A stretch of 64,000 nt of DNA from Diphasiastrum complanatum (taxonomy: Eukaryota > Streptophyta > Lycopodiopsida > Lycopodiales > Lycopodiaceae), in assembly GCA_029204225.1 (NCBI GenBank), contig CM055095.1, forward strand, positions 52,489,836 to 52,553,835, read 5' to 3'. The notes under the pieces are model-generated. The model saw only the letters and a program-made list of their open reading frames with translations, had not been told where the DNA came from and ran no database searches. Positions 1-64,000 of the stretch are shown here, in pieces (within the stretch, counting starts at the first letter, position 1; each line of letters opens with the position of its first letter). The position numbers were made by a program, and so were the translations under genes.

Positions 1-3000
1 GCAAGACTTCCTACTTCTCCAGCCGAAGGAAATGGATCTGTTTCGCGGTTTGGTGGCCGCCCCATGCCTCAAAGATCGAACTCGTTGACAAAATCGTCTG
101 GAGGTAACCATTATGCATGCATTATTGTACAAGAAATTATTGCCATAACCATTCAATCTAATAAAGAAATAGGGGCTGGGTTACTGTGTCTTTCTTAGAT
201 GCAACTGATTATTCGGGAAGTTTTTTTGACAGTTGATGGGGATCCTCTTTACACCCAGCTCTGGCACGCTTGTGCTGGGTCCCTTGTCTCGCTTCCTCGT
301 GTGGGAACTCGGGTGGTCTATTTCCCTCAAGGGCATATTGAGCAGGTATTGAACTCTATTTCCTTCCATTTCAACTTTCGCTGGTGGTAAATCTCCAAGC
401 CGTCCACGGTTTTGAAAGTTTCGGATTCTGGTAGCCGAGGTCCGCCATTGTCCCTAGCAACTCTCGTTTAAGGAGTAATGCAAGTTATAGAAGAAAGACT
501 TTGAACAGTAGCGAGAGGGAACAAATCTGAGCAGTTCTAATTATGTTTGCATTCAGAGTTCAGAGATCTAATCATCTAAGTAAGAAACGAAGAAGGGCAA
601 GTTCAATGTCAACAGTTCCTTAGGTGAACAAAATTTTAGCTAACAGCAGAGCAAATACACGAACTTTAAACTGGATCTTCTTTTAATATCATCCAGCAAT
701 ACATGGTTTAGCAGTAGAATTTTGTTACTTCTACTTCCTTTTGAAGCTCTTATGATTTTACCGTCTCCAGGCTTTTCACATGATTTCACCTAACATATTT
801 TCTCTATGCATGTTTCCTCATTAAGGCATTCCATTTCTCACTTCTCCAGTGCTTTTGTCATAATTTCAGCCAAAATTTTGTCTGTATCACATGGCCTCAT
901 TTTTTAAGGTCATTATGTTTCCACCGCTTACAGAATCCTGGTCTTTTACCTTGAAAAATACAATTCTGATCATCATCTAGGAGCTTTATAGGCTCCTTGC
1001 TGTCTTCTGAGTAGGGATATCATAGTATTTAGTCTGAGCTATGCATGGACTGAGCTTGAAGACTGCAAATCTCCTTTGTCATGCCTGGTTCTAGCTACTC
1101 ATAGCATTGACCTCGTTGTCTTGTCCAAAGTCTCCAACGAGTTTTCAACCCACTTGTATTTCTTGGCTACTTGATAAGCTGCACTGTAATCTGCCTCAGT
1201 TATTGACAAAGCTACAGAATTTGGCTGACAGCTACACTAGCTAATCTTAGCTCCTCCCTCCCCCTATGAACATGTGTAAAGTTTTTAGTTATTCCCGAGA
1301 TGTCCATCCCAGGGGTTCTTCAACTCCTGAGTACGAGTTCGTGATATGGGGTTCTCTCCAGGTAGTACCTCTTGAGCCTAAATTAAGTAAAAACCACCCT
1401 CCTGTGGATATTATACTATCTGTCAAGTGATCCTTGTATTGTTCAGCTTTCCTTCCTCATTGCGTTTCATTATTAAGACTAATTTTTTCCAATTGGTTGA
1501 CTACCTTCAGGTAGCTTCACCAGACATCTGATTTTTTTAAGTTTATGATTGTGTTTGTTTCTTTTGTCATAGGTTGGTGCCATTTGCTCTTCTTGCTTTG
1601 CAGAAGTTGCTTAGCTCTCCCAGGGATTCTTCTTCGCAAATTATCATCTTAGTTGACTGGTGGCTTCCTGATCATGTTCAATCTCAGCTGGCACCTTCTT
1701 ACTTTCCCCATTGCTGAGCCAGTGATTGCTTCTTTCTGTAGATGCTGCATGGATATCTGACCTCTATTGCAGCCCAAAGGTATCTATCTTCCTTTTGACC
1801 TCTTATGACCAAGGCATTCCCGGTTGTCCTCCATGAGTATTCTTTCATTTCAGTTCATTTGTCTTCATCAATTATTACCTCTAGAGAAACCACAAGTTGT
1901 TTCTGTCAATTACACTGGCGTTCGTGCAGAAACCCACAAATTGCAGTTCCCTCTATTTTTGTTATCCTATGTTTTTGGAGGTGTATGTGCTACAGCCAAA
2001 TATGCTTTCTTCACGTAGGTATGCTCTGCAACAACTTACCTCAGGTTTCTTGCCACTCTGCTTTCTCAAGCATATAGCCTTCATGCATGACCTATTTTAG
2101 ATGTATATTCTTGTTTGTACCTTCAGCACACAGGTTTTTGGAAACATTTTGTACTTTCTGTGATACTTCAGTTCTTGTCGCAAGACCATTATGTCGAGGG
2201 TTTTGGGAACAGAATGCTCTGTTTGGTTCCTGCCATCATTAGATTGCAATGTCATTACTTAAGTCTGGAGAAACTTAGATGATTTTTGGAAAGTGTTTAG
2301 CTCCACTGGGTGATGTCCCAGCTAGTGACTGCAGATATATGGGTAGATTGATTAAAAACAAATCCTAGCTTTTTCTCCTCCACTCTTCAAGAATGGGTCA
2401 TGGTGCTTTTATCAAGTGTACATCATTTGCATACATGGGGTCCATTTGATTCTTCCTAGCCCATCTCCAGGACTTCCCTTCTTCGTTTAAACATGAAGTT
2501 GTCTGGGGCCTAGATGCCCGTACCTGCAGTGCCAGTTCTGATATATTCTTGTATTTGCTACCATCATGTTTCCAGGTATAGCACAGTGCTAAATTCTACA
2601 TCAAGATCCACTGGAGCTGACAGATAATAGATTATTTGTCAAAATTTGTACAAGTAATATCCCGTCGTGCTTTACATTTTTGTTTCCTATAGCAAACTAA
2701 CGTGGACAGCATTAATGCATCCTTTGTGTATACCATCTCACTTATTCTTCTCTCAAGGACCTGATAATAGACCAAATAGTGACCTGTAGCAGTATGTCCC
2801 TTCGCAGCAAAATCTAGACATGATGCATTATCCTTGCACATTTTGTTGCCCTGCCGTCAGATCCATATGCCACCTAGACGGATCGTGGGTTCCATCTGCT
2901 TATCCTCTTTTCAAAGCAGTTGCCGTTGGGGATGAAATTTTGTTTATCAATGACTGCCAAAGCTTTCTGCAACTCATGCATGGCCTTCTAACACCTTCGC

Positions 3001-6000
3001 AAAGAATTACCTTCTTCCTCGGCATCTTCCTCCTGACTTATTGTTGCTGTGGACCTATACATGCATAGTGTCACTATTTCTATAATTGAAGCACATATCA
3101 TCTTGCTTGTTGGTCTTTTTCCATTCTTCATTATGGAGGTGATCTCAATAACACACTAGGAGTTTGAGGAACTAGGGGGAGCTGATTTCCTGAGTCGCAA
3201 TTGAGCATTATAACGATGGCTTTTGGCCCAGAAATTAATGTCAGCTTCGCACCACACCAGCACATATAAAATAAAGCATGCAACCAGGAAAGCTAATGAT
3301 GCACATTACACAAGGATCCTCAAGATGACTGGAGACAAGAATAACCAACAGCAAATTCCATTACATTAAATTTGCTGTTTGATTTTGCTCTTTTCAGGTT
3401 GCAGCATGCACTAATCAAGGAGAAGATTTGCAAGTGCCTCAATTCAATTTACCCTCCCAGATACTTTGTCGAGTCCTTAACATGACACTAAGTGTATGTC
3501 TCATTTCGGCTATTGTACTGTTTTGAATCAGAGTGAAATACCTCACATGTGATTATAATATTATTATAATGCCTATTAACTTTTTCCAATCCCAGGCTGA
3601 ACGAGAGACAGATGAAGTTTTTGCGCAAATGACTCTGGTTCCTGAGTGTGAGGTTTGCATCAGTTTGAGAATCTTGTTTGTGCAAGCTGATTAAGTGATT
3701 TTGAGCCATATTCATTTGGTGTCCAGCTTGAATATTATATTGTTTTATGATTGAAAAAGGTTTAGAATCGAGTTATTATAGGATCTCATTCCCTGTTTTT
3801 CATCAGCAAATCAATCCTTCAGAAGAAGTGAAAGAGGAGCTTCCATTCTGTCCGAAACATAATTTGCACATGTTCATCAAGCCGCTTACTGCGTCTGATA
3901 CAAGCACCCATGGTGGGTTTTCTGTTCCAAGAAGAGCTGCAGAGGAATGCCTTCCTCCCTTGGTATGCCAAAATATGCATAGTTTAGGGACATGGTCATT
4001 TTTCTTACTGTTTGGCACTTAAGTCCTTGACTTGGACATTGCTAGCTGTGTATTGTTAATTTTATTATGAAAAATTTCTTCGTATGTTGATCTACTTACT
4101 TTGGAGGAAAAAACTCAAGAAAGAGCATTTATGTTACGTTACTCCGAAGCGAGAATTACAGGGTGTTCTTTGAAGTGTTTTGTTATATTTATTGTTTCAA
4201 ATGGTGTTTCATCGTTGTATGTGCACGGCACTGAAGTCTGCTTATCAGGTCTTAATCAGTGTTGTTATAGGTATAACTAGTAGAGTCATGCATCCAAGCA
4301 TCATTTGATGAAGTTATTTCAAGCTATTCCATTATTCACACAAGTAGTGGGTGAGAAGTATTTAGATGCTTAATCTCCAAGGTTCCAGCAATGCCTAATG
4401 CACAATCATGTCTAGCAGGACTTTCAGCAGTCTCCTCCAACTCAAGACATAATTGCAAAAGATTTACATGGAGCAGATTGGAAATTTCGACACATCTATC
4501 GTGGTATGTGTTGTTTGATCAAGTAAATAAAAGCTTATTATCAGAAATTTTATAGTGTATATAAGATTGTTCCTCAATACTCTTCAAAAATATTTCCAAA
4601 GACGTTCTGAACCATGTTGTCCTTTTGGGCTGCACCTTTGGTATGCTAAGGCCTGAATAATATTAGCTAAAACAAGTTTGAAGTATGTTATGAAACTTAT
4701 ACTCAGTATAATTACAACTGTCTTTAAGATTTCATTGCTTTTTCTTCCTAAATTTATAGCTTTCTTTTGTATAATTCATAGCTCTCTCTTCCTAAACTCA
4801 AATTCTGCTGCTAATTTATTTGAATTTTTCATTACTTTCCTTACCAGACTTGATCTGAATCTATAAAATTCCAATCAGCACAGCTGTTGATTTGTGATCA
4901 TATAAGCCTGTTTTGAAAGAGAGCACATTTTTGAAGGCCCTGTTTTTGTCCTGACACTAAATTATCCATATACAATGGGCATGACAATTTTCTTGATCTG
5001 ATTTGCAATTGCTTGCATTTAAAATTCTTCCAACAGGGCAGTGAGAAGTATGCTCACGGAAATTTGATCTTGCATTTTTTTAGGAGCAACTATTTCACGA
5101 GTGAAAAATCTCAAACTTTTTTATGTTCCAAAAGATTCAGAACGGAGCAATTAGTTGCTCAATGCAGGGTTTAAGTTGGAATCAGTATCAAATGTGTCTG
5201 GCTTGATCTGTCAAAGTTTATGCATAATTCGTTTGGGTTTAAAGTCTCTGTTGTGAAGGAATTGGCCCTTTTGTATGTAGGCCACCCCAAGCGACACTTG
5301 CTGACTACGGGATGGAGTGTTTTTGTAAGTCAAAAGAGGCTGGTAGCTGGTGATGCAGTTATTTTTCTAAGGTAGGATACTCTGCCATTCGAGCAATGCC
5401 AAACATGTTTTCTTGATTAGCTGTTTTACATAATGTTTTTATAAGATCATGGAGTTCAAACTGTACTGCAATACTATGCTTTTGCAAAAATATTATGCAC
5501 AAATGATGCTGGATTTTTCCTGGTGTCTAAGTTTATGCAAATCATGGAAAAAAAATTAGGGGTGAAAATGGAGAGCTCCGGCTTGGTGTGAGGCGCTCTG
5601 TCCGGCAACAGAGTGGTGTGACGTCGTCTTCCCTGCTTTCAAGTCACTGTATGCATTTAGGGGTACTTGCTGCTGCAGCTCATGCTGTCTCAACAAAAAC
5701 AATGTTCAGCATTTTTTATAATCCGAGGTAGGGATAAGCGATGGCTTCGTGCAATCAGCATGGAAAACTTTTACCTCTTAGTTGCATACAGTCTGCACTT
5801 TATGTACATTAGTTATCACTCTTGATATTTTGTGTATGGAGTAGTAACTTTTATTGCTATTTAGTGGTAGCATACATCATGCTTCTTGGTTTCCAAGGGA
5901 AGGCTCAAACTTGGGACCAAATAAACTTTGGATGCCAAGGTAACCAACTGAGTCAACCCCATTCGGTGGCAGCGTACGTGATTGAGAAGTGTGCACCTCC

Positions 6001-8915
6001 AGACTGTGAGAAGTGATTGAAAGTGTGCAAGCTGGGGTCTATATGAATGCACCAGACCAATATGCAAATGTCTGTATATATGTCCTCTTTTGTGCACTCA
6101 CATGAGCAGAGATGCAGTAGAATATAGTCTTACTTATGCAAGATGGATTTGATATTAACTAGCTTTCTCTGTGTTTGTGGCCTTAGTTAAGATCACATTT
6201 AGAGTGTGCTCTTAAACTTCTGGTTTTGCGTTGATAAAAAACGTGTAGCTTTCAGTTGTGTGTTTTAAAGTTTAAGTTAATGCTTTTGTCTCATAATCAA
6301 ATGTTCATGTGGATGTCACATTATCAGCTTTTGGGTAACTTTCAATTTCTGTATTTCACCTTCTTGTCATTCTATGTCTCATTTTTGTTACCAAATGACT
6401 TGTAATTATTCCAAGGTTTGTTTGTTGCGCAATCTGTAAACAAGATTTATGTTGAGGGTGGAAAAGGTTCTTTATAAGGAGAGAGTCTTCATCCTAGTCT
6501 TCTGCAGGACAAGTCCAGCCGAATTTGTGATACCTTATCATAAATTTGTCAATGCTTTGAAAGCCAGTTTTTCGGTTGGGGTGCGTTTTAAAATGCGCTT
6601 TGAAACAGAAGAAACTTCTGAACGAAGGTATTGAGGATTGAAGCTTCATGTCTTACATCATGCACAGTGCACAGTTTAATCGTTTTGTTCCAGAATTCAG
6701 TTAGAATGTATATAGACATATTAATTGATTAAGTTTGTTTTTTACAAAAATGACCCATAAGGTATCAATGGCTTCCAGGTACATGGGCACTATTACTGGG
6801 GTCGGCGACATAGATCCTGTTCGATGGCCAAATTCTAATTGGCGTTGCTTAAAGGCACAACTTATTTTCTCCCTGTGAAGCTTTCGTGTATAACATAATG
6901 ATTGAACATACCACATCCATTCTGCAGTTTTTATGGCTTTCATGGCCTGGGATTAAAGTTCATCCTCTTTTTTATTGTTAACCAGGTTGGATGGGATGAG
7001 CAAGTAGTTTGTGCAAGGCAAGAAAGAGTTTCTCCATGGGAGATAGAGCTCTTTACTGCACCTGCCACGCCAATCCCCGCTGAGCCAAGAGTCACAAGGC
7101 TACGTTTAAGTACTCCTGTCCCGAGTATTGACATCTCTTCTCTAAGTAAGCATGCCATTGACTAACCCTGAGTGTTAGTTATGTCAGTTCTTACATGTGA
7201 TAATAACTAATTTCAAATCTTACAAGGTTTCCTAGCCGTTCTTTGTTTTCACCCTGGGGCTAAATTTATGGAATTTTCTGTGTAGCTCCTAGCGGCAGTC
7301 AAGTGGGTTTGTCCCCTTCTCTGCAATTTCAGGCCTTATCAGCTACTCATGATTTAAGGAATTCAGGAGTTTTGCTGGGCGGAGAAGAGGCAGAAGGAAC
7401 TGCTAAATCTGCAAACTGGGGGAAGAAGCTAGAGGATTACAAGAGTGAAAACCCAGGACAGTCCAGAAATATATTTTCTGAAACCTGGATGACCCTAGCT
7501 CGGTCTGATTTAAACAACGGGGATAGAGCCACTACCCAGATATCTGGGTTGAACCAAGACTATCAGATAACCATGCGTCAGCCAGTTCAAATACATCAAC
7601 TCCATCAGCAACAGCAACTAAGGTTGCACTTGCAGCAAAAGAAAGACCAGAAGGATAACAGTAAGCTTGTTGATGCACCAGGATATCCTTACCTTGTATC
7701 CCCGACTTCCCCAAAGACAGAGCCGGTAGGTGACGCTGACATTCATCTGTCAGTCAGACCAGCTTCAATCAATGGAGAAATACAAAATACCCACCATACA
7801 AGAGCACATTGGTCATCAAAAGATTTCTCAGCACACTCTTCTTATGCATCAAACACAGATGGGAGAAACAAAACTTGGCTTTCATGTTTAATGGCTTCCT
7901 CTGCTACAGACACTGCTGCCAGGAGTGCATTAGATTCCTCTACTTCACACTCTAAATTAGTGCCGATGAACTTAGGATCAACTGCAGACACATCCTGTCC
8001 ATCTCTAAAATCTCATCAGGATCAGAAAGGCGATCCGCCTGCTCAGTCTCAGGCTGACCAAAGCTGTAAACTTTTTGGCTTTGAATTAACCAGCGGACCT
8101 TTGGTGAAGAGCTCTCAGGTTAGTTCTTCAACTATCTTTCTTAAGGATCTTCCGAGAATGTTTCAACAGTGGACACATGCACAACTCTAACTTCCCTGAA
8201 CAGGTTGACCAGGTTGGTAAATCTTATACATCGAGCAAGCATGAAGTGGCAAATTCAGAAAATGCAGAGCAGGATAACACAACACAACCAAGATTTTCTA
8301 AAGATCAAGATTGGCCACAAACTTCTCGAACACGCATTAAGGTTTCACATGCACCAATCTCAAGTGGCAATCAATGTTCTTTTACATGATGTGTGGAAAG
8401 TTCTCTAAATCTTCTACTTGCTTTCTGCAGGTTTACAAGCAAGGTGCAATTGGTCGAGCAGTGGATCTTTCAAAATTTGATGGCTACAATGAGCTTCTGC
8501 AAGGGTTGACTGATCTTTTTAAACTCGAGGGATTACTGAACGAACCAGGCAGTGGTTGGCAGCTGGTGTACACGGATCATGAGGGGGATTTACTCCTTGT
8601 AGGCGATGATCCTTGGGCGTAAGTATCCGTTAGCTCATGTGCAGTTTTGTTTGTGTATTGAGCTTTCTAAGATTATAGACATTTAGACTTGAGCTAGTTC
8701 ACAACTGAAACAAACCTGTTATTGTTTCCTACAGAGAGTTCTGCAGTATTGTACGTAAGATCCGCATACTCTCACCATCAGAGGTAGAAAAAATGTCACA
8801 AAGCTCCCTTAGAAGCATTTCTGCTGAGGAGCTTGCTGATGCATGTAAGTTCTCGACAGATAATCAGGAAGCATCTGCCCCAACTACTCCTACTGGAAAG
8901 GGTTTGGATGCTTAG
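1..8915 (+). CDS. ARF: Auxin response factor (B3-ARF-PB1), 15 exons, 5' partial
   Basis: Transcription factor that binds auxin response elements in the nucleus. Exons read by eye: 1-103, 233-345, 3398-3493, 3596-3652, 3807-3962, 4419-4503, 5281-5371, 5560-5727, 6508-6627, 6779-6854, 6986-7145, 7286-8118, 8204-8341, 8431-8618, 8735-8915. Phases are compatible throughout and give 854 codons plus TAG; the N-terminus lies left of the window. Domains: dimerisation segment with [12 protein letters not shown]3 domain at about residues 146-247 ([20 protein letters not shown]); Auxin_resp domain ending near WRCLK/VGWDE; a long Ser-rich middle region with a short Gln run and a KLFGFEL motif near residue 669, which resembles the LFG repression motif of class B ARFs; PB1 at about 732-815 with VYKQGAIGR and the acidic GDDPW signature. 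It is probably a class B-like repressor, but IRILSPSEV in PB1 resembles class A, so the class is uncertain. Every intron is GT-AG except number 10. No frame damage is seen. Confidence 0.94.
346..3397 (+). other. Long intron 1 of the visible ARF gene
   Basis: The donor follows the HIEQ codons at 345 and the acceptor tttcag precedes VAACTNQG at 3398. The intron is 3,052 bases, far longer than the others, and AT-rich. I see no transposon protein, tRNA or convincing internal exon. The short ORFs inside it look random. Confidence 0.75.
6855..6985 (+). other. Non-canonical GC-AG intron in the ARF gene
   Basis: Exon 10 must end after WRCLK at 6854 to join VGWDE at 6986 in frame, which is the usual intron position in ARF genes. 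The donor there reads AAG/GCACAA, so it is GC rather than GT. The next GT (in ccctgtgaag) would add residues and break the frame. The acceptor is accag. Confidence 0.75.
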
Positions 8916-10827
8916 GCTTATTTCAACTACTTATATCGCGAAGCTGCTGTGCCTCTGCGGAGGATCATATTGTTAAGCTAGCTGAGTGCGGCGCACTTCA
9001 AAAGTCATTGTTTCAGCTTAGAACTGCATCATGTAGGCTGATGTAAGATACAATTTTGAAGGTGCATATCATAGAAGTTTTGGGCATGTTGATTACTTAT
9101 TTCCAAGACCTAGGACACTTTGTTTTCACAGACTGGCTTGTGTTTTCATTGATTCTAGTTTGCTGTGGTCGCTGCAAATACTGTCAGCAACTGGAAGTTC
9201 ATTGAAGGTCCTTACAAACAACACATTTAGCAAGAGGCTTTGTAGCTGATGACCTGTGTTCTACTTACTATTGTACATTATCGGCTTTTTATAATTTTCA
9301 AGTCTCTTTCTTGGATAAAGGAAGCAAACCAGCATTCCCTAACCGTGAGTTTCAACATTTGAAATTTTTTTATCGGAGCTTCCACTGTTTGTGATGATCC
9401 CACTTCATATTCGAACTCTTTTATAATAGAACTTTTTGTTTGAATTATTTGTTATCATTGGAATACGTTTGAAGTCTTCCACAATCTATCTTGTTGCCAT
9501 GTTTCTTTATGTTTCCATGTGACTGTAAGTATTATGGATTGGCATCCCTTGGAGATGACAATTGAGACACAAGTTCACCTTTTGGGAGATTAAAATACAT
9601 TCGGCATAGTTTTGATTAGTCTAACCTTCACATCTAAGAAGTAATAGAAATTTGGGATGCATTAATGTGTTTGACAGCGAAACCACCCCTCTTTTGTATC
9701 GATGAGGTAAAGTATAGATGCAGATGACCACAACCAACACAGAAGTGGACTCTATAAAGTTCATGTTTGCACGCCATCCCAACAAAACTCTTGCTAACAA
9801 ATGACATGTGCTACCTTTGTCTTTACTAGTATTGCCTTTGCCTTACCTTAACTCTAGAATTAAGGCTAAATGATCACTCAAAATTACCTATTATTCACTA
9901 GATAATCTCAAAGTGATTTTTTATTTTTAGTACAATCCATTGCATGGGAATATTGCTACAATGCAGTTCATCAACAACGAAGTAGTGTACAGGAATCCAC
10001 CATTATGGAAAGTTGGTTCCACATTCATCATTACAGGCAAACATGTGTGCATTCTCTTTTAAAGAGGAAATATGCATTGTGCAAGTTGTAGATTCTAACA
10101 TTCATAAACTTAAGCTTGATGTAGAAAAGAACAATAGCAGCCTACTATCTTTCACATGTGTGGATGCAAGGTCAACAACAAAATTGACATTCTACACACT
10201 AGAAATCAATATATCTTGAGAATACACATGAGATGGACATAGAATCAAAATAGATGAATTCACCACATAAAGTGAGAATACAAAGATACGCTGGTACTGC
10301 TTTTTATGCTAAAATTTCATTTGGCCAATTGCCCTAAACTTGCCCTAAATGGTAACTTCTTGGTACTTCATCAAAAAACCTAGAAATTCTAGTCTAGATG
10401 CAATGTTTGAAATCTAGCCAAATAGAATGGGTCCAAATCCGGGTCCAAATTTGACCTCATCCATTTATCTACTTGCGAAAAATAGTAGTAACACTATTTA
10501 GGCTTTTATTGACAAATATAAATCTATCTCTAAGTTAAAATTTCATGTTGGCCTCAAATTTGCAAAAACAGATCAACTAAACTAGTTTAATTTTTCACAA
10601 ACTAACTCTAAATCCACTACAATGCCAAACTATAACTAGAAAGCAAAAAACCGTGATGCCTAAATGCAACTAATGATCAAGATTCTAAAACAAGTAAGGT
10701 GAGAGATAATCGTTCCCAAATAATGGCATCAAGTATTGTAGTGGATTAGGGTTGTAACTCACCTATCACATTATGGTTGTGTTTCCAAGGGAATGATACC
10801 TCATCTTTGCTTGCCGCTTAGCATTTG

Positions 10828-10831
<4 letters not shown>
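8916..10831. other. ARF 3' flank and gene-free sequence
   Basis: The 3' UTR must lie in the first few hundred bases, but I find no clear AATAAA signal. The rest is AT-rich sequence with no ORF resembling a known family and no recognisable repeat. Confidence 0.5.

Positions 10832-10897
<66 letters not shown>
10832..10897. repeat. (GA)n microsatellite, about 33 units
   Basis: Uninterrupted GA dinucleotide run of about 66 bases. The Arg-Glu ORF reading through it is an artefact of the repeat. Confidence 0.98.
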
Positions 10898-10901
<4 letters not shown>

Positions 10902-11137
10902 TTATTAGCATGGAAATGGAAAGACACATCACAAAAAAATTGGTTTCTTTTTATGGATTTGAGAGGTGGATCTCTTTTTCTCGTATTGGCTACTCTAATT
11001 TGGCAAGGATTCTAATCTAGGACCTTTAAAAAAACATAATGGTGTTAAATTAGCAAGAGAGTACTCACATGATTCATGTGATACCAAAGTGGCAAAAAAG
11101 GCCTTTAAATGTTTCACATCTTTCATCATTGCCAAAG

Positions 11138-11275
11138 TTACGTTTTCTTTTAAGAAAACGCGGGCGCAGAAAATGTTTTAAAAGCGGGCGCAGAGAATGC
11201 TTCGCTTCTTTCTTTGGCGCAAACGAAAAGGGCACAAACGCAAAGTGTTTTGTGCCAGAAGCGTTGCATTCGATG
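11138..11275. repeat. GC-richer foldback cluster
   Basis: Several inverted repeats lie close together. A perfect foldback cgttttctt/aagaaaacg is at 11141-11160. Gccaaag near 11131 is mirrored by ctttggc near 11213. Gaatgcttcgcttc near 11197 is mirrored, with two mismatches, by gaagcgttgcattc near 11259. Ggcacaaa and tttgtgcc flank a short loop near 11229-11254. A direct repeat gcgggcgcaga occurs twice (about 11161 and 11185). Local GC is well above the flanks. It could be a small foldback transposon remnant, but no clean ends or target duplication are seen. Confidence 0.5.
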
Positions 11276-11903
11276 AACTGTTTATTTATGTTCATAATAC
11301 GAAGTTCTTATTCCTACGGTCCAATTTCTGGGTCTTTTTTTTTTTGGAGTATTAATTCTACGTAAATTTCTTTTGCATGTTATTAGCATTACCTTATTTT
11401 TATTCAGTTCTTTATAAGAGAGAAGAGGCTAGCAAGAGTAGGGCTCAACTCTCTGATTTTGTAGAGTGTAGTTTTCATTTTTTATGAAATCAATAAAGTA
11501 ATAATACAAAGTTCTTGAATTTAAATCAAATTTTCATCCATGGAGGTGTAGGCTGAAACTTAAATACTACTCGTGAGTTTTTCTTTGAAATTGGAAAATT
11601 GTCAAAATTGCTAAATTTCTTACTTGAGTTTGGTGTGAAATTGGTGGGTAGTTTATGTTTGAAGCATATCAGTTGATCAAATCCACATCCATAGGGAGCA
11701 TAATATATAACTTTTTGAGTGGTCTAAGAGTGATTATGTTTGTTCTTGGCTACATCAAGCATCTCATTAGATTTCTTGATCTCGAGTGATCAAATTTCCA
11801 AGTTTCAAGCATTTGGTTACACTCTCCACATTGACTTCATCCATTATTTTTTTGTGAAGAGTGAGGATGTACTATGTTCTTGTACTTCAAGATTTAATGA
11901 ATA
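11276..11903. other. AT-rich sequence, nothing recognised
   Basis: No coding family, RNA gene or clear repeat is visible. The sequence near 11410-11470 (ctctctgattttgtag) is LTR-like in texture but unsupported. Confidence 0.4.
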
Positions 11904-12282
11904 TTATGGTGGAACATTACTACTACTCCGAAAAGTAGCAACAAATTGAAAGGTAGGAAATTCTCGTAATGTATAGTTGTAATCTTGAACAGAACTAGTT
12001 TGATAACATGAACACCAACGTTGACAGTACATTTTCTCTTGAAAAGGATTCGAAAAAACTTTGGTATACAGCTGCTCAAATTGGGTCCAATTGCAAGTTG
12101 CCGGTTGTGATTGTGAAAATGCTAGAACTCTTTGGACCTTCAAAATGAAGAGAAGCATAAGCAACTTTAGCTTCATCAGACCTTGGAAACCTTTGGAAGT
12201 AATTGTCCAACTGGTGTAACCATTCCCTCTCATCAATGGTGTTCACATTGCCACTAAAGTCCGACAAGTAGAATTTTTTCAT
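11904..12282 (-). pseudogene. Ty3-type retrotransposon gag fragment
   Basis: Two overlapping minus-strand frames read together like a retrotrans_gag domain: REWLHQLDNYFQRFP, then VAYASLHFEGP, then after a frameshift FEQLYTKVFSNPFQEK. The spacing of the W, F and L residues fits the capsid-like gag of Ty3 elements. There is no start region, zinc knuckle or protease, so this is a short decayed fragment. Confidence 0.6.
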
Positions 12283-12861
12283 TGATATTTTTCATGCGGA
12301 AGGGGTCAACAATGCAGGAGGAAAAATGGCTCGTGGGACAGGGATGGAAAAAGGCTCGCGAGAGGGATTGCACTGTTGCTAGCGATGGCTTGTCCGATGG
12401 CGAATGGTTTTTTTTGTTAAATATAAAAAAATATTAAAATATAATAAAAAATTGACTCAAGGTGAATGTTGGGCCTCAGGCTTATGCGAGGTTTTTTTTT
12501 AAAACAAAACTTTAAAATGAAGAATATGAAATTTTTTTGCAACAGAGTCAAAGTTAGGTGAATTTCCAGCATGTAATAAGGAAGTTAACTTGGATTTCTT
12601 GCCCTATTTTGCAACCCTAGCCTCATTCCTAGAGTCATGCCAAGTAGGTGGCTAGGTTTTCATCATAAATTTAGGTGTAGGTCCTATAATGTAGGAATCA
12701 CTACCAAATTGACTTGACCAACTCTTTAGACTCAATCTAACCTACACTAGGATAGGTTTCCCATGTGGCATCATGGTCTCACACATGTGGGACCCACTCA
12801 TGTACATAATTTACAATATTCTACATGGCTAGATTTGTCAAAATTGGCAAATTTTCACACT
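12283..12861 (-). repeat. Probable copia LTR remnant, minus orientation
   Basis: Read on the minus strand, a purine-rich stretch after the RNase H tail is followed by tgtgaaaatttgccaatttt at 12861, a typical LTR start closely resembling the element C LTR start (tgtgagaaattggcaaaaat). The other end cannot be placed, and the part below about 12540 may be unrelated sequence. Confidence 0.5.
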
Positions 12862-13045
12862 CCTCAAATCTAGCCTTGGAAATTATGATACTTTTATCAA
12901 TTACTCCAATTGAAGATCTTAGCTTAACAAATGAATCCTTAGGCAAGGATTTAGTGAATAGATCAACTAAGCAATTTGATGAAGACACATGTTGGAGCCT
13001 TGGCCAGTTCATTGTCTTTATGGTAATCCGGTCTAGTGATATGCC
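12862..13045 (-). pseudogene. Copia RNase H C-terminal tail
   Basis: Minus-strand reading gives TIKTMNWPRLQHVSSS, then NCLVDLFTKSLPKDSFVKLR and SSIGVIDKS, the usual extreme C-terminus of a copia polyprotein (compare VADLLTKPLQK in element B). Everything upstream is missing, and the frame runs into an unrelated coiled-coil ORF. Confidence 0.75.
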
Positions 13046-13655
13046 ACATTCTGCCCATTTGGTGTCGTGGATAAGAGACGAAATGTGGGTTGGTCCGTAG
13101 CTGGCGTGGGCTTTGCTTCTTTGCCTTTGACTTGGCCAGAACTTGCATGTGCGACTTCTATTATTGTGGGTGGCACTGGAACTACCACCGGGGCCATTGG
13201 TTGTTGTTGCTCCATATGCCGTTGGCAACCCTTAAGATCGCCCCTTGCTTGTGCAAGCTCTTGGATGGCGCGTTGGCTGTAGTTGTTGAAGTCTTGTTGG
13301 TAGCCGTTCAACGTTTGTTGGTACCGTCCCACTTGCGTTGTTAAAAAGTCCATCTCATTTTGGCTGAGAGGACGGTTGGTGGGTTCGAGTTGTGGGCTAA
13401 CCAAAGTATTAGGAGCTGGGCCTGGAGCGGGGCGAGATGCTGCTCTGCTTGCTGCTAGATCTCTTGGATCCATGTGGAGGCATCCGTTGCTGATTTGAAG
13501 AGGTCTTTAATATACATTTGGAGACCTTCTTCGTGCTTTTCCAGTTTCAGCACCTTATTCTTCTTTGCCTGCTCATGCTGTATGGCCACCTGCAGGTCTT
13601 GCTGGAGCTGGCTGATTTTCGCTTGCACCTTTGTGTTGTTGGTGGCCAAATCCAC
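13033..13655 (-). pseudogene. Coiled-coil ORF, probably from a retroelement
   Basis: Two minus-strand frames (13655-13455 and 13473-13033) overlap around ATDASTWIQEI and MDPRDLAASRAAS and look like one protein split by a frameshift. The first is a heptad-rich helix (KISQLQQDLQVAIQHEQAKK). The second is Ala/Pro-rich and then Gln-rich (TQVGRYQQTLNGYQQDFNNY). Composition fits a retroelement structural protein. A similar short coiled coil lies at 40649-40946. I do not recognise the family. Confidence 0.45.
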
Positions 13656-13940
13656 TAGAGTCCAATGAGACTTTGGTTGCTACCATATCCTAGATAAAGG
13701 AGCCCAAGGCCTGATACGCCGTCATGACACCCGTAGGCCGGCCGATAGGGTACTACTTGCTGGGGCTCGTTGGGATGACCTACATGTCGTCGTCATCTTT
13801 CTACTTTTGTCTGCAAATTCTACTATTACAGAAAACTCTAGTTTTTTGTCAAAATCTCCTATTCTGCAAGAAAACTGTCTTTTTGACTTTTTTTTGGCCA
13901 AGTACAGTACAGTATTGATCACATGTATTGTTTTTCTACT

Positions 13941-14590
13941 CCTCATATTGCATCATGTCTCGAAATTGTGCTGAATCCTCCAATCCTACTCCTCCACGAC
14001 TAGAACACAGAATTCCACGAATCAATGCAAAAAGTACGATGGAGAATCTAACCTAGTTAGATTTTTCCAAGACTTTGATAGTACATGCCGCTTTTATGGA
14101 GACACCTCTAAAACTGAAAAGCTCAGACTATTCCTTATGGTGCTCTATGGAACTGCCAAAGAGTGGCATGTCAACCTTGAAGCTCCTGATCTTGTTTCTT
14201 GGACCACCCTCAAGGACGCTCTCATCAAGCACTTCATACCTTCTAAATTAACTCAGAGCCGATTCATCCAAATGCATCGCGAAGAGTCTGTTAGGAGCTA
14301 CATTGAGAGTTTTGAACGTCTCAAGGTAGAATGTATTGACGAAAATATCACCAAAAGAATGGCCATCAAACTGTTCCTGGTTGGACTCCCTAAAAATATC
14401 CGTCGAGAACTAAAACCAGTTGACCTTTATGATCACCTTAAGACGTAATGACTAATGCCATCCATGAAGAATACGAGAAGTCCAATGAGGACTTTGATCA
14501 CAAAGAAAAAAAATCAAAAAATACAGATCGTCTTAATCAACAAAAGCTCAAAAATATCGTCCAATTCTCCGAACTTCTACAACAAATGGA
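13941..14590 (+). pseudogene. Ty3-type gag (retrotrans_gag) fragment
   Basis: After an ATG near 13945 (MSRNCAESS) and a one-base frameshift, the plus strand reads KYDGESNLVRFFQDFD, LFLMVLYGTAKEWHVNLE, WTTLKDALIKHF and RSYIESFERLKVECIDE, the standard helical gag domain. A stop at 14448 is followed in another frame by an acidic/Lys-rich continuation (IHEEYEKSNEDFDHKEKK). No zinc knuckle follows; copia sequence begins directly downstream. Confidence 0.7.
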
Positions 14591-15148
14591 AACTTGAATC
14601 ATGCTTTTGTACAACAAATTTTTAAACATTCTATTATTCTTAATCTAGACTATCCTGATAATAAAGTCGAGTTACTTGTCTGTCAAGACTGTCTAGTTGG
14701 TAAACAGACCCACAAGGTATACTCTCGAGTCTGCATGTCTCTTGATACAGGAACCGACAACAGTCGAAGAGGCACTTAGCCAACCAGGCTCTGATCTTTG
14801 GAGAGAAACCATGGATAGAGAGTATTCCTCTCTGATCAAGAACCAGACATGGTCATTAGTCAAAGCTCCTACTGGTTGCAATATCATTGATTGAAAATGG
14901 ATCTTTACAATCAAAGTGCTATTGTCTTATCGGCCAACCCTAGATTTCACTCTAGGAGTAAGCACATTGAAATCCGATATCACTACAACAGGGACAATGT
15001 TCTCAACAAGGAGGTAAGCTTAACGTACTGTAGAACGCAGGACATGGTTGCAGATATAGTTACAAAGGCATTAAGTGTTAATGCACACAACAAGTTTTGT
15101 GCATTGCTTAGTCTGAAGACCAACTTGGCATTCACGGATCCAGATTAG
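14591..15148 (+). pseudogene. Copia family F (copy F1), internally deleted pol
   Basis: Short pieces of a copia polyprotein in the correct order: a pre-integrase-like CQDCLVGKQTHK (14670-14710), the start of reverse transcriptase (EEALSQPGSDLWRETMDREY, 14770-14890), then directly the RNase H end (NPRFHSRSKHIEIRYHY, ADIVTKALSVN) up to TAG near 15146. Integrase core, the RT palm and most of RNase H are missing. The same PTRYT...SACLLIQE region occurs in the minus copy F2 at 43390-45105. Confidence 0.8.
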
Positions 15149-15600
15149 GGGGGGGGGGTGTTGGATTTATCTCATCTACTCTCCTAAATCCTATGTTAAT
15201 CTACCTCCATTCATGCTACTGCTTTTTTTCTCGTGTTGTCGGACAATCTACATATTTGAACTATTTGTCGCTGCAGTCTGCATAAATATAGGGTAAATCT
15301 CCACATGTGAAAAATGCAAAAAATTCAACACTGCCTTACAAATGCCAAAGGTGCCCTTATAGAAAGACGAAGGTACCTTGCAAATCATTTTGTTAAGACA
15401 TTTGATGGAGTGTTGCGATTTTCACATTTTTACCAATGTAAATTTTAGCGAAGCCCAATGTCGCGGCCTCCTCACGCTCGTCCATGAACTGTGCAATCAG
15501 ATTTGACAACAACAACAGCCACCCACGATCTCCCACAAACAGCACAACCACTTTTGTACCTTCTTCATCTGCACACATGTAAAACTTATGTATATATTAA
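15149..15600 (+). repeat. PPT and 3' LTR start of copy F1
   Basis: The pol stop is followed by a poly-G polypurine tract (about 15147-15158) and then tgttggatttatctc at 15159, a standard copia LTR start. No matching 5' LTR is seen, so the right end is not fixed; it must lie before the methyltransferase exon at 15616. Confidence 0.6.
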
Positions 15601-15615
15601 ATATCATCTGAGTAT

Positions 15616-17962
15616 TCAGAGAGATTTTATTCTCATTTTCACAAAATCAACTAAATTAGTATCTAAATCTACTGCAGCAACATGTCTGCCTTTCTGAACA
15701 GCACATGTGCTCGTAGTGCCGCTGCCGCTAAATAAATCTAAAACCCAATCAGCTGGGTGAAAAAAAATATCAATTAAATGATTAATTAATTGTTGTGGCT
15801 TTTGGTAGGGACAAGCCACAGAACTTGTCATTGGATTTTTTAATTTCTTTGTCACAACTGGATACTGGAACAAGTTTCCAAAACTTGTCAGTCCGGAAGT
15901 GTTATAATGCAGCATCGAGCATTTGCCATCCAAAGAATAATAACCAATGGTTATGTATTCATTGCAAAGTCGAGCTCCTCCTGAGTTCCTGACATTGGGC
16001 TTGTACCTGACATGGAACATTACAGGTCAAATCAATTTAAAATTTAAATTTTTTTGTAAAAAATTTAAAATTAAATTATGAATTAAAATACAAATTGATA
16101 ATTTAGGAACTTAAGAACTTACCACACAACATTCTCGATTTTCGCATTACAGAAAGTTAGTAGAGCTTTCTATACTGATGCTGACTGACAAGAAGAATGA
16201 AAAATAACAACTCTCCAAATTGGAGAAGTTTTGACTTCAAGAAAGCCCTGTATAAAACTATGGATTTCAGTGAATTTGAAAGGAGTATCATCATTTAATG
16301 ATTCCTTCATCTGAAATCCATATGGTATATTGGTGATGCAGTGTGTAAGGCCTTTTTCTTAAAAAATTTGAAATTTCTCTGCAATCGCCCTCCTCAACGA
16401 AGTAAAAGCATGGTTGATCATCGACACTTTTGGGAAGGTAGGTCTCTAATGGATACTCCTCCGCAATAGTCTCACCCCGTGCCAATCTCTCTCTGTCCCT
16501 TTTTTATGCTTTTGCCTTCAGAATATGTCTCTTGAATTGCTCTGGAAGGACTTTGTTTTTTTTGTCTTCGGGAGACTGAAAAGGAAAAAGTAATGCTTAA
16601 CATGGGAGGCAAAAAATATAAAATAGAATAGGAGACTTAACTTATCAAAAAAAAAATTAAATAAAGAAAAAGTTGTGCTTAGCATAGGAGACATAGAATA
16701 TAGAAAAGAAACAATTAATAAGCACCTATGCTTAGGCATGGGTGAAATAAATACCATGTCTCTAAACAAAATAAAAAATGGACTCAGGGCTTCATTTCGG
16801 CTGCTCAGAGGATAAAGCCTCTGGCACTAATCGAAATCTTGACAATTTAACCCTGTCACAAGGGCTTCTTGAACTTTCATAAATAATTTGTGCCTGTATT
16901 TATAAAATATAATTGTTAAAAATCCAACCAAATTAATCATTTTATTAAAAAAGGTAGCATGAAAATAAATATTTAAATTATGATTATTACCTCTGAAATT
17001 CTTTTTCCAATTCTGCCAGGGAAAGTTGACCATCGACAACTCTTGAAAGAACACTTATTATTAGCTCTGAAGATCTAATCCCTTGCATATTCTTCCACTC
17101 TGATATTCCCATTTCAGTAGGGATTGACTTCAGAGTTTGAGTGCTCACAACTTTCTTTTTGGACTTTGAGGCACCCTAAGCAGGTTGGCCTTCTATTTGA
17201 AAAGTTTTCCACTTATCAAAAAATTTAAAAACAAGGGCCCACACCTGAAATAAAAAAAATTTAATTGATAAAAAATTTAACCAATATTTAAATTGAGTTC
17301 AAAATTTTAGTCTGATAAAAAAATTATAACATATATTATGACTAGAGCATTCCATGACGAGCATAGCCAAACAAATTACCTGGCCACTACAAAAAGCAAG
17401 CTGAAAAAAAATTATCGTATTTAGTAAGGCTCTGCGTAGGATTTTTCGAATCAAAAGGCAGGCCTGTCTCTGGAGCACATAGTGTTTTCAGCTCAAGTTG
17501 ATTCACATTTCCTGCTTTGGAGACTCTCATGTTTTCTTTGTGAAAAAAATGAATTCTTTGTATCACGATCATCTTCATCCGGTAGTCCTGATCAATATTG
17601 TGGTCCCAAGCCAATAATTTCGCTTCTTCCACTGTCAGGCCAGCAAATGCAATAGCACTCACAGTTCGAAAGGTTGAGATATGGGGATACTCTTGAGATA
17701 ATTGTTTTTGAGCTTGTAAACTGTGTACCCCCCCAAGAACAAAAAAATGATATGAATCTAATAAAGAAAAATTAAAATTTGCAACATCGTTGCATTCGTT
17801 AGGATCAACCAAAACAACAAAGGGAGTAACTATAGCCTGTGTATGATCTTTAAATTTTATTTTTAAATTATGTACGTGTGTTTCATTAGGCTTTTTAACT
17901 TCCATTGGCCTGTCTCCTGTTATTGGGTCTACAGGTGGCCTATCACACTGATTTATGTCCAA
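15616..17962 (-). pseudogene. ParB-like / beta-class amino DNA methyltransferase gene, five exons, decayed
   Basis: Minus-strand exons with GT-AG borders and compatible phases: 17962-17380, 17244-16991, 16893-16755, 16575-16123, 16006-15616. Exon 1 carries a ParB/sulfiredoxin-like domain: FFVLGGVHSLQAQKQL, then LTVEEAKLLAWDHNIDQDYR. Exons 2-3 are helical linker. Exon 4 holds the motif IV position, reading ITNIPYGFQ at about 16310-16335 where DPPYG is expected, and leads to ENVVWYKPN across the last junction. Exon 5 has motif I, DWVLDLFSGSGTTSTCAVQ (about 15700-15740). The order IV then I is the beta class, whose members make N6-methyladenine or N4-methylcytosine. Lesions: an extra T in a T8 tract near 17405, stops at 17176, 16827, 16504 and 16170, and a frameshift in exon 4. 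LTR A1 begins 40 bases upstream of the first ATG, so 5' exons may be lost. Introns argue against bacterial contamination. Confidence 0.82.
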
Positions 17963-18001
17963 AATTTAAGTTGTTTCTTTTATTTTTTTTGTTTTATGGA
18001 T

Positions 18002-18612
18002 TGTTGAAATATTGGAAAAATCTATCTAATGTTGTAAGTAGGGGTCCTAAAAATGCCAAAGATGAATTGAACTCTTTTGGCTTAGTAAAGACTCGTCTTA
18101 GAATAAAATATTCAAGGTAGGTAGAAGTAGAAACTCGAGCTACCATAGGAATTGCCATTTGTACTTTGCATGCCACATTTAATGCATGAAAATACTAGGT
18201 GGCACAATTAGACATATTGAGGTGGCTTGAATAAGTCTAGATAGCTTGAGAGGTGGATTCATAACTCCAATTCAACTCAAAGTAGGAGGAGAGTCCATGG
18301 ATCTATATATATGTCATGTACTCTCATTGAGAAGATGATGATTTTTGTGTAATACAAATTTGGAGACTAAGCTCTTTGTGCCCTCTCTCTCTACTCGAGT
18401 TTGTACATTCATATTCTCTCTCTAGCCAAGTTGAGACATTTATTGTACTTAGTTTCATATTTTGTTGATAGATCTTACTTGTAACACAAAAATATTTCTT
18501 GTATGATCAGCTTTCCTATTGTCAATCAATGCTAGTTTGATCTTTATGGTATTATTGGGCTTAGGAGATCAAAAGTACATGTGTAGGGCATCCCACACGT
18601 GTGAATTCAACA
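18002..18612 (+). repeat. 5' LTR of copia element A1
   Basis: Starts TGTTGAA and ends TTCAACA (perfect terminal inverted repeat), 611 bp. It contains a TATA-like tatatatat at 18304 and the palindrome CACACGTGTG at 18594-18603. It is followed directly by the primer site tggtatcagagc (18613-18624), complementary to initiator tRNA-Met. It closely matches the A2 LTR at 51160-51772. Confidence 0.88.
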
Positions 18613-19368
18613 TGGTATCAGAGCCTACCTAAGATTTACAAGCAAATCTAATCAAAAAGTTTGCAAATTTGATCAGATTTCAAGCTAGGAATTGTCTAGA
18701 TTCTACTTTCTAGCTAGTTTGCAGTTTTTTGGTGATTTTGAGCCTCAAACCACTTTGATCGGTCCAGATCAGGTACTGTACGGAATTTCAGGTGCAGGCA
18801 CGTGTGAAATCCACCCATTTTTAGTTTAGTGGTTCTCTCTCACCTTAGATCCAAATTTCATGCAATTTGGCCCACTAGAAAGCTAAAAATGTGTAAAATA
18901 TGATGCAATTTGAATCATGACAGTTGGATAAGCCAATCAAAAGATATAAGCTTTTGAATAGTCATAGGTAGGGCGCCTAGACCTGTGGCAAATCTTGAGT
19001 ACATGTCATTTATTGCTTGAATGGTCACAAAAATCACCCAAAAGTTGACCAATCTCATCTATATGTGATTTAGGCAAAATTTAGAGGATCTAGGCAAATT
19101 GTTTGATACAAATAGATTGTATTTGAGTCAATTTGACATTTTTGGAGTATTTCTCACGTGTGAAATTCAGAGAACCATAACTTTTGCCATATTTCATCTT
19201 TTGTGATGATTCAAATCTTGGTTTAGAGAGATTGTCAAACTAGTGAAATCTATCTCACAGTTTTTTGCTTAGTCTTACATAGGATTTGGCTTTTTACCCT
19301 TGATTGGTCCCTATAGTGAGAAGATAAGCAATTTTTTCATCCATCTTTTGTGATTTCCAACATTCTTT
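18613..19368 (+). other. Untranslated leader of element A1
   Basis: Lies between the primer binding site and the gag ATG at 19369. Non-coding. It contains the conserved module ggtactgtacgga...cacgtgtgaaat at 18761-18810, also present in the A2 and C leaders. Confidence 0.7.
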
Positions 19369-20236
19369 ATGGCTTCAATGGGTGCCTTTCTATTAGAAGC
19401 AAGTGAAATATTGTCAACCTCCAATTACTCAATTTGGAAGGTTAGGATGGAATCCGTCTTAATTCTCCAAGATGTGATGGATATTGTACTTGGTATTGAA
19501 GAAGAACCACAAATTCCTCAAGAAAAAGAGAGCTAGGATGGCTCTACATTATATTAAAATGAATGTCTCAAATGACATCTTAAGAGAAATTGGTGCTTGT
19601 ACCAATGCCAAAGATGCTTGGGATACTCTCAAGTCCATCTATGAGACAAAGAATACTTCTAGACTTCTAAAACTAAGAAACCAAATTTTTCAAAGTGTAC
19701 ATAGAAGTGATGAAAGTGCTTCAACTTATGTAACGAGAGTTAAAGATCTCCATAGAGAATTGTCATGCATACGAGACTCTGTCAACCAAAATGAACTTGT
19801 TCAAGTCATACTTAATGGGTTAAAGGAGGAATATGACAACCTTATTTAGAATTATGCCATTAAAGAGGAGCTACCAAGTTTGGAAGCACTCCAAAGTGTG
19901 GTCATTTCTGAAGAATCAAGACAAGAGTATAAACTCTTGAAAATGGAAAGATTGTCTCTCAACATTGATGGTAAAGCCCTCTTTACCAAAGACAAGCACA
20001 AGTCAAGAAGTAAGAATCAACACCAACCCTCTTCAAGCAAGAACAATCTTATTTTCAAGGAGAAAGGAGAAGAGGATGAGTCCTCTCAAGCTTTCACACC
20101 CAAGAAGAACAAGAAAAACATCAAGTGTTTCTTTTGTGGCAAGAAGGGGCATTATGCCACCAATTGCTTCAAGAAGAAGAGTCAATTCAAGCAAGCCAAC
20201 ATTTTCAATGAAGAGAAGGAAGATGCTCATGCAAGT
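19369..20236 (+). pseudogene. Copia A1 gag, interrupted by element B+
   Basis: Encodes a copia gag: N-terminal STSNYSIWKVRMESVLILQ, central ALHYIKMNVSNDILREIG, zinc knuckle CFFCGKKGHYATNC near 20130-20170. Against copy A2 it has a deletion of about 14 bp after PQIPQE (frameshift near 19522) and a CAG-to-TAG stop at the EEYDNLI position (19847). Reading stops at 20236, where element B+ is inserted; protease resumes at 25982. Confidence 0.88.
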
Positions 20237-20918
20237 TGTTAAAAATTCACAATTCTAGCTTGACTAGTTTTGGTCATATGACTTGTAAATAGTTAGATGG
20301 TCATGATGTGGCTTGTCACACGTGCCAAATAGCATAGGATTCCATTCATAAGGATGTTCTCAAGTAGACCTAAGTGTTAGAACCTTTGGAATGAGTCCAA
20401 ATTATGCTTAGATACAAGGGAGAAAAAATAGGAGCTATTTTTGGTAATTTTTGCATTGTTGAGGGATCTCCAAGATTCCAACCCTAACTTGGTAGGGATG
20501 AAAGATCCACCAAAATTAGCATTAGGGATAGGTTTAGGGCTACTCATACCTGCCCAAAACCGTGATGGATCATGTATATATAGGTGATGATATCTCACCA
20601 AAATCAATCAAGCAATTTCATGTTTTTTCTCTCATAATGGTGCAATTGCTCTCTATGTTCATAATTGTTTGAGTACTTGTGATTACTAATGATTATAGGA
20701 TTGAATGTAGGTCTGGTGTACAGTACTCAGACTGTGGGAGGCCGTACTTTCACACGTGTGAAGCCTTCTTCAAGGATTTGGGCCATTTAGTGAGGTTCAA
20801 GCATAGATTTTTGATGGATTTTGATGGTTCAACTTGTGCTAATCTTATGAAATCATAATCTATTGTTTCCCTCATCATTTCAAGTGTTTTAGGATCCTTA
20901 TTTGCTGTAATTTTTACA
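20237..20918 (+). repeat. 5' LTR of B+
   Basis: Begins tgttaaaaattc and ends gtaatttttaca. It has a TATA box at 20575-20582 and CACACGTGTG at 20751-20760. It appears identical to the 3' LTR, implying recent insertion. Confidence 0.95.
20575..20582 (+). promoter_or_regulatory. Putative TATA box of the B+ LTR promoter
   Basis: The run tatatata sits in the middle of the LTR, where copia U3 promoters normally lie; it is repeated in the 3' LTR near 25638. Confidence 0.55.
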
Positions 20919-21729
20919 TGGTATCAGAGCCTAAAGGCTGAAATGAGCTAAATCCTTGGTTTTCATTCAATTTGATCACAATTTTTGATCTAAATCTTGT
21001 GTAGATTGGATCTTAGCATCTAGTATTGATTCTAGAACTCAAAGTGAGTCAAATACATTGGAGATTGGTGTTGTGTGACTTCATTTGCAGGTGTTTAGGT
21101 GTCTAAAACCAGAGGCAAAGTTGAATTCAATTCACATTACCAAGATAGCAAGTTTTGCTTGCTCCAAGCATTGATTTCTAAGCGAGTTTTGGAGGTGATT
21201 TCATAGAGAAGGCTTTCTAGCATTCAAGGAGAGGGAAGATCAGAGTTTTGGGGACTCTTCAAGGCTGTTCTAAGGTGTAGTAGACACCTCCTAAAGTGAT
21301 TTAGGTTCAGTCCAACCATTGCTTGACTTATGCACCAAATTAGATCAATTTTTCATCAATTTTGATCATTTTTTGCTTGTGATTGGATAGTAGATTGTGT
21401 TGCATCCTCATTAAGTTCCATTTAGATCTTTTACAAGTGATTTTGGAAGTATATTAGGTTGCTGAAATTCACTCTTGATCAGATCATTTGGAAGCTTTAA
21501 TGTTCTTTATAGAAAGAGGGGCAATTCTACTAGTATTGTCTACTTCAATCAAGCAAGTGCATTGTTTCTAGTATTCTATGATTTGATTTTGTTAGAGATC
21601 ATTCTTAGATCTTTATAGGAAGTCTATTACTGATCTTTTCAGGTCCCTAAGAAGTGGGATAAGGTAGACCTTCAATCAAATCAATAGAAGTAACCTTCAT
21701 TTGTGTCAAGTCCTTGATTAGGAGACTAG
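20919..21729 (+). other. Primer binding site and leader of B+
   Basis: The tRNA-Met primer site is followed by about 800 bases of non-coding leader up to the gag ATG at 21730. No ORF of interest is seen. Confidence 0.7.
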
Positions 21730-24700
21730 ATGGCATCTATAAATGCATATCTTTTGGATACTAATGAAAGGCTCAACAAAACTAACTATTCCATATGGAA
21801 AGTTAGAATGGAATCTATCATGATCATGCAAGATCTGATGGAAATTGTAAATGGTAAGGAGGGTGAACCTATTCATCCTCAAGAAAAAGCCAAATACATC
21901 AAGAGGTGCAATGTTGCACTACATTGCATAAAAATGAATGTTGCAAATGAACTCTTAAGAGAGGTAGGAGATTGCACTTCAGCTCAAGATGCTTGGGAGA
22001 CTTTGCAAAAGGTATATGAATCCAAGAACCAAACTAGAATGTTAGCTTTGAAGAATCAAATCTATAGAAGCTATCAAAAGAAAGGAGAGAATGCACATAC
22101 TTTTGTCCTAAGAGTAAAGGAATTGAATAAAGAGCTAGCCTTTATAGGTGACCTTATCAAGGATGAAGAGCTTGTTCAACTCATATTGAATGGACTAAGC
22201 TTTGAATTTGACAATTTGGTTCAGGGATATGCAATTATGGGTAAGCTACCCATACTTGAAGAACTCCAAGGCACGCTCATGGCCGAGGAATCAAGAAGGA
22301 GCCAAATGCAAGAGAGGATGGATAGGCTTTCCATCCAAGGTGGAGATGACCAAGCTCTCTTCACCAAAGGCAAAGGCAAGTCCAAAGGCAAAGGATCAAC
22401 ATTCAAGAAGTCTACAAAGCTTGAGGATCAAGAAGGCAACTCCATCAACCACCAAAGTCAAGAAGGACAAATCAAAGGTGAAGTGCTACTATTGTAGCAA
22501 GATGGGGCATTATGCCTCGGAATGCTTCAAGAGGAAGCAAGATCAAAGCCAAGCCAACATGAGCAAAGAGGAGGAGGAGAGTTCACATGAGGACTCTCTC
22601 ATGATGTCCATATTTTCTTCAACAAGCTTCAAAGGAGAAGATCCTTGGTGGATTGACTCGGGTGCTAGTTCACACATGACTAGTAAAAGGGAGTTTTTCT
22701 CTTCTCTCTTATCTTATGATGGACCTATAAAGTCTATCTATACAGCAAATGATGAAGCTTGTAAGATTGAAGGAGTTGGTAGCATTCCCCTTTGCTTAGG
22801 ATCTTCCAAAAAGATCAACATAGAAGGTGTTTTGTACATTCCTACAATAACAAAGAATCTACTAAGTGTTGGCCAAATGGTAGACAATGGTTTCAATGTT
22901 GACTTTGCTTCAAATGAATGTTTCATCAAGAAGAAGGGTAAGATAGTGGCTAAGGGCACTAGACTTGGCAAACTATATAAGCTGGATGCATTTGTGGATA
23001 CTAATGTTGTCATGTTGGCCGAGAAGAGCAAGATATCTACCTTTACTTTATGGCACAAAAGACTTGGACATGTCAACTCGGGTTCCATGGAGGCTATGAT
23101 CAAGGAGGAGTATGCTTTAGGCCTACCAAGGTCTATTGGGAAGGAAGACAAGGTTTGTGAAGCTTGTGCCTTATCCAAGGCACATAAGAAGGTGTTTCCT
23201 AGCTCCATCACAAAGTCATCTCATCCTCTTGAACTCATACACTCGGATGTGCACATTGCTAGCACCAAATCTAATGGAGGTTCATCCATGTTTTTAACCT
23301 TCATTGATGACTACTCAAGATATTGTTGGGTGTTCTTACTTTCCTTCAAGTCTCAAGTATTTGATACTTTTGTAAAGTTCAAGTTGTTTGTGGAAAAGCA
23401 TCATAATCATAGCATCAAGATTCTTAGAAGTGACAATGGTGGAGAATTCATCTCCAATGAGTTCAAGGCCTTTTGTGAGGAGGAAGGGATCAAGAAAGAG
23501 ACTTCTTGTCCTTACACTCCTCAACAAAATGGAGTTGCTGAAAGAAGGAATAGAACATTATGTGAATGTTCTAAGGCTTTAAGATTAGATGCTTGTTTTC
23601 CCAAATCCTTTTGGGATGAGTCTCTTGTATGTGCAAACTACTTGATGAATAGGGTGTCTTGCAAAGCAATTGAAGGCAAAACTCCTTATGAGATGTTGTA
23701 TGGAAAGAAACCCAATCTTAATCACTTGAAAGTTTTTGGGTGTATATGTTATGTGCATGTGCCATTGGAAACAAGAACCAAGGAGGATCCATCTTCCACA
23801 AGAGGGATCATGCTTGGATATGCAAGCTCAAGCAAGGGCTACAAAGTCTATCTCCCATGCTTGAACAAATTTGTTGTTTCAAGGGATGTCATCTTTGATG
23901 AACATCATATGCATATGCTTGAAGAAGGCTCAAGTGCTCCAACAATCAAGAAGAAGATGGCCGAGGAGCAAGATCTTGGTTTTGAGGAGGAGCTCATGGA
24001 GGAGCAAGCACCAAACCCACCTATCACACCAAGGAGATCTTCAAGGGCAAAAGTGGAGCCATCAACGCTCACATATCAAGGCAAAGGACAGCAAGTTGAG
24101 GAGTATATCTATATGGAGCAGCCACAAGGGTTCATCAAGCATGGAATGGAGAACAAAGTATGCCATCTCCAAAGAAGCATCTATGGCTTGAAGCAAGCCT
24201 CAAGATCTTGGAATTCAAGACTACATTGCTATCTTATTTCACTTTCTTTTGTTCAAAGTGAATATGATCCCACTCTTTACATTAAGTTTGATGATGTTGG
24301 TATTGTACTTTTACTCATTTATGTAGATGACATCATCATTAGTGGAAATAGTGTTGATGGTATTGAAAAAATCAAGATAGATCTATCCTTAGAGTTCAAG
24401 ATGGTAGATCTAGGGTGTCTTCACTTCATCTTAGGCATAGAAGTACTTAGAGGGTCTGATTTTATCTTTATAAGTCAAGTAAACTATGCTCAAAGTCTTT
24501 TGAAGAAGTTTAAGATGGAAGTATGCAAAAGTGTTGACACACCAATGGAGCAAGATGTAAAAGTGCCAAATGAAGATGATGAAAGATCCTTCATGGACAT
24601 CACTTTGTTTAGGCAACTTATAGGTTCCTTAATGTGGATCACTATAACTAGACCAGATCTTAGCTTTAGTGTATGTAGGTTGAGCCAATCCATGCAAAAG

Positions 24701-25285
24701 CCATTGAATATCCATTGGAAAAAGGCTAAGAGGATTCTAAGATACATCTCGGGTACATTGGATTTTGGGATTCTATATAGAGGAGATGTGATTAACCTTC
24801 ATGCATTTAGTGATTCAGATTTTGCAGGGGACAAGAGGGATAGGAAATCAACAAGTGCCTATTCAACTTTCATAGGAGAAGGTGTGGTTTCATGGCTTTC
24901 AAAAAAGCAAGAAACTATATCTCTATCTTCAACCGAGGCCGAGTACAAAGCTTTGACAACCACTACAAAGGAGGTACTTTGGATCAAGAGATTATTGGTG
25001 GAACTAAAGATCATGGATTCAGAGGAGGCACCAATCATCTACAATGACAATATATCAGCCCAGCACCTTGCATCTAACCCAATCTTCCATGCAAGATCTA
25101 AGCACATTGAGATATGCCATCACTTTGTGAGAGAAATGGTGCAAGCCAAGGAGATTGCTTTGGAGCATGTTCCAAGCAATGAATGTGTAGCTGATCTACT
25201 TACTAAACCACTTCAAAAGACACCTTTTATGAAGTTCAGATCATCACTTGGAGTGATTAGTAAAGCAATGATTGAACCAAGCTAG
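21730..25285 (+). pseudogene. B+ gag-pol polyprotein, frameshifted and RT-deleted
   Basis: Gag starts at MASINAYLLDTNERLNKTNY. Zinc knuckle CYYCSKMGHYASEC lies near 22485-22526. Protease has WWIDSGASSHM; integrase has HKRLGH...CEAC, then the D, D, E regions HSDVH, LRSDNGGEF and PQQNGVAERRN; reverse transcriptase keeps YVDD near 24320; RNase H has SDSDFAGD and STEAEY; the end is VADLLTKPLQK. Compared with B-, 11 bp are missing near 22433, throwing gag out of frame with pol, and about 134 codons between GQQVE and IYMEQPQG are deleted in frame, removing the N-terminal half of reverse transcriptase. The long open pol frame otherwise indicates a recently active source. Confidence 0.92.
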
Positions 25286-25299
25286 ATAGTGAGGAGGAG

Positions 25300-25981
25300 T
25301 GTTAAAAATTCACAATTCTAGCTTGACTAGTTTTGGTCATATGACTTGTAAATAGTTAGATGGTCATGATGTGGCTTGTCACACGTGCCAAATAGCATAG
25401 GATTCCATTCATAAGGATGTTCTCAAGTAGACCTAAGTGTTAGAACCTTTGGAATGAGTCCAAATTATGCTTAGATACAAGGGAGAAAAAATAGGAGCTA
25501 TTTTTGGTAATTTTTGCATTGTTGAGGGATCTCCAAGATTCCAACCCTAACTTGGTAGGGATGAAAGATCCACCAAAATTAGCATTAGGGATAGGTTTAG
25601 GGCTACTCATACCTGCCCAAAACCGTGATGGATCATGTATATATAGGTGATGATATCTCACCAAAATCAATCAAGCAATTTCATGTTTTTTCTCTCATAA
25701 TGGTGCAATTGCTCTCTATGTTCATAATTGTTTGAGTACTTGTGATTACTAATGATTATAGGATTGAATGTAGGTCTGGTGTACAGTACTCAGACTGTGG
25801 GAGGCCGTACTTTCACACGTGTGAAGCCTTCTTCAAGGATTTGGGCCATTTAGTGAGGTTCAAGCATAGATTTTTGATGGATTTTGATGGTTCAACTTGT
25901 GCTAATCTTATGAAATCATAATCTATTGTTTCCCTCATCATTTCAAGTGTTTTAGGATCCTTATTTGCTGTAATTTTTACA
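25300..25981 (+). repeat. 3' LTR of B+
   Basis: 682 bp, TG...CA, visually identical to the 5' LTR. CACACGTGTG is at 25814-25823. Confidence 0.95.
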
Positions 25982-26862
25982 AAGTGATGGAGAGGGATCT
26001 CTTATGGTCTCGAGTTTCCTTCATCACCTTTGAAGAAGGATGGTTCGTGGTACATCGACAGTGGAGCTTCCTCACATATGTGTAGCTCCAAGCATTCTTT
26101 TTCATCCATGACACCTTATGAAGGAGCCAAGAAGTCCATCTACACAGCAAATGATCATGCGTGTGCTATTGAAGGCATAGGGACCATTCCCTTAAAGCTT
26201 TCATCATCAAAAGTTCTTTCTCTATCTAAAGTACCTTTTGTTCCTAAGTTGTCAAAAAATCTTATTAGTGTCGGGCAATTGCTTGATAGTGGACTAGATG
26301 TGAATTTCAATGTTGATACATGTACAATCAAGAACCATGTTGAGATCCTTGCATTTGGGTCTAGATATGGTGGAATCTACAAGCTTGATTCTAAAGAGTA
26401 TGCTAACTCTTGTGATGGTGCTTTTGCTTCTCATATTTTTTTGGAGGAACTATGGCATAGAAGGTTGGGGCATCCTAACTATAGTTCTATGGTGTCCATG
26501 GTCAAGAAAGCCAAAGCTATTGGCTTGCCTAATCTTATCTCCAAGAATTTCAAGCCATGTGAGGCTTGTGCCATATCTAAATCTCATAAGAAGCCTTTTT
26601 CAAAGTCATCTATTAAGACTACACATCCATTGGAGCTCATACACTCGGATGTGCACTTCTCATCTTCAAAGAGCAAGGGTGGTGCTACTTGCTTTGTAAC
26701 TTTCATTGATGATTTCACAAGATTTACTTGGTTATATCTTCTAGCTTCAAAGTCTATGGTGTTTGACTATTTCCTAAAGTTCAAAGCTCTAGTTGAAAAG
26801 CAATTTTCATACAAAATCAAGATTCTTAAAAGTGATGGAGGTGGTGAGTACACTTCCAAATT
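25982..26862 (+). pseudogene. Copia A1 protease and N-terminal integrase, 3' truncated
   Basis: Continues A1 after the B+ insertion: aspartic protease WYIDSGASSHMCSS, pre-integrase zinc site LWHRRLGH...CEACAISKSHK, and integrase with LIHSDVH and ILKSDGGGEY. Homology stops at about 26862 (after TSK); the ORF then reads into unrelated sequence. The rest of integrase, all RT/RNase H and the 3' LTR are gone. Confidence 0.88.
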
Positions 26863-27209
26863 TTGTGTCGTGTGTCACGAAATAGTTCGCAAACATTTTT
26901 GTTTCATGTGTCTTTTCTGTCAAAATCAGGGTGGAAAGCTAGAAAGGCTTTGGCAATAGAAACATTTTCGTTACAAGAGAGGTTTAAACTAAATCATTGG
27001 CTAACTATGTCTCTCTCTCGCAATGTCACTTTATGGTTGAGCATGACAGTTTCAAGTTTCGTGCTTGTCGCTATGGTCTGATGGTTTGGCCTTGTCCAGT
27101 AATCTACTCAGCTTAACCTGTGACTTCAGTGTTTGGTTGGGGTACGATAATTCGGAGTTGATGACTCCCGATAGGTCGGCCCCTTCGTGGAATGCTAGAG
27201 AATGGTTGC
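26863..27209. other. Unclassified sequence between A1 and D1
   Basis: Higher GC than the copia elements. It may be the 5' region of the D1 element. No protein family or LTR ends are recognised. Confidence 0.35.
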
Positions 27210-27692
27210 ATGAGTTCACCATTTCCAACACAAGTCTGGGATCTGCCCATAGAATCTCTGGCCACCCCATGGGTCCAAGCAGCCGGCCCCCTCCTCCAAG
27301 CAATGGGCATTTACCCAACGTTGTTTACTTCTGCCATTAACATGGACTTCATCCTCATGGCCTACGCTACATGGGATCAAGATAAAACCCATTTTCACAT
27401 CCTATACCAAGGTACCACGCACCGCGTCGTGTGAATGCTAACTCACAGGCTACCATTGGAATTCTTTCTGGTGATAGACCCAAGCCAACCCACTACTGTG
27501 CTCCTCACCTCATCAAACCCTACCTAACCCCTCCTACTCCTGAAACCATTATGCATACCAACAATGGCTATTTGATGGAGGCTATCAATAACCCCGTCTT
27601 TTGAACAATTTCCTAGTCATGTCAAGTTTGCGAAAGGATGGCATTCCATCCATCCTCTTGAGCCAGATTATGGAATCCCACAATGAATATCC

Positions 27693-28364
27693 TGTAAAAA
27701 TTACAGCAAATAAGGATCCTAAAACACTTGAAATGATGAGGGAAACAATAGATTATGATTTCATAAGATTAGCACAAGTTGAACCATCAAAAATCTATGC
27801 TTGAACCTCACTAAATGGCCCAAATCCTTGAAGAAGGCTTCACACGTGTGAAAGTACGGCCTCCCACAGTTTGAGTACTGTACACCAGACCTACATTCAA
27901 TCCTATAATCATTAGTAATCACAAGTACTCAAACAATTATGAACATAGAGAGCAATTGCACCATTATGAGAGAAAAAACATGAAATTGCTTGATTGATTT
28001 TGGTGAGATATCATCACCTATATATACATGATCCATCACGGTTTTGGACAGGTATGAGTAGCCCTAAACCTATCCCTAATGCTAATTTTGGTGGATCTTT
28101 CATCCCTACCAAGTTAGGGTTGGAATCTTGGAGATCCCTCAACAATGCAAAAATTACAAAAAATAGCTCCTATTTTTTCTCCCTTGTATCTAAGCATAAT
28201 TTGGACTCATTCCAAAGGTTCTAACACTTAGGTCTACTTGAGAACATCCTTATGAATGGAATCCTATGCTATTTGGCATGTGTGACAAGCCACATCATGA
28301 CCATCTAACTATTTACAAGTCATATGACCAAAACTAGTCAAGCTAGAATTGTGAATTTTTAACA
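27693..28364 (-). repeat. 3' LTR of B-
   Basis: TG...CA, 672 bp. CACACGTGTG is at 27841-27850. It differs from its partner at a handful of sites, for example cagtttgag versus cagtctgag. Confidence 0.93.
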
Positions 28365-28378
28365 CTCCTCCTCACTAT

Positions 28379-31300
28379 CTAGCTTGGTTCAATCATTGCT
28401 TTACTAATCACTCCAATTGATGATCTGAACTTCATAAAAGGTGTCTTTTGAAGTGGTTTAGTAAGTAGATCAGCTACACATTCATTGCTTGGAACATGCT
28501 CCAGAGCAATCTCCTTGGCTTGCACCATTTCTCTCACAAAGTGATGGCATATCTCAATGTGCTTAGATCTTGCATGGAAGATTGGGTTAGATGCAAGGTG
28601 TTGGGCTGATATATTGTCATTGTAGATGATTGGTTCCTCCTTTGAATCCATGATCTTTAGTTCCACCAATAATCTCTTGATCCAAGGTACCTCCTTTGTA
28701 GTGGTTGTCAAAGCTTTGTACTCGGCCTCGGTTGAAGATAGAGATATAGTTTCTTGCTTTTTTGAAAGCCATGAAACCACACCTTCTCCTATGAAAGTTG
28801 AATAGGCACTTGTTGATTTCCTATCCCTCTTGTCCCCTGCAAAATCTGAATCACTAAATGCATGAAGGTTAATCACATCTCCTCTATATAGAATCCCAAA
28901 ATCCAATGTACCCGAGATGTATCTTAGAATCCTCTTAGCCTTTTTCCAATAGATATTCAATGGCTTTTGCATGGATTGGCTCAACCTACATACACTAAAG
29001 CTAAGATCTGGTCTAGTTATAGTGATCCACATTAAGGAACCTATAAGTTGCCTAAACAAAGTGATGTCCATGAAGGATCTTTCATCATCTTCATTTGGCA
29101 CTTTTACATCTTGCTCCATTGGTGTGTCAACACTTTTGCATACTTCCATCTTAAACTTCTTCAAAAGACTTTGAGCATAGTTTACTTGACTTATAAAGAT
29201 AAAATCAGACCCTCTAAGTACTTCTATGCCTAAGATGAAGTGAAGACACCCTAGATCTACCATCTTGAACTCTAAGGATAGATCTATCTTGATTTTTTCA
29301 ATACCATCAACACTATTTCCACTAATGATGATGTCATCTACATAAATGAGTAAAAGTACAATACCAACATCATCAAACTTAATGTAAAGAGTGGGATCAT
29401 ATTCACTTTGAACAAAAGAAAGTGAAATAAGATAGCAATGTAGTTTTGAATTCCAAGATCTCGAGGCTTGCTTCAAGCCATAGATGCTTCTTTGGAGATG
29501 GCATACTTTGTTCTCCATTCCATGCTTGATGAACCCTTGTGGCTGCTCCATATAGATATCCTCTTCCAAAAAACCATTCAAGAAAGCATTAGAGACATCC
29601 ATTTGACATAGAATCCATCCAAAATGTGATGCAAGTGCAATGATTAGCCTTATTGTGACCATCTTGGCCACAGGTGCAAAAGTTTCCTCATAGTCTATCC
29701 CCCTCTCTTGAGCATAACCTTTTGCAACTAATCTTGCTTTATGTTTGTTAACACTCCCATTTGCATTCAACTTAAGCTTGAAGACCCACTTGCATCCTAT
29801 TACATTCCTTTGAGGTCTTTCAACAAGCAACCAAGTTTCATTCTCAATCAAGGCATCATACTCATCCAACATAGCTGTATACCATTCTTTGGAGTTCAAT
29901 GCATCTTCAACATTAGACGGTTCTTCAAAACTAGATAAAGCATAAGAAGTGGATGAGATACCCTCAACTTGTTGTCCTTTGCCTTGATATGTGAGCCTTG
30001 ATGGCTCCACTTTTGCCCTTGAAGATCTCCTTGGTGTGATAGGTGGGTTTGGTGCTTGCTCCTCCATGAGCTCCTCCTCAAAACCAAGATCTTGCTCCTC
30101 GGCCATCTTCTTCTTGATTGTTGGAGTTGAGCCTTCTTCAAGCATATGCATATGATGTTCATCAAAGATGACATCCCTTGAAACAACAAATTTGTTCAAG
30201 CATGGGAGATAGACTTTGTAGCCCTTGCTTGAGCTTGCATATCCAAGCATGATCCCTCTTGTGGAAGATGGATCCTCCTTGGTTCTTGTTTCCAATGGCA
30301 CATGCACATAACATATACACCCAAAAACTTTCAAGTGATTAAGATTGGGTTTCTTTCCATACAACATCTCATAAGGAGTTTTGCCTTCAATTGCTTTGCA
30401 AGACACCCTATTCATCAAGTAGTTTGCACATACAAGAGACTCACCCCAAAAGGATTTGGGCAAACAAGCATCTAATCTTAAAGCCTTAGAACATTCACAT
30501 AATGTTCTATTCCTTCTTTCAGCAACTCCATTTTGTTGAGGAGTGTAAGGACAAGAAGTTTCTTTCTTGATCCCTTCCTCCTCACAAAAGGCCTTGAACT
30601 CATTGGAGATGAATTCTCCACCATTGTCACTTCTAAGAATCTTGATGCTATGATTATGATGCTTTTCCACAAACAACTTGAACTTTACAAAAGTATCAAA
30701 TACTTGAGACTTGAAGGAAAGTAAGAACACCCAACAATATCTTGAGTAGTCATCAATGAAGGTTAAAAACATGGATGAACCTCCATTAGATTTGGTGCTA
30801 GCAATGTGCACATCCGAGTGTATGAGTTCAAGAGGATGCGATGACTTTGTGATGGAGTTAGGAAACACCTTCTTATGTGCCTTGGATAAGGCACAAGCTT
30901 CACAAACCTTGTCTTCCTTCCCAATAGACCTTGGTAGGCCTAAAGCATACTCCTCCTTGATCATAGCCTCCATGGAACCCGAGTTGACATGTCCAAGTCT
31001 TTTGTGACATAAAGTAAAGGTAGATATCTTGCTCTTCTCGGCCAACATGACAACATTAGTATCCACAAATGCATCCAGCTTATAAAGTTTGCCAAGTCTA
31101 GTGCCCTTAGCCACTATCTTACCCTTCTTCTTGATGAAACATTCATTTGAAGCAAAGTCAACATTGAAACCATTGTCTACCATTTGGCCAACACTTAGTA
31201 GATTCTTTGTTATTGTAGGAATGTACAAAACACCTTCTATGTTGATCCTTTTGGAAGATCCTAAGCAATGGGGAATTCTACCAACTCCTTCAATCTTACA

Positions 31301-32343
31301 AGCTTCATCATTTGTTGTATAGATAGACTTTATAGGTCCATCATAAGATAAGAGAGAAGAGAAAAACTCCCTTTTACTAGTCATGTGTGAACTAGCACCC
31401 GAGTCAATCCACCAAGGATCTTCTCCTTTGAAGCTTGTTGAAGAAAATATGGACATCATGAGAGAGTCCTCATGTGAACTCTCCTCCTCCTCCTCTTTGC
31501 TCATGTTGGCTTGGCTTTGATCTTGCTTCCTCTTGAAGCATTCCGAGGCATAATGCCCCATCTTGCTACAATAGTAGCACTTCACCTTTGATTTGTCCTT
31601 CTTGACTTTGGTGGTTGATGGAGATGCCTTTGAGGGTCCTTCTTGATCCTCAAGCTTTGTAGACTTCTTGAATGTTGATACTTTGCCTTTGGACTTGCCT
31701 TTGCCTTTGGTGAAGAGAGCTTGGTCATCTCCACCTTGGATGGAAAGCCTATCCATCCTCTCTTGCATTTGGCTCCTTCTTGATTCCTCGACCATGAGTG
31801 TGCCTTGGAGTTCTTCAAGTATGGGTAGCTTACCCATAATTGCATATCCCTGAACCAAATTGTCAAATTAAAAGCTTAGTCCATTCAATATGAGTTGAAC
31901 AAGCTCTTCATCCTTGATAAGGTCACCTATAAAGGCTAGCTCTTTGTTCAATTCCTTTACTCTTAGACAAAAGTATGTGCACTCTCTCCTTTCTTTTGAT
32001 AGCTTCTATAGATTTGATTCTTCAAAGCTAACATTCTAGTTTGGTTCTTGGATTCATAGACCTTTTGCAAAGTCTCCCAAGCATCTTGAGCTGAAGTGCA
32101 ATCTCCTACCTCTCTTAAGAGTTCATTTGCAACATTCATTTTTATGCAATGTAGTGCAACATTGCACCTCTTGATGTATTTGGCTTTTTCTTGAGGATGA
32201 ATAGGTTCACCCTCCTTACCATTTACAATTTCCATCAGATCTTGCATGATCATGATAGATTCCATTCTAACTTTCCATATGGAATAGTTAGTTTTGTTGA
32301 GCCTTTCATTAGTATCCAAAAGATATGCATTTATAGATGCCAT
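28379..32343 (-). pseudogene. B- gag-pol polyprotein, gag broken, pol open
   Basis: Gag begins at 32343 (MASINAYLLDTNERL) and stops at 31963 after a one-base deletion (SAHTFV stop). A second lesion turns the GAA after GLSF into TAA near 31868. From about 31858 a single 1,159-codon frame runs to 28379: zinc knuckle CYYCSKMGHYASEC, protease DSGASSHM, integrase with HSDVH, SDNGGEF and PQQNGVAERRN, a complete RT with KHKARLVAKGYAQ, MDVSNAFLNG and YVDD, then RNase H with SDSDFAGD. All expected catalytic motifs are present. Only gag damage prevents autonomy. Confidence 0.93.
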
Positions 32344-33154
32344 CTAGTCTCCTAATCAAGGACTTGACACAAATGAAGGTTACTTCTATCGATTTGATTG
32401 AAGGTCTATCTTATCCCACTTCTTAGGGACCTGAAAAGATCAGTAATAGACTTCCTATAAAGATCTAAGAATGATCTCTAACAAAATCAAATCATAGAAT
32501 ACTAGAAACAATGCACTTGCTTGATTGAAGTAGACAATACTAGTAGAATTGCCCCTCTTTCTATAAAGAACATTAAAGCTTCCAAATGATCTGATCAAGA
32601 GTGAATTTCAGCAACCTAATATACTTCCAAAATCACTTGTAAAAGAGCTAAATGGAACTTAATGAGGATGCAACACAATCTACTATCCAATCACAAGCAA
32701 AAAATGATCAAAATTGATGAAAAATTGATCTAATTTGGTGCATAAGTCAAGCAATGGTTGGATTGAACCTAAATCACTTTAGGAGGTGCCTACTACACCT
32801 TAGAACAGCCTTGAAGAGTCCCCAAAACTCTGATATTCCCTCTCCTTGAATGCTAGAAAGCCTCCTCTATGAAAACACCTCCAAAACTCGCTTAGAAATC
32901 AATGCTTGGAGCAAGCAAAACTTGCTATCTTGGTAATGTGAATTGAATTCAACTTTGCCTCTGGTTTTAGACACCTAAACACCTGCAAATGAAGTCACAC
33001 AACACCAATCTCCAATGTATTTGACTCACTTTGAGTTCTAGAATCAATACTAGATGCTAAGATCCAATCTACACAAGATTTAGATCAAAAATTGTGATCA
33101 AATTGAATGAAAACCAAGGATTTAGCTCATTTCAACCTTTAGGCTCTGATACCA

Positions 33155-33826
33155 TGTAAAAATTACAGCAAATAAGGATCCTAAAACACTTGAAATTATG
33201 AGGGAAACAATAGATTATGATTTCATAAGATTAGCACAAGTTGAACCATCAAAAATCTATGCTTGAACCTCACTGAATGGCCCAAATCCTTGAAGAAGGC
33301 TTCACACGTGTGAAAGTACGGCCTCCCACAGTCTGAGTACTGTACACCAGACCTACAATCAATCCTATAATCATTAGTAATCACAAGTACTCAAACAATT
33401 ATGAACATAGAGAGCAATTGCACCATTATGAGAGAAAAAACATGAAATTGCTTGATTGATTTTGGTGAGATATCATCACCTATATATACATGATCCATCA
33501 CGGTTTTGGGCAGGTATGAGTAGCCCTAAACCTATCCCTAATTCTAATTTTGGTGGATCTTTCATCCCTACCAAGTTAGGGTTGGAATCTTGGAGATCCC
33601 TCAACAATGCAAAAATTACCAAAAATAGCTCCTATTTTTTCTCCCTTGTATCTAAGCATAATTTGGACTCATTCCAAAGGTTCTAACACTTAGGTCTACT
33701 TGAGAACATCCTTATGAATGGAATCCTATGCTATTTGGCACGTGTGACAAGCCACATCATGACCATCTAACTATTTACAAGTCATATGACCAAAACTAGT
33801 CAAGCTAGAATTGTGAATTTTTAACA
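33155..33826 (-). repeat. 5' LTR of B-
   Basis: 672 bp LTR adjoining the primer site. CACACGTGTG is at 33303-33312. The right end abuts the tatcc duplication. Confidence 0.93.
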
Positions 33827-34464
33827 TATCCTAACCCCTCGGTTGTGCCCTATGATTGGCACGCCTTCATTCTCAACGAGTTGAAGCTCGCTATAAAACC
33901 CAGCGTGTGTGACTGGATCGTCGTGGGATCCCTTCTCTGCACCCTCATTTGTACCCTCCTTGAATAGAAGATTCGAGATATTAATTATTCTGACGTCCTC
34001 TCCACCACCATTCCATACACCAGCCTTGTTTCCCCTACTATTCTAACTAACTCCCGGCCAGCAAACACATGCGTGGCACTGTCTCAACCTTCGCAAGTCC
34101 TCCTACCACACGACAACACACTGCACCATCACATCCTGGATCTGTCTCTTCTTCTTCCACTTCTGCTTCCACGTCCACTATTGTTACCACTTCCAGTCCC
34201 ATCATTCCCATTCCTCCACCTTTTGACACCGTTCTAGATTCTGCTCCACCCTCTATCACCATCACATCGTCCATCCCTCATGCCTCTCTTACCTCTTCTA
34301 TTTCCACTCCATCCTCTCTCATTAACCCCGCAGATTCCCAGATCTCGCCCGACACCCTCTCTTGGATGAAGTTCATCAACCTCACACCTTTAATCTCTCC
34401 CTCCATTCTTGACACCACCCTCAAATTTCCAACCGTTCTTCAACTACACCTTTAGGTTTCACAA

Positions 34465-34690
34465 AGTCTGATCAGCCAATTTGATAGCAAATCTTGCCAG
34501 TTTTCAGCCCTTGCAATCTCCATTTCTGGGACAAACTAGTGGAGATCAAGTTGACTCCTGATCCTCCATCTACTATTGTAGCTTCGTCCTTGTACCTCTT
34601 GTGCTTGATTGGTAGAGTGATGTTATGCTATTCACTCTCCCATGCTGCTCCAATGTGGAGGACGTTGCTGGTTCCTTCATAGCCTGTGCA
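34465..34690 (-). pseudogene. Ty3-like retropepsin fragment
   Basis: Minus-strand reading gives TIVDGGSGVNLISTSLSQKW around 34520-34578. The D-G-G triad in a VxDGGSGVN context is the aspartic protease active site of Ty3-type elements. A stop follows within about 20 codons. The same segment occurs at 59935-59955 (VIDGGLGVNLIS). It is in opposite orientation to the D1 ORF beside it. Confidence 0.6.
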
Positions 34691-34831
34691 ATATAAGGGA
34701 TCTTGTGTTGCTACTTTGATGTTGGAAGTATTTCTAGTTTACGCGATGGCTAGATCTACTCATGGGTATAGTATAGTGTAGAGAAGATCATCCACCTTTT
34801 AAGAACCTACCAAAGTTTTCAAATGGAAATA

Positions 34832-35640
34832 TGTTGAATTTCACACGTGTGGATTGTCCACTACATGTACTTGTGATCTTCTAAGGTGTGTAGATGCACC
34901 AAGATCAAGACTAGATTGAGATTCAAGATCTATCTTTGATTCTATGGCAAAAACACACTACTACATGCATTCAATCACTTCCAACTCTCACTCACACGTG
35001 TGGGAAGTGTTCCAAAAGTATTCTAAGTAAAAAGAAGCTGCTCTCCTCGGCTAGAGAGAGAAAAACCATCAAGAGCTCTCGGGTAGAGAGAGAAAGCTAG
35101 AAATTCAATGACACTCAAAATCCACTCAATCTCAAAATCAATTAGATCCAAAAGGAGGAGTACAATGATACTAATAGATTTATGAGCTACCACTATGCTG
35201 AACTATGATTGGATCACACTTTGCCACCTCTTAATCCTATTGGACCATTGATCCATGCACCTCTAAATTCTATTGGACTATATTCAAGCACACCTCAATT
35301 TTCTATTGGACCTCACAAGGTTCCACCTCTAAATCCTATTGGACCTCTTAAGCTTCATCAAACAAAAGCATGACACTTGTCTACACTATAATTGGCACAA
35401 GTTTGGCTCAATATTGGCATTACAAGTGGAAATGGATAATGTGCCATCTATGCCAAATTTGACCCTATCAACATCCTACACCTAAATGCTTGACTATGAA
35501 ATTCTATGAGACCCCTATATCAGACATTTTGATTTACTTTATGATTGTCTACACGTGGGAACATCCTTCACACATGTGAGATTCACTTACAAACTTCTAT
35601 CATAAAAAATACCAAGCTAGATTTTTGCCAATTTCTCACA
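34832..35640 (-). repeat. 3' LTR of C1
   Basis: 809 bp, very similar to its partner. Carries CACACGTGTG at 34842-34851 and 34993-35002. Confidence 0.92.
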
Positions 35641-36149
35641 CTTCTCCTCAAAAAATAGCTTGGAAAGGTACTAGATCACTTGAGAAGTTTGTAAATCTTT
35701 TTGAGTGGATCCTTTGGTATGCATAAGAAGTGAAGATTAGCCAAGGGATCCATCATAGCAGCACCCTCACCATATCCATGATAAGATCTCTTTGGTAGAG
35801 ATCTCTTGCCAATGCCTTTGAAGAGTGCTCCACCAATATTCCACTACTATCATGGGCTTCCTCCATGCTTGATGATGATCTTTGCCTTGAAAGTTCCACT
35901 TGCATGATGGATGCACCATAAATAGAGAAATCTGAGGCTTCCAAGCCTCATAAGGATCATGGAGATCAAGATCATAAGATGTGAAACAATGATTATTATC
36001 AAGATTATGCTTTCTAGCTTGACTAGTCCACATACAATGAACTATATCCATGATGGATCTAATCTTGATATCAAAGACTATCTTGATCTTTTTTAGGCTA
36101 GTTACTCTCTCAAGGATGTAAGTGTCCACTTTGGATGCTTCACTTAATC

Positions 36150-38339
36150 TCAAGAGGAGTTTACAATTTGCCTCAAAACATGTGAAAACATGATTTTCAA
36201 AAAAGTGAGTACCAAGCTCAATCTTGTTCTTACTAGAACCAAGAGCATACTTTTGACAATACAATATCTTGCTTTCAAAAGTATTGGAAACACATCTAAG
36301 TCAATAATGACAAGAAACATGTCCATACCATAAGCATCATACAAAACTAGTATAGCTTTTCTTGAACTTTGAGATCCAAAAAATTCAATGAAGCAAGATA
36401 GCATTTCAAGCAAAGAGAGAGAAGCATATATGAATGTGTTGTAGTAGATACAACATGAAAGATGCCCCTCTTTGCCATGTAAGGTGAGCCATAAAGACTT
36501 GGCCATGCATCTTGAAGATCTTCTTGAAATCATATGAAGAAGAAACTCCTCCTCACACATTGGCCCCATCATAACTTGAATACCTTCAAAAAGGATAACT
36601 TGTGATGCTTCTCGAGAAGCCTTGATCTCGGCCACTTCCAAGATTGAATCTTCATGCAATATGACATCTCTATTCACCATCACATTTGAAATAGAGAGTG
36701 TAAAGACACTAAAGGCCTCCTTGATGGATGAGTATCCAATCATGATCCATGAGCTTGGATCATCCTTCCTTCTTGTTTCCAAGGGAATATATGCAAAGCA
36801 AGCACTACCAAGTTCACTAAGGTGATCAACCTTAGGCTTCATCTTGAATAAAACTTCATATGGTGCTATTCCTTCAAGAGCTCCAATACTCCTCAAAGCT
36901 TTGATCTTCAATGAGAATTTCTTCTCAACATATGCTTTGAATAATAAGGAATAATCATACACCATAATACTTGAAGAGAGAAGATATGTGCATCTTGTGT
37001 AATCCTCCTCCTTTGAAATATTAAAAATATAAGAAACATCAAGAGAGTTTGCACTCTCACTTGGATAAAATTTGTAGATGCCTTCAAATCTTGATCCATA
37101 TGCAAGGATCTCACCATCCTTCTTAATCACACAATTGTCAATATTGAAATTGACATCAAAGCCACTATCAAGAAGTTGGCCAACACTTAAGATGTTCTTT
37201 GTAAGCTTTGGGACAAAAAGAACATTGTTGAGAAAGAGATCTTTAGAAGATGCAAGCTTCAAGGGAATAATCCCTACTCCTTCAATATTGCACTCATGCT
37301 TACTTGCAAAGTATATGGTCTTCTTGACTCCATCATAAGGGATAATAGATGAAAAAAAGTTCTTGGAGCCACACATATGTGAAGATGCTCCACTATCAAT
37401 ATACCATGAGTCATCCTTGTTGAAGGTGGCAGAGGAGAAGCTTGATGCCATAAGAGAGCCTTCTCCATCACTTGCAATATAGTCTTCTTTCTCATTGGTG
37501 ATGTTGGCTTGATTGAGTTGATTCTTCTTCTTGAAGCAATTGGTGGCATAATGGCCTTTCTTGCCACAATAAAAGCACTTGATCATCTTCTTCTTGAGAT
37601 TTGAATTAGAAGCATGAGAGGTATCCTCCTCCTCTCCATTTTGGTCTTTAGCTTTGTCATTAGAGAAGTGATGGTGCTGCTTCTTACTCCTCTCTTTGCG
37701 CTTGGCAAATAGAACTTTGCCATCATCATGATTGAGTGATAGCTTGTCCATCCTCAAGAGTTTGTACTCTTGTCTTGATTCTTCAGAAATAAGCACACTT
37801 TGAAGGGCCTCCAAACTTGGTAGCTCCTCCTTAATAGCATAGGATTGGACAAGGTTGTCATATTCATCTCTCAAGCCATTGAGAATGACTTGGACTAGCT
37901 CACTTTGATTGATTGAGTCACCAATACATGCAAGCTCTCTATGAATATCCTTGACTCCCAAAACATAATTAGATGCACTCTCATCACTCTTTTGACTACT
38001 TTGGAATATTTGATTTCTAAGAGTGAGGAGCCTAGAGGTGTTCTTAGCCTCATAGATGGACTTGAGACAATCCCAAGCTTCCTTGGAGGTAGAACAATCA
38101 CCAATCTCCCTCAATATCTCATTAGAGACATTCATCTTAATGTAGTGGAGAGCCATCCTAGCTCTCTTCTTGTATTTTTGTACTTCTTGAAGGACTTGAG
38201 GCTCCTCCTCAATCCCAAGTACAATGTCCATCACATCTTGGAGTATCAAGATGGACTCCATCCTCAACTTCCATATTGAATAATTGGAAGTAGACAATCT
38301 CTCACTTGGTTGCAACAAGTATGAACTCATTGAAGTCAT
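36150..38339 (-). CDS. C1 gag-protease protein with fused non-RT tail, 729 codons
   Basis: Gag begins MTSMSSYLLQPSERLSTSNY and carries the zinc knuckle CFYCGKKGHYATNC. The protease WYIDSGASSHMCGS follows. Integrase is present only as scraps: a deletion joins KALRSIG to the C-terminal part (APYEVLFKMKPKVDHLSELG, DPSSWIMIGYSS). After that the frame continues for more than 200 codons with no YVDD, no RT motifs and no RNase H motifs. It has no internal stop, which is unusual for a deleted copy and may mean gag and protease are under selection or that the deletion is recent. The 35.6-36.2 kb part of the element encodes nothing I recognise. Confidence 0.8.
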   Translation of the reverse strand: MTSMSSYLLQPSERLSTSNYSIWKLRMESILILQDVMDIVLGIEEEPQVLQEVQKYKKRARMALHYIKMNVSNEILREIGDCSTSKEAWDCLKSIYEAKNTSRLLTLRNQIFQSSQKSDESASNYVLGVKDIHRELACIGDSINQSELVQVILNGLRDEYDNLVQSYAIKEELPSLEALQSVLISEESRQEYKLLRMDKLSLNHDDGKVLFAKRKERSKKQHHHFSNDKAKDQNGEEEDTSHASNSNLKKKMIKCFYCGKKGHYATNCFKKKNQLNQANITNEKEDYIASDGEGSLMASSFSSATFNKDDSWYIDSGASSHMCGSKNFFSSIIPYDGVKKTIYFASKHECNIEGVGIIPLKLASSKDLFLNNVLFVPKLTKNILSVGQLLDSGFDVNFNIDNCVIKKDGEILAYGSRFEGIYKFYPSESANSLDVSYIFNISKEEDYTRCTYLLSSSIMVYDYSLLFKAYVEKKFSLKIKALRSIGALEGIAPYEVLFKMKPKVDHLSELGSACFAYIPLETRRKDDPSSWIMIGYSSIKEAFSVFTLSISNVMVNRDVILHEDSILEVAEIKASREASQVILFEGIQVMMGPMCEEEFLLHMISRRSSRCMAKSLWLTLHGKEGHLSCCIYYNTFIYASLSLLEMLSCFIEFFGSQSSRKAILVLYDAYGMDMFLVIIDLDVFPILLKARYCIVKSMLLVLVRTRLSLVLTFLKIMFSHVLRQIVNSS

Positions 38340-39097
38340 GTAAAGTGGAGATAAATAAAAGTGATGAACAAAAAATGTTGCTTCTCTCTCACTATAGGAT
38401 CCAATAATGGTGTGCTACCATCTCCTATGCAAGATCTTGCAACAAACTGTGAGATGATTCTCACTACTATATCTCAATCTCTCCAAAACTAGATCTACTT
38501 CACATCAAATGATGGAGTATGGGCAAAGTTAGGATCAAACACTCTTAGCACGTGTGAAATACACTAAGAAACCAAATTTGACTCAAATACAATGATATTG
38601 CATGAAACAAAATGGCTAAGATCTCAAAACAGTGCCTAGATCACATATAGATGAGATTGATAAGCATTCAACTGTGATTTTGGATCAAACAAGCAATCTT
38701 TTGACCAAACCAAATGTGTCCACCCAGGTCTAGGTGCCCTACCTAACCCTCTTCAAAAGCTTATAACTTTTGATTGGCTCAACCAAATGGAATGAAACTG
38801 ATTGCATCAGAAACTAGATAAAAATAGCTTCAAAACAAGCTATCTAGCAAGATTTTTGGATCAAACATGAAAGGGAACTCCCAAACTGAAATTTGATGTT
38901 CCTCACACGTGTCTGAGCACCTGATTCCGTACAGTACCAGGTCAGACCCAATCAATGTCCTTTTGATCTCTTTTGATCCAAAATTGAACAAGATAGCTAG
39001 GAAAATGGGCCTTGACAATTTCTAGCTCAAGATTGATGAATAGTTTTCACTCAAATGGATCAAAATGCATGGTAACCTTAGGTAGGCTCTGATACCA
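38340..39097 (-). other. Leader and primer binding site of C1
   Basis: Non-coding leader between the primer site (39086-39097) and the gag ATG at 38339. It holds the module seen in the A leaders, gtactgtacggaatcaggtg followed by acacgtgtgag, at 38901-38950. Confidence 0.7.
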
Positions 39098-39906
39098 TGT
39101 TGAATTTCACACGTGTGGATTGTCCACTACATGTACTTGTGATCTTCTAAGGTGTGTAGATGCACCAAGATCAAGACTAGATTGAGATTCAAGATCTATC
39201 TTTGATTCTATGGCAAAAACACACTACTACATGCATTCAATCACTTCCAACTCTCACTCACACGTGTGGGAAGTGTTCCAAAAGTATTCTAAGTAAAAAC
39301 AAGCTGCTCTCCTCGGCTAGAGAGAGAAAAACCATCAAGAGCTCTCGGGTAGAGAGAGAAAGCTAGAAATTCAATGACACTCAAAATCCACTCAATCTCA
39401 AAATCAATTAGATCCAAAAGGAGGAGTACAATGATACTAATAGATTTATGAGCTACCACTATGCTGAACTATGATTGGATCACACTTTGCCACCTCTTAA
39501 TCCTATTGGACCATTGATCCATGCACCTCTAAATTCTATTGGACTATATTCAAGCACACCTCAATTTTCTATTGGACCTCACAAGGTTCCACCTCTAAAT
39601 CCTATTGGACCTCTTAAGCTTCATCAAACAAAAGCATGACACTTGTCTACACTCTAATTGGCACAAGTTTGGCTCAATATTGGCATTACAAGTGGAAATG
39701 GATAATGTGCCATCTATGCCAAATTTGACCCTATCAACATCCTACACCTAAATGCTTGACTATGAAATTCTATGAGACCCCTATATCAGACATTTTGATT
39801 TACTTTACAATTGTCCACACGTGGGAACATCCTTCACACATGTGAGATTCACTTACAAACTTCTATCATAAAAAATACCAAGCTAGATTTTTGCCAATTT
39901 CTCACA
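39098..39906 (-). repeat. 5' LTR of C1
   Basis: 809 bp. CACACGTGTG is at 39108-39117 and 39259-39268. Its outer end adjoins the aaata duplication. Confidence 0.92.
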
Positions 39907-39911
39907 AAATA

Positions 39912-40648
39912 AACAAACAAGAGTGGGAGTACCAAGGCTTTCCAACTGGTGCTCAATACGGAAACAAAACTAGCTTGGGTAAGGCTTCCCAACTAACCAA
40001 GATTAACAAAATAATAAGACCTTGCTAAGGCGGTACCCAACTAGCAAGAAGATTAAACTACTTCTAATTTAACACCCAAAAGGGAGATAGAAATAATAGA
40101 TTGCATCTAGGTAAGCAAATAGCAAATAAGAACATGCCACAATATAGAAACCGATGAAAAGGAGACAAGAGGAGGTCCGAGCACCTTCCCTCAAGCTATG
40201 CACCTTTCCAAAGAGAACACAAGTGAAATGGCAAGATAATCTCAAGAGAGAGCAATTAGCATAATCTCAAAAGTGTTATTTACATGGCAAATACCTCTCC
40301 TTTTATGGCAAGGAGGGTCTTACATAAGTATCCACTAACTTATGGGACTAATTTATTTCTAGCCATTCTGGAACTTCTAACATAGGATTTAGAACTTCAA
40401 AATTTCTAGTTTAGGAAAACTTAAGACAAATATTTCGAAGCTTAATTTTCCTGAGTCTAAGTTCTAAATCTAATTTTAAGCTATTTTATTATTATTTTAA
40501 GCTTATACTCATGGACTTACAAAATACATGCCATGGTGGAATTTCATTGACAGATACTCATACACGGGCTTACAAAACATATGTCACGGAGTTTTATTTA
40601 TTTATTTATTTTTTCTCTGTGTTAGCACAGTTGCTAACATTATTCCTC
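39912..40648 (-). repeat. Probable Ty3-type LTR fragment
   Basis: No ORF. On the minus strand a short purine tract (gagaggaataa) after the coiled-coil ORF is followed by tgttagcaactgtgc near 40637, so this stretch is best read as the LTR downstream of that ORF. Its far end merges with the C1 insertion site. The boundary sequence resembles that at 57700-57740. Confidence 0.35.
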
Positions 40649-40946
40649 TCATTGGATTGGTGGTCCCACACCAATTGAAGCTTTTTCATCCTGGATTTTT
40701 TGAGCTTCTTGGAGGCGAGATTGTTGTTGTCGGGATTGGTAAATTTTGTTGATGATGCCCTCCATCATTTGCCACCGTAATTTGTTCATTAAGGGCATGG
40801 GTTTGTAGTAATGGAGCATACCTTGTAGAAAATTGTGGGTTTTCCATAGCTCCACCATATCGATGTGCAGGGCCAAAGTAAGGGTAGCGCGATAATAAAG
40901 CCTTGTTGACGCCTGAGGAACTCGCGATATCATACTGCTCTTCCAC
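40649..40946 (-). pseudogene. Retroelement ORF 3' end with coiled coil
   Basis: Two overlapping minus frames, MEEQYDIASSSGVNKAL and LNKLRWQMMEGIINKIYQ, followed by RQQQSRLQEAQKIQDEKAS and GVGPP, then a stop just before a purine tract and LTR start. Gln-rich coiled-coil composition like the ORF at 13033-13655. Family not recognised. Confidence 0.4.
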
Positions 40947-41460
40947 TTATTTCAGAACTACACTGCACATTAATCTGATTTCAGTAGTACCACACACAAA
41001 CCATCTCTAATCTCTTCGGTGGACTATACTCTTGTTTTTAGAGTATGAATTAATTTTTAAGATCATATTGGGCAATCATAACACATAAAGCTATGATTAT
41101 CTTTAGCATAAGCTATCTATTAGACTATTTTTGCACCTAGCAGCCGATTAGAACGGGAGAGCTGTTTCGCAATATTCCTGCTCTCTTCTCCATTCTCGTT
41201 CTTCCTATCTCCCTTGCCCCATCAGATTGCTATCAGAGCGTAGCTCAAATAAACCGAGAGATTAAGTTTGTTCTATTTGTATATTGTTATCATGTCTCAT
41301 ATAGGTAGCTCTTCATCTTCATCAATTAGTGAAACTGAAATCATTAACAAGTTCAATGGTTCTAACTTTTACATTTGAAAGTTGAAACTTAGAATGATGT
41401 TGATAGATAGAGGATTTTGGGATGTAGTAGAAGGCGCAGACCTGAAACCAGAAGATGGAT
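40947..41460 (+). pseudogene. Copia family E, 5' end: LTR tail, primer site and gag N-terminus
   Basis: A primer-like tgctatcagagc lies near 41228-41239, followed by a leader and ATG at 41294 giving MSHIGSSSSS, NKFNGSNFY, a stop, then KLRMMLIDRGFWDVVEGAD, a typical copia gag start. It ends abruptly at about 41460 where the sequence turns into a reversed RT fragment. The upstream 250 bases are probably the LTR. Confidence 0.6.
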
Positions 41461-42010
41461 AATGCCATCTACATATAAAATAAGAATGATGACTTTACCA
41501 TCATTAAATCTTAAGTACAAAGAAGGATCATAAGCACTTACAACAAAATTTATAGAGCTTAAGAAGGCATTCAACCTAGAGTACCAAGCTCTAGGTGCTT
41601 GCTTAATCCCATAAAGGCTTCTTAGCAACAAACATACTTTTTCTTCTTGATCTTCCTTGATGAAGCCCTTGGGTTGCCTCATGAAGATCTCCTCTTCCAA
41701 ATAGCCATTTAGAAAGGCATTAGTCACATCAAGTTAAAAAAGAGGCCAATTGAAAGTAGTTGCAAGAGAAATGATCAACCTTATAGAAACTAGTTTAGCA
41801 ATAGGAGCAAAAGTTTCATCGAAATCTACTCCCTTGGTTTTCAAGAACCCCTTTGCCACTAGCCTTGCTTTATATTTGTTGATGCTTCCATCTTGGTTGT
41901 ACTTCAATCTATAGATCCATTTGCATCAAGTGGTCTTCTTCCATGAGGATCCACAAGCTTCCATGTATGATTCTCCATAAGAGCATCATACTCCTTTGTA
42001 TTTTTATGTT
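41455..42010 (-). pseudogene. Copia reverse transcriptase fragment
   Basis: Minus strand: KWIYRLKYNQDGSINKYKAR, DETFAPIAKLVSIRLIISLA, a stop, then LDVTNAFLNGYLEEEIFMRQ and ILILYVDG. Homology ends exactly inside the catalytic YVDD motif (YVDG), at the junction with the gag start of element E. Both flanks of this RT piece are missing. Confidence 0.8.
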
Positions 42011-43389
42011 TAGGGTCCATACATATTTGTAGGGATCATAATCTAGAGAATGAGATCAATTTTCTTTGTTGATCTAGAAATAGCTAGGCTAGATTTTGGA
42101 ACAACGTATGACATTCATCAACTCTACTCATGCTAGATAACATTAAATTTTCTTGGTATGTAATATTGATATACTATATACTACTAGCCTATATTAAGCT
42201 ATCATTTTTTTTAATGAAAATATATGTAAAAGAGAACATGCTTGATACAAATGACATCATAGTAGATTTTTCAAGATTGCATCAGATTACAAAAAAGATA
42301 TGTAGTTTGAAGTCATACATAAATATAATTTTTTATCTTTAAAAAAACATTGTAGAAAAGTTCTTTGAATATACCTATGACCATATCATACTACAAGCAT
42401 CATCATCATTAATAATACTTAAAGAGAATATATTGGTTGCATGCCCTTTGTCATTAATGCATTATACAAAACACCAAACTACGTAGTTTTGAATCAATGT
42501 ATCACAATATAGGGCTCTATATGTAGAAAATAAGGCATTATCATTGCTACGTAGATAAATAGTAATGATAGAAGATCAACATGTCATATTTTTGTCACTC
42601 GATATCAATTCCGATAAAACCAATATCATGTGTGCATGTACATACCAATGTCATGTTAATATGATCTATTTTCTTGGAGACTCAATAGTTGCGTGTTAAC
42701 TTTCACTTTCATTTACTCACACGTGTTGTCCATACAAGATTAGAAACTTGTGATAAATGAAAATCAACATATGTCAAGGTTCTTACTTGTATAATTAGCA
42801 CAAAGAGCCTACCTTGCCAAATAATCTGGTAAAAGAATGGGACCACCACCAACTTCTCTAAAAGCTCATAATAGTAGAGAATTCAAGATAAACATAACCT
42901 TAAGAACTATAAGTTTAAGATATACTTCATTTTCTAGTCTAATATTAGGCTAATATGCTTATCCCAAAAGGCTTGGCTCGTTTGGTTAAGAATGGTCATT
43001 GTTCTCTATGTTTTATTATTCATTCCATCATTTAAATTCACTAGGTCTTGGTCATGCACCATTTGTAAGAGGCAAGACAATTCCACTTTAGGCACGTGAC
43101 TAAAGGCTTACGGAGAAATGATTTAGTCATGTAACTCTAATATAATATGTCATATGTATGTACTTCCTACAAGAGTGAGGGACAATAACCATATATTATA
43201 TTATTTCAACATCTTATTGTGGCATAATTGTCTTGAGAATCATAAGCTTGAAGTTTTAAATATTGTTGGGCTGTAGACTTGTCATGATCATATAGTCTTT
43301 ATTCGATCTAAAATAGTCAAATATGCATGCATGCACTATACTTTCGGGGTGAGCTGATTCAGACTAATATTTGACAGTAAATCTCTCAA
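42011..43389. other. AT-rich, gene-free sequence
   Basis: No coding homology or LTR pair found. One cacacgtgttg near 42719 hints at an old LTR scrap. Otherwise nothing is recognised. Confidence 0.4.
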
Positions 43390-45105
43390 CTAAAATGCTT
43401 CTTTAATAGATTGAGAAGCAGCAATATATTCTACTTCTGTTGATGAAAGAGCAATAGAGATTTGCTTACGACTGTTCCAAGAGGTAAGGCCACCGTTGGA
43501 GAAGAATGTAAATCCAAATATGGATTTACAAATATCTACATCTCCTCTCCAACTTGCATCAGAATATCCACTGAGCCGATGAAGATTGATGTTATTGACT
43601 TCTCCATAGCAGATGCATTGGTTCGTTGTAGGTCTAATGTATGTCATGACTCTTATCAGAGCCTTTCAATGGGTAATGCCAGGATTGGCCATGAATTGGC
43701 CGAGTGAGCTAACTGCAAAAGTGATATCAAGTCTTGTACAAACCATCGCATACATGAGAGAACCAAGTATCAATCGATAAGGATACTCTCTCATCTGCTC
43801 CTCTTCCAGTTTCGTCTGAGGGCATCTACAAGCCAGGTTCCATCGGTGAGTGAGCTAATTTACAATTAATTAGATTATATCTGATAAGAATATTGTAAAT
43901 ACATTTTTGTTGAGTAATGTAGATCAGTCATCTCATTCTGTCTCTGTGGATTTGAATGCCTAGACAAAAGTGAGCTTCACGCAGATCAGTCATGTCGAAT
44001 TTGAAAGACAATATCCTTCACTAGATTGGTGTTGTTGCTGAAAAGAAATGTGTCATCAACATACAAGGTGATGATAATAAAGGATTATTGCACTGACTTG
44101 AAATATACATCTGAATCGGCAATGCTTGGTTTAAAATCGTGTTGGATGAGGAATGTGTTGATCCTCTAGAACCAAGCTCTAGTTGATTGTTTCAAGCCAT
44201 AAAGTGTCCTATGGAGTTTATGGACATATGCTTCATACCTTCGAGAATGTATCCTTTAGATTGGAGCATATAGATGTCTTCTTCAATGACGCCATTCATA
44301 TATGGGTCATCTGTACATCGAGTTGATATACTTTGAGGTCGGCTGCTGCAACATAGGATAGGAGAGCTCGGATCGATAAATGCTTGACTACTGGACTGAA
44401 AGTCTTGTTGTAGTTGAGGTTGGGGATCTGACCAAATCCTCATGCTACTAGTCTTGCCTTCCTTTGATCAAATCGTTCTATTGTCATTGTACTTGATCTT
44501 AAAGACCCATTTGTAATTGATAAGATTGTAGCCAGTAGGAGCTTCGACTAATGACCATGTCTGATTCTTGATTAGAGATAAATACTCTCTATCCATTGCT
44601 TCTCTCTAGAGATCGGAGTTTGGTTGGCTAAGTGTCTCTTCGACAATGATTGTCGATTCTTGTATTAAAAGACAAGCAGATTTAGGAGTATACCTTGTGG
44701 GCTGCGTGCGCACGCGATTTGATCTTCTTGGAGGAAGTGTCGGCTGATGATCCAATTCTCGGATTTGTCATTGCTGAGTGTTAGCAGATTCTTGGTCTAA
44801 CTCGTGTCGGGGAGTTGGTCGATTATCCGCACGCTTGAGCCAGAAGCTCGAATTGTCGTGTCGGAGATAGGTATTGAAGGTTCACTTGGAACTTTATCTT
44901 TGCCTTTGAGATTGATGAACTAATCCTCGATAAAGATTGTATCCCTGCTAAACAAAGTCTGTTGAGTATCGGGGTGGTCGTACAACTTGTAGGTATTGTC
45001 AGATGAAGTATATCCAATAAGGATTGTTGTGAGACTTGTCTTGAGACCTTGGAAGTCAAATTTCTTCTGTGTCTCATGATGGTATAAAAGAAGTAAAAAT
45101 AGCAT
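43390..45105 (-). pseudogene. Copia family F (copy F2), degenerate RT and RNase H
   Basis: Minus-strand order: integrase C-terminal region (DFQGLKTSLTTILIGYTSSD, DHPDTQQTLFSRDT), PTRYTPKSACLLIQE, an RT start (EETLSQPNSDL), RT palm with TLYVDDTFLFSNN near 44060, then RNase H with GYSDASWRGD and SSTEVEYIAASQS. Many stops and frameshifts. It is the same family as F1 at 14591-15148 but retains more of pol. No LTRs identified. Confidence 0.8.
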
Positions 45106-45257
45106 TGTCTAGAGAGTTCAAGATGGTGGATCTTGGTGTTCTTCATTTCATACTAGGAATAAAAGTATCAAGAGGCAAAGATTTGAGTTTTATTTGTGAA
45201 ATCTAAATATGCATCTTCTATCTTAGAGAAGTTTGAAATGAAATATTGTAAAGGAGT
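45106..45257 (+). pseudogene. Copia RT C-terminal fragment, opposite orientation
   Basis: Plus strand reads SREFKMVDLGVLHFILGIKV, SRGKDLSF, then breaks. This is the segment just after YVDD (compare FKMVDLGCLHFILGIEVLRG in B). It sits head-on against F2 and is followed at once by the LTR of G. Confidence 0.7.
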
Positions 45258-45506
45258 AGAACACAGATCATGCTACACAGTAACACAGACAGAAAACACT
45301 CTCCACACCAAGCTCACGTAGCAACCGTGTTTCTCAAAATAAAATTACACCACTGTACATATAGTTGTTTACTCAGGCAACCCATGCATGACCTAGGTTG
45401 CCGTTGGCGGGACGCGTGTCCCGTCGACTTGCCTCGTGGCAAGGCCAACTGATCGACTAATGGGACCCACAGTACAGTAGCACAGTGATTCTACTTTAAT
45501 TCTAAA
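45258..45506 (-). repeat. 3' LTR of G (partial)
   Basis: Shares about 180 bases with the 50.98-51.16 kb LTR. Its outer end is replaced by the plus-strand RT scrap. Confidence 0.65.
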
Positions 45507-48500
45507 TCTCTCCCTTAAAGTAGAGTCTACTTTTTATATAGTCATATACATAGCTTTAAAGTCAACAAAATTTAAGTACAAAAAAGCTTTGATCTAAACT
45601 TATCAAACTTTTCTCCAACAAGTGGCTTAGTGAAAATATCAGCTGGTTGTTCTTCCATACTACAATGAACAACATGAATTTCATGACTCAGCAGCCTCTC
45701 ACGTATAAAGTGATACTGAATCTCAATGTGTTTGGTTCTCACATGGAACACTGGATTCTTTGCCAGCTGAATGCCACTCTGACTGTCGCTGTAAAGTTGT
45801 GGGATTTTTTTGCTTCATGCCAACTTCTTCCAAGATTTGTCTCAACCATATAGCTTCATGTGCTGCACTACACATTGCCTTGTACTCTGCTTTTGTGGTG
45901 GATAGAGCAATTGTACTTTGCTTCTTATAGACCAGGAAAAGCAACTACCACAAAACTAGAATACATACCCTATGGTGGATCTACGATCATCATAGCCACC
46001 TCCCCAATCCGCATCCACATAGCCACACAGCTCAGGTAAACCATCATGCTTCCTGTAAATCAAGCCATAATCTAAAGTGCCTTTTACATAACGCAAAATG
46101 CAGTTAGTTGCCTTCCAATGCGTTTCCATAGGTGCTTCCATAAACTGACTTACAATACCAACAACATAGCATATATATGGTCTAGTCATGGTAAGGTAGA
46201 TCAAGCTCTCTACTAATTGCCTATAAAGCGTAGCATCAAATGACTGTGACTCATCAAGCTTAGAAAGCCTTTTACCTGGTTCAATAGGAGTATTCACTGG
46301 TTTGCAATCCTGCAACCTAAACCTGTGCAGCAACTCTTTGACATACTGCACCTGTGCTAAACCCACTTCGTATCCTTTTTGCACACCTCTACTCCAAGGC
46401 AATAATGCATCAGGCTGATATCTGTCATCTTGAATTGTTCCATGAGGTCTTTCTTGATCATGTCTATCATCTCTTGATTATTTCCCGTAATAATCAAGTC
46501 ATCAACATAAAGAGCAATCAAAGCAACCATACCATCAAAGCATAAGACATATAGATTTGGATCAGAATGTGTTCTTACCATCCCCTTTGAACAAAAGTAG
46601 GCATCAATCCTGCTATACCACACAGATGGTGCATGTTTAAAACCATAAAGCGCTTTCTTCAAGCGACATACTTTATTTTCTTGTCCTTTCACTACAAAGC
46701 CTTTAGGTTGATCCATGAACACCTCTTCTTCTAACTCACCATTTAGAAAAGCAGATTTCACATCCATTTGATGCAAAGGCCAACCAAAATGTGAAGCTAA
46801 AGCAACAAGTAGACGTAGAGTATTCCACTTACATACCGGCGCAAAGGTCTCCTCATAGTCAATGCCTTTACTTTGTGCATACCCTTTGATCACCAATATT
46901 GCCTTGTGCTTTGCTATACTTCCATATGCATGGTACTTAGTCTTGTATACCCATTTGCAACCAATGGGTTTCTTGCCAACTGGTGGTTCTACTAAGTCCC
47001 ATGTGCTATGCTTAGCAATTGACTCCATCTCCTCTCCCATGGCCTTGACCCAAATGTCATCATCCTTTGCTTCACCATAAGTCGAAGGTTCTTTGATTTG
47101 AATAATACTTGATAAGAGAGCATAATTTGCTTCATACCTTTCAGGTTGTGTCTTCTCTCTTGTTGAGCTTCATAGCTCCCCTGGCTAGATGATCCTGGAA
47201 AGTCATACATGTCACGGCTCTCCAACAATCTCTCAAACCACTTAGGGAGCTTCTGTCAGGTGATCGGCTTCCTAGTGAAAATGTATCCCATGGTACATCC
47301 TTCTCCTTGTGTTTGTCACCTACAACTTCAATCATTCTTGCACCAAAAGGTTTGTCTCTACCTCTCCAACCTGTCTCTTGTGGTTGAGTAGTAGTATCTT
47401 GAGATGTATCCTCATGTTCATCACTTGGAAGGTCAATGAATGGATCATCATCAGGAGGTATTCTCACTATACCATCTTTCCCACTGGATGTATCTATCTT
47501 CTCAGCATCCTCGTCTTCATACATCTTAGATTCATCAAAGATAACATCACGGCTTACATGGGTTTTGTTTTCCATTGGATCAAAACATCTATAGCCCTTT
47601 ACACGATCATCATATCCTAGGAATATACACTTGATAGCTTTCACATCAAGTTTATGTCTCTCTTCCTTAGGAATGTGTACAAAAGCTTACATCCAAAGAT
47701 TTGCAATTGGTTCACCTTTGGCTTCTTCTTCGTGAATGCTTCCTCAGGTGTTATATTTGGTATGGCAATGGTAAGACTTCTATTTTGAAGATAGACTACC
47801 GTACTTCATGCTTCTAACCAAAATCTTTTGGTAGTTTCATCTCAGCTAGCAAAGATCTGGCACTTTTCACAATCGTACGATTCTTACGCTCAGCTACACC
47901 ATTGAGAGCAGGAGTATGAGCTTGCGTAAATTGTCTTTTAATCCCACATTGATCACAAAGATCATTGAAGTCATTAGACTTGTACTCATCTCCACTATCT
48001 GATCTTAGGACTTTGATCTTCCTACTTGTCTGATTTTCGACCAATGCTTGAAGCTCTTGAAATTGTCAAATGCATCCGATTTCTTCTTCAAGAAGTAGAT
48101 CCACATCTTACGTGACATATCATCAATAAAAGTCATGAAATAGAAGGCTTTACCTAAGGACATAGTCCTCATAGGCTCGTACAAATATGTGTGGATTAAA
48201 TCCAGGATGTTTTTTGCTCTTGCAACACCAGCTTTATTGAACTTCTCTCAATGCTGCTTCCCATATACACATGATTTGCACATCAATTTCAAGTGGTCTT
48301 CTATAGTAGGTTGTTACCATCTCCAATTTCCTCATCAAACTGAGGCTTCCTAAGTTCAAGGGACAAAGCCTCTTATGCCACATCTCAATTTGTGATGGAA
48401 TGGACGATACGAGTCATGTTGCCCCTTGATTGTAGCATTCAACCTGTACAATTTTGTATTGGGCTCCCTTACTCCATCCGCAATAACTTTTGGTTCACAT

Positions 48501-49679
48501 CCTTCACAAAGCAACGATCATGGGCGAATTTTACTTTCAACTTTTGATCAGTAATGACTCCAACAAAAAGTAGATTTTTCTTCCAACCTGGTACGTAAAG
48601 TACCTCCCTGATCATCCTGCTTTTCCGTCAGGTAGTAGGATTGAAACGATGCCTATCCCCTTGATTTTGCACACATCACCATTTGCTTGTGAAGCGGACG
48701 TTCCATTATCCAACACTTTCAAGCTACTAAACCAATTCTTGTTACCTGTCATGTGTCTTGTGGCTCCAGAGTCAATATACCATGCTTGATCATCTTGATT
48801 AGATGACAATGCAGATATGAAGATGCTAGAGTCTTCAGTCTCACTCTCATTGACAAGGTTACCTGCTTGCTTTGGTTTCTTCTTGCCTTGTTCAGCCAAG
48901 AATTTGCGACATTCACTCTTCCAATGGCCCTTTTTACCACAATGGAAGCACTTGTCTTTCTTCTTGGTCTTACTGGAAGATCCCTCATCCTCCTGAGTCT
49001 TGGAAAATTGCTGTTTAGACTTTTTCTTGCCCTTGCCCCTGCGTTGTTTTTGGCGTGTCGCAAGTGCTTGATCGTCAGTATTTTGATGTCTAGCTTTCAC
49101 CATTTCTTGTCGTTGCTCTTCCTGCATCAAGATTCCTATGAGCTCGTCAAAGGTTGGCAATCTTTCTCTTGATGCTATTCCGGTCACAAACATCTGATAG
49201 GGTTCTGCAATGCCACACAATGCATTGTGCACCAGCTCCACATCATGTACGTGTTCACCAATAGAATGCAGTTCATCTCTCATTGTCTTGATTTTGGTCA
49301 TGTACGTCTAAATGTGCTCTCCTTGTTTCATTCAGGCATTATTCAGCTTTGACTTCAAAAACATGATTCTAGATGGATTTGACATCTCGAACTGCTCCTT
49401 TAGCACATCCCATGTCTGTCTGGGTGTAACAGCATCACAAATGTGGGTAATGATGTGATCCTTCACTGACAAGTTAATGAAGGTCAAAGCTTTCCTCATC
49501 TTTTTGTCAAACACTTTGATATCCGCTTCATTTGGCGGCCTTCTCTCATCACCTGTGACGACTTCCCACACGTCTTTCTCCATCAGTATGTTTTTCATTT
49601 TGAATTTCCACAATGCATAGTTGGAAATCCCGTCCAATTTGCTACTTTCACTCAAAATGGACTCTCCCATGCTTTTCAT
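45507..49679 (-). pseudogene. Copia G gag-pol, frameshifted
   Basis: Gag starts at 49679 (SSKLDGISNYALWKFKMKNI) and breaks near 49332, then continues 49301-48612: zinc knuckle CFHCGKKGHWKSEC and protease WYIDSGATRHMTG. Integrase pieces lie at 48300-47650 (FIDDMSRKMWIYFLKKK, HTPALNGVAERKNRT). An acidic spacer (47644-47141) follows, then RT 47040-46357 with MDVKSAFLNGELEEEV and YVDDLIITGN, RNase H 46402-45700 with GYVDADWGGGYDDRRST, and the tail ADIFTKPLVGEKFDKF. Catalytic motifs are recognisable but at least five frame breaks rule out function. Confidence 0.87.
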
Positions 49680-50969
49680 CGCAAAACTGCTTGAAAATTC
49701 TGCCGTAGGCTAAAAGCAGTATGCCGAGGCCAATTGTAATGTTAGAAGTTCAAAATAATGACTTGCACTTTTTCCCTCACCAGGCTACTCACCGCTTTTC
49801 CACCAAAATGAAAGCCAAATCGGCGTCGCCTTCCGAAATGCACTCAGTTGTCAACTCCCAACTACGTGCCCAATGGAATGGTGAAATCACTTTTGACGCA
49901 CTACGAACACTTTCTTTGTTGCAATCACTCTGTTTTGCTATACCGTACTTGCAGGTACACTCCGGGTGCCCTTCGTTTGGAGGTTATAGCCTTTCGGTTG
50001 GGTCAAAATGGACAAAGGACCCAAAAATAGGGATTTTTCTGGTCTTTGAACTGTTTTTTTACCTTGAAGAAACTTCACACTTCACTTGTGAAGGGACCCA
50101 ACTCGACTTTCACTTTGAAATTTTTTAATGAAGTTGCAATGTGAATTTCACTTCAATTCTTGAGGGCCCACTTTATCCTTCATCCAATGGTTCTTTCAAT
50201 CCAGCGGTCCTTCTTGTACACAATCCCCACCATGGATACACAAACTCCTCAATCCGACGAATCTGAGCACTTTTGTGCACTGATGGAAGCTCTTGCAAAT
50301 GTTGTCCACTTCAAAATGCTATGCGTTTCTCTTGGTTCCTTGCACGAACAGGCCTGCGACCTCCTCCATCTCTCTCTCTCTCTTGCACAGGTTGTAGCTA
50401 TGGCTGCCACCAAAAGTGCTTATGGCTCCACGGATGAAGTGCGCCTGTCCACGACCACTTCAGATCTTCTAGAACTGATCATTCTGCCCTCCTCTGGATT
50501 ATCACAGCTTCCAAAACAATTTAGAATTGAGAGAAATTTTTGATTTTGTGCTCCCAAATCTCAGACCAGGGTTTTTCACACAAATCTATTCTTGGCTTCC
50601 TATTCACAATATTCTAACAGGCCTATCCTTTTGCTTTGAGGTCACCCTACTGCTGGAATTCTCATGCTTCAATCCGTTTGTCAAATAGTGTTCGATTGAG
50701 TGCACGCTGACCGCAAACACCAAATAGCCTTCCTTTGAAATTTCAAAATTCCATTTGCTGAGGTTTTGATTCAGCCGACAACTCTTGTCTCTGAATCCTC
50801 ACACAGTCTCAAGCTCGCCAAGCTTCTGTGTGCTAAACTCTCTGCACCGATGCTTCTCCTTTCGTCTTCAACCTGTCATAAACCCCGAACTCTCAGAAGA
50901 CAGTTCTCCTGAAGCTTTCTTCAAAGGCGATGTTGTACTGTGTACACTCCTTGTATGGCTTTGATACCA
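49680..50969 (-). other. Leader of G with a possible nested LTR
   Basis: About 1.28 kb lies between the gag start and the primer site, longer than usual. Inside, 49741-50619 is bounded on the element strand by tgttagaatattgtg and aacttctaaca, followed by ttacaattgg: a typical copia LTR outline plus the first bases after it. It may be a solo LTR (about 879 bp). A weak ggcc repeat flanks it. ORFs on the plus strand here have no recognised homology. Confidence 0.45.
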
Positions 50970-51159
50970 ACTTAGAATTTGCTTCGAACAGGAACACAAA
51001 TCATGCTACATAGTAACACAGGCAGAAAACACTCTCCACACCAAGCTCATGTAGCAACTGTGTTTCTCAAAAATAAATTACACTGTACATATAGTTGTTC
51101 ACTCAGGCAACCCATGCATGACCCAGGTTGTCATTGGTGGGATGCGTGTCCCGTTGACT
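50970..51159 (-). repeat. 5' LTR of G, truncated by A2
   Basis: Matches the left LTR of G up to cgtgtcccgttgactt; at 51160 the A2 LTR begins, while the left copy continues differently. Confidence 0.65.
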
Positions 51160-51772
51160 TGCTATCAAAATATTGGAAACATCTATCTAATGCTGTGAGT
51201 AGGGGTCCTAAAAATGCCAAAGATGAATTAAGCTCTTTTGGCTTAGTGAAGACCCATCTTAGAATAAAATATTCAAGGTAGGTAGAAGTAGAAACTCGCT
51301 ACCATAGGAATTGCCATTTGTACTTTACATGCCACATTTAATGCATGAAAAGACTAGGTGGCACAATTAGACATAGTGAGGTGGCTTGAATAAGTCTAGA
51401 TAGCTTGAGAGTTGGATTCACAACTCCAATTCAACTCAAAGTAGGATGAGAGTCCGTGGATCTATATATATGTGATGTACTCTCATTGAGAAAATGATGA
51501 AATTTGTGTGTAATGCTAATTCGAAGACAAGCTCTTTGTGCTCTCTCTCTCTACTCAAGTTTGTACTTTCATATTCTCTCTCTAGTCGAGTTGAGGCATT
51601 TATTGTGCTTAGTTTCATGTTTTGTTGTCAGATCTTGCTTGTAACACAATAATATTTCTTGTATGATCAGCTTTCCTATTGACAACCAATGCTAGTCTGA
51701 ACTTTATGGTATTATTGGGCTTAGGAGATCAAAAATACATGTGTAGGGTATCCCACACGTGTGAATTCAGCA
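51160..51772 (+). repeat. 5' LTR of copia A2
   Basis: 613 bp, starts TGCT and ends AGCA, otherwise very like the A1 LTR. CACACGTGTG is at 51754-51763. Primer site tggtatcaaagc is at 51773-51784. Confidence 0.87.
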
Positions 51773-52528
51773 TGGTATCAAAGCCTACCTAATATTTACA
51801 AGCAAATCTAATAAAAAAGTTTGCAAATTTGATCAGATATCAAGCTAGGAAATGTCTAGATTCTACTTTCTAGCTAGTTTGCAGTTTTATGGTGATTTAA
51901 AGCTTCAAACCACTTTGAATGGTTCAGATCAGGTACTGTACAGAATTTTAGGTGCTGGCACGTGTGAAATCTGCCCATTTTCAGTTTGGTGGTTCTCTCT
52001 CACCTTAGATCCAAATTTCATGCAAATTAGCCCACTAGAAAGCTAGAAATGTTTAGAATCTGATGCAATTTGAATCATGACAATTGAATAAGCCAATCAA
52101 AATTTATAAGCTTTTGAAGAGTCGTAGGTAGGGCACCTAGACATGTGGCAAATCATGTGTACATGTCATTTATTGCTTGAATGATCACAAAAATCATCTA
52201 GAAGTTGAATAATCTCATCTATATGTGATTTAGACAAGATTTATAGGTTTTAGGCAAATTGTTTCATACAAATAGATTGTATTTGAGTCAATTTGACATT
52301 TTTGGAGTATTTCACACGTGTGAAATTCAGAGAACCATAAATTTTGCCATACTTCATCTTTTTTGATGATTCAAATCTTGTTTTAGAGAGATTGTCAAGC
52401 TAGTGAGATCTATCTCACAATTTTTTGCTTTGTCTTATATAGGATTTGGTTTTTTGCCCTTGATTGGTTCCTATAGTGAGAAGATAAGCAATTTTTTCAT
52501 CCATCTTTTTTTATTTCCATCATTCTTT
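51773..52528 (+). other. Primer site and leader of A2
   Basis: Non-coding leader. Conserved module ggtactgtacagaat...gcacgtgtgaaat is at 51921-51970, and another CACACGTGTG at 52313-52322. Confidence 0.7.
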
Positions 52529-53984
52529 ATGACTTCAATGGGTGTCTTTCTATTAGAAGCAAGTGAAAGATTGTCAACCTCCAATTACTCAATTTGGAGG
52601 GTTAGAATGGAATCTGTCTTAATACTACAAGATGTGATGGGTATTGTACTTGGCATTGAAGAAGAACCACAAATTCCTCAAGAAATTCCAAAGTACAAAA
52701 AGAGAGCTAGGATGGCTCTGCATTATATTAAGATGAATGTCTCAAATGACATCTTGAGAGAAATTGGTGCTTGTAATAATGCCAAAGATGCTTGGGATAC
52801 TCTCAAGTCCATCTATGAGGCAAAGAATACTTCTAGACTTCTAACACTAAGAAACCAAATTTTTCAAAGTGTACAGAGAAGTGATGAATGTGCTTCAGCT
52901 TATGTAATGAGAGTTAAAGACCTCCATAGAGAATTGTCATGCATAGGAGACTCCATCAACCAAAATGAACTTGTTCAAGTCATACTTAATGGGTTAAAGG
53001 AGGAATATGACAACCTTGTTCAGAGTTATGCCATTAAGGAGGAGCTACCAAGTTTGAAAGCACTCCAAAGTGTGCTCATTTCTAAAGAATCAAGACAAGA
53101 GTATAAACTCTTGAAAATTGAAAGACTGTCTCTCAACATTGATGGTAAAGCTCTCTTTACCAAAGACAAGCACAAGACAAGAAGTAAGAATCAACACCAA
53201 CTCTCTTCAAGCAAGAACAGTCTTATTTCCAAGGAGAAAGGAGAAGAGGATGAGTCCTCTCAACCTTCCACATCCAAGAAGAAGAAGAAAAACATCAAGT
53301 GTTTCTTTTGTGGCAAGAAGGGGCATTATGCCACCAATTGCTTCAAAAAGAAGAGTCAATTCAAGCAAGCCACATTCTAATGAAGAGAAGGAAGATGCTC
53401 ATGCAAGTGATGGAGAGGGATCTCTTATGGTCTCGAGTTTTTCTTCATCACCTTTCAAGAAGGATGGTTCGTGGTATATTGACAGTGGAGCTTCCTCACA
53501 TATGTGTAGCTCCAACCATTCTTTTTCATCCATGTCACCTTATGAAGGAGCCAAGAAGTCCATCTACACAGCTAATGATCATGAGTGTGCTACTGAAAGC
53601 ATAGGGACCATTCCCTTAAAGCTTTCATCATCAAAAGTCCTTTCTCTGTCTAAAGTACCTTTTGTTCCTAAGTTAACAAAAAATCTTATTAGTGTTGGGC
53701 AATTGTTTTATAATGGTTTAGATGTGAATTTCAATGTTGATACATGTACAATCAAGAAGCATGATGAGATCCTTGCATTTGGGTCTAGATATGGTGGAAT
53801 CTACAAGCTTGATCCCAAAGAGTATGCTAACTCTTGTGATAGTGCTTTTGCTTCTCATATGTCTTTGGAGGAACTATGGCATAGAAGGTTGGGTCATCTT
53901 AACTATAATTCTATGGTGCCCATGGTCAAGAAAGCCAAAGCTATTGGCTTGCCTAATCTTATCTCCAAGAATTTCAAGCCATGT
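52529..53984 (+). pseudogene. Copia A2 gag-protease-integrase N-terminus, 3' truncated
   Basis: Gag opens at 52529 with MTSMGVFLLEASERLSTSNY and is intact to the zinc knuckle CFFCGKKGHYATNC. A small deletion near 53375 (aagccacattctaatg) shifts the frame before the protease. Protease WYIDSGASSHMCSS and pre-integrase LWHRRLGH follow, up to NFKPC. At 53984-53985 the sequence switches to reversed element C gag. Its gag is the least damaged A-family copy and serves as reference for A1. Confidence 0.9.
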
Positions 53985-54829
53985 GGTGATGTTGGCTTGA
54001 TTGAGTTGATTCTTCTTCTTGAAACAATTGGTGGCATAATGGCCTTTCTTGCCAGAATAAAAGCATTTGATCTTCTTCTTCTTGAGATTTGAAGTAGAAG
54101 CATGAGAGGTATCCTCCTCCTCCTCTCCAGCTTGGTCTTTAGCTTTGTCATTAGAGAAGTGATGGTGTTGCTTCTTACTCCTCTCTTTGTGCTTGGCAAA
54201 TAGAACTTTGCCATCATCATGATTGAGTGATAGCTTGTCCATCCTCAAGAGTTTGTACTCTTGTCTTGATTCTCCAGAAATAAGCACACTTTGAAGGGCC
54301 TCCAAACTTGGTAGCTCCTCCTTAATGGCATAGGATTGGACAAGGTTGTCATATTCATCTCTCAAGCCATTGAGAATGACTTGGACTAGCTCACTTTGAT
54401 TGATTGAGTCACCAATACATGCAAGCTCCCTATGAATATCCTTGACTCTCAAAACATAATTAGATGCACTCTCATCACTCTTTTGACTACTTTGGAATAT
54501 TTGATTTCTAAGAGTGAGGAGCCTAGAGGTGTTCTTAGCCTCATAGATGGACTTGAGACAATCCCAAGCTTCCTTGGATGTAGAACATCACCAATCTCCC
54601 TCAATATCTCATTAGAGACATTCATCTTAATGTAGTGGAGAGCCATCCTAGCTCTCTTCTTGTATTTTTGTACTTCTTGAAGGACTTGAGGCTCCTCCTC
54701 AATCCCAAGTACAATGTCCATCACATCTTGGAGTATCAAGATGGACTCCATCCTCAACTTCCATATTGAATAGTTGGAAGTAGACAATTTCTCACTTGGT
54801 TGCAACAAGTATGAACTCATTGAAGTCAT
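53985..54829 (-). pseudogene. Copia C2 gag, truncated at the A2 junction
   Basis: Minus-strand gag from MTSMSSYLLQPSEKLSTSNY, nearly the same as C1. A one-base loss near 54590 (GDVLHPRK instead of GDCSTSKE) shifts the frame, and the knuckle reads CFYSGKKGHYATNC, losing a zinc-binding Cys. It stops just after NQLNQANITT where it joins A2. Confidence 0.88.
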
Positions 54830-55587
54830 GTAAAGTGGAGATAAATAAAAGTGATGAACAAAAATTGTTGCTTCTCTCTCACTATAGGATCCAATAATGG
54901 TGTGCTACCATCTCCTATGCAAGATCTTGCAACAAACTGTGAGATGATTCTCACTAGCTATCTCAATCTCTCCAAAACTAGATCTACTTCACATCAAATG
55001 ATGGAGTATGGGAAAAGTTAGGATCAAACACTATTAGCACGTGTAAAATACACTAAGAAATCAAATTTGACTCAAATACAATGATATTGCATGAAACAAA
55101 ATGGCTAAGATCTCAAAATAGTGCCTAAATCACATATAGATGAGATTGGTAAGCATTCAACTGTGATTTTGGATCAAACAAGCAATCTCTTGACCAAACC
55201 AAATGTGTCCACCCAGGTCTAGGTGCCCTACCTAACCCTCTTCAAAAGCTTATAATTTTTTATTGGCTCAACCAAATGGAATGAAATTTTTTTGCATCAG
55301 AAACTAGACAAAAATAGCTTCAAAACAAGCTATCTAGCAAGATTTTTGGATCAAACATGAAAGAGAACTCCCAAACTGAAATTGGATGTTCCTCACACAT
55401 GTCTAAGCACCTGATTCCTTACAGTACCAGGTCAGACCCAATCAATGTCCTTTTGATCTCCTTTGATCCAAAATTGAACAAGATAGCTAGGAAAATGGGC
55501 CTTGACAATTTCTAGCTCAAGATCGATGAATAGTTTTCACTTAAATGGATCAAAATGCATGGTAACCTTAGGTAGGCTCTGATACCA
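54830..55587 (-). other. Leader and primer site of C2
   Basis: Matches the C1 leader. Primer site reverse gctctgatacca is at 55576-55587, and the shared module lies at 55391-55440. Confidence 0.7.
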
Positions 55588-56183
55588 TGTTGAATTTCAC
55601 ACGTGTGGATTGTCCACTACATGTACTTGTGATCTCCTAAGGTGTGTAGATGCACCAAGATCAAGACTAGATTGAGATTCAAGATCTGCCTTTGATTCTA
55701 TGGCAAAAACACACTACTACATGCATTCAATCACTTCCAACTCTCACTCACACATGTGGGAAGTGTTCCAAAAGTATTATAAGTAAAAACAAGCTGCTCT
55801 CCTCGGGTAGAGAGAGAAAAACCATCATGAGCTCTCGGGTAGAGAGAGAAAGCTAGAAATTCAATGACACTCAAAATCCACTCAATCTCAAAATCAATTA
55901 GATCCAAAATGAGGAGTACAATGATACTAGTAGATCCACGAGCTACCACTATGCTTACTATGATTGGACCACACTTTGTCACCTCTTAATCTTATTGGGC
56001 CATTGATCCATGCACCTCCTAATTCTATTGGACTATATTCAAGCACACCTCAAATTCCTATTGGACCACACATGGTTCCACCTCTAAATCATATTGGACC
56101 TCTTAAACTTCATCAAACAAAAGCATTACACTTGTCTACACTCTAATTGGCATGAGTTTAGCCTCTTACTCTATTTTGGCTCA
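55588..56183 (-). repeat. 5' LTR of C2, truncated
   Basis: Starts tgttgaatttcacacgtgtg and follows the C1 LTR to about ctctaattggcatgagttt (56158), with a last shared scrap ttggctcaat near 56174. The distal part of about 210 bp is missing and D2 follows. Confidence 0.8.
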
Positions 56184-56883
56184 ATAGACAGGATGGTGGA
56201 ACGGTTAAACCCGCGGACTTTCTCTTCAATAAGTGCATAGTGAAAGTTACAGAGTAGGGTCCGGCGGTAATACGCTCACGCGTGTTAGGCTTGATGGTGA
56301 TTGATAGCTCATGCAGAAGGAAGGTATGCCAGTCATATGGCACACCTGAGGGGATCGAGAATTCTAAGAAGGATTCTACGATTTGGCTCAGAATCGTGGA
56401 CTAAATGTGATCCTTGCGAAAAGTTGACACAACCAAGAAGTTGTTCAATAGGTAAGCGGCTGCTTGGATTATGGGATCATTGATAGCCTCTATCAAATAG
56501 CCATTATTGGTTTTCATTGGGAGCTCAGAAGTGGTGGCCATTGCGTAGGGTTTGATGAGATTTTTAGCTTGGCAATGGGAAATGGGTTGGCGATCACTGG
56601 ACACGATGCTGACCATGGAGTTAGCATTGATTCGTACCTTGTATATAGTACCTTGGTACGGGATATGAAAACGTGACTTCGATGTTTCCCACGTGGTGTA
56701 TGCATGGATAGCTAGGTCCATGTTCGAGTAAAAGCCCATTGCTTCAAGAAGGGGTCCAATAGCCTGAAGCCAAGGGTTTATCAAGGAATCAGATGACAGG
56801 GCCTAGATTTGGGTGGTAGTAGGTATCTCGCGTTGGATAACCTTTTTCATGCTAGTATTATTAGTAGAGGAAGAAGAAGTCAT
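56158..56883 (-). pseudogene. Unrecognised ORF family D, copy D2
   Basis: Minus-strand frame starting MTSSSSTNNTSMKKV at 56883. It has PWLQAIGPLLEAMGF, YTTWETSKSRFHIPYQG, VRINANSMVSIVSSDRQPI, NNGYLIEAINDPI, LLNNFLVVSTFRKDHI and PYDWHTFLLHELSITIKP. There are two in-frame stops: a TAG where D1 has Trp (QVW), and a TAG after RKDHI. Otherwise the frame is open for about 240 codons. The last part near 56200 departs from D1. The number of aligned motifs shared with D1 shows a conserved protein of about 230 residues or more. No known family is recognised. Confidence 0.6.
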
Positions 56884-57300
56884 GATGTTAGATGGATGGC
56901 AAAGTTTGTTATTGATGTGTTGGCATACAGTATCCAACCAGCTATGGCTCCAACTAATCCAAGCTATGGCTGCCTCCCAACTAGCATGAACTAAGGCTCA
57001 ATCCAACTTCATGGTTCAGGAAGCTAGAATGCCAAAGATAGACAGGGTGATGAGTATTGTGAGGGCAAGATCCACTCTTTCTTGCATAAGCTCATCTTGT
57101 TGCCAATACAAATGAGAAATATTACTAAGAAACCCTAGATTAACAACTATGGTTGCCCCCCAACTAGTGGCTAAGATTGAATCTAAAGATGAAACCCTAA
57201 TCTTCCTTGAATCCCAACCCTTAATTTGAGGCTTTCCCTTCCAAACTAAGGTGGCTATCCTATTCTCTCTCTTGAGGCTTACCCAACCAAGAGGAGGCAA
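56884..57300. other. Upstream flank of D2
   Basis: Mostly non-coding. A minus frame (57300-57016) begins PPLGWVSLKRENRIATLVW but shows no known domain and is probably chance. Confidence 0.3.
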
Positions 57301-57779
57301 CTAACTCAATAATACATTCCATACGAGTTTACAACCAAAGAGAAGATCCACAATGGGAACCACAAGAGAGATGGGAAGATCCAAAATGTAGAATTCCTCT
57401 ACAAGTGTTCGCCTACAAATGAGCTCTCCACATTGAGTTATACTTGGAGGCCCTTGTTTTACAAAGAACCGTCAAAAATTCGAAACCTGATAATTTAGTT
57501 AAGTTACAAGCCATAGTGATTTAAGTATAGAACTAAGTCACTTACAAAAGGTTCCATGGGACAAACCTCCAATGGACCATATGACTTATTTTTATAAGTT
57601 AGGTTCCATGGGACAGACCCCCAATGGACCTAAGCTAGAGCCACGTTAATTATATGACTTGAACTAATTTGAATTACCATATGGCTAGATTATTTGCAGG
57701 GAATATCAGCCTACATTATCCCCTCCATTAAGGACTTGGTGGTCCCACGCCAAGTGCAATGTAAAGAACCCCGCTCCTT
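57301..57779 (-). repeat. Probable LTR with preceding polypurine tract, minus orientation
   Basis: On the minus strand a purine tract (ggaggggataa near 57716-57730) is followed by tgtaggctgatattccctgc at 57714, a plausible Ty3-type LTR start. It contains two close copies of gttccatgggacagacctccaatgg-like sequence (57550-57580 and 57604-57634). The other end is not found. Confidence 0.4.
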
Positions 57780-58230
57780 ATGGTGCTGGAGGAGTCAAAG
57801 TCCGTGCAGCTTGTAGATGTGGAACTTTTTATGAAGTGCTACTCCATAGGAGATGAAGCTTTGAAGAAGTACGAGCATCTCCAGAAGATTTGGAGTTGGC
57901 TCGTTGATGACTTGGTTCCAATTGCTCACTCAAATAATTCAACAGATGATGTACACAAGCTTAGTATTGTGAGACATGATGTGAATGTTACACAATGGGG
58001 TTATTGAACGACAGTGAGAGGAAGATGAAGTGGGTGTGATAGGGGGTGTTGTAATCTCGGAAGTGATGAAGGTAGATACATGGAAGTGGCTGGATGGATC
58101 AAAATTTCATTGCTCATTACTATCTTTTGAAGGTACTTTTGTCAACAGAGATTTTCCATTTGACATTTCTTGCAGCTGTTTGAATTTGTCACGACGTTCA
58201 AGAGCCCTTGAAGTGGTCGCGAATGTATAG
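57780..58230 (+). other. Unclassified open frames
   Basis: Frame 57780-58007 reads EESKSVQLVDVELFMKCYSI, KKYEHLQKIWSWLVDDLVP; a second frame 58030-58230 reads MKVDTWKWLDGSKFHCSLL. Both look protein-like but carry no domain I know. They could be exon relics of a host gene or a transposon. Confidence 0.3.
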
Positions 58231-59229
58231 AGGCATGTGTGGCCTCTTTTTTTTTTTTCATCAACAAGCTGTTAACTTGTCGATTTTATTTTATTTTTTT
58301 GGAACTTAAGACATGGCTCATAATCATTGTTGAGAACCTCTAACAACCTTGATTTTGTTGCTTCAACTATATCAGTGGTATGCCTAAAAATGTTATTGTG
58401 AATTCTGAGTAAGTTGAGTGTTATTACACGACGCCTCCTGCGCTCTCATCAAGCAGATCGTTCACAATCAAAAAGTATTGTTGTTAGCTCTCTATCAAGC
58501 TTTCAAGTTGAACTCTCTTGAGCATTCTAGCTCAATCTTTTAGAGATTTATTTAGAGTTGCTATTGTGCTACTGCTTGTCAGTAGGGCTGCTTATCATCA
58601 AACTTATTCTCAGTTATTCAGAGACAGCTTAGAGTGCACGATTTCTATCCACTATTGTCTTGCACTCATTAGCATCTGATCTTATTTTTCTGAATCAATA
58701 CTATTTCTTATGGCGTTTAGTATATGTCATAATGCATGCATCTCTGTATTGCTTTTGTAACTAGTAGAAATTGTCTAAGAATTCAATACTTTATATTTGA
58801 CTACGTAATCACTTAGTATCTAGCAAAAGCTAGCTGCTAAAGATGGAACGTGATTTGTATCACTACTTTGTTCAATTTTTGATAGGTGTAGTCATGCATT
58901 GGAAATAGGAAGTTTCCGCATTCCATTATCCGCCTATTTCTGACACTTTCTCTCTCTACCCGAGAGCAACAACTTTTTGTACTTAGTTTTTTTTTCATTT
59001 GCACTTCCCACATGTGTAAAAAAACTTGGTTGATGATTGTATGCATGTAGATTTGTGTCTTTGCCTTAGTTTTTTGACATTGATCTTGATTATCAATCTA
59101 TTGTTGATCTAAAGTGCAAACACAAAGCTTAGGAGATCATTGTCACACAGTAGGGCATTTCCACACGTGTGAATTTTCACATTTTCTTCCTTCAATAGAA
59201 CTGCTTTTGGCGGTTTTATTGTTGGTTCA
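58231..59229 (+). repeat. LTR scrap related to elements A and C
   Basis: The last 270 bases (about 58910-59181) resemble the 3' part of A/C LTRs: ctctctctacccgagag, then ttaggagatcattgtcacac...agggcatttccacacgtgtgaattt. CACACGTGTG is at 59162-59171. No primer site follows. The first 650 bases show nothing recognisable. Confidence 0.5.
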
Positions 59230-60030
59230 TCAGGAATATCGTGAACTCCAAACTTGTAGGATCCATATGATTTGATATTTGTGCATCAATAAGTTCAGCA
59301 TTTTTGTCATAAGATAAGAATGACTGACATGAATGAGTTCATCTTCAATAGGATATGGGATTGGATCGGTTGATATCCATGCCACATTCATCATATTAAC
59401 TGGAAATGGGATCGGTGTATCCAAAGTACGATCAAGCATAGGAGTGTTGCTCAACTTTGAATTATTATTCCGTTGACACATATATCCTATTGTACAATTA
59501 ACATTATCTATTTGAGAGTCATAATGAACTCCCAAAGCTTTCAGTGTTCGATCACAAGTATGATCCATTGTTGAAGAATCATCATCTCCTTTTTGGACTA
59601 CTGGTTTGATTTTCCAAGTTATTGGATGAACTTTAATCGCACACTCATGATTCTCAAACGTAATTGTCTGGTTCCCCAATTATGAATCACTTGCGCAACT
59701 CATAACCATGGACGTCGTCCCTATAGATTACGATAAATTGATGGTGCTCCCGGTAAGTCCATTACTACAAAAGTAATGACAAACTGAACTCAAACAATCT
59801 TGACAGGTATGTCTTCCACTATGCCTTTAGGATGCGAACTATAGTCTGTTAGCTAGCTTGATAGCAAAAGTTGGAGGTTTGATCCTTATAAGGCCCCATT
59901 TAGCACATAGCTTTGTTGAAATCAGATTAACTCCTAAACCTCCATCTATCACGGCTGTCTCTTTACTAGATTTTTATGATGTATCAGTAGAGTGCTATTT
60001 CTCTGCTCACTCTCCCAGGCTGCCCCTACA
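59230..60030 (-). pseudogene. Ty3-like retropepsin region
   Basis: Minus strand, in several frames: VIDGGLGVNLISTKLCAKWG (active site at 59938-59952), HPKGIVEDIPVKIV, FVVMDLPGAPS (about 59741-59775), a GRRPWL-like turn, then QTITFENHECAIKVHP and an acidic linker to 59230. This is the protease fold order of Ty3-type elements (DGG, then the LLGRPWL loop). Frameshifts and stops make it non-functional. RT is not seen downstream. Confidence 0.7.
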
Positions 60031-60899
60031 TTATGTTATGTTTAAATATAATAATGCAAATAGACACAATGAAGAAGATGAGGAGGCACTTTGTCTAAAG
60101 AAGAAAAGAATTTGCGAGAAGAATCAAAGACAACGTTTTAACTTGGAGCAAAGACATCTCATTTGGAGACTTCTCTACTTCTATTAAATCTTCAAGCCAA
60201 ATATAGATGGAGTGATCAAAGTCTCACATCATTATTTGAGTAATTTTTTTTCATCTACTTGTCATATTTATTTTGAAACAAGATTTACAATTTGGACATC
60301 TAGTGATAATTTTCTAATATTAATTTTTTTGCCATGTAGAAACTATTGAAAAACAAAATTCTCCTTGAAGGGAATGCTTAAGAACATGGATGTGTATCTT
60401 GAATTGCTTATTGACGAGCTGGAAGATTTGTGGAAAGGGATAAAAACATATGACATTTCACACCCCTTACCTAAGAGGGATTTTACATATCTTTATTCCT
60501 TGATATGCACCTAACTGGTGTTGCATTCAAGATTGTGTATATGTGTGTATGTCTGTCTACCTGTCTGTGCTATGCATGTCTATCCAATACATATATTATA
60601 CTGGATTAGATCACAAGATTTGATTAGCTAGAGTTTAGCTAAACGGTTGTTAACTATATCTTTGTTAACTTTGCATGGAGACAATGGATCATGATAGTTT
60701 AAAAACTTCACGCCCAAGTAGTTGAGGTCCGATAGTTTGTCCATGCCCGATATATCATCTTGGACTTGGCTTGTGGATGCCCAATTAGTCGACATCATCC
60801 TCACCCAATATGTTGGCCTAGTCCGATAGAGAGAACTGTGAGGAGAGATAGAAAAATACTAAAGCTTTGAAAATGTAGAAACACAAGGTTTCTTCATGA
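60031..60899. other. No gene recognised
   Basis: A short Lys/Glu-rich plus frame (to 60187) and AT-rich sequence. No supported feature. Confidence 0.35.
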
Positions 60900-61026
60900 A
60901 GATTCCGATGCAGTGATGGCTCTATTATCGAGTCTTCTTGATGCCTATGAAAATTGGATCATAGAAAAATCGATCCAGAAGCATCTTGCTCTATCAATGC
61001 TACTACAAGAGGAGATCAGAAGAACT
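60900..61026 (+). pseudogene. Copia gag fragment
   Basis: Reads VMALLSSLLDAYENWI, KHLALSMLLQEEIRRT, the pattern of the copia gag region (LLxSLPxSYENxx...LLxEExRR). It is cut at about 61026 where an LTR-like sequence begins. Confidence 0.55.
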
Positions 61027-62144
61027 GTGTCATGCCCATGTCTGGTCTCGGGTAGCGTGTCCACGCTAGGGACCGGTAGACCAATAACCCGTAAGTTAAT
61101 TGTAAATATAAGGGAATTGGGCCCCTTATGTGTACATGGTCATAATTAATGGTTGTAGGCGTAAACACTTGATGGTGGATTTGTATGGGTCTATCAGTGA
61201 GTCATTGGGGAACTGGATTTAAACCATTTGTACAAACTTTCAATCCTATGGATCTACAAAGTATTCCATGAACTAAGTTATGTTCCAAAAGGACGGAATG
61301 CTATCCCGGAAGACTCAGTAGAGTCGGATAGTTGTGGGTTGCCAGAAGCTATAACTTCACGTAATGAGGTTATGGTAAATCTTAAGTTATTCTAAATTAG
61401 AACTTAAAAGGAAAATCTAGACGTATTCCAGATTGGGACCCTAACTTTGGAATGACAATTTGTGCCATGTCTAAAGTAAGGGCATTTTTTAGATTACAAT
61501 CCTTATATTGGCACCATGTGTGAGTTGGAAAAGTCTGGAACTTTCCAGATGGAAAGGACTTTCAAGTATAACTCATGTGTCTTTTAAGAGTTATGATGCA
61601 CTCTTATGATAGGGTATGGTCTTTGGAATTTGGAGAGTTGAGATTGATGAATAATAACTCAGATTCTAGGAAGTACCTAATCCATAGAAGAGGATAGTGT
61701 TCATACCCTGGATGAATAAACAAGTTAGTGGAATTTTGGTACAACTGATCACCTTACCAAATCGACTATGTTCATTCGGGTATAGACCAAAAAGTTATCG
61801 AGTATCTGTTTAGGCTTTACAGATTATCAAAGTGACATTATGAACATTCACGTTTTGAAGTTCACTGGTCACTTTTTGGACGACTGTATTTGCTAAACTA
61901 GATCTGACTCTAAAGCTTAAATGTTCTTCTGATCATTGGCTGTTGCCTATGTGAGGGTATCACGTTCTTTTATTGGGTATAGGACAAGAATCCGATGAAT
62001 TATGATTGACGAATCATAGTTCAGATTCTAGCTATACTTAATCGCTTAAAAGGAGGACTACCTGCATGATCAGAAGATCGGATAAGATATGTATTCATAT
62101 TTTCATAGCAATCTCCTCGGAGAGGAAGTTATCCTTGATGGAGA
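61027..62144 (+). other. Possible Ty3 LTR or leader sequence
   Basis: Begins tgtcatgcccatgtctgg directly after the gag fragment, in the style of a Ty3 LTR start (tgtcacgcc). No partner copy is present, so the extent is unknown. No ORF. Confidence 0.3.
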
Positions 62145-62545
62145 TTGAATTATAGTAAGCATTTGGCTACCAGTTATAGCTCGTTTATGCTTATGTACGG
62201 ATTTGAGCCTAGGTCATCCATTGCGGTTGAGACTCGGTCGATCAAGTTTAAGAAAGTAGCGGATTTTCTACATGATATGCAAGAAATGCTACGAATTGCA
62301 CGTGAGAATGTCCAGAGTGCCCAGGATAGGGACCAACATTATGCAAATCTGAAAAGATCACCGAGAGACTTCCAAGTGGGGGATTGGATATACTTGAAAA
62401 TCTTGAAGGATTCGAGTGTAATGCATACCGGCAAGCATTATATATTGTCCCCTAGATATAGAGGACCGTATAAGATCTTTAAAAAGATCAGATCCTTAGC
62501 TTAACCAATTGGGACTCCCGGAAAGATTGCAAGTGCATTTGGGTA
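62145..62545 (+). pseudogene. Ty3/gypsy integrase C-terminal region
   Basis: Reads FMLMYGFEPRSSIAVE, ADFLHDMQEMLRIARENVQS, DQHYANLKRSPRDFQVGDWI, then the GPY motif LSPRYRGPYKIFKKI and, after a stop, a start of the chromo-like tail (QLGLPERLQVH). This is the end of a Ty3 pol in plus orientation; the catalytic integrase core, RT and protease are absent nearby. Confidence 0.85.
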
Positions 62546-63060
62546 GTGGGTGTTCTAGGGCCTATAAAAGTAGCCCTATTTCGAGCATGATCAAAATCAA
62601 AACAATCACCTAAATGAACACTCGTGTCAATAAAAAAAGGTATCTATATCTACAATCTTTGACTTTTCAGACTTTGTACCACTAGAAGAAGCTGCTTTAG
62701 AAGTGGAGGGCACAGAGTCCAAATCATCAGAAATATTTAACAAAAGGAAAAAAAACAAAAGCAGACTGAAAATCAACAAATCTACATTTTTTATTGTGAA
62801 TTGGGCACTCATCTACAAACTTGAAATCATTATGTAACTTGGTAAACATTCTGTCAAGCTTGGCTTTGTAGATATGCTTGTCGAGTGCCACTAGGTCCTA
62901 ATAATGAATCATGTCTTTATTCTGAGACCTGAATAACGGAGTACTAAGCAGGGACTTAAATCTAAGATACATCCCAGAAAATGCCTCCACACTAGGGCCC
63001 TCAGAAATAGCAATGGCAAGGAGACCCAGATCTACAATCGAGTCTGTGATTCTTTACAAT
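62546..63060 (-). pseudogene. Possible exon relics, function unknown
   Basis: Minus strand gives two protein-like stretches: SEGPSVEAFSGMYLRFKSLL to KDMIHY, a TAG, then DKHIYKAKLDRMFTKLHNDF (63050-62820), and after a T-rich acceptor-like tract SDDLDSVPSTSKAASSSGTK (62745-62640). They could be decayed exons of one gene. No domain recognised. Confidence 0.3.
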
Positions 63061-63925
63061 GAGAAAGATGAAGCTGATAACTGGAAGCCAACAAAATATA
63101 CGAAGAATTCATGGGTATTGCTGCATCCATCATCAAAGGGCATTTTTCGACAAAAGAAGGAGCAAAAATGACATACAAATCTTATTGGAAAGCAAAAATT
63201 TTGGAGTTTAAGACTACCTCGGGAGATCAATCGATATCAGAACTTTTAGTACAACATGTATATATGCATTCAGAAATCAAAGTACATGATATCAATCCTC
63301 ATGATCATCCAAAATATAATTGTAAGTATATCAAAACATATGCACTCTACAACAATCATATGTGATTTTCTTTATTGATGCTCTTCAAATTATGATTTAA
63401 ATGCTTCAACATTGTTTTTTGCTTTCAAATTTATATCCATCATGCATAAGTGAATGGGAGCCATCACAATCACTTGCAAGAATATTGGACGTGGTTCACT
63501 CTGATGTCGGAAAGCTGCATCATAGAGGAAGAAGTCCAAAGGAACTTGCAGATTGTGGTATCTATTTTTATGAATCTTTATATACGCCACATACAAATGG
63601 AGGTTTTGGCAAGCTCAAGGCAATTGCATTGCCTAGTTTTCAAAGTGATGAGTGGCCTACCCTGACAGTATTGTTTCTGAATCCTTGAGATGCAAGCTAC
63701 TCATTGATATTAGAAATGCTATGAAGATAAGCACTGGCTCGAAAATTGTTCACCTAAGTTGGTTTATCTCATTACATATATTTGTTAATTTTTTCTTGAG
63801 TGCTAGTGTTCGCAGGACACCAACTTTATTTGTTTGCAAGGATTTATCAGATAAGACTTTGTCAGATCTCATGGATCAAGGCTGGGATAGTAAAACAAAT
63901 AATGACATAGAATGCTAGCTTAAAA
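63040..63925 (+). pseudogene. Unclassified coding fragments near the window edge
   Basis: Plus frames 63111-63365, 63401-63688 and 63652-63918 each look coding: YKSYWKAKILEFKTTSGDQS with ELLVQHVYMHSEI; PHTNGGFGKLKAIALPSFQS with DEWPTLTVLF; RTPTLFVCKDLSDKTLSDLM with DQGWDS. An AG acceptor before RTPTLF (63815) suggests exons. The first segment is loosely like a BAH domain (VLLHP...WKAKILEF), but this is a guess. Frame changes between segments suggest decay or missed introns. Confidence 0.35.
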
Positions 63926-64000
63926 AGTCTTCAATGATCTTTCATTATCATATCGAGAAGCAAATGCTCAGTCTCACATTTAGCTATCAGAGATACAAGA

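Follow-up and report, generated by a model that had tools for sequence, protein, structure and literature searches.

A decayed ParB-methyltransferase gene in a clubmoss, probably a remnant of a transposon accessory gene

How does a gene that joins a ParB-like domain to a DNA methyltransferase (MTase), both domains of bacterial type, come to lie, interrupted by introns, in the DNA of a clubmoss? The question is raised by the window analyzed here, a stretch of 64,000 nucleotides from Diphasiastrum complanatum (GCA_029204225.1, contig CM055095.1, positions 52,489,836 to 52,553,835). What survives there probably derives from the accessory gene of a land-plant DNA transposon, in a copy now dead and truncated; for the element, a ParB-guided marking of its own DNA is proposed.

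The gene fragment and its two domains

The five exons with GT-AG borders described in the first-pass annotation were confirmed; with the four introns between them they occupy the minus strand from 18001 to 15620 (Table 1). The boxes VLGGVHSLQAQ, LTVEEAKLLAWDHN, and DLFSGSGTT were all recovered from the window copy, as was the spliced ENVVWYKPN, which arises at the junction of exons 4 and 5 (ENVVW/YKPN). The phases, which had been called matching, nevertheless yield no readable gene, since on translation each of exons 1-4 is broken by stops or frame changes. Homology to 20 other 10-kb loci (blastn) stops at 18001/18002 and at about 15600-15620, and the other copies continue as coding sequence past both points, into a start exon and N-terminal region on one side and a C-terminal tail on the other. 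The window copy is a dead pseudogene, truncated at both ends. Position 18001 was also considered as a natural end of the unit and rejected, since other copies extend beyond it and the window copy is merely cut there.

Table 1. Features of the ParB-MTase gene fragment, with positions in the window
Feature	Position	Strand	Basis or remark
Surviving fragment of the ParB-MTase gene	15600..18001	-	blastn homology limits, 20 other 10-kb loci
Exon 1, ParB-like, truncated at the 5' end	17380..18001	-	stop immediately before the donor; translation and fold of a relative covering exon 1
Intron 1, GT-AG	17245..17379	-	
Exon 2, with stop	16991..17244	-	homologous to the end of the relative's folded model
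Intron 2, GT-AG	16894..16990	-	
Exon 3, with stop	16755..16893	-	frame from Ceratopteris P0022 and 9/9 fern-type loci
Intron 3, GT-AG, carrying a degenerate palindrome	16576..16754	-	
Exon 4, MTase domain begins; stops and frame change	16123..16575	-	
Intron 4, GT-AG	16007..16122	-	
Exon 5, C-terminal part of N6_N4_Mtase (PF01555)	15620..16006	-	frame continues into unrelated flank
VLGGVHSLQA (within VLGGVHSLQAQ)	17711..17740	-	translation of exon 1
LTVEEAKLLAWDHN	17597..17638	-	translation of exon 1
MTase motif IV position, NIPY in the window copy	16320..16331	-	exon 4
MTase motif I (SAM-binding loop), DLFSGSGTT	15712..15738	-	exon 5
Degenerate 17-bp palindrome, 3 mismatches	16672..16688	.	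in intron 3; the window's only one at that limit

That this intron-bearing gene sits in plant nuclear DNA was borne out by its copia neighbor and by copies on large contigs. The neighbor, 2.2 kb from the gene fragment, is a very recently inserted LTR retrotransposon, with two direct repeats of 682 bp (20237-20918 and 25300-25981) that are 100% identical and stand around a copia-type pol frame (22199-25285).

By homology, the MTase part is confirmed as a putative DNA amino-methyltransferase of the beta class, the class to which it had been assigned at first sight. The window's exon 5 matches Pfam PF01555 (N6_N4_Mtase) at 5.9e-13 and 49.7 bits, above the curated cut-off of 26.7, and the relative P0053 reaches 68.9 bits against the same family. 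Motif IV (exon 4) stands ahead of motif I (exon 5), as in the beta class. The catalytic motif IV of amino-MTases normally reads (D/N/S)-P-P-(Y/F/W). In 10 of the 20 plant copies that cover the motif it is DIPY, the rest having NIPY, YIPY, NILY, or DITY, and DIPY is also found in P0006 and in all eight fern-type loci that cover it. Amino-MTases with NLPY or NIPY exist, e.g., KsgA and Erm, so a DIPY or NIPY motif is compatible with predicted activity. Because CcrM is the best match of the MTase profile among solved structures (1.3e-11, positions 61-299), with other adenine enzymes next and a cytosine-N4 enzyme at E 0.0099, adenine appears at least as likely as cytosine to be the predicted target base.

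The claim of a ParB-like domain stood by the predicted fold of a relative but not by Pfam, in which neither the window's exon 1 nor its relatives match ParB_N (PF02195) or any other ParB family. The fold predicted for the relative resembles ParB/Noc and includes the ParB N-terminal fold, in an alignment that spans the window's exon 1; its DNA-binding half matches weakly. On this modeled fold the part encoded by exons 1 and 2 is confirmed as ParB-like; one earlier AlphaFold2 model, with a pLDDT of 49.6, was not counted, nor was a Pfam match of three relatives to DUF6551 at 0.025-0.035. Searches of PDB sequences with the ParB part gave no meaningful match, two of its relatives matched no PHROGs family, and the single match of P0003 to phages in tblastn, at E 2, was disregarded. 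Alignment of the ParB part with phage ParB in hhalign reached 2.3%, which is not significant, and placed the relatives' stretch homologous to VLGGVHSLQA on the phage GHGR box with a P-value of 0.021, likewise not significant. VLGGVHSLQA is taken here to be the counterpart of the nucleotide-binding box of ParB and sulfiredoxin, and LTVEEAKLLAWDHN is presumably that of the ParB box that follows it.

A repeat family and its divergent partner gene

Copies of the gene were sought in the clubmoss genome (1.74 Gb, 5176 contigs) with four probes, and the best 150 matches of each were scored, out of 2538 candidates for exon 1, 1605 first-look candidates for the MTase, 1196 for the start exon, and 2953 for DUF7869, the domain of the partner gene described below. 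Exon 1 of the window copy recurs, much more often than chance would allow, with 67-90% protein identity at no fewer than 149 other places, although some matches on small contigs may duplicate a place already counted on a large one. The gene is a member of a high-copy dispersed family. Copies occur on large contigs. They retain their introns and therefore were not made via spliced RNA. Whether the gene had come by transfer or belonged to a mobile element had been left to inference at the outset; the idea of a lone transferred gene gives way to that of a decayed member of a family with many copies and a linked DUF7869 gene, and a mobile element is very likely the right frame for it.

A distant subfamily, whose MTase exon has a protein identity of about 57-60%, was found in L026 and L027 (C22, about 12.33-12.35 Mb; C24, about 5.14-5.19 Mb); its C22 copies are arrayed in tandem, each unit measuring about 4.4 kb. 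Locus L023 contains two partial ParB-MTase units in head-to-tail order within 10 kb, and the second is accompanied by a palindrome array and a partner gene of its own.

In fuller copies, a partner gene on the opposite strand is followed by an array of palindromes and then by the start exon of the ParB-MTase gene. The joined pieces of the partner match Pfam DUF7869 at 4e-32. In L047, a locus that stops at the exon 1 region and so leaves exons 2-5 outside, the partner, DUF7869 part included, occupies 2217-143 of the minus strand. Next come the array at 2769-3305, with 12 sites (at most 3 mismatches), and, on the plus strand, the start exon at 3535-3867 followed by the region of exon 1 at 4021-5000.

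Among the best 150 matches of each probe, 12 pairs of start exon and DUF7869 lie within 8 kb of each other, and 12 of 12 are divergent, with DUF7869 upstream, on the opposite strand, and 1.8 to 3.5 kb off; some of these pairs are near-identical, so that not all are independent. The number of pairs expected by chance is 0.21; in 200 trials with the start-exon positions shifted by up to 5 Mb, the pairs averaged 0.26 and never exceeded 3. With the best 150 matches of the exon 1 probe there are nine DUF7869 pairs, six with DUF7869 upstream and opposite and three with it downstream on the same strand, and with those of the MTase probe there are three, two of them upstream and opposite. The DUF7869 protein is most likely a transposase, and in the full unit the DUF7869 gene and the ParB-MTase gene would point away from each other on either side of a control region common to both.

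For the three exon-1 matches at C6:63467726, C6:63677314, and C15:37780873, DUF7869 is found on the same strand, 5.6-5.8 kb downstream. Separately, a distant DUF7869-like coding piece (34% identity), at 5643-5305 in L033 and 491-829 in L034, lies beside the ParB-MTase copies of these two loci, copies that are near-duplicates of each other; to judge by this piece, more than one type of DUF7869 element seems to be present.

A candidate right end of the element lies near CATGRTGACC, with variations, in nine copies. In L013 this end also occurs inverted, upstream of the gene, but it was rejected as a terminal inverted repeat, since it runs for hundreds of bases and is perhaps a neighboring fragment. 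An apparent left end in L031, L032, and L023 was also dropped, since its position falls inside the partner gene.

The palindrome array and a possible self-marking device

The region between the two genes of fuller copies holds 10-12 palindromes of 17 bp, CCTATGCTNAGCATAGG. Exact pairs of this motif with 20-30 bp between them occur at 518 places genome-wide, and the reversed control gave none. Across 82 sites in seven loci (L023, L031, L032, L036, L037, L038, and L047), the center is free (0.12 bit) and the arms carry 1.3 to 2 bits, in loci picked for the array and with sites admitted at up to 5 mismatches, a choice that favors conserved arms. Spacings in these loci fall into two groups, 40-42 bp (51/71) and 53-55 bp (16/71), and are not independent, the loci being related by descent. 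A palindrome pair stands 507-777 bp upstream of 6 of the 13 start exons on C1 and part of C2, and single copies are also present in introns. Two mirror-image positions, 7 (C to T, 11/82) and 11 (G to A, 9/82), vary more than the adjacent core positions, which could stem from relaxed binding or from deamination of a modified cytosine.

The array is a putative parS-like cognate site beside a ParB-like gene. In the protein, a ParB/Noc-type domain would be joined to a helical domain, which may bind DNA, and to a DNA amino-methyltransferase of the beta class. Its ParB-like dimers would attach to the palindromes, load, perhaps by means of CTP, and spread along the element DNA. The ParB-like part would recruit the MTase to the element's own DNA, where it would mark adenine N6 (or cytosine N4). 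Such a mark could shield the element's promoters against host 5mC silencing, allow newly copied DNA to be told apart from older DNA, or modulate the transposase. Binding of the array by the ParB-like protein is an evenly poised proposition, and self-methylation of the element has about equal chances of being right or wrong.

The chief competing explanation, a serious one that nonetheless falls short of an even chance, keeps the element and takes the array from the ParB-MTase, which would act elsewhere; the palindromes would then be binding sites of the DUF7869 protein, as subterminal repeats, or a promoter element for a host factor. Subterminal repeats of this kind are familiar from the TnpA sites of En/Spm, the array lies in an intergenic region common to both genes and could be used by either product, and single motifs also occur in introns. 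Set against this are the likeness of the odd-length, clustered palindrome to KorB operators and the ParB/Noc-like fold encoded by the adjacent gene. KorB is itself a ParB-type protein with odd-length palindromic operators.

The most far-reaching form of this account, in which a land-plant transposon lineage has a working ParB-parS-type system fused to an MTase, with a self-encoded array and self-marking by 6mA or 4mC, is tentative and slightly more likely to fail than to hold. The same guarded expectation applies to the device being, if it works, unlike any known plant DNA methylation pathway, with 17-bp sites about 4 and 5 helical turns apart. Should the proposed mechanism be correct, some plant transposons came equipped with a sequence-directed DNA-marking enzyme that does not depend on host 5mC machinery, which would place a ParB-parS-like system in eukaryotic nuclei, offer mobile DNA a route to escape or steer silencing, and provide a possible source of the disputed 6mA and 4mC signals in plant genomes. 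Two predictions follow: specific binding of the 17-bp site and a concentration of modified bases on element copies. Since the gene belongs to a large family of mobile DNA, a means of binding and marking DNA may be part of the equipment of some plant transposons.

Origin of the family and its known relatives

Differences among copies bear on the history of the protein. In 20 copies of exon 1, sites with a difference common to at least four copies are distributed over codon positions 1/2/3 as 31/16/79 and singleton sites as 38/39/31; in 27 copies of exon 5, the shared and singleton counts are 22/18/49 and 33/27/25, with a reference that begins with 20 intron bases. An intron stretch counted identically in 14 copies gave 6/5/4 shared and 6/17/9 singleton sites. 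These counts leave out five early loci overlapping later ones and rows with less than 60% of the exon, and several of the rows are near-duplicates. Since shared differences favor third codon positions and singletons do not, the protein was under purifying selection while the family spread, and single copies decay freely after insertion.

Relatives occur in Ceratopteris (P0022) and in a Ginkgo-type protein set. When 84,980 prokaryotic species genomes were scanned by pattern for the ParB part, nine loci (L048-L056) were found, all in one MAG, that of an uncultured Trichormus sp. (ERR2144891). The fern Azolla has Trichormus as its cyanobiont. In all nine loci the next exon lies 75-103 bp further on, and in five a GT stands at the conserved exon end, which is the end of exon 2 in the window copy and the point at which P0001-P0004 also end. 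These loci look like fern nuclear contigs binned with the symbiont, and relatives are thus probably present in Azolla. On one of the nine contigs (L054), a similar partner gene is represented by its N-terminal part, upstream and divergent (30% identity, 2.9e-23), the DUF7869 part itself lying outside these short loci; the divergent gene pair therefore looks old. The exact 15-bp palindrome was found in none of the nine, whose flanks of at most 1 kb may stop short of the promoter.

Purifying selection and the proteins in Ceratopteris and the Ginkgo-type set would also suit a host gene, i.e., a domesticated or vertically inherited MTase multiplied through capture by other transposons, of which the window copy would be one pseudogene. 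This origin is improbable, given that all 12 linked start-exon pairs (best 150 matches of each probe) have the same divergent partner, that the fern-type L054 has a similar one, and that blastn found no carrier element common to most of the first 20 loci in their flanks. Far less probable still is arrival with an endogenous large DNA virus, the repeats being viral remnants. The MTase part does have phage relatives (242 of 50,697 records), with 24-29% identity among the best 15 of the 242, and several of these 15, which are among its nearest prokaryotic relatives, carry ParB; however, three scans of IMG/VR with the ParB and MTase parts gave no relative, and the introns are of plant type, with one position common to other plant sequences. 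Bacterial contamination of the assembly, which domains of bacterial type might suggest, can be dismissed in view of the four GT-AG introns and the neighboring copia element with identical LTRs, two grounds of the kind that the first-pass annotation had already given, and of the copies on large contigs and the confinement of the ParB part, among the 84,980 prokaryotic genomes scanned, to one apparently fern-contaminated MAG.

The transposon origin preferred here has a precedent in the Ectocarpus element Sola1-1_Ec32, a DNA transposon described as having an accessory gene with ParB-like and DNA methyltransferase domains on the strand opposite the transposase, and for which binding and modifying its own DNA is the proposed role (PMC12477816). 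The plant family differs in its land-plant hosts and in a protein of roughly 900 residues, as estimated from joined pieces, against 1104; its partner is a DUF7869 protein, perhaps distinct from the Sola1 transposase. It also has an intergenic palindrome array, whereas the section on the Ectocarpus element mentions none (PMC12477816). Among eukaryotic DNA amino-methyltransferases of bacterial type, the bdelloid N4CMT is described with a chromodomain and the Marchantia 4mC enzyme, MpDN4MT1, without additional N- or C-terminal domains (PMC8885841; PMC8566409); on these descriptions, the plant family is set apart as a ParB-MTase fusion. In the open-access literature searched (PMC), which takes in few subscription journals, no paper on a land-plant ParB-MTase family was among those listed, and "DUF7869" occurs in no paper. 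A ParB-MTase in a transposon is thus known in kind; new, as far as was searched, are its occurrence as a family in land plants, the pairing with DUF7869, and the putative parS-like array.

Phage ParB-MTases have ParB_N followed by N6_N4_Mtase in all three tested, e.g., that of Monoglobales phage CHVD 5762, and the MTase halves of three phage enzymes align with the plant profile at 97.8% probability. They differ in having DPPY (3/3 aligned) where the plant enzyme has DIPY and in lacking introns and the long N-terminal region, and no link between the phage and plant ParB halves was found by profile. CcrM, the adenine-N6 methyltransferase of Caulobacter and the closest solved structure to the plant MTase profile, has to our knowledge no ParB domain. 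Chromosomal ParB/Noc proteins, to which the plant protein has no sequence-profile match and which differ from it in the fused MTase, have the box GERR; the plant box, GG-x-H, is that of sulfiredoxin. The protein of Monoglobales phage CHVD 5762 is annotated "ParB-like partition protein." In the clubmoss itself, P0011 (O6H91_Y145100), annotated as an ion-channel protein of D. complanatum, has at its end a segment derived from the MTase exon of the transposon, 80% identical to the query over 12% of the length of P0011, and is either a chimeric gene model or a case of real exonisation.
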